From the IMG/VR virus record IMGVR_UViG_3300032053_000335, positions 1 to 30,790 of that record: a DNA stretch of 30,790 bases; one strand, 5' to 3'. This DNA comes from a virus. The position numbers were made by a program, and so were the translations under genes. Shown one piece after another: positions 1 through 30,790 of this stretch. The stretch's first letter is position 1. Every line of letters starts with the position of its first letter. The notes under the pieces are model-generated. The model saw nothing but the letters and a program-made list of their open reading frames with translations. It ran no database searches and was not told the DNA's origin.

Positions 1-100
1 ACAAGTTACCTTTTTGTACTTGGGACATTTTGACCGAAGTCGTTTGGAATCAAGCAGATAGGGATGTCAGATTTTTGACACCGAGGACTTTCGCAGGGCA

Positions 101-146
101 AGGAAAGACAAGGAAAGACAAGGCGGGAGCCCTGGCGGGAGCCTTG
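101..146. repeat. Short tandem direct repeats
   Basis: Two copies of a ten-base unit, AAGGAAAGAC, stand in tandem and are followed at once by two copies of a unit close to GGCGGGAGCC plus a T/C-rich tail. The units are short and imperfect. They could be replication-slippage products or protein-binding iterons; no function can be assigned. Confidence 0.6.
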
Positions 147-204
147 GCGTGGCAGGACGGGGTTGTCAGCGCCAGGGGGGGTTGTCATTGGCACTGCCAT
201 AGGC

Positions 205-232
205 GGGGGCAGGGGGTTGGGCTGGGGTTGGG
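205..232 (+). other. Candidate G-quadruplex motif, + strand
   Basis: Five runs of three to five G stand within 28 bases, separated by loops of two bases (205-209, 212-216, 219-221, 224-227, 230-232). This satisfies the usual pattern for a stable intramolecular G-quadruplex with very short loops. Folding in the cell is inferred, not shown. Confidence 0.5.
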
Positions 233-324
233 ATAACGAATCAAGGATAAGGTGTCGGCTATGATCCGCCCGCCCGCCCGCACATCTGCACCCGCCCGCC
301 TGCGCGCTACCCGTCCGCGAGTCT

Positions 325-341
325 CCCGCCCGCCCGCCCCC
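325..341 (-). other. Candidate G-quadruplex motif, - strand
   Basis: The + strand reads three CCC runs and one CCCCC run, each separated by a single G, so the complementary strand has four G-runs with one-base loops, the most stable class of G-quadruplex motif. It lies inside a longer CCCG-type simple repeat (about 267-361) and opposes the G-rich motif at 205-232 on the other strand. Confidence 0.5.
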
Positions 342-430
342 AGGCGCCCCCGCGCCTCTAGTTGTCCCAAGGGGCGCGTGGGTTGTGCTGACGCGAGGTT
401 CGACCCTAACCAGCTTCTTAAAAAAATTTT

Positions 431-502
431 TACGGGGCACGGGACTCGAACCCGTGTGTCCAGCGTGAAAGGCTGGCGGACTGACCCCTATCCTAGCCCC
501 GC
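431..502 (-). tRNA. tRNA-Glu (UUC)
   Basis: On the minus strand the gene starts GCGGGGC and ends GCCCCGT plus discriminator A, giving a seven-pair acceptor stem with one G-U pair. The anticodon stem CCAGC/GCTGG encloses loop CTTTCAC, so the anticodon is TTC. The T arm has the GTTCGAGTC core. CCA is not encoded: the discriminator is followed by an A-run and then a T-run, which may help end transcription of this leftward tRNA cluster. Confidence 0.93.
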
Positions 503-505
503 AAG

Positions 506-580
506 TGGGGTGTCCCCCCGGACTCGAACCGGGAACCATCCGGGCCACAACCGAACGCTCTTCCCTTGAGCTAGGGACAC
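506..580 (-). tRNA. tRNA-His (GUG), CCA encoded
   Basis: The minus strand starts GTGTCCC and ends GGGACAC, a perfect seven-pair acceptor stem, followed by discriminator C and an encoded CCA. The anticodon loop TTGTGGC gives anticodon GTG. D and T arms are canonical (GCTC/GAGC; CCCGG/CCGGG around TTCGAGT). The discriminator C73 is the usual bacterial tRNA-His identity base. However, the genomic base at position -1 is T rather than the G that bacterial tRNA-His normally encodes to pair with C73. Confidence 0.93.
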
Positions 581-611
581 ACGGGCCAAAAAGCGGAGGG
601 GGAGGGGGAGT

Positions 612-686
612 TGGCAGGGCCACCTGGACTCGAACCAGGCCCCCGAGGTTCAAAGCCTCGTGCTCTCCCGGCTGAGCTATGGCCCT
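612..686 (-). tRNA. tRNA-Gln (UUG), CCA encoded
   Basis: Acceptor strands AGGGCCA and TGGCCCT pair fully; the discriminator is G and CCA is encoded (614-612). The anticodon stem CGAGG/CCTCG encloses CTTTGAA, anticodon TTG. D arm GCTC/GAGC and T arm CCTGG/CCAGG around TTCGAGT are canonical. The five bases before the mature 5' end can also pair with the discriminator, CCA and next base, extending the stem to 12 pairs. This is the promoter-proximal gene of the three leftward tRNAs. Confidence 0.94.
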
Positions 687-718
687 GCCAAAAAGAAGCC
701 AACCACTCATAATTTCAC

Positions 719-747
719 TTGACATGGGTAAAATTCCCCTCTAAACT
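719..747 (+). promoter_or_regulatory. Sigma-70-like promoter for early rightward genes
   Basis: A consensus -35 hexamer TTGACA (719-724) is followed after exactly 17 bases by TAAACT (742-747), a fair -10 match. It lies in the divergent gap between the leftward tRNA genes and the first rightward gene, whose ribosome binding site GGAGGT is at 775-780, so a start near 754 would give a short leader. The -10 deviates from TATAAT at two positions. Confidence 0.5.
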
Positions 748-788
748 GCCCTCAGTATTATCACAAAAAGGAACGGAGGTCAAGCGGA

Positions 789-1460
789 ATGGAGCCATAT
801 GGAGCCCATCATCAGCCACTCTTCAAAAACGTCTTCACCGGGGAGTACACATTCAACCCCTACACAGAGTTCTGCCAAGCCAAAATAGATCCAGAAACAA
901 AGGAACGGAGGTCAATTGAAATGCCCTATCACTCACATCCAGGGCTCGCTGCCCAAGGTATTCTCGAAACAGCCGAAGGGACTCTCGCTGGCCCAAGCCA
1001 GATGGTTACGGAAGATCCTGCCCACCACTCATTTGAGAGAGTGCTATCTAGGATCCAGAAGGAAATCGAGAATGCTCAGCGACTCCATGGGGAACCCCCT
1101 CGCTTCCCCCCGCCAATTACTAAAAGTTCGGTACTTCAAGTTCCCGAAGAGATCTCACACCCGAAACACTACTGTCGCGGAGGAATTGAGTGCCGCCACG
1201 TTATCGATGCCTGGGAACTTTCATACAATTTGGGAACCGCCCTCGCTTATATATGTCGGGCCTATCACAAAGGAGCTCCGGATAAGGACATTGCCAAGGC
1301 CATTCAGCACCTCCAATTCGAGCTCGAGATTTGTATGCGAAAGAAACAAAGAGATCCAGAGGATTTTGGGCCCCGTGGTAGTGGGGGAACTCGAGCAGAA
1401 ACTCGGACAGTTGGCTCTACAACGTGTAGCCGCCATCTTGGATACATGCCTGGAGCATAA
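789..1460 (+). CDS. DUF3310 (SaV-like) domain protein
   Basis: A 223-residue frame that starts at an ATG eight bases after GGAGGT. Residues about 122-186 show the DUF3310 pattern common in phages: HPKHYCRGGIECRHVIDAW (124-142), then a helix with NLGTALAYICRAYHKG (147-162) and DKDIAKAIQHLQFELE (165-180). The exact role of DUF3310 is not settled; T7 gp1.7, a nucleotide kinase, is often annotated as related, so a nucleotide-metabolism role is possible. Residues 1-120 match nothing I recognise. The last ~28 residues (after about 195) are low in hydrophobics and look out of frame, while the +1 frame looks coding there (see 1366-1494). A second identical RBS and ATG lie in frame at residue 45. Confidence 0.8.
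   Translation: MEPYGAHHQPLFKNVFTGEYTFNPYTEFCQAKIDPETKERRSIEMPYHSHPGLAAQGILETAEGTLAGPSQMVTEDPAHHSFERVLSRIQKEIENAQRLHGEPPRFPPPITKSSVLQVPEEISHPKHYCRGGIECRHVIDAWELSYNLGTALAYICRAYHKGAPDKDIAKAIQHLQFELEICMRKKQRDPEDFGPRGSGGTRAETRTVGSTTCSRHLGYMPGA
899..921 (+). promoter_or_regulatory. Duplicated RBS inside the DUF3310 gene, possible internal start
   Basis: The 17-base sequence AAAGGAACGGAGGTCAA occurs at 767-783 before the gene start and again at 899-915 inside the gene. In both places GGAGGT is followed after eight bases by ATG (789 and 921). The offset is 132 bases, exactly 44 codons, so the second start is in frame (Met45, MPYHSHP) and would give a shorter product that keeps the whole DUF3310 domain. 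The true main start could be either. Confidence 0.5.
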
Positions 1461-1494
1461 AATCGACCCCAGGTTCATCCGTTGGGGGGTTTAA
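1366..1494 (+). other. +1-frame coding extension or tiny overlapping gene
   Basis: In the frame one base ahead of the DUF3310 gene, this segment encodes VVVGELEQKLGQLALQRVAA (from 1375) and continues to LEHKIDPRFIRWGV before a TAA at 1492-1494. It is an amphipathic, protein-like helix, unlike the Gly/Arg/Thr-rich tail read in the annotated frame. A shift at the CCCC run (1371-1374; codons GGG CCC C) would fuse it to the DUF3310 domain as a protein of about 234 residues. Alternatives are a separate short gene starting at TTG 1366 or GTG 1375 after the weak RBS AGAGGA, or a one-base assembly error. Confidence 0.4.
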
Positions 1495-1508
1495 AAAAGG
1501 AGAACCAA

Positions 1509-1883
1509 ATGCTTATCAGAGTTAGAGGCATGGCGAAAATTTGTCACGCAGCCAACCGGGCTTATTGCGACAGCTTAGGGGATTACGCTCATACCCCCTG
1601 GCAATTATCCCCAGACTGGCAGCAAAAATCAGCTATCGACGGAGTTATCTACGTATTGGACTCTCTCCGGGCTGGAAAAGTCGTCTCCCCATCAAGAACC
1701 CACGAAAATTGGATGAGAGAGAAGGAAAGTGAGGGGTGGACCTACGGCCCCGTAGAGATCCTATCATTGAAACAGCATCCTTGCCTTGTTCCTTACGATT
1801 CCCTCCCTCTCCATCAAAAAGCAAAGGACCATTTGTTCATATCCATCGTAACCGCCCTTTATGAGAGCGGAATAATCAAATAG
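1509..1883 (+). CDS. Stand-alone RyR-domain protein
   Basis: A 124-residue protein that starts at ATG 1509, seven bases after AAGGAG; an in-frame TTG at 1482 lacks a binding site. The sequence matches the ryanodine-receptor (RyR) repeat almost end to end: MAKICHAANRAYCDSLGD (8-24), PWQLSPDWQQKSAIDGV (30-46), the signature THENWMREKESEGWTYGP (64-81), then HPCLVPYDSLPLHQKAKDHL (90-109). Single RyR domains occur in bacterial and phage proteins without the ion-channel context; ligand binding has been suggested, but its phage role is unknown to me. It sits between the DUF3310 gene and an unknown gene, probably in one operon from the promoter at 719. Confidence 0.85.
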   Translation: MLIRVRGMAKICHAANRAYCDSLGDYAHTPWQLSPDWQQKSAIDGVIYVLDSLRAGKVVSPSRTHENWMREKESEGWTYGPVEILSLKQHPCLVPYDSLPLHQKAKDHLFISIVTALYESGIIK

Positions 1884-1890
1884 GAGGCTC

Positions 1891-2373
1891 ATGAGCACAA
1901 CACCCCATCTCAGTAAGTATCACGCCCTGGACGGCACCGAACTTCTAAAATGGGTCCTCCTGGACGCCGGTCAGAAGCTGGCCGAATCCAGCGAGTTCTC
2001 GAAGGCCCGGGCCTACCACAACCCCAAATACACCATCCACATCAAGATCGAAACCTATGACAGCTCAGTGACTTACGTCCAGGCGGACTCAGTCTTCAAG
2101 GTAGAAGGCCAGAAGACCCCAAAAGACTCCCCTCCCGAGGCCAAACCAGTCACTCTCGAGCCATCTCCCATCTCGGCGGGGCCAATCAAGGCGCCAGATG
2201 AGATCCGGGACCAGCTCCAAGAGGGTCGATATAAGACCAAAGCGGTGGAAGGGACCCTCTGCGACGTAAAAGAGGTCAAGAATTGGGCGGATATAGGCGA
2301 AAAGAACCCCCTAGACGCCGAAAAAGTCGCTTTAGGCTCACAATCCACCCAATTTAAGCCCAAGAGTAGGTAA
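1891..2373 (+). CDS. Hypothetical protein, 160 residues
   Basis: The start ATG follows AGGAGG overlapping the previous stop codon, so it is co-transcribed with the RyR gene. I do not recognise a family. The N-terminal half (about 1-80) looks like a compact alpha/beta domain with alternating hydrophobics (YTIHIKIETYDSSVTYVQAD). It is followed by a Pro/Glu/Lys-rich linker (about 83-110) and a charged tail. There is no signal peptide, membrane segment or metal site. It is the last gene before a 178-base gap. Confidence 0.7.
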   Translation: MSTTPHLSKYHALDGTELLKWVLLDAGQKLAESSEFSKARAYHNPKYTIHIKIETYDSSVTYVQADSVFKVEGQKTPKDSPPEAKPVTLEPSPISAGPIKAPDEIRDQLQEGRYKTKAVEGTLCDVKEVKNWADIGEKNPLDAEKVALGSQSTQFKPKSR

Positions 2374-2480
2374 CAAGTCTATCTTGCCGTGCGGGGACAC
2401 GTGAAAAGTGACATTTATGACTACTTACTGCCACCAAACTACACCTAAGGATGATTTTAGGTCAAGATTTTTAACTTCAA

Positions 2481-2516
2481 GGCAAGTTTTTATTGTTTTT
2501 TGTGATAATTCTTGCC
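2481..2516 (+). promoter_or_regulatory. Possible extended -10 promoter within an inverted repeat
   Basis: In the 178-base gap before the packaging genes, TGTGATAAT (2501-2509) resembles an extended -10 element (TG, one base, GATAAT), but no good -35 is present. It is enclosed by the inverted repeat GGCAAG (2481-2486) and CTTGCC (2511-2516), which could be a repressor operator or, in RNA, a weak hairpin. The rest of 2374-2551 is AT-rich with T-runs and shows no gene. Confidence 0.3.
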
Positions 2517-2551
2517 GGTAAGGGGCCAAGCGAGGCCTAAAGGAGTGTAAA

Positions 2552-2869
2552 ATGAACTTCCTACAGGCTTTACAGTTGGGAATTGGGATGTCTAACAGTG
2601 TTTTACAGCTGGTTCATCAGGTGGAGGGGCCGGGAAATGGGGATGCTAAGAAGAGAGTGGTCATGAATCTGGCCATGATGTCCGGTAAAATGGCGTTCGA
2701 GACCGCCAATAATTTTCCCCTTTCATTGGAGGCTCAGGGAAACATGCTGAAGCAACTTGACAAATCGGTTGATAGTGTGGTGGAGTTTTACAACCAAATC
2801 GGGGTGTTTCAGAAGACCCGGGAGATAACTGTGGAGGCCAGAAGTGTTGAAAAGTCTATTGTTAGCTGA
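2552..2869 (+). CDS. Hypothetical small helical phage protein
   Basis: A 105-residue protein that starts at ATG 2552 after AAAGGAG. It is mostly amphipathic helix: LQALQLGIGMSNSVLQLVHQ near the N-terminus, LKQLDKSVDSVVEFYNQIGV near 68-87. The ending hydrophobic VEFYNQIGVF block resembles short proteins I have seen in other phage structural regions, but I cannot name a family. It has no clear transmembrane helix. It is the first gene after the 2374-2551 gap, and its 3' end overlaps the next gene by 26 bases, which suggests translational coupling toward the terminase genes. Confidence 0.65.
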   Translation: MNFLQALQLGIGMSNSVLQLVHQVEGPGNGDAKKRVVMNLAMMSGKMAFETANNFPLSLEAQGNMLKQLDKSVDSVVEFYNQIGVFQKTREITVEARSVEKSIVS

Positions 2870-3113
2870 TAGGTTGGATAGGGCCTGCGCGGCCCTGGAA
2901 CGGATCGCCGATGCTCTGGATAGGGCGAGCCCTCCCTACACCAGCCAGGAAGAGGTCCATAAGAGGATTAGGGAAATGAGCGACTTGCCCCTGATGGTGG
3001 CGTCAAATGAGGAGTCATGGTTAAACGAAGAAGCGGAAATTCAGAAGAAACTGAGCGTCGTCCCTCCAGTAGAAGAGGGAGAAGAGCCCCCGAAGCTCCG
3101 ATTCCAGCCGTAG
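2844..3113 (+). CDS. Hypothetical coiled-coil-prone small protein
   Basis: An 89-residue frame that starts at GTG 2844, about seven bases after GGAGG inside the preceding gene. Residues 5-28 form a heptad-like helix (LLLADRLDRACAALERIADA); the rest is acidic and Pro/Glu-rich, ending EEGEEPPKLRFQP. It overlaps the TerS candidate by 97 bases in another frame. A short coiled-coil protein next to a terminase could be a packaging accessory, but that is only positional inference. Both overlapping frames look usable, so one start may be further downstream than given. Confidence 0.55.
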   Translation: MLKSLLLADRLDRACAALERIADALDRASPPYTSQEEVHKRIREMSDLPLMVASNEESWLNEEAEIQKKLSVVPPVEEGEEPPKLRFQP

Positions 3114-3619
3114 TGGAGGAGACTGGGGTTATCCCTATCATCCGCCCCAGGCCCCCATCGGTAGTGATGGTTGAGGCTTTGGACCATGTGGCTGATAAGA
3201 TTGGGGGGAAAAAGGCGTTTATCGATGCCCTCCGGTTGGTTCCTAATGATGAGTCAGCCTCGATTGTGGCTAGATGGGATCATTCCACCCCGGCTGAGCG
3301 GAAGAGCTTCAGTATCCATCAGATGGTGATTGGGGAGGGGTTGAATCCCGTGAAGGTGGTGGCCTGGATCGCCGCCGCTCTCTATGCCTACAACTCTCAG
3401 ATCGCCCATATGTTGAACGCCATTTCTCAGCCAGCCGTGATGCAGGCTGGGATTGACTCCGCCCAGATCATTGGGAAGGAAGGGGTGGCCGACCGGGAGA
3501 TGCTCTTGAAGATCTCGGGCATTCTGAAGGACAAGTCGGGGGCGCTGGTGAACATTAATGTGGGGGCTGGAGGGATCGAGTCTCAGGAGGAATTTCTGAA
3601 GGGGATAATCGATGTATAA
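3017..3619 (+). CDS. Candidate terminase small subunit
   Basis: A 200-residue protein immediately upstream of and overlapping TerL by eight bases, the standard TerS position. The N-terminus (1-35) is Arg/Glu-rich and possibly disordered. The middle (about 50-135) is helical and plausibly DNA-binding, with KIGGKKAFIDALRLVPND and NPVKVVAWIAAALYAYNSQI. It is followed by a segment typical of small terminases, DSAQIIGKEGVADREMLLKI (147-166), and a C-terminal GILKDK...NINVG stretch. TerS recognises the packaging site and regulates TerL. ATG 3017 has GGAG only two bases upstream, unusually close; no better start was found. Assignment rests on position and motif resemblance. Confidence 0.55.
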   Translation: MVKRRSGNSEETERRPSSRRGRRAPEAPIPAVVEETGVIPIIRPRPPSVVMVEALDHVADKIGGKKAFIDALRLVPNDESASIVARWDHSTPAERKSFSIHQMVIGEGLNPVKVVAWIAAALYAYNSQIAHMLNAISQPAVMQAGIDSAQIIGKEGVADREMLLKISGILKDKSGALVNINVGAGGIESQEEFLKGIIDV

Positions 3620-5852
3620 CCCTAAGGTTACGGAACAACAGTTGTTCATCGCTAAGGAGCGGATGGAGAAGAGGCTGAAGATCCGGATTGACCTTAAACG
3701 TTATTCTATCTCTGATTGCATGGCGTGGATGACTCATCTCAGGGAAGCGGGAGATCTGGTGGAGGGGACCGGGGGAAGGCTGGAGATTATCACCAAGCGC
3801 CCTCTCACCCCGGAGGAGGTGTCGTTCGTCAGGTCCGAGCGGCTCCTGTGCGCGTGGGACTATCGGTATTGGGCGGAACGTTACCATCGGATCCTGAATT
3901 GGGAGAACCAGACCTTCATCCGCTTCATCCCGAATGTCGCCCAGGAGATCGTCCTGGATGTCATCTCCAACGAGGAGTTGCTGGGCCATTCCGTCCGAAT
4001 GCAGAACCTTAAGGCCCGGCAGCTCGGAATTACCACCCTGATGGAGTCTCTGGCGGAGCATAGGGTGATGTTCCACCCCAACACCAAGGCTATCGTTGGG
4101 AGCGCCGCCCCGGATAAGTCCAAGAAGATGGTTATGATGGTGGAGGCCAGCTGGATGATGATGCCTTGGTGGCTGATGCCGTCCATGACGGCCAGGCAGT
4201 CGGGGGAGATGATCGAGTTTGGGGGTCTTGGTTCGAACCTATCGATACGCCACGGGACCCAGAAAACTACCGACGTGGGGCGTGGCGAGACCCCCAACTT
4301 CGCTCATCTTTCGGAGATAGTCGATTGGGCTAATCCGGAGGCCGACATCGATGCCGGGTTGATGATGGCCATGCACTCTTCCCCTTCCATGTTTCTGGCT
4401 CTGGAGTCGACGGCTGGCTACATTGGGGACTGGTGGCACGAACTCTGGAAGTTTAACAAGAGCCGGTATGGCAGCGCTGATCAGCCTCCCCGTTTGATTC
4501 CCCTGTTTCTCCCCTGGTTCATCGGGAAGGACATCTACCCGACCGAGACCGATATGAGGGAGCATCCAGTCCCTACCTTCTGGCGTCCAGCCGAGTTGAC
4601 CCGGCAGCACGCCGTCAGGGCGGCGGAGTATGTCAAGAACAGCCCTATCCTCTCCCGGCATATGGGGGTGGGGTGGGAGATGCCCATTGAGCAGCAATGG
4701 TACTGGGAATATACCCGGGACTATTACAAGAGGACGGGGAAGCTTAACACGTTCCTCCGAGAGATGCCCGCCAATGACATCGAGGCGTTCAACTCTAAAT
4801 ACTCGAGTGTGTTCGACGCGGAGGTAATTGAGCATTACAGCCTGGTCACCAAGATACCCGAGCGGATCTTCTGTTTGGACGGCCCGATTGATGAGATCCG
4901 TCCGGAGTTGAAGCCCGATTACCGGCAGCAGGATCCCAATATCAAGCCCATCATAATTGATAAGAAGTGGACTCTCGTTCCAATCAAGAAGGCCGGATAC
5001 CCGGACCAGATAGGGGAGATGGGGAAAATCTTCATTTGGGAAATGCCAAAGGATGGGAGCACTTATGGTCTCGGAGTCGATACTTCCAAAGGAATTGGCC
5101 AAGATCGCTCCGTCATCCAGGTTCTTAGAAAGGCCACTATCGATCTACCTCCAAGACAGTGCGCCGAATTCGCGCATGATTATGTGTCCGCCAATGATCT
5201 GTCTCCTTGGGTCCACTGCCTGGCAAAAATATTCTCGGTCAAGAGGGACGACGAGATATGCCAGCCAAAGCTTATCATTGAAACAAACAATGGTGGAGAC
5301 GCCTGCCAGTTGGCGATGAGGAAGTTGGGATGGTATAACTTCCACAATTGGGAACGATACGATAAGAAAAAATCCGATGAGAGCAAGGCGAATTTTCTGG
5401 GCTTTATCATGGTAGAGTGGGCCAGAGAGTTGGTTGTTGGAGGCCTCATTAAGGCTCTTAAGGACTCGCTTATCGATATCGACTCTCCCTGGCTGATTGA
5501 GGAGATGGCCCAGTTGGAGAAGAATGACGAGAAGCGCCGGATTGAGGCTGGGGGGAAGGGTCATGACGACAGGTTTATGTCTCTCGGGATGGTGCTCCTC
5601 TCCCTCCACGCGAGAGATTGGGAGAGCTTGAAGAGCCCATTTGGCCGCTCCCGGGTGCAGTCGATGGAGGATGAGAAGGTCAATATCGATGGGAGGGAGA
5701 TAAAGGAAGATCTGCCCGTTCAAGCCTCCCGGAAGAGCTGGACGGATCTGGCTCTGCAGGGGATAGATGGTGAGACTCCCCTTCAGTGGAAGGAAGGGGG
5801 GTATGGAGATGGAGAGTGGCAAGACTCAGCTCCATTCGTTACGGTACCGTAG
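3612..5852 (+). CDS. terL: Terminase large subunit (ATPase-nuclease)
   Basis: The DNA-packaging motor that docks on the portal, pumps DNA using ATP and cuts it. The N-terminal ATPase carries a degenerate Walker A typical of phage terminases, LKARQLGIT (133-141), a Walker B-like strand FAHLSEIVDW (230-239) in which the acidic pair reads Ser-Glu, and a coupling motif LALEST (262-267). The C-terminal RNase H-like nuclease shows its three acidic positions: GVDTSKGIGQDRS (Asp490), LIIETNNGG (Glu557) and GKGHDDRF (Asp652/653). At 746 residues it is longer than the common 450-600, with an N-terminal extension of about 100 residues. Start ATG 3612 overlaps the TerS candidate. Confidence 0.95.
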   Translation: MYNPKVTEQQLFIAKERMEKRLKIRIDLKRYSISDCMAWMTHLREAGDLVEGTGGRLEIITKRPLTPEEVSFVRSERLLCAWDYRYWAERYHRILNWENQTFIRFIPNVAQEIVLDVISNEELLGHSVRMQNLKARQLGITTLMESLAEHRVMFHPNTKAIVGSAAPDKSKKMVMMVEASWMMMPWWLMPSMTARQSGEMIEFGGLGSNLSIRHGTQKTTDVGRGETPNFAHLSEIVDWANPEADIDAGLMMAMHSSPSMFLALESTAGYIGDWWHELWKFNKSRYGSADQPPRLIPLFLPWFIGKDIYPTETDMREHPVPTFWRPAELTRQHAVRAAEYVKNSPILSRHMGVGWEMPIEQQWYWEYTRDYYKRTGKLNTFLREMPANDIEAFNSKYSSVFDAEVIEHYSLVTKIPERIFCLDGPIDEIRPELKPDYRQQDPNIKPIIIDKKWTLVPIKKAGYPDQIGEMGKIFIWEMPKDGSTYGLGVDTSKGIGQDRSVIQVLRKATIDLPPRQCAEFAHDYVSANDLSPWVHCLAKIFSVKRDDEICQPKLIIETNNGGDACQLAMRKLGWYNFHNWERYDKKKSDESKANFLGFIMVEWARELVVGGLIKALKDSLIDIDSPWLIEEMAQLEKNDEKRRIEAGGKGHDDRFMSLGMVLLSLHARDWESLKSPFGRSRVQSMEDEKVNIDGREIKEDLPVQASRKSWTDLALQGIDGETPLQWKEGGYGDGEWQDSAPFVTVP

Positions 5853-5859
5853 GGTGATC

Positions 5860-6444
5860 ATGCCGGTGGAATGTGCCCACCCTGGCTGTGGGAACCTGCG
5901 GCTCCCCTATGACTCTTATTGCTCTGACTGTCGGCGGATTTACATGCTGCGGTGGAAGAGAATGAGGACGAAGAGGGGATTTAGGGCCAGGTATGACCGG
6001 TTTGATAAGAGCCTTAGAAAGGGGAAAACTATGGAAGGCGACTTTTGGGAAAAGCCCGCTGAGGTATATGGGCTGGGGAATGAGGCTGTCTTGACAACTC
6101 CCGACGGGAAGGAGATTATTTATACGGCGGCCCCAGTTCCAGATGACTTCGATAGAATCGGGGTGGAGCCGGAGAAGGTTGTTCCCAGGGCGGATAGCCC
6201 CTGCGGCAGGTGTGGGACGGTTCATGTGAGGGAGGGAAATCCACTCTGCTATTGCATCAAGTGCGGGAAGTTTAATAGAATTGTCTGGTGCGGCCAGTGC
6301 GTCCCCTGCACCTATGACAGGTATTGCGAGATGCCGTCCATCGGGGTGGAGGTGGCTAATTTCCTGTTTGCTGATTATGTGAAGTGGAAGAGGGGGCAGG
6401 AGCAGGATCTCGCCAGGGTCAACAAGATGCCCTGGGAAATTTAG
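5860..6444 (+). CDS. Hypothetical protein with two zinc-ribbon clusters
   Basis: About 194 residues from ATG 5860, seven bases after the TerL stop. The N-terminal cluster is CAHPGCGN followed by YCSDCRR, a C4-type zinc knuckle, next to a strongly basic helix (LRWKRMRTKRGFRARYDR). The C-terminal cluster is Cys-rich: CGRCG, CYCIKCGK, WCGQCVPC, ending YCE. This suggests two metal sites and nucleic-acid or protein binding; no family is recognised. A better-spaced RBS (AAGGAAGGGGGG) precedes an in-frame ATG at 5803 within terL, so a product 19 residues longer is possible. Its place between TerL and the portal suggests a packaging or virion accessory. Confidence 0.7.
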   Translation: MPVECAHPGCGNLRLPYDSYCSDCRRIYMLRWKRMRTKRGFRARYDRFDKSLRKGKTMEGDFWEKPAEVYGLGNEAVLTTPDGKEIIYTAAPVPDDFDRIGVEPEKVVPRADSPCGRCGTVHVREGNPLCYCIKCGKFNRIVWCGQCVPCTYDRYCEMPSIGVEVANFLFADYVKWKRGQEQDLARVNKMPWEI

Positions 6445-6453
6445 GAGGGGGGT

Positions 6454-7200
6454 ATGGACATAAGAAGGGTAAATGTGATCGAAGTAAATCGTGGAGAGGG
6501 TTATGTGTATTTGGCGATATATGACCCAAGTGAACGTCATTGTTGCAATGATTCTCTATGCCTGGACGAGTTTGAGCGCAGGATTGGGAGATCACTGGCG
6601 CATGGAGAACATGATCCAGGTGTAGTGGAATATGTGGACTTGGAAGGGGTTAAAAGATTTCACAATAGGAGTGAACACGGAGCCTATGAAAAAGAAACCA
6701 ACACACAGCGATGTCCTGAATGCAATGCTGAATTATTTCTGGGGGCATGGCCTTTCTGCAAAGGAGACCCGAAAGACCATGAAACCGCCAGGTCCAGGTG
6801 GGCTCAGGAAGCCACTCCGACCGTCGTGTACCGGGATAAAGGTGGGAAGAACTGGTATCCAGTCGGTGACAACGCCAAGCCGCCGGAAGGATTCGAGAAG
6901 GTCGAACTTAGAAACACCCGGGAGAGAGACCAGTTCGAAAAAGAAGTAGGGGAGCAGGAGACCGCCAAGTTCCGGGAGAACGTCCGGATCCAGCGCGCCC
7001 ACTGGTATGCTACAATGGGGTTGAATGATGAAGGGCTTAAAAGTCTTAGGGATATGAGCCCTCAAGGGCGAGCTATGTATGACCAGATCATGATAGACTC
7101 CAAGAAGAGGGAAAAGTCTTTCGATGAGAAGGCACGGGGAGAGGCAGGGTTCCATATCGAGGCGAATCATTACTATGGCAAAAAGCATCACGATGAATGA
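6454..7200 (+). CDS. Hypothetical zinc-ribbon protein
   Basis: A 248-residue protein that starts at ATG 6454 after GGAGGGGGG. A treble-clef or zinc-ribbon candidate occurs near residues 88-106: CPECNAELFLGAWPFCKGDP followed by KDH, so two Cys plus a third Cys and a His could bind one zinc. It is followed by VVYRDKGGKNWYPVGDNAKP and a charged helical region (about 145-200). Proteins of this architecture recur beside phage portal genes; their role is not known to me. It ends ten bases before the portal start with a shared AGGAGG signal, so the two are translated from one message. Confidence 0.7.
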   Translation: MDIRRVNVIEVNRGEGYVYLAIYDPSERHCCNDSLCLDEFERRIGRSLAHGEHDPGVVEYVDLEGVKRFHNRSEHGAYEKETNTQRCPECNAELFLGAWPFCKGDPKDHETARSRWAQEATPTVVYRDKGGKNWYPVGDNAKPPEGFEKVELRNTRERDQFEKEVGEQETAKFRENVRIQRAHWYATMGLNDEGLKSLRDMSPQGRAMYDQIMIDSKKREKSFDEKARGEAGFHIEANHYYGKKHHDE

Positions 7201-7210
7201 GGAGGGCTAA

Positions 7211-9340
7211 ATGGCCGATGTGAGGAGACTTTCTGATTATAAATGCCCGCTCCCTTGGGACGAAAAGTATGGAGCGGATGTTTATAGGTTAGGGTGGGTA
7301 AAAGAGGCGATCCAGGAGGGAACCAATTACCTAAAGCTTCAAAGGGCTTATCCCATGCTGGACAAAGCCATCGATATCATCAGTGGTTATGAAGAGGATC
7401 CCGTTCCCAAGTCCTTGTCTGATGTCAAGTCGAACCGGTTGAAGATGCACGTTCGGGAAATCGTTGCTACCTTGAGCAATCTCCGCCCAATTTTCTCCTT
7501 CAAGTCGGAGAATGAGCTGTTCCAGACGTCGGTGGACCACTTGAATAAGACAACGGTCGCTTGGTGGAAGACCACCCGGGCGGCCAGGAAGTTCCGGGCG
7601 GCTCTTCAGTGGGCCACGGTTTCCACTGGTTATTTAAGCCCTGTTTGGGAGAGAAACTTCTGGCCAAATGGCAAGGGTGATATCGATTTGAAGCCTTATG
7701 GCCCCCGGGATGTCCTGCCGGTGCAGATCGGGAGAGACCACAACATCCAGGACGCCTACGCCATCGTTATCTGCAACGAGGTGCCGATTAACAAGGCCAG
7801 GGAGATGTATCCCCAGTTCGCGGACCTGATGAAGCCTGATCGGGAAACCCCCTCCTGGTACAGTGGAATGTTGGGAAGGATCAGGAATAAGGCCCGCTCC
7901 ACCTATCCCCGCCACCTCCTGGACATCATTGGGGGGCAGAAGGAGGATTCCACCCCGTCCGGTCCAACCATCGACATCTATAACATCTACATTAAGGATC
8001 AGTCGGTGAATATGGCGAACAGGATGATCAGCATGGGCAAGCCGGGAACTACCTGGCATTATCAGGTTCCCTTCATGGGGCAGGATATAAAGACCAACAG
8101 CATAGCTGGAGCGGATACTCGGAAAGCCACCGAGGACGATTGTAGGATGTTCCCGCTCCGCAGGCTGATAGTCGCCACGCAACATGCCATCCTCTATGAC
8201 GACACGAGCTTCTGGTGGCATGGGATGGTTCCCCTCATCCAGCTCCGGCTGGACGACTGGGTTGACCAGTTCCTTGGGTATTCCCTGATTCACGACGCCT
8301 ACCCCCTGAGCAGGGCGATGAATGACAACCTGAGAGGGTATCAGGATTACCTCAGCAAGTGCCTCCGGCCCAACCTGAAGTACGCTCCTGAGGGAGTGGC
8401 GAAGTCTCATATCAACCGGTATGACCCGAGGGTGAGTGGACAGAAGATTCCAGTGAACATGGCCATGGGAGAAGACATTGTCTATGAGGATCCCCCGAAG
8501 CTCACGGCCAGCCCGATTGAAATGCACAATCTTCTCAAGGCTGAAATGGCCGATATCATGGCTACCCCCAGCATGAAGGATCTGGCCCGGGCCAATCAGG
8601 TGCCCTCCCAGGAGACTTTCGAGAAGTTGCAGGAGATCGCCGGACCTATCGTTCAGGATATGTCTGGCGGGATGGAGGAGGCTTTAATCCCGCTGGGAGA
8701 GATGGTGAAGGGACTGATCCACCAGTTCTACCGGGCGCCCAGGAAGATCTCCATGATGGGGAAAGATGGGGTGACCGAGGAGGACTTCAAGTTCGAGCCC
8801 CATATGCTGATTCCGTCCGAGTTCAGGGAGGGGCAGCTGCCAGAGGTCTATCCGAAGTTCGACATCCCAGACAACCTCGAGAGGGCTAGGAGAGTCATGG
8901 GAGGGTCGCTCTTCAACGTGGTGCCCGGGTCTCTCCACCAGATTACTCAGACCCAGCGGAAGCTGTTCCTGATGCAATTTTGGAGAGACCAGCGTTTTCC
9001 GATTGACCCGCAGACGGTCGCGGAGGCGTTCGACTTTACCAATTTTGGAGAACTCCCCGGTTCCCCCCATACCATCTTTGACAGGTGGCAGGTCTGGAAG
9101 AAGATTGAAAATGACATGAATATCCAGTTGATGCTGCAGCAGGAGAAGGCCAAGATGGAGTTGATGGCGCAGATGCAACCCCAGGCCGATCCGAACGCGG
9201 ATCCAAATGCCGCCGGTGGGGAGGCTGGAGGACAGCCAGGCAAGGCGGCTCCGGGAGAAGGCCGGAAGCCCTCCGCCGATAAGCCTCCCCATATAGAGCA
9301 GAAGGACGGGGGAACCCGTCAGACAGTTAGCGAGAGTTAA
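7211..9340 (+). CDS. Portal protein
   Basis: A 709-residue protein at the canonical place after TerL. Portals form the dodecameric vertex through which DNA enters and leaves. Features consistent with a large podovirus-type portal are a helical N-terminus, the segment WATVSTGYLSPVWERNFWPN (about 138-157) with downstream PYGPRDVLPV, and a long central alpha/beta region. It also has a helical stem/crown region (about 420-520, LLKAEMADIMATPSMKDLAR) and a C-terminal Gln/Met-rich helix followed by a disordered Gly/Pro/Lys tail. There is no catalytic motif. Start ATG 7211 has GAGGAGGG six bases upstream. The TAA stop is directly followed by the first base of a tRNA gene. Identification is by position, length and composition. 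Confidence 0.85.
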   Translation: MADVRRLSDYKCPLPWDEKYGADVYRLGWVKEAIQEGTNYLKLQRAYPMLDKAIDIISGYEEDPVPKSLSDVKSNRLKMHVREIVATLSNLRPIFSFKSENELFQTSVDHLNKTTVAWWKTTRAARKFRAALQWATVSTGYLSPVWERNFWPNGKGDIDLKPYGPRDVLPVQIGRDHNIQDAYAIVICNEVPINKAREMYPQFADLMKPDRETPSWYSGMLGRIRNKARSTYPRHLLDIIGGQKEDSTPSGPTIDIYNIYIKDQSVNMANRMISMGKPGTTWHYQVPFMGQDIKTNSIAGADTRKATEDDCRMFPLRRLIVATQHAILYDDTSFWWHGMVPLIQLRLDDWVDQFLGYSLIHDAYPLSRAMNDNLRGYQDYLSKCLRPNLKYAPEGVAKSHINRYDPRVSGQKIPVNMAMGEDIVYEDPPKLTASPIEMHNLLKAEMADIMATPSMKDLARANQVPSQETFEKLQEIAGPIVQDMSGGMEEALIPLGEMVKGLIHQFYRAPRKISMMGKDGVTEEDFKFEPHMLIPSEFREGQLPEVYPKFDIPDNLERARRVMGGSLFNVVPGSLHQITQTQRKLFLMQFWRDQRFPIDPQTVAEAFDFTNFGELPGSPHTIFDRWQVWKKIENDMNIQLMLQQEKAKMELMAQMQPQADPNADPNAAGGEAGGQPGKAAPGEGRKPSADKPPHIEQKDGGTRQTVSES

Positions 9341-9415
9341 AGCGGAGTGGAGCAGTAGCAGCTCGCTTGGCTCATACCCAAGAGGTCGGGGGTGCAAGTC
9401 CCCCCTCCGCAACCA
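9341..9415 (+). tRNA. Initiator tRNA-fMet (CAU), CCA encoded
   Basis: The anticodon stem CTTGG/CCAAG encloses loop CTCATAC, anticodon CAT. Initiator hallmarks are visible: position 1 is A and position 72 is A, so the first acceptor pair is mismatched as in bacterial initiators (C1-A72 in E. coli), and D-stem pair 11-24 is A-T. The body GGAGTGGAGCAG and the 3' end CTCCGCAACCA closely resemble bacterial fMet tRNAs. Departures are T29-A41 replacing one of the three G-C pairs of the anticodon stem, a short D loop, and TGCAAGT rather than TTCAAAT in the T loop. An elongator Met or Ile2 tRNA would pair 1-72. It starts on the base after the portal stop codon. Confidence 0.85.
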
Positions 9416-9421
9416 ATTCCC

Positions 9422-9450
9422 TTGACATCCCTATGGATATATGCTGTAAT
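9422..9450 (+). promoter_or_regulatory. Strong sigma-70-like promoter
   Basis: TTGACA (9422-9427) is followed after 17 bases by TGTAAT (9445-9450), preceded by TG plus one base as in extended -10 elements. It lies between the tRNA-fMet and the first glycosyltransferase. Transcription would start near 9457, only about 20 bases before the terminator hairpin at 9475-9497. A second TTGACA occurs at 9458-9463 without a good -10. Confidence 0.55.
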
Positions 9451-9474
9451 TCAGTCGTTGACACCTTTCCAATT

Positions 9475-9497
9475 GGGGCCTTATGGCCCCGTTTTTT
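9475..9497 (+). terminator. Intrinsic terminator
   Basis: GGGGCC (9475-9480), loop TTAT, GGCCCC (9485-9490), then GTTTTTT: a perfect six-pair GC stem with a six-T run. It ends messages from the packaging module and would also stop or attenuate transcripts from the promoter at 9422-9450, 25 bases before the first gene of the sugar cassette. Confidence 0.8.
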
Positions 9498-9521
9498 CGG
9501 AAGTCGGGGGGCTTCTAAGGG

Positions 9522-10223
9522 ATGAAGATCACACTGGTAATTCCAACCATCCGGCGGTATGACCTCCTTGAGAAGTGTCTGCGTTCCTTCTTCCTCAGCA
9601 GCAGGCTTCCCAATGAAATCCTAATTATCGACAACGGTAACAACTCCAGGCTATTATCGCTAAACATCGCCAGGGAAAATATAAAACGATATAACATCCA
9701 CATCTACACTCCTCCTGAGAACCTTGGGGTAGCTAGATCCTGGAACTTCGCCATGGACTGGTGCATCAGGAATGACTCCATCTGGCTCAGTTGCAACGAT
9801 GACATTGAGGTGGAATCTGGATTCCTGCGCCTTATGGAGATGGCTTATGGGGACATTAACCTCTCTAATGAGCTGCCTATACTCGTTCCCGAGCATGGGA
9901 CTGGGCAGATGTTCTCAGCTTTCATGGCAGGTCCTGCTGTGCTTAAGGAAGAGGTGGGGTATTTTGATGTCAATTTCTTCCCGGCCTATTTCGAGGACAA
10001 TGATTATTTCTACCGGATGAGACTCTTAGGGAAGAAGTTTTTCAACGTTGTGGAAGGGGCCTATTACTCTCACAAGAACAGCTCCACCGTTGCTACCTAT
10101 TCGAAAGAAGAGTTGATGGCCCATCATAAGAACTTCGGTTTTCTGGCGGAGCTTTATGAGAAGAAATGGGGAGGCCTCCCTGAGCACGAGACATTCACGA
10201 AACCTTACCAGGGGGCTAAATGA
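9522..10223 (+). CDS. GT2 family glycosyltransferase
   Basis: A 233-residue GT-A fold enzyme that transfers a sugar from a nucleotide donor. The N-terminus is typical, MKITLVIPTIRRYDLLEKCL, with the strand EILIIDNGNN (32-41), NLGVARSWNFAMDW (67-80, acceptor/nucleotide region) and the metal-binding acidic motif WLSCNDDIEV (88-97). Later segments AYFEDNDYFYRMR match the catalytic region of GT2 proteins. It has no membrane helix and would act in the cytoplasm. The RBS is weak (AAGGG only two bases from ATG). It is the first gene of a six-gene overlapping sugar operon; its stop TGA overlaps the next start as ATGA. The acceptor is unknown: virion protein, lipid-linked glycan or DNA are all possible. 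Confidence 0.88.
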   Translation: MKITLVIPTIRRYDLLEKCLRSFFLSSRLPNEILIIDNGNNSRLLSLNIARENIKRYNIHIYTPPENLGVARSWNFAMDWCIRNDSIWLSCNDDIEVESGFLRLMEMAYGDINLSNELPILVPEHGTGQMFSAFMAGPAVLKEEVGYFDVNFFPAYFEDNDYFYRMRLLGKKFFNVVEGAYYSHKNSSTVATYSKEELMAHHKNFGFLAELYEKKWGGLPEHETFTKPYQGAK

Positions 10224-11113
10224 TGGGATACCCTATATATGCGAGCAGGGAGCAGCTTATTGAGTGGGCTAAGGAATTTCCCTGCAGTGCTTGTCGTGGA
10301 TCCGGGAAGACGGATAAGGGATTTTATTGTTCCGCTTGCCAGGGATGTGGCATAGATCAAAACTCACCAGCTAGTTACGATTGGAGGCAAATGAACGGAA
10401 CACCCGCGCTTACAATTATCACCCCGACCTTTAACAAGGGGAAGTATTTAAGAGACGCCGCTCATTGTGTCTTTATGTTGACATGGTGGGACTGGGTTTG
10501 GTGGATCATCCTCGACAACGCCAACGAAGAGACAAAGGAGGTGGCCTTCTCCATCAGGGACGACCCGAAGATGTGTGGAAAGGTTAAGATCTTCGAAGAG
10601 ACCTTCCCGGAGGCGGAGCGCTTCAAGGAGTGCAGACCGGCGGCGATGATCAACAAGTATTACCCGATGGTGGAGACCAAATATCTTTATTGGTTCTCGG
10701 ATGACGATCTTCTGGACCGCACTGGGATAGAGAGGTTGATAGGGGCATTGGAGAGCCACCCGGAGTGGGACATCGCTCATGGCAGGTGTGTTATAACCCA
10801 TGAGCTTAAGGACGGATCTTATGTGGTCTATGGGGAGTTGGGGGGCCGCTCTGACATAGGGCTGGGGACTGGGATCATGCCCCTTTGTCAGATTGACGGT
10901 GGACAGATCCTACAGACCAAGAGGTCTTATGACAGGTTGGGAGGATGGCAGCTCACCACTCTCATGGCGCACGCCGCTGTTGTCGATGGGGTTTACATGA
11001 ACAAGCTGGCGGAGCACTTCAGATTTCATTACGTGGACACCCCCCTGCTGACCCACCGGAGAACCAAGTTAAGCGTGTATATCACACCAGAGGCGTTAGG
11101 AGACCACCGATGA
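10220..11113 (+). CDS. GT2 glycosyltransferase with DnaJ-type zinc finger
   Basis: A 297-residue protein. The N-terminus (22-44) carries two CXXCXGXG repeats, CSACRGSG and CSACQGCG, the pattern of half a DnaJ cysteine-rich domain, likely one zinc site. After a linker, a GT-A domain begins at residue 62: PALTIITPTFNKGKYLRDAA, then WWIILDNANEET (94-105), and the acidic metal motif YWFSDDDLLD (157-166). The start forms an ATGA overlap with the upstream GT2 gene and the stop forms another with the methyltransferase, showing tight coupling. The zinc module may bind a protein acceptor or partner; that is inference. The fusion is unusual for GT2 enzymes. Confidence 0.85.
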   Translation: MMGYPIYASREQLIEWAKEFPCSACRGSGKTDKGFYCSACQGCGIDQNSPASYDWRQMNGTPALTIITPTFNKGKYLRDAAHCVFMLTWWDWVWWIILDNANEETKEVAFSIRDDPKMCGKVKIFEETFPEAERFKECRPAAMINKYYPMVETKYLYWFSDDDLLDRTGIERLIGALESHPEWDIAHGRCVITHELKDGSYVVYGELGGRSDIGLGTGIMPLCQIDGGQILQTKRSYDRLGGWQLTTLMAHAAVVDGVYMNKLAEHFRFHYVDTPLLTHRRTKLSVYITPEALGDHR

Positions 11114-11724
11114 CCTATGAATGGAATGAGGCAGTTTCCAAGGAGTTCGATGAATATTGGGGCAGCCCCTATGAAATAAGTGTGCGGAGGGAAATTTCCG
11201 AGTGGATCGGCCCAACGGACTTCTTGGTTGAGATTGGGTGTGGAAGCGGCAGGCAGGCGGAGGCTATGAAGTGGAACTTCTACGTTGGGGTGGATGGTTC
11301 GCTCCCCATGCTGGCCCTGGCTGACAAACTGCTCAAAGGTCGTTCGGCTGCGTTCATGCGCCGGGACGCGGCGGACACAGGTTATGGGGATCATTCGTGC
11401 GACACGGTGCTGTGTGCCCAGGTTATTAGGCATAATGACGACTTCCGTCCAATTGTCAAGGAACTCTGCCGGATTGTGAAGAATAGACTGATTATCTCGG
11501 ACAGGTTTCTTATTGGGGAAACCACGCGCAATTACAGTTGGGAGGGGAGATGGCCTGACATCCAATGGGACCTGCAGGAAGTGTTGGGATACCTGATGTC
11601 CTGTCTTCCCGGGTGGATCGGCAGATCAGAGAAGCTATTCCACTACCCGGAGATTACCATGATTGAGTTCAAGAGGGGGAGAGATGGACAAGATCCCGTT
11701 GTTCCGCCCGAAGTATCGGGATGA
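11110..11724 (+). CDS. Class I SAM-dependent methyltransferase
   Basis: A 204-residue Rossmann-fold methyltransferase of the Methyltransf_11 type. Motif I is VEIGCGSGR (40-48), which binds SAM; motif II is VGVDGS (59-64); the post-II acidic region is RRDAAD (84-89), followed by SCDTVLCAQVIRHNDD (96-111, motif IV region) and the strand NRLIISDRF. The upstream part of the open frame is out of phase with the glycosyltransferase and is not used; ATG 11110 overlaps the previous stop. Within a sugar operon, O- or N-methylation of a sugar or of the glycan end is the simplest role, but a protein or small-molecule target cannot be excluded. It overlaps the next gene by 41 bases. Confidence 0.87.
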   Translation: MTYEWNEAVSKEFDEYWGSPYEISVRREISEWIGPTDFLVEIGCGSGRQAEAMKWNFYVGVDGSLPMLALADKLLKGRSAAFMRRDAADTGYGDHSCDTVLCAQVIRHNDDFRPIVKELCRIVKNRLIISDRFLIGETTRNYSWEGRWPDIQWDLQEVLGYLMSCLPGWIGRSEKLFHYPEITMIEFKRGRDGQDPVVPPEVSG

Positions 11725-12802
11725 GATCCTAGAAGACTTGCGGAGCGTGTTCTATAGCGGGTGGACTGGCTTGGGGCCTAAGACTGAGGAGTTCGAGAAG
11801 CAATATGCTATACTTTGCAGGTCGAAGTATGCAATTGCGTTTAACTCCTGCACGTCCGCTATACGGTGCTGGTGCGATTTCAAGTTCAGGAAGGGGATAA
11901 GGGTCGCCAAGGTAAGCCCCCTCACCTTCGTATCCACTGCCTCGGAGCCTTTTAAGGCTGGGATGAGAATCGATTGGACTGATATCAATCCAAACAACCT
12001 ATGTATGAAGGCCGTAAGCATGGACGAGAAGGATTGTTGCTACATCCCGACGTGCTATGGGGGATCTTATGCGCCCTTCTACGACTTTGCCTGTTTGAAA
12101 AAATTCAGGAGTGACTTCGAACGCTCCGTATTAATCGATGCGGCTCACTGTTGTCCTCCCCCTAGTCCTGCCTTGTTCCCGATTGGGATGGACGCGGCCT
12201 GGAGTTTCCACGCGGTCAAACCTATCAGCTGTGGGGATGGAGGGATGCTCACCACCGATGATGAGGAGCTGATGACGTTCGCCCGGAAGTGGAGATGGTT
12301 TGGAATCTCCAGTTCTACTCATGAGAGATCCACTGGGGGGTACAAGTGGGACTATTCCATCAGAGATCTTGGAGAGAAGGCCCACATGAACGATATAACC
12401 TCCACGATTGGGCTAAATCAGTTGAAGCATTTTATCGCTGGGTGGACTAGCAGAGCCTCCATTCACTCCCAATATATTAACTACTTGTATGACGTGAAGG
12501 AGATATCCTTCCAAAAACTACCGTTCTTGTCCTCTTATCACCTGATGCCAATCATGGTACCCATGGGATATAGGGATGAATTGATGGCTTATCTTCTCAA
12601 CCTTGGGATTGATACGGGCGTCCACTACAAGCCCCTATATATGCACGCTGGGCTTCCCCCTACAAACGCACGGACTCCCAACGTAGAAGCCCAATGGAGC
12701 AAACTGATCAGTCTGCCTATGTGGATAGGAATGACACCAGATGATGTAAGGAGGGTATGTGATGGAATTAGAGAGTGGTTTGGCCATGAAACCCATGGAT
12801 AA
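11684..12802 (+). CDS. DegT/DnrJ/EryC1/StrS-type sugar aminotransferase
   Basis: A 372-residue PLP enzyme of the family that converts nucleotide-linked ketosugars to aminosugars using glutamate or glutamine. Family landmarks are SGWTGLGPKTEEFEKQYA (25-42), the PLP phosphate region FNSCTSAI (53-60), LIDAAHC (150-156, Asp152 contacting the pyridine nitrogen) and WSFHAVKPISCGDGGMLTTD (173-192) with the Schiff-base Lys179. Length matches the family. ATG 11684 has AGAGGGGG just upstream and lies within the methyltransferase gene. The ketosugar donor pathway (dehydratase, nucleotidyltransferase) is not in the window, so the enzyme presumably draws on a host or distant phage pathway. It overlaps the acetyltransferase gene by 41 bases. 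Confidence 0.93.
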   Translation: MDKIPLFRPKYRDEILEDLRSVFYSGWTGLGPKTEEFEKQYAILCRSKYAIAFNSCTSAIRCWCDFKFRKGIRVAKVSPLTFVSTASEPFKAGMRIDWTDINPNNLCMKAVSMDEKDCCYIPTCYGGSYAPFYDFACLKKFRSDFERSVLIDAAHCCPPPSPALFPIGMDAAWSFHAVKPISCGDGGMLTTDDEELMTFARKWRWFGISSSTHERSTGGYKWDYSIRDLGEKAHMNDITSTIGLNQLKHFIAGWTSRASIHSQYINYLYDVKEISFQKLPFLSSYHLMPIMVPMGYRDELMAYLLNLGIDTGVHYKPLYMHAGLPPTNARTPNVEAQWSKLISLPMWIGMTPDDVRRVCDGIREWFGHETHG

Positions 12803-13241
12803 GTCCTTGGGTAATTTTCTTCTGCTCCGGAGCCTCAGAAACGCCGACCGGGAATGTTTTATCGACTGCGACTCTATTGGTTTCTGGAAACATTGGAAGT
12901 GGTGGAGGCGCTATTGGAGCGGATCTAACCAGCTTTTCTTTGAGATCTGGCTGGGTAGAAAGAAGGTTGGGTTCATCAGCCGGTCAAGGATTGAGACCCT
13001 CCAATATGAGATTGGGAACCTGATGCTCAAGAAGAAATTCAGGGGAAGGGGCATAATGTCGTGGGCGGTTGGGATCTTATCAGCTTACGATGAGGACGTT
13101 TATTATGCCAGGACCTTGGAGGAGAACATCAGCAGCCGGAATGTGTTTATCCGCGCTGGATTCGCCAGGAAGGGAATATCGTGGGCTCCTAACGGCGCAT
13201 TTATAATCACATGGATGAAAGGAAAACTAGGTGAAGACTAA
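12762..13241 (+). CDS. GNAT-family N-acetyltransferase
   Basis: A 159-residue protein with the acetyl-CoA-binding GNAT core: YEIGNLMLKKKFRGRGIMSW (82-101) includes strand beta4 and the pyrophosphate-binding loop RGRGIM, followed by the helix and RTLEENISSRNVFIRAGFAR, the conserved motif B in which Asn and the aromatic Phe contact CoA. ATG 12762 follows AAGGAGGG by six bases; GTG 12759 is a possible alternative. Placed directly after a sugar aminotransferase, it most likely N-acylates the new amino sugar, as in FdtC- or WbdR-like pairs, although those named enzymes are of other folds in some cases. Trp-rich residues 42-52 are unusual. Confidence 0.82.
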   Translation: MELESGLAMKPMDKSLGNFLLLRSLRNADRECFIDCDSIGFWKHWKWWRRYWSGSNQLFFEIWLGRKKVGFISRSRIETLQYEIGNLMLKKKFRGRGIMSWAVGILSAYDEDVYYARTLEENISSRNVFIRAGFARKGISWAPNGAFIITWMKGKLGED

Positions 13242-14382
13242 ATTACTACTCTGGAGTGACGCCCCGGAAGGCATGACTGGACTGGGGAGGATCATGCGGG
13301 AGCTGGCCATGAACATGGTCGCTGACCCTGAGTTCATGGAGAAGTTTGAGGTGGCTACCCTCGGGTACAACGCGCACCCTACCAAGCTTCTTCCCTGGTG
13401 GCAGTATGGGCACCAAAGACAGCTGCCTGATTGGGACTGGATCCGGGCGATTCTCGATTACAAACTGTCAGGGCCTGAGGAGGTGGTGATTGTCCCGATC
13501 ATGCCAGCAAGTTGGCTGTTCGATTACATGCACCCCGAGTTCCTCAAGAAGGAAGATGCCTTCAAGGTGGAGTTGGGGAAGGTGAAGGAGAGTGTCAAGT
13601 GGTGGCCTTATATAGCCACGGAGTCCCTGGGGATAAACGACAGGTTCAGTACGAATGACATCAGTTCCCTCTCTCGATGTCAGAGAGTCCTCTATTACAG
13701 TGATTGGGGGAAGCAGGCGGCTGCCCGGTCTGGGCTGGGAGAAAACACATTTGTCCACCATGGAATTAACTATCCAACCTTTTCACATTTCCTCGAATCT
13801 AAGGAAGCCAATAAGAAGTTGGTAATCAGTTGCGTGATGACAAATCAGTGGAGGAAGAGATGGGCGCTTTTCTTCGAGACCTTGGGCAGGCTCACCCCTG
13901 AGTTTGAGGTTAAGATTCTGATCGATACTCTTATTGGGTACTGGAACATCTACCAGTTGGCGGGGGATAATCGCATCGACGTGACGGCTACCATTTCCGG
14001 CCCGTTGATTGATGATTTCAAACTGGCGGAGTTTTACTCTACCTCTGATCTTTTGATGCTTCCTTCATATGGGGAGGGGTTTGGGTATCCGGTGATAGAA
14101 GCCCAAGCAGCTGGGACGAAGGTGTTGACTGGATTGTTTGGCGCCCAGAAGGAGCTTCTGCATCCAAAGTTGAAAGCGGTGCCTTACTCCGGGATGGAGA
14201 CTGATGGGATTAACGGGCTGGTAAAACCGTGGTATGATCCTTCCGATTGGAATTTTTTTGCTCGGGCCAATATGGAGTCTGATGTGACTGCGACGGAGCT
14301 GTCTGAGCATGCCAAGCAATGGGACTGGTCAATCCAGTGGCCCCGTTTTAAGAATTGGTTCATGGAAGGGCTTTCCACTTAG
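13231..14382 (+). CDS. GT-B glycosyltransferase (GT1/GT4-type)
   Basis: A 383-residue GT-B enzyme that starts at GTG 13231 with AAGG eight bases upstream, overlapping the acetyltransferase by 11 bases. The N-terminal domain starts LLLWSDAPEGMTGLGRIMRE, a donor/acceptor loop with the TGLGR signature of GT4 enzymes. The C-terminal domain carries the diagnostic LPSYGEGFGYPVIEAQAAGT (277-296), where the EGFGYPxxEA motif binds the nucleotide sugar. It is soluble, with no membrane helix. As the last enzyme of the cassette it probably transfers the modified sugar. A signal-peptide protein follows 20 bases downstream on the same message. Confidence 0.9.
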   Translation: MKTKLLLWSDAPEGMTGLGRIMRELAMNMVADPEFMEKFEVATLGYNAHPTKLLPWWQYGHQRQLPDWDWIRAILDYKLSGPEEVVIVPIMPASWLFDYMHPEFLKKEDAFKVELGKVKESVKWWPYIATESLGINDRFSTNDISSLSRCQRVLYYSDWGKQAAARSGLGENTFVHHGINYPTFSHFLESKEANKKLVISCVMTNQWRKRWALFFETLGRLTPEFEVKILIDTLIGYWNIYQLAGDNRIDVTATISGPLIDDFKLAEFYSTSDLLMLPSYGEGFGYPVIEAQAAGTKVLTGLFGAQKELLHPKLKAVPYSGMETDGINGLVKPWYDPSDWNFFARANMESDVTATELSEHAKQWDWSIQWPRFKNWFMEGLST

Positions 14383-14402
14383 GTCCTTCAAGGAGGATTC
14401 GG

Positions 14403-14744
14403 ATGAGATTTTTTCTGGTTGCTACATTTATTTTTTTGTGCTTAACGTCTTTGGTCATGGCGAAGCCGTTCGTGGTGTGTGATCCCTATCCGGTAGCTAT
14501 GAGTCTGGATGGGTTTAGAATCCAGTTCGATGGTGGGGCGTGGGTAGATGTTCCATTGACCGTTAACCCGGATGGAACCAAGCAGATCCACTATGATTTG
14601 GGGCCTCTAAATCTCTCCACTGGGAACCATGTGGTTAAGGCGAAGGCTTACAATGTGTGGGGGGACAGCGACGAATCGCTCCCTTTCTCCTTTCCCGCTG
14701 GGAAGCCGGGGAGTCCCACTACCTTATTCTTATCCGCGCAGTAG
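14403..14744 (+). CDS. Exported small beta-sandwich protein
   Basis: A 113-residue protein that starts at ATG 14403 after AAGGAGG. Residues 1-20 are a clear Sec signal peptide: MRFF, a hydrophobic core LVATFIFLCLTSLV, then MA as a signal peptidase I site before KPFVV. There is no lipobox Cys at +1. The mature part has alternating beta strands, FRIQFDGGAWVDVPL and GNHVVKAKAYNVWGDSDES, resembling a fibronectin type III or Ig-like fold. It belongs to the end of the sugar operon and is followed by a terminator. A secreted protein within virion genes is unusual; possible roles are surface modification, superinfection exclusion or periplasmic function, none proven. Confidence 0.72.
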   Translation: MRFFLVATFIFLCLTSLVMAKPFVVCDPYPVAMSLDGFRIQFDGGAWVDVPLTVNPDGTKQIHYDLGPLNLSTGNHVVKAKAYNVWGDSDESLPFSFPAGKPGSPTTLFLSAQ

Positions 14745-14791
14745 AGATAGAGGTCAAGGAAAAGCCTGACAAAAGGCATGGAAGATGAAGA

Positions 14792-14816
14792 GGCCCTCGA
14801 AAGGGGGCCTTTTTTA
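14792..14816 (+). terminator. Intrinsic terminator closing the sugar cassette
   Basis: AGGCCCTC (14792-14799), a GAAA tetraloop, GGGGGCCT (14804-14811) and a T run: an eight-pair stem with one T-G pair capped by a stable GNRA loop. It lies 48 bases after the exported protein gene and bounds the cassette on its right. The region 14817-14915 is pyrimidine-rich and contains no clear promoter that I can name, although downstream genes need one. Confidence 0.88.
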
Positions 14817-14915
14817 TTTTCCCCCTTAAGTTACTCCTTCCATAAGGGTTATGGTTTTTACCCACTATTCCCCCCTTGCTCTCCCTCTCTATAGGATTAA
14901 TCCGTGAGGTGTTAT

Positions 14916-15140
14916 ATGCCTTGGACAAGCGCGGAAGCGGTTATGCATACGAAAAAGGCTTCGTCTCCTAAGAAGAAACAGGTTTGGTCGGAAGTTGCGA
15001 ATAAACAACTGGACAAGTCTGGGGATGATGCATCAGCCGTTCGAGTGGCTAATTACGTGGTCAAAGGGATGGGCAAAGGGAAGAAGAAGCTCCTCTCTTC
15101 CAAGAAATCCTGCGGCTCGAAGAGCTGCTCAAAGAGGTGA
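14916..15140 (+). CDS. Small basic phage protein (DUF7218/ChaB-like)
   Basis: A 74-residue, strongly basic protein. ATG 14916 follows GAGGTG; an in-frame GTG at 14904 is an alternative. It matches a widespread class of short phage proteins that begin MPW, contain a HTKKA...PKKKQVWSEVAN helix (10-28) and then GDDASAVRVANYVVKG (36-51), ending in Lys/Ser/Cys-rich sequence. The class is known from gene neighbourhood around head genes, but its biochemical role is not established to my knowledge. The C-terminal CGSKSC could bind metal or form a disulphide. Confidence 0.7.
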   Translation: MPWTSAEAVMHTKKASSPKKKQVWSEVANKQLDKSGDDASAVRVANYVVKGMGKGKKKLLSSKKSCGSKSCSKR

Positions 15141-15143
15141 CTC

Positions 15144-15503
15144 ATGGGTGGAATGATTCCGTTTCCTCCTGCACAGCAGGGGGGTGGACCTGGACCACAG
15201 AACTTTGATCCGGGGGCAGCCATGGCTGGCTCTGGGCCTGACCAATTAGCTCAGATGCAACAACAGTCTCAAATGGAGCAGAGCGCGGGGATGTTGGAAA
15301 ATTTGAAGGATCTTAGCGCTGGGTTGACTCAGGCTCAAGATTTTGTGACGACTATCGCCAGCCAGTATCCGGGGGCAGCTCAATATGCCAGGACAGTTAT
15401 TGAGGCTCTGGACGTGGCAAATAAGGGGATCGTGGATCTTCTAACGGCTGTGATCAGCCAATCGAATGTTCCGGAGCCCATGGCTCCCAAATATTTGGGA
15501 TGA
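15144..15503 (+). CDS. Hypothetical Gln/Gly-rich virion-region protein
   Basis: A 119-residue protein that starts at ATG 15144 after GAGGTGA, four bases after the previous stop. The N-terminal half is disordered and Pro/Gly/Gln-rich (PPAQQGGGPGPQNFDPG; LAQMQQQSQMEQ). The C-terminal half is a helical bundle (MLENLKDLSAGLTQAQDFVT; ARTVIEALDVANKGIVDLL). It resembles short head-assembly accessory proteins in length and composition, but no family is recognised. Its location before the scaffold and capsid genes supports a head role. Confidence 0.6.
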   Translation: MGGMIPFPPAQQGGGPGPQNFDPGAAMAGSGPDQLAQMQQQSQMEQSAGMLENLKDLSAGLTQAQDFVTTIASQYPGAAQYARTVIEALDVANKGIVDLLTAVISQSNVPEPMAPKYLG

Positions 15504-15504
15504 T

Positions 15505-15726
15505 ATGCACGAACATAAGGAATGCGATCACGTCTTTGAGTTCTGTCAGCACTGCGACGTGGTTTATTGCGAGAAGTGTACGGGGGAGTGGAAGAAGGAA
15601 ATGGTATGGAAGCCTTTATTGCCTGACCCAATTAGGCCGGTAATGATTGATAGGGGGGCGATAAAGGACTTCAGGGAATATCCAGTCATTTCGAGCGGAC
15701 ATATCTGCCCGAGGGCTGGAAGTTAG
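15505..15726 (+). CDS. Small zinc-binding protein
   Basis: A 73-residue protein; ATG 15505 begins one base after the preceding stop, so translation is probably by reinitiation. The N-terminus contains MHEHKECDHVFEFCQHCDVV followed by CEKC, giving Cys7, Cys14, Cys17, Cys22 and Cys25 with nearby His, a likely zinc finger of about 20 residues. The remainder, WKPLLPDPIRPVM onward, is short and unstructured. It ends 140 bases before the scaffold-like gene. It could bind nucleic acid or a virion protein; the sequence does not say which. Confidence 0.6.
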   Translation: MHEHKECDHVFEFCQHCDVVYCEKCTGEWKKEMVWKPLLPDPIRPVMIDRGAIKDFREYPVISSGHICPRAGS

Positions 15727-15728
15727 TT

Positions 15729-15833
15729 GCCCACTCCCCCCGTGGGCGGGGGCCAATAAATGGAGGTTCCCATCCCTTCCTCCAGGGCCCCCACTATTTT
15801 TCCCGGTGGGGACACCGGAAGCCCGTCTGGCCC
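15729..15833 (+). other. Structured gene-free leader with hairpins
   Basis: The 140 bases before the scaffold-like gene hold no gene but can fold. GCCCAC (15729-15734) pairs with GTGGGC (15742-15747), and CCCCAC (15789-15794) pairs with GTGGGG (15806-15811). GGGG (15808-15811) could instead pair with CCCC (15830-15833). The last is followed by only four T, so a weak terminator or an mRNA stability structure is possible. Confidence 0.3.
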
Positions 15834-15866
15834 CGTTTTGTGGGAGGACGTTAAACCGGAGTAAGT

Positions 15867-16751
15867 ATGCCTATTAAGAAAGAAGTAGTTGATTGGCTTA
15901 AGAGCCTGCCCCTTGGAGATGATGCAAGGAAAGCTCTGGAAGCGGATCTGGAAAAGAAAGAAGTCCAGGACGCAGTTGGAAAGTCCGTTATGGCTACCGC
16001 TGATTACAGCAGGGCCATGGACAAACTGAGAGATCAAGAGACGGAAATGAAGCGGGTGTCCGACGAGGCCATTTTTAAGGCCAACAATCTGCTTCAACAA
16101 AATGTAACCTGGCGCAATAAGAACGAAGTGACGGTCAGGGCCGCTATTGATGACGCGCAAAAGAAAGGATATGTCTTGCAGACGCTTCAGACAAAGTTAC
16201 AAGCATTGGCTGAGCAAGGGTTGATAGATCCGAGGGAGTTTGACATAACGGCTCCCGTGGCTCCAGCTTCTACCCCTGTTCCTCTGAAGAAGTTCATGAC
16301 GGAGGAAGATATATCTGAGAGGCTTCAGAAGAAAGAAATGGAATTCGCGTTTGCCATGGCCAACTTCGAGGATATTGCGGATCAGCATAAAAGGTTGTTT
16401 AACCAGCCCTTGAAGAGAACCGAATTGGTCCAGGAGATGCTTCAAAAGGGTCAGAGCCTTGAGGATGTTTGGAAGGCCAAATACAAGGTTGATGACCGGC
16501 TAAAAGAAATAGATGAGGCCGTTATCACTGACCGGATTAAGAAGGCTGTTGAGGAAGAGAGGACCGCTATCCTATCTTCTCGGGCAGCGTCTCCGGGTGG
16601 AGGGCCATCCCCTTCTCTGGGCGAGGATCATATCGTCAATATTTTAAAACCTGTCCGCTCCGCTGGGATGAGCGAGGGTGTGCGGGCTGCAGTTGACAGT
16701 TACAATCGTGGAGAATTTCGAACCAATGAAACCCAACCCCCTAAGGTGTGA
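15867..16751 (+). CDS. Putative scaffolding protein
   Basis: A 294-residue, highly charged and helical protein immediately before the capsid gene, the classical place of the internal scaffold that guides procapsid assembly. Long helices are evident: ARKALEADLEKKEVQDAV, ATADYSRAMDKLRDQETEMK, and a coiled region around 140-225 (DISERLQKKEMEFAFAMANF). The C-terminus is Pro/Gly-rich then positively charged, as in scaffolds that contact the capsid. ATG 15867 follows GGAG. It has no protease motif. Identification is from composition, length and gene order; no family signature was recognised with certainty. Confidence 0.7.
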   Translation: MPIKKEVVDWLKSLPLGDDARKALEADLEKKEVQDAVGKSVMATADYSRAMDKLRDQETEMKRVSDEAIFKANNLLQQNVTWRNKNEVTVRAAIDDAQKKGYVLQTLQTKLQALAEQGLIDPREFDITAPVAPASTPVPLKKFMTEEDISERLQKKEMEFAFAMANFEDIADQHKRLFNQPLKRTELVQEMLQKGQSLEDVWKAKYKVDDRLKEIDEAVITDRIKKAVEEERTAILSSRAASPGGGPSPSLGEDHIVNILKPVRSAGMSEGVRAAVDSYNRGEFRTNETQPPKV

Positions 16752-16789
16752 CCATCGGGTCAGCCTTTCGGGAAGACTAGGAGTCTAAA

Positions 16790-17905
16790 ATGGCTGACCC
16801 TTTAATTCAGGAACTCGAAGCAACAACCAAGTTTTATCTGTGGCCGAAAGCGGTTACGGACAACTTTTTCCGTGGTGCTCCTCTCCAGGCGCATATGCGG
16901 CAGAAGTGTTTAACGACCTTCCCCGGTGGCCTTGACATGCGGTTCTCCTTCATCTACGCTCCCCTGATTGGTGGAGCCTATATGCAGGGCGCGAACTTCA
17001 ACATCACCAAGCCCGCCACCATCACTTCCGCCGTGTTTGATCCAAAGTTTTATGAGATCAATATCACGGAATACCTAGAGCAGATCCGGGTGCAGAACGT
17101 TGGACCCGAAGCCTCCTTCTCCTTGATCGAGAATGATTTGAACAACGCGATGTCCACCATCTCGGCTATCATGGCGATTGCCATGGCTCGGGACGGGCAG
17201 ACCGCTGCCAGGATCGCCCAGATCAATGGTTGGACGGAAGCCTATAACGATGGAATCACTCCCTCGTGGGATGGCAACGTCTACGCCACTTATGGGAAGC
17301 AGCTCAGGAACGGCGCCATCGGTAACACCTTGAACTCCATTCCTCGCTGGTGCGGCGATGCGGCTGGCAACCCGGCCCCCATCACCTACCAGATCTTGGA
17401 AGAGACCTACCAGGATTGTTGCAGGGCAAACGTGGAGCCCGATCTTGGGTTCTGCAACAAGAGACTGTTTGCCGGAATCAAGAACCGGATTCAGCCCCAG
17501 CAACGGTTCGCTCAGGAGAAAGATCCCGTGTGGGGCGTCACTGGCATGAAGATGAACAATGCCTTGCTCATGAAGGATGACTACTCTCCGTCGCTTGCCT
17601 ACGGCCAGAATCACGCGATTCTGGGGAACTACCTGACCGGAGCGTTTGCGGTTCCAGTTGGAGTGGATACTCAATCCAACCTGCCTGCTGCCCAAACAAA
17701 CGTGACGGTTGGAGAGGTCTTCGTGTGGTGCAACACCGACAAGTGGCTCTATTTCGTGGCCAAGGATCCTCTCTTTGCCTTTGGTTTCACTGGCTTCAAG
17801 CCGGGTCAAGACAACACCCGGGTGAGCGGTCAAGTGCTGGCCATGGCCAACATGCAGAACAGGTCTCCCTGGTCTGGAAAGCAACTTTATGGACTGAGCG
17901 CCTAG
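16790..17905 (+). CDS. Putative major capsid protein
   Basis: A 371-residue protein following the scaffold candidate, with AGGAG before ATG 16790. The layout suits an HK97-fold capsid subunit. It has a helical N-terminus (ELEATTKFYLWPKAVTDNFF), an E-loop-like stretch with FPGGLDMRFSFIYAPLIGGA (44-63) and ENDLNNAMSTISAIMAIAMA (113-132), the long spine helix. A glycine/aromatic-rich beta segment follows near the end (TGAFAVPVGVDTQ; NTDKWLYFVAKDPLFAFGF). The compositional signs of high expression fit: few rare codons and a C-rich codon third position. The C-terminus MANMQNRSPWSGKQLYGLSA is intact. Sequence alone cannot prove the fold. Confidence 0.78.
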   Translation: MADPLIQELEATTKFYLWPKAVTDNFFRGAPLQAHMRQKCLTTFPGGLDMRFSFIYAPLIGGAYMQGANFNITKPATITSAVFDPKFYEINITEYLEQIRVQNVGPEASFSLIENDLNNAMSTISAIMAIAMARDGQTAARIAQINGWTEAYNDGITPSWDGNVYATYGKQLRNGAIGNTLNSIPRWCGDAAGNPAPITYQILEETYQDCCRANVEPDLGFCNKRLFAGIKNRIQPQQRFAQEKDPVWGVTGMKMNNALLMKDDYSPSLAYGQNHAILGNYLTGAFAVPVGVDTQSNLPAAQTNVTVGEVFVWCNTDKWLYFVAKDPLFAFGFTGFKPGQDNTRVSGQVLAMANMQNRSPWSGKQLYGLSA

Positions 17906-17935
17906 TTTCAAGCGTCACCGCAGTAATTAGGCAAA

Positions 17936-17957
17936 AGGGGTCTCAAATGAGGCCCCT
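17936..17957 (+). other. Hairpin between capsid and next gene
   Basis: AGGGGTCTC pairs with GAGGCCCCT around the loop AAAT, nine pairs with one T-G. No T-run follows, so it is not a standard terminator. Its place 30 bases after the capsid gene suggests an mRNA-stabilising or processing element that raises capsid message over downstream genes. Confidence 0.5.
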
Positions 17958-18007
17958 AAGTCCAATCGATATTTAGCTGCAACTCTCAATAAAGGAGGTG
18001 GCTTTTA

Positions 18008-18598
18008 ATGCCAACCAACTATGGGTCTCAAAACGTGCGGGTAGCCACGGGATTGCTTAACACAGTCGATGATGACTATCCCGGTGGAGGTACCTTATCT
18101 CCGGGGTTTGCCCCCGCGCAGTTAGGGCAGAGGGTAATCCTCGGTATCAATGAAGTGAAGTACTCCGCCGCAGTCGGCGTCCTTTATGAAGGGACATATC
18201 AATATGTCCGGACATTTTCGGGCGACTTCTCAGGTGGATTGAACGTTCGTCCCGCTCGCGGGCTGGAAGCATTTTGGCGAGATCGGACCAATTACATCGT
18301 GACGACCTCAGACTTGTATGGCAACGAGCTGGCGGGGATCTTCATCAACGCCATCGGGAATGCTCACTACGGGTTCATTCAAGCCATCCAGGGTGGAAGG
18401 GTCACTATCCAGACCTCCAACGCTGGTGGGGTCAGGAATGACATCGCGTTTGTCAATCAAGCTGCTGGAACGGGTGTTGCCACATCGGCTACGATAGCCG
18501 CCATCACCGCTCCTCAGTTGGCTCTCAAGTTCGGAAAGCTCCAGGCGGCTCCTGCTGGTGGTCTGGTCTTGGTTGCCTTGGATACTCAAACCGTCTAA
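18008..18598 (+). CDS. Hypothetical virion protein, decoration candidate
   Basis: A 196-residue protein that starts at ATG 18008 after AAAGGAGG. It is almost all beta and turn: GQRVILGINEVKYSAAVG, GTYQYVRTFSGDFSGGLNV, then an Ala/Thr-rich beta tail (AGTGVATSATIAAITAPQLA). It has no signal, membrane helix or catalytic motif. Position directly after the capsid gene, beta-rich composition and size fit a head decoration or stabilisation protein, but no family was recognised. The two small proteins that follow may share its role. Confidence 0.6.
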   Translation: MPTNYGSQNVRVATGLLNTVDDDYPGGGTLSPGFAPAQLGQRVILGINEVKYSAAVGVLYEGTYQYVRTFSGDFSGGLNVRPARGLEAFWRDRTNYIVTTSDLYGNELAGIFINAIGNAHYGFIQAIQGGRVTIQTSNAGGVRNDIAFVNQAAGTGVATSATIAAITAPQLALKFGKLQAAPAGGLVLVALDTQTV

Positions 18599-18611
18599 AG
18601 GAGGTAGCCTA

Positions 18612-18947
18612 ATGGCTATTACAGTTGCTGTAAAAGTCCTTGATGGCTACCCCCAAAGTGTTGGTGCCAAGATCGAGTCAATTGCAAAGTTGACTCTTTC
18701 TGGCACCTATACATTCGGAGGGTTTCATGTCGAGGCGGTTTCGTTCGGAATGCAATACGTTGAACACATGAGTGTCAGCGTGGAGCAGAGGAATTATGTA
18801 GAGTTTGGCAACTGGCAACCGGACACCATGGTGCCAGCGGCTGGTGGCCAATACATAATTCTTCAGAATGTTGCTGATGGGTCGGAAGTAACCACTGGTC
18901 AGGACTTGACTGGGGACATCTATGTTGTCCATGTTCGTGGATTCTAA
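18612..18947 (+). CDS. Hypothetical beta-rich protein, tandem paralog 1
   Basis: A 111-residue protein that starts at ATG 18612 after AAAGGAGG; upstream codons of the longer open frame overlap the previous gene and are not used. The segment VKVLDGYPQSVGAKIES, followed by LTLSGTYTFGGFHVEAVSFG, is matched by the next gene (DGYPQSEGA; ASYTTGGITLQALQFG), so the two arose by tandem duplication. The ending DLTGDIYVVHVRGF aligns with DLSAEHFVIYAIGL. Beta-rich, without catalytic motifs; probably a small virion protein, decoration or spike, by position. Confidence 0.65.
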   Translation: MAITVAVKVLDGYPQSVGAKIESIAKLTLSGTYTFGGFHVEAVSFGMQYVEHMSVSVEQRNYVEFGNWQPDTMVPAAGGQYIILQNVADGSEVTTGQDLTGDIYVVHVRGF

Positions 18948-18958
18948 CTGGAGGCGGA

Positions 18959-19273
18959 ATGAGTATAAAAACTTTTGATGGGTATCCTCAAAGCGAGGGC
19001 GCGAGGACGGTGGTTGTGGCTGATGTAACCGGCCCCGCTTCCTATACCACTGGTGGGATAACTCTTCAAGCTCTGCAGTTCGGACTGAGCTATTTCGATT
19101 ATGTGGGGTTCGCCATGTCCGTAAGTGGGCTGTATATGGCTATTTTTATCCCCACGGCTGCTCTTTCCAGACCAACTGGCCTGCTTAGGATTTATACGAT
19201 GGCCGCTGGGGAGGTTCCTGCCTTGACCGATCTCAGCGCTGAGCACTTTGTAATCTATGCAATTGGACTGTAA
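18959..19273 (+). CDS. Hypothetical beta-rich protein, tandem paralog 2
   Basis: A 104-residue protein that starts at ATG 18959 after GGAGG. It is a diverged copy of the preceding protein: shared FDGYPQSEGA near residue 5, GITLQALQFGLSYFDYVGF in the middle and the ending DLSAEHFVIYAIGL. Identity outside these blocks is low, so the copies are old or under different selection, which argues for distinct functions. No enzymatic motif or export signal is seen. Likely a virion surface or neck component. Confidence 0.63.
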   Translation: MSIKTFDGYPQSEGARTVVVADVTGPASYTTGGITLQALQFGLSYFDYVGFAMSVSGLYMAIFIPTAALSRPTGLLRIYTMAAGEVPALTDLSAEHFVIYAIGL

Positions 19274-19282
19274 AGGGAGCCT

Positions 19283-20233
19283 ATGTTCTATGAAGAGGCA
19301 GTTGCGGAACTGAACTCGTTCGTAGGTGAGTTAGGCCCAGCAATCGCCCGCAACCTCGTTAACAGAGCGTGGCGGGACATTCTCGACTCTCGAAGGTGGA
19401 CATTTCTCAAGGCGGAAATAGCTCTCTATACTCCCGCCTTGATTAATGCTGGCGGAATCACCGCTACTCAGAACAGCGCGGCAATAGTTGGCGATGCAAC
19501 TGCGGCGGCTGCTTGGGTCGCGGTGGGAGCCACCACCCTCAAGAAGCGGCAATGGAGAATTGGGCTTGGCCCTCTCTACAATATCTCGGACTTCAATGGG
19601 GTTAACACGCTTACCCTGGAGAATGCTTTTGGAGAGCCGTCGGTCGCTGGGTCCGGTTATCAGATCCAGCAATTCTACTATGAGGCGCCAGCTGACTTCC
19701 TCAGATGGGAGAGTGTTGTAGATCCAATCTCAGCGTACTCTTTCATCCTGGACTGGACGAAGGAGGAGTTGGACCGGGCGGATCCTCAAAGAGGCTCCCA
19801 GACCCTTCCTCATCGAATGGTTAGTTATCGGTTGCACCCCGTGACCAAACTATACTTGTTCGAGATGTGGCCGACCCCATCATCCGCCTGGAGGTATCCA
19901 GCTCTCTACCAGAAGAAAGGGGTGGACCTGGATGACGGAGACGAGCTTCCTCTCTCCATCCCCTCCGGCCTGGTCCTAACTCGCTCCCGATACCATGCCT
20001 ACGAGTGGGCGGAAGCCAACAAGTCACGGCATGACAAGTTGAAGGGCGTGAATTGGCTCAATCTCAGGTCAGATGTTAATAAGGAGTATCAGGGGCTGAT
20101 GAACGATTCCAAGCGGCAGGATGAGGAGATCTTTATCCAGAATTATGGAAAGAATTACCTCTACCCGGCGTTTGGGATGAACACATTTGGGGCCAATTAT
20201 TGGCAAAGTCATGCCCCGATCATGGGGTATTAG
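19283..20233 (+). CDS. Putative head-tail connector (neck) protein
   Basis: A 316-residue protein that starts at ATG 19283 after AGGGAG. Its N-terminal block, AIARNLVNRAWRDILDSRRW, followed by an Ala/Thr/Val-rich beta hairpin region (GITATQNSAAIVGDATAAAA), recurs in neck or adaptor proteins of uncultured tailed phages. The middle has aromatic beta strands (FRM-like, KLYLFEMWPTPSSAWRYP) and the C-terminus is a helical Lys/Asp-rich tail plus a Gly/Tyr/Asn-rich end. Such proteins bridge portal and tail. Position after head genes supports the call. It could instead be a tail adaptor or gp4-like protein; sequence-level proof is lacking. Confidence 0.6.
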   Translation: MFYEEAVAELNSFVGELGPAIARNLVNRAWRDILDSRRWTFLKAEIALYTPALINAGGITATQNSAAIVGDATAAAAWVAVGATTLKKRQWRIGLGPLYNISDFNGVNTLTLENAFGEPSVAGSGYQIQQFYYEAPADFLRWESVVDPISAYSFILDWTKEELDRADPQRGSQTLPHRMVSYRLHPVTKLYLFEMWPTPSSAWRYPALYQKKGVDLDDGDELPLSIPSGLVLTRSRYHAYEWAEANKSRHDKLKGVNWLNLRSDVNKEYQGLMNDSKRQDEEIFIQNYGKNYLYPAFGMNTFGANYWQSHAPIMGY

Positions 20234-20241
20234 GAGGAAAT

Positions 20242-20514
20242 ATGATGAATCTACCTGGAGGGATATCGATTGGCGATTCAACCAAGCCCAAGGTGTGGGA
20301 GGGTGGAGGTGTAAGGGATGAGCCTCTTCCCAGGGGTAAATTTTCAAAACAAGCCCCTTCTGGGCCTCCCCCCGCTCCTAAGAGTCCAAGTCCTGAAGTG
20401 TCGAGCAGGGGTGCCCCCCGTGCGGAACCACCGGGATTGAAAGGACTGCTGGGGAAGTTTCAAAAAGCGGGCATGGCAAAAAAGATCGCCAGAGGGTCCT
20501 ATAAGAGAGGTTAA
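20242..20514 (+). CDS. Hypothetical Pro-rich basic small protein
   Basis: A 90-residue protein that starts at ATG 20242 (second ATG at 20245) after AGGAGG. The N-terminal part is Pro/Gly/Ser-rich and probably unstructured (APSGPPPAPKSPSPEVSS); the C-terminus is a short basic helix, LKGLLGKFQKAGMAKKIARG. There is no family match. The next gene begins two bases after its stop. Together with the following two small proteins it forms a block of charged, low-complexity proteins between the neck and fibre genes; such proteins may be ejected internal or tail-accessory proteins. Confidence 0.6.
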   Translation: MMNLPGGISIGDSTKPKVWEGGGVRDEPLPRGKFSKQAPSGPPPAPKSPSPEVSSRGAPRAEPPGLKGLLGKFQKAGMAKKIARGSYKRG

Positions 20515-20515
20515 A

Positions 20516-20899
20516 ATGTCGAACCTTTTCCAGCAATATAAGGACGCGGCCACTATCCCGCCTGAGACCAAGGCGGCGATTGATGAGAAGAAGCGGATAA
20601 AAAAAGAGGCATTGGGGGAGGAAGCCGAGCCAATTTCAGAGCCTCTGAAACCCACGCCTCTGAAACCCAAGCCGAAAATCGAAACGGCCGAGGAAGATGA
20701 CAAGCCTTATGAATCCACGGGGATGAAAGCAATCGATAGAGTCAGGGGACTTTTCAGAACCAGGTCTAAAGACATTGAAAAATCCATGGGAACCAGGTAT
20801 TCTAAGGACGTGGGGAAATTGCCTTCTGGGTGGTCCGCTGACCAGCTTGATATTATCATGGCCAACAAGAGGCATAGTAAGAGAAGTTCCAAACAATAG
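20516..20899 (+). CDS. Hypothetical charged protein, 127 residues
   Basis: It starts at ATG 20516, two bases after the previous stop, with AGAGAGG as RBS. The sequence alternates acidic and basic stretches and is Pro/Lys-rich, with duplicated LKPTPLKPKPK, and ends in a basic region (MANKRHSKRSSKQ). A short helix, GMKAIDRVRGLFRTRS, lies near 69-84. No family is recognised and no membrane segment is seen. Its composition suggests an intrinsically disordered virion or assembly protein. Confidence 0.6.
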   Translation: MSNLFQQYKDAATIPPETKAAIDEKKRIKKEALGEEAEPISEPLKPTPLKPKPKIETAEEDDKPYESTGMKAIDRVRGLFRTRSKDIEKSMGTRYSKDVGKLPSGWSADQLDIIMANKRHSKRSSKQ

Positions 20900-20908
20900 G
20901 AGGATATC

Positions 20909-21193
20909 ATGCAAATAGACAGTCCGATGAAACCAATCGCCAAGTTCCCTGGGGACCAGGATGGTCCTGGGGTCTATGGTGACAACCCCCATCTGGGGCC
21001 GCCCCAGGATGGAGAGCCCAAGTTCAAGTTTTTCGAGAAGATCGACACTCCTCCCTCCCATGAGCTGGATACCCCTTTCAACATGGGGAATGGAAAACTG
21101 GGAGAAAAGGCTGGAGTGGATCCGACTGGTGGAGAGGCCCCTAGGGGTTCCGCTGGCTGGGACAGCCCCATGACTCCGTTAAAAAAACTGTAA
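20909..21193 (+). CDS. Hypothetical Gly/Pro/Asp-rich protein, 94 residues
   Basis: It starts at ATG 20909 after AGGAGG. The sequence is rich in Pro, Gly and Asp (GDQDGPGVYGDNPHLGPPQD; DPTGGEAPRGSAGW) and carries few hydrophobic clusters, so it is probably disordered. It has no signal peptide, metal site or known domain. It completes the trio of small proteins before the fibre gene and is followed by a 27-base gap. Confidence 0.55.
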   Translation: MQIDSPMKPIAKFPGDQDGPGVYGDNPHLGPPQDGEPKFKFFEKIDTPPSHELDTPFNMGNGKLGEKAGVDPTGGEAPRGSAGWDSPMTPLKKL

Positions 21194-21220
21194 CCTTTTA
21201 TTAACAGTCTGAGGTGATCA

Positions 21221-22633
21221 ATGGCCAGAGAACGGAAAAACTATCAGGTCAGGGATTCCCTGGGGAACGTGGTAGCCACTCCGGCTTTCACGGTTTACAA
21301 CAGTGGAACCCCTGTCCTTGCCAACATTTATAGCGACGATGTGGGGGTGGGAACTCCCATGGCCAACCCCAATGTTGGAGACGCTAATGGGAGATTTTAT
21401 TTCTACGCCTCCGATGGCCGATACGACATCGTTATAACTGGGACGGGGATTGTAACCTATACCCTGGGGGTGGAGAACTTTGTCTACCAGGGGATAGCCG
21501 TTGGGACAGGGATCACCAGCATAAACACCTTGACGGATGCCGCTCAAGTCATGGTTCCTGGGACGGCTGGAACTGACTTCGCAATCGTGTCAGGGGTCGG
21601 TATCCATACCTTTAATCTCCCAACCATTGGGGTGGCTGGGGTCACCAGAGGCCTTCTGACCTCCGTGGACTATGCAGCCTTCACCCTCCGGATCCTGAGC
21701 TTGAATGGGCAGACCCAGGCCTACCAGACCTTCGCCCTGGGAACAACCGGGACGGATGTCAATTGGCTGTCCGCCGTTGGGATCCATACTCTAAATGTTC
21801 CTACCATTGGATTGGCTGGGGCTACCAGGGGGCTCCTAAGCACCGCCGACTACGTTACCCTGATGGCGAAACAGGCTGCCCTCCCAGCTGGAACCAACCT
21901 CCAGTATGTTAGGGGGGACCTGGTAATGACGACCCTTAACTCCGCCATAGTCCCCGAGCTTACCAACCTTTATTATACGGACGCTCGGGCGCGGGCCGCA
22001 ATCTCCAGCACGGCCCCCGTGACTTACGTGGCGGGGACTGGGGTTATCAGCATGGCGGTGGCGACCGCTGCGGTCAATGGGTATCTGGCTGCGGCTGATT
22101 TCGTGCTCTTCACGGCTAAGATAGGGTCACTCAATGGTTCCACTCAACCTATCCAAACCTTTGTGGCTGGGTCTGGCGGGACGGATTTTGCCATCTCGAC
22201 CGTCGCGGGGACAGGAGTTCACACCTTTAACATCCCGAGCGCCTCCGCAGCCAACCGGGGACTCGTCACCACTGGGGCTCAAACCCTCGCTGGGGTCAAG
22301 ACCCTCTCAGGTACGTTGATAACTCAGGCGGGCAGGATAAAGAAGCTGCGGATAGCGACAACTACTCCCGTTACCGTAGCAGTCACTGATCACATTGTGG
22401 TCGTAAAGCTGGCGGCCCCCGGGGCGGTGGCGGTCGATCTTCCCGCAGGTGTAGCTGGCCAGGAGTTCGTTATTAAGGATGGGACTGGAGACGCAACCGC
22501 TAACAATGTTACCATCACCCCTGCGGCTGGGAATATCGATGGGGCGGGAACATATGTGCTTGACACCAATTATCAAGCTACCACCTTGATTTATGACGGA
22601 ACTGTATGGAACGTAATTCCGAGGGAGGTTTAA
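21221..22633 (+). CDS. Tail or head fibre-like protein with internal repeats
   Basis: A 470-residue protein. The N-terminus (1-90), with FYASDGRYDIVITGTGIVTY, is a beta domain commonly seen at the base of fibres and spikes. Residues about 99-157 and 158-217 are two repeats of one unit (GIHTFNLPTIGVAGVTRGLL versus GIHTLNVPTIGLAGATRGLL), with a third partial copy near 301-358. A linker contains the fibre hallmark YYTDARARAAIS (251-262). The C-terminal domain (about 380-470) is beta-rich with VTITPAAGNIDGAGTYVLDT and a terminal LIYDGTVWNVIPREV. Trimeric beta architecture is likely. It might bind host receptor or decorate the head; the amidase and tail genes follow. Confidence 0.75.
   Translation: MARERKNYQVRDSLGNVVATPAFTVYNSGTPVLANIYSDDVGVGTPMANPNVGDANGRFYFYASDGRYDIVITGTGIVTYTLGVENFVYQGIAVGTGITSINTLTDAAQVMVPGTAGTDFAIVSGVGIHTFNLPTIGVAGVTRGLLTSVDYAAFTLRILSLNGQTQAYQTFALGTTGTDVNWLSAVGIHTLNVPTIGLAGATRGLLSTADYVTLMAKQAALPAGTNLQYVRGDLVMTTLNSAIVPELTNLYYTDARARAAISSTAPVTYVAGTGVISMAVATAAVNGYLAAADFVLFTAKIGSLNGSTQPIQTFVAGSGGTDFAISTVAGTGVHTFNIPSASAANRGLVTTGAQTLAGVKTLSGTLITQAGRIKKLRIATTTPVTVAVTDHIVVVKLAAPGAVAVDLPAGVAGQEFVIKDGTGDATANNVTITPAAGNIDGAGTYVLDTNYQATTLIYDGTVWNVIPREV
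21515..22294 (+). repeat. Internal repeats of the fibre gene
   Basis: The first unit (about 21515-21691) and second unit (about 21692-21871) encode matched segments ending TRGLL plus a DYA or DYV block; a third, partial unit (about 22121-22294) retains GSLNGSTQPIQTF, HTFNIPS and NRGLV. The units are diverged, so they are old duplications of a fibre module rather than recent slippage. Confidence 0.7.
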
Positions 22634-22634
22634 C

Positions 22635-22916
22635 ATGGGATTCAATTGGGGGAAGTTCGGAAAAGTACTACTGAAAATTGGCACAACGGTTGGGATCCCG
22701 GCCCTGGAGACTTTTGTCCCCCAGGCCGCCCCCATCGTAGCCAAGATAAAGGCCGCCATTGATCATCATGGGCAGCCATTTTCAGTGAACGAATTGATCG
22801 CGGTTGCCCTGCCAGAGGTGCAGCCTTACGCCAAGTTTACGGTGGAGCAACTCCCCTATGTGGCGGCCCTGGTGGAGTTGGCGCTTGAAACAGCCATCAA
22901 AAAAGGAGACATATGA
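22635..22916 (+). CDS. Hypothetical small helical protein near lysis gene
   Basis: A 93-residue protein that starts at ATG 22635 after GGGAGG, one base after the fibre stop. It is mostly helical with a moderately hydrophobic N-terminal half (KVLLKIGTTVGIPALETFVP) and a C-terminal helix VAALVELALETAIKKGD. The hydrophobic stretch is too short and polar to call a transmembrane helix, so a holin label is not supported. Its 3' end overlaps the start of an eight-codon leader at 22913 (ATG falls inside the last codons). A lysis-related accessory role is possible from position only. Confidence 0.55.
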   Translation: MGFNWGKFGKVLLKIGTTVGIPALETFVPQAAPIVAKIKAAIDHHGQPFSVNELIAVALPEVQPYAKFTVEQLPYVAALVELALETAIKKGDI

Positions 22917-22926
22917 TCACGCAAGA
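22902..22926 (+). repeat. 25-bp direct repeat, copy 1
   Basis: An exact 25-base copy of the sequence at 23367-23391, starting AAAGGAGACATATGATC. It includes a full RBS, an ATG and the first codons of the gene at 23378. Here it is followed by GGAGGT and the TTG start of the amidase, so it leaves a vestigial gene start before the amidase. Confidence 0.9.
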
Positions 22927-22939
22927 GGAGGTAAATTGA
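22913..22939 (+). CDS. Eight-codon leader peptide, vestigial gene start
   Basis: ATG 22913 behind AAGGAG opens a mini-frame encoding MITQEEVN and stopping at TGA 22937-22939. The amidase TTG start (22936-22938) overlaps that stop, so ribosomes finishing the peptide could restart on the amidase. The peptide matches the first residues of the protein starting at 23378 (MITQDEV), so it is most simply a copied gene start. Whether it is translated is unknown. Confidence 0.45.
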   Translation: MITQEEVN

Positions 22940-23367
22940 AAACTCACATCATCGTCCATCACAGCCTGACGGCTGACGGCCAAACGGTCAGCTGGGGAGC
23001 GATTGAAAAATATCATCGAAGCCTGGGCTGGATTGACATTGGCTATCATGCCGGAGTCGAACTCATTGGGGACACTTATTTTGCTCTCTACGGCCGTCCG
23101 GAGTATCAATTCGCCGCGGCCTGCAAAGAAGAGAAAATGAACCAGGTGGGGCTGCATGTCTGCTGTGTTGGCAATTATGACTTGGTTTCTCCGCCGGACG
23201 AATTGCTCAGTACTCTGGCCGTGAGGATCATTGTTCCATGGCTATATCGTTATGACATTCCCCTGGAGAGGATCATGGGCCATCGGGATTTCGCTGCCTA
23301 TAAATCCTGCCCAGGAACACAATTCAATTTGGACAAACTCCGGCGACTCTGCCGTGAAAATCTGTGA
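22936..23367 (+). CDS. N-acetylmuramoyl-L-alanine amidase (endolysin)
   Basis: A 143-residue Amidase_2/T7-lysozyme-type enzyme that cleaves the amide bond between N-acetylmuramic acid and L-alanine in peptidoglycan, releasing progeny. Zinc ligands are in place: His in THIIVHHS (His8), His116 in MGHRDFA and Cys125 in KSCPGT; Lys123 lies in the same loop, as does the catalytic Lys of T7 lysozyme. Other family features are GWIDIGYHAGVE and VGLHVCCVGNYD. There is no cell-wall-binding domain or signal peptide, so export needs a holin. The start is TTG 22936, four bases after AGGAGGT; ATG codons upstream are out of frame or lack binding sites. The TTG may keep expression low and is coupled to the mini-frame upstream. 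Confidence 0.92.
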   Translation: MKTHIIVHHSLTADGQTVSWGAIEKYHRSLGWIDIGYHAGVELIGDTYFALYGRPEYQFAAACKEEKMNQVGLHVCCVGNYDLVSPPDELLSTLAVRIIVPWLYRYDIPLERIMGHRDFAAYKSCPGTQFNLDKLRRLCRENL

Positions 23368-23391
23368 AAGGAGACATATGATCACGCAAGA
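23367..23391 (+). repeat. 25-bp direct repeat, copy 2
   Basis: Exact copy of 22902-22926 that here provides the RBS, ATG 23378 and first codons of the gene of unknown function. It starts at the last base of the amidase stop codon, so the two copies flank the amidase gene almost exactly. Confidence 0.9.
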
Positions 23392-23830
23392 TGAAGTGTT
23401 AGGGGGCCTCGAGCTTCTAAACGATGCTGAGGTTTTCACGGCTACCTCTCCGGGGTTGGCGCCGTTCGATCCTGCCAAGCCCGTTAAGGTCTGGAAGTTC
23501 AAGCCCAAGACTACCCATTATGTCAACGACGAGGGGATGGTCGAGTACAGTGTCTGGGGCGTCCAAGGCGCTTTGATCACGCTGAACGAGAAGCAGGATC
23601 TCCCGGTGGAGTATCTGAACCTGGTCAACATTCCTCCTGGGGTGAAGCCTGATGGACTCAAGTTCTATCCGATCCCCCAGCGGAGTCTGAAGGACACCGA
23701 GGATGTGGCGTTTTATATGGGCGCCCCACACGTGGTGAAGAAAGGCGCGGACAATGATCTAAATGACTCTCAAATGATTAAAGCCACCTATGATATGGTG
23801 AAGGAACTGGTTAGAAATCAGCTATATTAA
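23378..23830 (+). CDS. Hypothetical protein, 150 residues
   Basis: It starts at ATG 23378 after AAAGGAG. A mixed alpha/beta protein: an N-terminal helix (EVLGGLELLNDAEVFTA), strands around VKVWKFKPKTTHYVND, ALITLNEKQDLPVEYLNL, and a charged helical C-terminus (SQMIKATYDMVKELVRNQLY). I do not recognise the family. It sits between the amidase and tail genes and shares its first codons with the leader before the amidase. A virion or assembly role is plausible from position alone. Confidence 0.6.
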   Translation: MITQDEVLGGLELLNDAEVFTATSPGLAPFDPAKPVKVWKFKPKTTHYVNDEGMVEYSVWGVQGALITLNEKQDLPVEYLNLVNIPPGVKPDGLKFYPIPQRSLKDTEDVAFYMGAPHVVKKGADNDLNDSQMIKATYDMVKELVRNQLY

Positions 23831-23839
23831 GGAGGAATA

Positions 23840-25186
23840 ATGGTTTATACCCACATGACGTGGGCCTCCTTCCGATCCACTCTGTTGGACCACCTCGATC
23901 CCCTGGGTGTCTTCTACACGGACAGCGGGGCCACCCCTGAGGTGGCCTCACTGCTGGTAGAGGCCCTGCGGGAATGGAACTGCCTGACCTCCCGCTACAA
24001 ACGAAGAGTTAACATAGATCTGGTTCCTGGCCAACTCTATTATAATCTGCACACACTGGCTACCTTCCCCCAAGCTGTCACTGATCAGAGCCTTGTCAAT
24101 GAGATGGCCTATCATCTCTTGGAACCGCCCCAGGTGGCTGGATGGGTTGGGGTAACTTCCATGTTTACTCAGGCGGAGATCTGGGCTCATTTGAACAGGG
24201 TACGGGACAAGTTCCTGGCGGATACCGGGATTCTCCTGAGCGAATTTAACTCCAACCCTCTCCTCCCTGGAGAGACGATTACCATCTTCAGTCAGGATGT
24301 GATGGATCCTCGTAGGGTGTTGTGGAGGGATGTCGCGGCGGCCCCAGGGTTCTCCGGGGGATTCTCCGGGCCTCCTACCCATCTGTGGCGGAGTGATGAG
24401 TTCGAGGGAGACACCGCCCTGCAGAGCTGGCGGTATCAGGCGAGAGCCCACCCGATAGCATGGAGTGTTGTCCGGCCTGAACCCCTGCAGATCAGAATTA
24501 TCCCTGGGGCTACCGTCCCTGGTTTCATCGATATCTTGGCGACTCGCGCCGGGGCCACCCTGGTTGCTGGGGCTCCCTCATGGGTTGGAGTTCCAGATGA
24601 TCTCGCTTGGGGAATCAAGTGGGGTGTTATGGGAGACCTCCTGAGCCACGAGGGGCCAGTGAAGGATCAGGAGAGAGCTGAGTATTGCAAGCAGCGATAT
24701 GACGAGTGCGTAGAAATCGCCAAGGTCCGGGCAATTGTCATTGGGGCTCAGATCACTGGAAAGTGGCTCCCGGTTACCACCATGCACGACATGGACGCTT
24801 CCATGCCCCGCTGGATGGTCACTACCGGCCCCCCCAAGGTCGTGGGGGTTGCTGGTTATACCATGGCAGTGGGACCGATGCCAGACCATCCATATAGAAT
24901 CACCCTGGACATTGTGGAGTCTACCCCCTACGACTTCGCCAGCTTCGTCCAATTGGGCAAAGAGGAATTGGACACCATAATCGAGATGGGGCATCATCTG
25001 GGGTCCTTTAAGGAGCAGGGGGCGGAGTGGAAAACTACCTTCCCGCTCAGGGTCGGCATGATAGAGGACGCCGCTAAATTGAACGGAAGGGTCAGAGCGA
25101 TGTCGATCTTCAAGGACTTGATTCAGGAGAGCGGCAGGCAGGATGAAAATCGGAAGCAGAGGATCGAATCTTCGGAGGAACAATGA
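23840..25186 (+). CDS. Hypothetical tail/neck structural protein
   Basis: A 448-residue protein that starts at ATG 23840 after AAGGAGG. The N-terminus (MTWASFRSTLLDHLDPLGVF; LVEALREWNCLTSRYKRRV) is a helical block like those of tail-completion or adaptor proteins. A beta/alpha middle follows (DLVPGQLYYNLHTLA; PLQIRIIPGATVPGFIDILA). The C-terminal region contains helices (DQERAEYCKQRYDECVEIAK). No enzyme motif was seen. It overlaps the long tail gene by four bases (ATGA), so they are translationally coupled and likely act together. Calling it a tail adaptor is inference from neighbourhood and size. Confidence 0.6.
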   Translation: MVYTHMTWASFRSTLLDHLDPLGVFYTDSGATPEVASLLVEALREWNCLTSRYKRRVNIDLVPGQLYYNLHTLATFPQAVTDQSLVNEMAYHLLEPPQVAGWVGVTSMFTQAEIWAHLNRVRDKFLADTGILLSEFNSNPLLPGETITIFSQDVMDPRRVLWRDVAAAPGFSGGFSGPPTHLWRSDEFEGDTALQSWRYQARAHPIAWSVVRPEPLQIRIIPGATVPGFIDILATRAGATLVAGAPSWVGVPDDLAWGIKWGVMGDLLSHEGPVKDQERAEYCKQRYDECVEIAKVRAIVIGAQITGKWLPVTTMHDMDASMPRWMVTTGPPKVVGVAGYTMAVGPMPDHPYRITLDIVESTPYDFASFVQLGKEELDTIIEMGHHLGSFKEQGAEWKTTFPLRVGMIEDAAKLNGRVRAMSIFKDLIQESGRQDENRKQRIESSEEQ

Positions 25187-28100
25187 CAGCCTCTAAATAC
25201 AAGCGGGAGCCAACTAGGTTCCAGGGGTCTGGGTTAGTCACGGTTACCCCTCCAGATATGATGCCGCCTGGCCGGTCCCGCCGCCTCCTGAATGTTAGGT
25301 TGGATGAGGAACTGGGAGCGATTAAGACCCGGCCAGGGATTCAATGGATAAACCAAACCAGCCCCCTCCCCGGCCCTATCACCGCCATTCGTAGGATCAA
25401 TGACAACTATGGGTTAATGGGACTTTTCATCGGGGATTATTATTACGTTATAGTGTCGAATGGGGAAATCAGGGTCGGTTCTACTACCATGTCTACTCCC
25501 CTGCAGGATCCTAATGCTATTGCTGGGTTTGGGAACAGACCCGCCTCTATCCTTACTTGGAGACCAAATAACTCCCCCCGCACCTGGGCCTACATCTACA
25601 GCGCCGATAAGATGGTTAAGGTTGGGAGGGACAACCAAGCCCCGGCTGTGTTTAAGGCGTTTCAAACTGGGATCGACCCCCCGCAATGGGAACCTACCTG
25701 TACTGAAGATCCCACATTCTCCGGGGGAGTTGATGACATCTATTATCGGTATCGGTACCGCTCCACCATGACGGGAGCCAAGAGTTCCCCCTGTCCAGAG
25801 CCCGTTCGAGTTGGATCGGCTGGCCCAGGAAGCGGGGTGTCCGTAGCCCCCCGGGTTATGAACGATCCGCAGGTCGATGTCATTGACGTATTTAGGATTG
25901 GAGCCGCCACTTTAGACTACCGATATGTTGGATCCGTTAACAATATCGATGCTGGAGGTGGTTTCGCTGCTCCCCTTGTAGACACAATTACCGACCTCCA
26001 ACTCAGCGAGCAGAGCGAGATCCTTGAGGAAGACCTATGGAGGCCCTTCTGCACGGTCCAACTGCCCTTGGAGGGAACCATAGACCTGTTGAAGAACAAC
26101 CCCTTCGTTGGGGTCAGCAAGGTCACCTGGGTCTCCTCTCCAGATGGCAGGAAGTTTCCCACCTATCTCCTCCCGGGAACGCTCATTACCATCCAGGGAG
26201 TCCCCTACTCGGTCTATGGGTGGAACGATGATGACGATGTCATTTACATCGTGGGAGGGCCTGCTGGCAACTTAACCGGCGCGCCATTCGTAATGTCGGA
26301 GCCAACCACCTTTGGAAAGCCCCTCCCCTATTCCTGCGGGCCATTTCAGGGCTTCGGGCTGGCCACTGGGGATAAATACCGCCCGGGCGCGCTCTATTGG
26401 ACAAATGGGAATGACTTCGACTCCACCAGCCCTGTCAATTATTATGAGGTAACCAGCCCCTCAGAGCCCCTGGCCTCACCTTTCATGATGGGTGGAAAGG
26501 CTTTCGTTTTCAGTTCCGAGAGGCTGTTCAATATCTACCCGGCATTTGATCAAGTCAATCAGTTCACCCCAATTGAAGCCGCGTGCCAGAGGGGCCTTCT
26601 GTTCAACTGGGCCTTCTGCACGGACGGGGAGAGACAGGGGACAAGATGTTGGTTCCTGGCTAAGGACGGGATTTACGAGACCCAGGGAGCTGAGGCCACC
26701 TGCATAACTGATGAATTATTTAACCTGTTTCCTCATGAGGGAACAGACTCCAATCCAACTGATAGTTCCAGTTGGCTGCAGCCTATCAACTTCCTGGACC
26801 AAAACAGACTCAATCTTAAATTGGTCTACCATGAGGGGAATGTTTACTTCTCTTTCACGGACATGGTGGGAACCGCCAAGACCCTGGTCTACTCCACTCG
26901 GATGAAGGTGTGGATGAGCCTGGATGTCTACGCCTACTCTTCCAAGACCTACCCCGCCTACTCTGGGGAGGGCAGGGAGATTAGAGAGCTTATCTACGCG
27001 GCTGATGGCGGATTCATTGGTAGGATGGACGAGTCCATCTGCACTGACTTCGGCAGCACCTTCAGTTGCGCCGCCAGAAGCCAAAGTTTCGATTGGGGGG
27101 ATCCTGGCGCCCGGAAGCAAATTGGAGACATCACCTATGAATATAAGAGCCCTGGCTCAACCATCACAATCAGGGGCTATTTGGATAACGAAGCGGTCCA
27201 GGTGGGAAATGACACCGCTCCCATCTCCCCCGGGAGAACTCAACGCATTGTTGACATTAACACTCTGGGGAGGAATGTTGCCATTGACTTCCAGTGGGTC
27301 CCCGCCGCCGGAACTGCCGATACCGTCCTCTATATGTGGATGCCTTCCGCCATCCCCAAGCCGGAAGCCGAAGCCAGGAGATGGCACGACTGGCACGAAT
27401 TCATCGAGGGAGGGGCCGACGCCTATGTGACCGGGATCGTTCTCCACTGCTCCACGGATGACAGCGGGGTGGCGAAGACCATTCAGATCTGGGCGGACAA
27501 CGCCTACACCGGGAACCAATTCACCTTCACGGCGGCTGGGGAGCAGAAGATAGAGTTGAGCTGGCCGGTTTTCAAGGGCAAATTAGCCCGGATAGTGCCC
27601 ACCAACACTTCAGCTTGGAGGGTGTTCGGATGGGACTGGGTCGCGGAGAAGGAACCCCTCTTGATTGGGAATTGGGATTCCAACTGGCGCCCGGCCATCC
27701 AGGGGGAGGAGACGGGGTATGTCACGGGGCTTACAATTGAAGCGGACACCGTTAATGCAAACAAAGCAATAATGTTTCAATATGAATTGGAAGGGGTAGT
27801 TCTTAATCCGGTTCTGCGGAGCGTAACGGCAAATCCGGCCTGGAACGGCAGATCTCATCAAACGTTCTCATTTGAGCCATTTAGGGCACAGATCCTCCGA
27901 TTCTACTCCAACGACGGGGTGAGTGGCCGTCTCTATGACTTTAAGTGGTGGGTCTCTCCGGAGCCTCCCACCCTAACGAACTTCAACGCGAATTGGGAGG
28001 ATGGGGGGTATCTGGGCGCGAAGTTCCTCCAGGGTATCATCATAGATGCCGATACCAACGGAGAAACCAAGCTGGTTGACATCGAGTATGAGGATGGGAT

Positions 28101-28536
28101 TATCTGCACCTTCCAGGTCAACCATACCAAGCGGCAGGGGAAACCCTACGCTCTCCCATTCGCACGGGTGGTCAATAAGATCAGGGCCATTCCAAGGGAC
28201 GCTAACCCTAGCTGGCTCTATAAGATCGAGTGGAAATTTCAGGCTCATCCCGAGAGCGTGTGGGCCTACGAGACCCAGAAGACATCTCATGGGATGGTAG
28301 GGTGGTGGCACCAGAAGGATGGCTTCATCGCCTATGAATCTGACTGCGTGGTATACTTGGTTTGCACCCTGGATGACGGGTCCCAGTATTCGATTGTGCT
28401 CCCCTCCACCCTGGGCGACTATAGGAAGGTCTATGTGGTCTTCCCGGCGACAAAACAGAAGCTGATGTCCTACAAATTCACGTCTTTCCTCTGGGACATC
28501 ACTATCCCGATACTTTATGTGGCGACTTTAGATTAA
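25183..28536 (+). CDS. Large tail protein, nozzle/beta-propeller-like, with C-terminal repeats
   Basis: A 1117-residue protein. The N-terminal ~720 residues are beta-rich and start with a pattern found in podovirus tail nozzle or DNA-stabilising proteins: RRLLNVRLDEELGAIKTRPG followed by WINQTSPLPGPITAIRRI. Repeated strand-turn modules (YGLMGLFIGDYYYVIVSN; WAYIYSADKMVKVGRD) suggest a propeller. Residues about 724-1023 contain three related beta-sandwich repeats of roughly 92-103 residues (EGGADAYVTGIVLHCSTD; EETGYVTGLTIEADT; AKFLQGIIIDADTNGET), then a degenerate end domain. It has no catalytic motif and probably forms the tail tube tip or hub. An N-terminal ATGA overlap couples it to the previous gene. 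Low sequence conservation is normal here, so the label is tentative. Confidence 0.65.
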   Translation: MTASKYKREPTRFQGSGLVTVTPPDMMPPGRSRRLLNVRLDEELGAIKTRPGIQWINQTSPLPGPITAIRRINDNYGLMGLFIGDYYYVIVSNGEIRVGSTTMSTPLQDPNAIAGFGNRPASILTWRPNNSPRTWAYIYSADKMVKVGRDNQAPAVFKAFQTGIDPPQWEPTCTEDPTFSGGVDDIYYRYRYRSTMTGAKSSPCPEPVRVGSAGPGSGVSVAPRVMNDPQVDVIDVFRIGAATLDYRYVGSVNNIDAGGGFAAPLVDTITDLQLSEQSEILEEDLWRPFCTVQLPLEGTIDLLKNNPFVGVSKVTWVSSPDGRKFPTYLLPGTLITIQGVPYSVYGWNDDDDVIYIVGGPAGNLTGAPFVMSEPTTFGKPLPYSCGPFQGFGLATGDKYRPGALYWTNGNDFDSTSPVNYYEVTSPSEPLASPFMMGGKAFVFSSERLFNIYPAFDQVNQFTPIEAACQRGLLFNWAFCTDGERQGTRCWFLAKDGIYETQGAEATCITDELFNLFPHEGTDSNPTDSSSWLQPINFLDQNRLNLKLVYHEGNVYFSFTDMVGTAKTLVYSTRMKVWMSLDVYAYSSKTYPAYSGEGREIRELIYAADGGFIGRMDESICTDFGSTFSCAARSQSFDWGDPGARKQIGDITYEYKSPGSTITIRGYLDNEAVQVGNDTAPISPGRTQRIVDINTLGRNVAIDFQWVPAAGTADTVLYMWMPSAIPKPEAEARRWHDWHEFIEGGADAYVTGIVLHCSTDDSGVAKTIQIWADNAYTGNQFTFTAAGEQKIELSWPVFKGKLARIVPTNTSAWRVFGWDWVAEKEPLLIGNWDSNWRPAIQGEETGYVTGLTIEADTVNANKAIMFQYELEGVVLNPVLRSVTANPAWNGRSHQTFSFEPFRAQILRFYSNDGVSGRLYDFKWWVSPEPPTLTNFNANWEDGGYLGAKFLQGIIIDADTNGETKLVDIEYEDGIICTFQVNHTKRQGKPYALPFARVVNKIRAIPRDANPSWLYKIEWKFQAHPESVWAYETQKTSHGMVGWWHQKDGFIAYESDCVVYLVCTLDDGSQYSIVLPSTLGDYRKVYVVFPATKQKLMSYKFTSFLWDITIPILYVATLD

Positions 28537-28546
28537 GGAGATTCCC

Positions 28547-29143
28547 ATGGCTGGACTTGTCAAGACTATCCAAGCAGAACCCATCGCTCTTCAGTTGATT
28601 GCGGCGGCTACGGGAGTGGTGAAATCCGCTGTTTACAATGTATCGACCTTCTTCTCAGCGGTGGTCTATTGGGACTTCTCCCCCTCTGATACTACCGCTG
28701 CCGCAGCTGCAACCATGCTTGCTATCCAGGCGTCTCAAAAGGCAAGTGGGAATGACACCTGGATCCAACTGCAGGAATGGTTGAGCCCGGGAGCTACAGG
28801 GTCCAACCCAGGGACAGGAACCAATGTTGCTGGAAGCGACCAGCTTACCCTATCGGCTGGGGCGATTGCAGCGAACTCCTTATTCTTCATCCTAGACGCT
28901 ACCCTGGGGAACTCCGAGTGGGGTAAGAGGGTCGCTCAGGCTGCCCTGGTAGTGACTGCTGAGGACGGACTGACCAATGCCCATGCGGCCCAGCCAGTGT
29001 GGGTCAATGGGGAGAGATATAAAATCGATGTGGATTTGAGCGGGGTAAAGCGGCTCCGGATCGCTCTCTACAACAATCGGGGAGCTACCACCCGCCCGGT
29101 TTATTGCCGGGTTGCACTGACCACTTGTGACGAAATTCAATAA
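28547..29143 (+). CDS. Hypothetical beta-rich virion protein
   Basis: A 198-residue protein that starts at ATG 28547 after AAGGAG. Beta strands and Ala/Gly/Thr-rich loops dominate (TTAAAAATMLAIQASQKASG; SGAGAIAANS-like segments), with a terminal strand pattern KRLRIALYNNRGATTRPVYC. The last residues CRVALTTCDEIQ carry paired cysteines. No family is recognised. Position after the long tail protein and beta character fit a tail or fibre accessory. The next protein has a loosely similar strand order but no clear identity. Confidence 0.6.
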   Translation: MAGLVKTIQAEPIALQLIAAATGVVKSAVYNVSTFFSAVVYWDFSPSDTTAAAAATMLAIQASQKASGNDTWIQLQEWLSPGATGSNPGTGTNVAGSDQLTLSAGAIAANSLFFILDATLGNSEWGKRVAQAALVVTAEDGLTNAHAAQPVWVNGERYKIDVDLSGVKRLRIALYNNRGATTRPVYCRVALTTCDEIQ

Positions 29144-29152
29144 GGGGGCCTT

Positions 29153-29779
29153 ATGGGCAGCTCGTTTGTAAAAGTGAATGTCACTCCAGTTCCGGCTGTG
29201 ATCCTGACCCAGGCAGCCCCCTATAAATCAGGAGCAGTGGATGTAAGAACATCCATCCTTGGATACGCTCTGGTCAGGGTGGGGCCTATCACTACCAGTG
29301 CTGCCAATACTCATCTGGCTCCAATATTTCGCGTTGAGGTGTCTGATGATGGTCTTACCAATTGGAGGCCAGCTCGCAAACTATCTTTAACCAGAACAGG
29401 GGCAGCAGCCACCAATGCAACCAACATTCCAGCAGGCGTGTCTTCCTTTAATCCTGGGGCGGCTGAGGGTGTCAGCCAGATGTTGAAGCCCTACAACGTC
29501 ATGATGTGTGATCGGCTAACCAATGCAACTCCTGAGTTCAACCGGATTGTAAAATGGACAGCCGCCGCTTTGGTTGAGTTTGAAGATCCCATCTTAAATG
29601 CTTTCCCCAATGGGATTATTTTGGCAGATGCTTACTGCTATTTCATGGGGATTGGGTTGACAGCGGTAAATTATGTCCGATTTGTGTTTCTAAATGAAGC
29701 CACAGATGGATCGGACAATCCGATAACCTTTACCATGGCTGTGGATTGCCAATTCTCGCATGTGACAGGAATAGTCTAA
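29153..29779 (+). CDS. Hypothetical beta-rich virion protein
   Basis: A 208-residue protein that starts at ATG 29153 after GGGGG. Strands such as SILGYALVRVGPITTS, HLAPIFRVEVSDDGLTNWRP and YVRFVFLNEATDGSDN alternate with turns; the pattern resembles beta-sandwich tail accessories. No enzymatic motif, signal peptide or membrane segment is seen. The stop TAA shares its final A with the start of the next gene (TAATG), so the two are coupled. Function is unknown, probably virion tail. Confidence 0.6.
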   Translation: MGSSFVKVNVTPVPAVILTQAAPYKSGAVDVRTSILGYALVRVGPITTSAANTHLAPIFRVEVSDDGLTNWRPARKLSLTRTGAAATNATNIPAGVSSFNPGAAEGVSQMLKPYNVMMCDRLTNATPEFNRIVKWTAAALVEFEDPILNAFPNGIILADAYCYFMGIGLTAVNYVRFVFLNEATDGSDNPITFTMAVDCQFSHVTGIV

Positions 29780-30790
29780 TGGTTGTAGCTCCTGGATATT
29801 TCAAAGTTCCGATGCCTCCGTTCTCCAAGCCCCAGCCGGGGACAGGGATCAACTGGGACCACCCACTCTCCCAGGGCCTGGTGAGTTCATTCCCATTAAA
29901 TGAGATGAAGGGCACCACCCTCAAGAATTATGCTAATCCCGCCATGGATATGTGTTGGGATAGGGGAGCCACGGGGACTGTAGAACCCACCTGGATTACC
30001 CAATATAAAGTAAATGGGCTGAACTGGGGAACGCCTGCTTCCACCAGTCGTAGATTATATCTATCCAAGACCTCAGACGGCGACGGTACCGCTGGTAATC
30101 ACAATATCCTCCCATGGATAGATTTCACCAAGGGGTTGACGGTACATTTCTGGTGGAAAGTGGACCCACTCACATTAGCAACCAATCTTCCAGGATTTTT
30201 TATTGGAGATGGAGCTGGGAACAACTTTATATCCTGCTACTTCCGAACGCACACAGGGGTGTGGACCCCCCAGATCAATGGATATGATGGAACGAATGTT
30301 CAATTGACGGCGTCCCAGTGGCCCTTCTGGCCTACCTTGGCTGACATCGCATTCGAGTATGTGATGTCTATAACTGCTAGTGGAACGTTGATTTGTGCAG
30401 ATTCATCGGGGGGATATTTTGAAGGATCCCGTGGAGCATTCAGTTACCCAGGAGGAGGTTTTACTCCGATTGTTTTGGCTACCTGGCCAGGGATGTTTAA
30501 CTCATCCTTCACGGCCTTCAAGGGAACCTTGTATTCCTTCCATGTGTGGAATCGGGGACTAGGCCCAAGAGAGATCAAGACCCTCATGCAGAATCCCCTC
30601 CAGATGTACAATATGATTTCCATGGGGGGGATTGCTGGAGAGCTTACATTCCAGCCTCCAAATGTCACATTAGTCGCCGTCCCAGATATCATCCTGCTGG
30701 GTCAGTCTTCCATACTGACTTGGGGATCCACCTACGCCACCACACTCACCATCGATAATGGGGTGGGAGTCGTGGCTCCTCCCTCGGGGA
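29779..30790 (+). CDS. LamG-like tail/receptor-binding protein, partial at right end
   Basis: The frame opens at ATG 29779 (TAATG with the previous stop; weak AGGA upstream) and stays open to the last base, so 337 residues are visible and the C-terminus lies outside. About residues 25-270 form a concanavalin/LamG-type jelly roll: it starts SQGLVSSFPLNEMKGTTLKN, has the central ILPWIDFTKGLTVHFWWKVD and ends with the typical ALYNF-like AFKGTLYSFHVWNRGLGPRE-style strand before IKTLMQNPLQM. A second, Ig-like domain begins near residue 300: TLVAVPDIILLGQSSILTWG, then TLTIDNGVGVV. Such domains bind surface glycans; here they suggest a receptor-binding or tail-tip protein. Confidence 0.75.
   Translation, partial: MVVAPGYFKVPMPPFSKPQPGTGINWDHPLSQGLVSSFPLNEMKGTTLKNYANPAMDMCWDRGATGTVEPTWITQYKVNGLNWGTPASTSRRLYLSKTSDGDGTAGNHNILPWIDFTKGLTVHFWWKVDPLTLATNLPGFFIGDGAGNNFISCYFRTHTGVWTPQINGYDGTNVQLTASQWPFWPTLADIAFEYVMSITASGTLICADSSGGYFEGSRGAFSYPGGGFTPIVLATWPGMFNSSFTAFKGTLYSFHVWNRGLGPREIKTLMQNPLQMYNMISMGGIAGELTFQPPNVTLVAVPDIILLGQSSILTWGSTYATTLTIDNGVGVVAPPSG

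Follow-up and report, generated by a model that had tools for sequence, protein, structure and literature searches.

The window analysed here, a 30,790-nucleotide stretch of a virus record, carries a compact operon of sugar-modifying enzymes between its portal gene and its scaffold and capsid genes. This cassette is best explained as a lineage-specific cargo operon (moron) inserted where the portal and scaffold genes of a podovirus-like soil phage meet; the phage is related to phages of Acidobacteriota. The operon probably serves to decorate the virion with an amino sugar that is methylated and N-acylated, the capsid being the likeliest site of attachment; we infer the acceptor on the virion, and likewise the chemistry of each step and the benefit to the phage.

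Enzymes of the cassette

The portal gene ends at 9340 and forms the left flank of the cassette, with the scaffold-position and major head genes on the other side. Between them lie genes for two family 2 glycosyltransferases (GT2a and GT2b), a methyltransferase, a DegT aminotransferase, a GNAT acyltransferase, a GT4-type GT-B glycosyltransferase (GTB) and a signal-peptide protein, in the order given below together with the neighbouring signals:

9341..9415, + strand: tRNA-Met (CAT), initiator-like (ARAGORN; Rfam RF00005, 55.8 bits; fold)
9422..9450, + strand: sigma-70-like promoter, TTGACA-N17-TGTAAT (11/12 match)
9475..9497, + strand: terminator 1, GGGGCC-UUAU-GGCCCC then G U6, hairpin 9475-9490 (-13.1 kcal/mol)
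9522..10223, + strand: GT2a, family 2 glycosyltransferase (PF00535, 36.7 bits, cut-off 23.3; phrog_29879, E 1e-32)
10220..11113, + strand: GT2b, family 2 glycosyltransferase (PF00535, 29.3 bits; TIGR04440, E 3e-10)
11110..11724, + strand: class I SAM-dependent methyltransferase, EIGCGSG motif (PF08241, 54.8 bits, cut-off 21.2, E 2e-14)
11684..12802, + strand: DegT/ArnB/PseC-like NDP-sugar aminotransferase (PF01041, 165.6 bits, E 2e-48)
~12786..13241, + strand: GNAT N-acyltransferase (PF00583, 26.0 bits, cut-off 20.7; PF13302)
13231..14382, + strand: GTB, GT-B fold, GT4-type retaining glycosyltransferase (PF00534, 32.7 bits, cut-off 26.4; PF13692, 31.8 bits)
14403..14744, + strand: small exported protein, 113 aa, with signal peptide (final gene ahead of terminator 2; strong RBS)
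14787..14822, + strand: terminator 2, 12-bp stem and U-rich tail, hairpin 14787-14814 (-19.3 kcal/mol)

The initial annotation had named these six enzyme families and the exported protein, and its calls held: all six enzymes score above the Pfam curated cut-offs, and the signal peptide was found. Adjacent enzyme genes overlap by 4-41 nt, and no disruption is seen in these overlaps, in the reading frames or in the catalytic motifs. In alignments, GT2a keeps its NDD and ED motifs, and GTB conserves EX7E, H177 and R208-K209 (40 sequences), so that both show the intact catalytic residues expected of phage enzymes that glycosylate a virion. GT2b carries an N-terminal Cys-rich (DnaJ-like) zinc-ribbon motif. 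The AlphaFold2 model of GTB has a pLDDT of 90, and its top PDB match in Foldseek, 3oy2 of Chlorella virus NY2A, is likewise a virus-encoded GT-B glycosyltransferase. The two proteins share 14% identity, differ in biology and have a very common fold, so that the match is weak evidence, a slight hint towards the virion reading.

The PLP lysine of the DegT protein is conserved in alignment, and the ArnB-type structure 8sng matches it at E 3e-32. The PseC model matches at E 4e-48 and 164 bits, below its equivalog cut-off of 423.5, and the ArnB model gives 129 bits against an equivalog cut-off of 631; judged from these scores, the enzyme appears to resemble PseC/ArnB at the subfamily level only, short of the equivalog level. 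The start codon of the GNAT gene is uncertain, its ORF opening at 12759. The 113-aa exported protein had no match in Pfam, PHROG, NCBIfam or phages.

The enzyme set had also been read as a recipe for making and attaching a modified amino sugar. Enzyme families for amination, acylation, methylation and transfer are all represented, but the making is only partial: the cassette holds no NDP-sugar nucleotidyltransferase and no 4,6-dehydratase, so that alone it could not make the sugar from scratch, and an NDP-4-keto sugar is needed from outside. None of the six enzymes has a membrane segment, and no cassette gene has a Pfam match to the GtrA flippase, GtrB polyprenol transferase or multi-span GtrC of gtrABC-type systems.

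Promoter, terminators and tRNA

The promoter reported earlier at 9422 has no equal in the window: no other site on the two strands matches as well, and shuffled sequence gives 0.125 such sites per strand. It sits upstream of terminator 1, and no promoter-like site lies between this terminator and the first cassette gene. It therefore cannot simply drive the cassette, and the separate control that had been proposed for the operon cannot come from it by itself.

The terminators proposed on each side are borne out: no other + strand site of the window reaches -13 kcal/mol, and the second of the two is the strongest of all. Shuffles gave 0.7 sites per strand at the -13 level and about 0.06 at -18, so terminator 1 is credible mainly for its intergenic position. 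Consensus counts alone did not exceed chance (3 sites against 6.7 expected), and energy ranking was needed to find terminators. A leader hairpin at 9499-9520, considered as an attenuator, gained no support (fold z-score -0.94).

The tRNA-Met gene had been overlooked. It starts at the base directly after the portal stop codon, filling the gap behind the portal gene, and has an A1xA72 mismatch as in initiator tRNAs; it is absent from three relatives (L002-L004).

The portal/capsid junction

The interval between portal and capsid genes is 1.6-4.0 kb in 55 of 56 related phage loci versus 7.45 kb here, which shows the cassette to be an insertion. The earlier reading, a cassette for sugar modification that was inserted among the virion genes, is thus upheld by an empty site in relatives and intact catalytic motifs. 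Presence in one phage and absence at the same junction in relatives is also what marks a moron; as for the control signals of such elements, a terminator is present at the cassette end and the promoter match precedes the upstream terminator. Two near relatives, Tunturi_1, whose genome is complete, and L003, a record of 65 kb, have no gene of PF00535 or PF01041. The relatives were recovered by alignment queries; a scan of viral contigs with the single portal protein gave none.

The two flanks of the insertion share no exact word of at least 9 bases, and direct repeats bordering it could not be made out. Small genes at 14916-15503 have no homologues in relatives, which makes the right edge of the insertion uncertain.

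Related gene sets in other phages

The initial annotation had proposed a search for the same gene order in related phages. This junction is empty in nearly all of them, as described above, but parallel cassettes exist on the other side of the portal gene: L069, L044, L072 and L256 carry GTB homologues (27-31% identity) with a GT2 between terminase and portal, whereas the cassette of the window lies between portal and scaffold. The cassette of L069 comprises GTB, epimerase, GNAT, methyltransferase, GT2 and GT2a, with the epimerase where the window has DegT; L072 also has a GT2a homologue. L256 comes from a single-cell genome. Within the GTB clade of the window, GTB lies within 2.5 kb of terminase/portal in L069, L044, L176 and L256 and beside the portal gene in L072, and at least 8 kb away in L174, L175, L180-L182, L184 and L185. 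This mixed linkage counts against the virion reading. GTB of the window stands on a long branch, with no identity above 29%, and may thus have another specificity; DegT, GNAT and GT2b were seen together with the GTB/GT2a pair in this phage only. Relatives of DegT in viral contigs L089-L091 sit in other sugar islands and were uninformative as a guide.

The GTB/GT2a pair recurs beside head genes in phages otherwise unrelated to that of the window. In Synechococcus phage S-CBS4 (gp014-gp016) the pair and a methyltransferase stand between portal and protease/capsid, and in Pontimonas phage phiPsal1 (genes 010-012) directly after the capsid gene. Their GT2a proteins are 32-34% identical to that of the window and, like the GT2 of L072, homologous to it by alignment; their methyltransferases are not homologous to that of the window (BLASTP), and, unlike in the window, DegT, GNAT and a second GT2 are missing next to the pair. 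In Microcystis phage Mae-JY09 GTB is one gene behind the capsid gene, and in TJE1 it precedes terminase. The GTB profile recovered 80 loci, 43 of which have an HK97-like capsid gene directly upstream, and the capsid proteins (MCPs) upstream of GTB form 11 clusters at 50% identity. Of 26 environmental records in which an HK97 capsid gene accompanies the pair, 25 have GTB downstream of that gene, in the same orientation and at a distance of 88-658 nt; about 0.9 would be expected.

GTB of the window itself had no match in isolated phages, but that of a relative does match there. The GTB alignment found only two loci in 84,980 bacterial and archaeal genomes, one of them plainly phage. No paper describing this arrangement of capsid gene and glycosyltransferase was found in the literature searched.

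Discussion

In mycobacteriophages, phage-encoded glycosyltransferases glycosylate the capsid and tail tube (PMC12363180; PMC11256854). For Che8 the glycosyltransferases gp108-gp110 are linked to this modification by Freeman et al. 2023, as cited in both of these papers. Like the cassette of the window, the Che8 set is a phage-encoded cluster of several glycosyltransferases with a methyltransferase, gp108 reading from its sequence as a GT2 with a methyltransferase domain, and it acts on the virion, as the cassette probably does. However, gp108-gp110 gave no sequence match to the GTB or GT2a profiles (A4, A5, A6), lie near the right end of the genome outside the head module, and have no DegT or GNAT annotated beside them. 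The cassette is best explained as functionally like that of Che8 but built of non-homologous enzymes.

The initial annotation had left the target as virion or host surface. Unlikely, in our judgement, is the second of these, in which the infected cell would have its LPS, O-antigen or exopolysaccharide altered for superinfection exclusion or to keep progeny from adsorbing. Enzymes of the DegT/ArnB/PseC, GNAT, GT2 and GT4 kinds are indeed typical of LPS, capsule and EPS loci, and the operon ends with a signal-peptide protein, but the cassette lacks membrane enzymes such as a flippase or a polyprenyl-phosphate transferase, and host-surface modification gives no obvious reason for the placement in the head module or for the recurrent adjacency of the core pair to the capsid gene. 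The same adjacency speaks against service to another virion part, such as a tail fibre, a spike or the exported protein, even with a 113-aa exported protein without known relatives in the same operon and a tail tube that is also glycosylated in mycobacteriophages (PMC12363180); intact frames, overlaps and motifs argue against partly decayed cargo without current function, and we hold this group of explanations to be less probable still. Glycosylation of modified phage bases, as in T4 and as by the phage glycosyltransferase sets for DNA glycans of Pyle et al. 2024 (as cited in PMC12619734), is very improbable, since no PF00303 (thymidylate-synthase/hydroxymethylase) homologue occurs in 25 related records, five of them with this GTB, no base-modification gene was recognised within the window, which covers about half of the phage genome, and the neighbours of the cassette are head genes, not replication genes. 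The comparative evidence favours the virion, the acceptor itself being what we infer.

For virion glycosylation one may envisage the following course. The host, or an unseen phage gene, would supply an NDP-4-keto(-6-deoxy) sugar, which DegT would aminate, and GNAT would acylate the new amine. GTB and GT2a, the presumed ancestral core pair, would assemble the glycan in the cytoplasm, on a head protein, while the late genes are expressed; GT2b might add a further sugar and the methyltransferase would cap a sugar. The phage could gain shielding, stability or adsorption.

More broadly, we see a somewhat less than even chance that many tailed phages (HK97-type, cyanophage and podovirus-like) use the GTB/GT2a pair as a mobile module for capsid glycosylation, usually in the order capsid gene, GTB, GT2a. 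The phage of the window would then have added DegT, GNAT and methyltransferase, so that its shell bears an amino sugar both N-acylated and methylated, and glycosylated capsids would be frequent among environmental phages. As a rule, phage glycosyltransferases are classed as auxiliary metabolic genes (AMGs) or as genes of host takeover, and proven virion glycosylation in tailed phages is limited, in the literature searched, to a few mycobacteriophages. A homologous glycosyltransferase pair that immediately follows the capsid gene in phages of divergent kinds offers a testable sequence predictor of capsid glycosylation, and isolated phages carry the pair. If the prediction is true, the reading of many 'AMG' glycosyltransferases would change and sugar-coated phage shells may be far commoner than the few proven cases, with the phage of the window as an example of a glycosyltransferase module gaining a rare-sugar branch.

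Putative sugar-modification cassette in the virion module

The IMG/VR virus record of 30,790 bases belongs to a phage whose relatives include Tunturiibacter phage Tunturi_1, a podovirus and Acidobacteriota phage (PMC11924767). In addition to the virion genes, an amidase gene is recognisable in the window. The features relevant here are:

3612-5852, terminase
7211-9340, portal protein
9341-9415, tRNA-Met(CAT), its first base directly after the portal stop codon
9422, sigma-70-like promoter
9475-9497 (+), terminator 1
9522-10223 (+), GT2 glycosyltransferase (GT2a)
10220-11113 (+), second GT2, followed by methyltransferase, DegT and GNAT genes
13231-14382 (+), GT4-type glycosyltransferase (GTB)
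14403-14744 (+), exported protein
14787-14822 (+), terminator 2
15867-16751, scaffold-position protein
16790-17905, major head protein

The initial annotation placed a sugar-modification cassette amid the head genes, and the portal-scaffold interval indeed holds six enzyme genes, all above their Pfam cut-offs (6/6), with successive overlaps of 4-41 nt, followed by a gene for a 113-aa signal-peptide protein. None of the six enzymes has membrane segments (0/6). The GC content of the six-enzyme operon differs mildly from that of the flanking virion genes (0.51 vs 0.54). A tRNA cluster (Glu-His-Gln, 430-686, - strand) at the window's left end runs opposite to the virion genes.

The AlphaFold2 model of GTB (pLDDT 90, pTM 0.90) predicts a GT4-like GT-B fold. 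Its top match among solved structures is 3oy2, a chlorella-virus glycosyltransferase, a ranking that is only a hint because many cellular GT4 enzymes come next. The GTB residues E282/E290 (EX7E), H177, R208 and K209 are invariant across 40 sequences, and GT2a keeps its DD and ED motifs. DegT is nearest to the ArnB/PseC-type NDP-4-keto-sugar aminotransferases, with scores under the equivalog cut-offs, a similarity at subfamily level that only suggests its substrate.

Insertion at the portal-capsid junction

Portal and capsid queries gathered more than 80 related loci, and both genes are visible in 56 of them, a set that counts Tunturi_1 and contains near-duplicate contigs. The portal-capsid distance has a median of 2.1 kb and lies between 1.6 and 4.0 kb in 55/56 related loci; in the window it is 7.45 kb. 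No GT2 or DegT genes were found anywhere in the records of the near relatives L003 and Tunturi_1. By this comparison, the cassette is an insertion at the portal-capsid junction.

Other cargo was also seen in this region. The remaining one of the 56 loci (L012, 12181-21275) carries 9.1 kb of different cargo in the same slot, including two large proteins of 1003 and 914 aa with signal-peptide-like N-termini. Tunturi_1 has an annotated HNH endonuclease within its portal-head slot (L004:5009-5605), as if this slot were a hot spot for cargo. In the terminase-portal interval of another related locus (L077:5640-6740), an ORF judged by eye from its sequence to be TnpB/OrfB-like is found.

Signals bordering the cassette

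A terminator had been proposed on each side of the cassette; both are present and are, by energy ranking, the two most stable of the + strand. Terminator 2, at -19.3 kcal/mol, is strong by itself. The count of generic terminator consensus sites in the window is not above chance. At -13 kcal/mol, the level of terminator 1, chance alone would give 0.7 sites per strand; this terminator is credible because it is also intergenic and located at the operon border. Of all sigma-70 matches in the window, the proposed promoter at 9422 is the closest to consensus, but it lies 24 bases upstream of terminator 1 (region 9422-9497), so that its transcript would stop after ∼40 nt unless the terminator is leaky or anti-terminated; the pair would thus yield a short transcript or an attenuated leader. 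The initial annotation overlooked the tRNA-Met(CAT) gene, which is initiator-like with an A1xA72 mismatch. No tRNA was found in the searched stretches of the relatives L002-L004.

The glycosyltransferase pair in other phages

In four loci of the same phage group (L069, L044, L072, L256), a GTB homologue occupies the terminase-portal interval and a GT2 follows downstream; the L069 set additionally has an epimerase, a GNAT, a methyltransferase and a further GT2. Among isolated phages, S-CBS4 has GTB-GT2-methyltransferase between the portal and protease/capsid genes, and phiPsal1 has a capsid gene followed by GTB-methyltransferase-GT2. Related GTBs are located one gene downstream of the capsid gene in Mae-JY09 and immediately upstream of the terminase in TJE1. 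In a further related phage, a long glycan island (L174:9992-17856) containing GTB and several GT-like and methyltransferase-like ORFs stops just short of the terminase.

Linkage was counted in loci picked by glycosyltransferase sequence rather than by neighbourhood. Among environmental contigs retrieved with the GTB profile, an HK97-like capsid gene lies directly upstream of GTB in 43/80 loci, or 41/67 of those whose upstream sequence is long enough. Compared across 55 loci and phiPsal1, the capsid proteins form 11 clusters at 50% identity. GTB lies 88-658 nt downstream of the capsid gene, on the same strand, in 25/26 records with a PF05065 match, whereas uniform placement would give 0.9 such records. 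The GTB tree has well-supported clades: that of the window (100/98), an S-CBS4/TJE1 clade and a capsid-linked clade. In the clade to which the window belongs, the linkage varies, with fewer than half near a terminase or portal, and the placement is therefore suggestive rather than proof.

Possible function of the cassette

Virion proteins of Che8, Corndog and Myrna are glycosylated by phage glycosyltransferases (PMC12363180). Che8 gp108-110 gave no match to the GTB or GT2a profiles, so that the cassette would work similarly but is not a member of the Che8 set. No description of the capsid gene-GTB-GT2a arrangement was found in the literature searched, which in itself does not make it novel.

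The cassette could instead modify the host surface, but the membrane enzymes usual for that task are missing from it. Glycosylation of DNA is disfavoured by the absence of a hydroxymethylase from 25 relatives. Because the enzymes are soluble, the cassette sits in the head module and the link to capsid genes recurs, a head protein is the most likely acceptor. According to this model, an NDP-4-keto sugar from the host would receive an amine from DegT and an N-acyl group from GNAT, the glycosyltransferases would move the sugar onto the cytosolic acceptor, and a methyl group would cap the glycan. Both this acceptor and a benefit to the phage are inferred.
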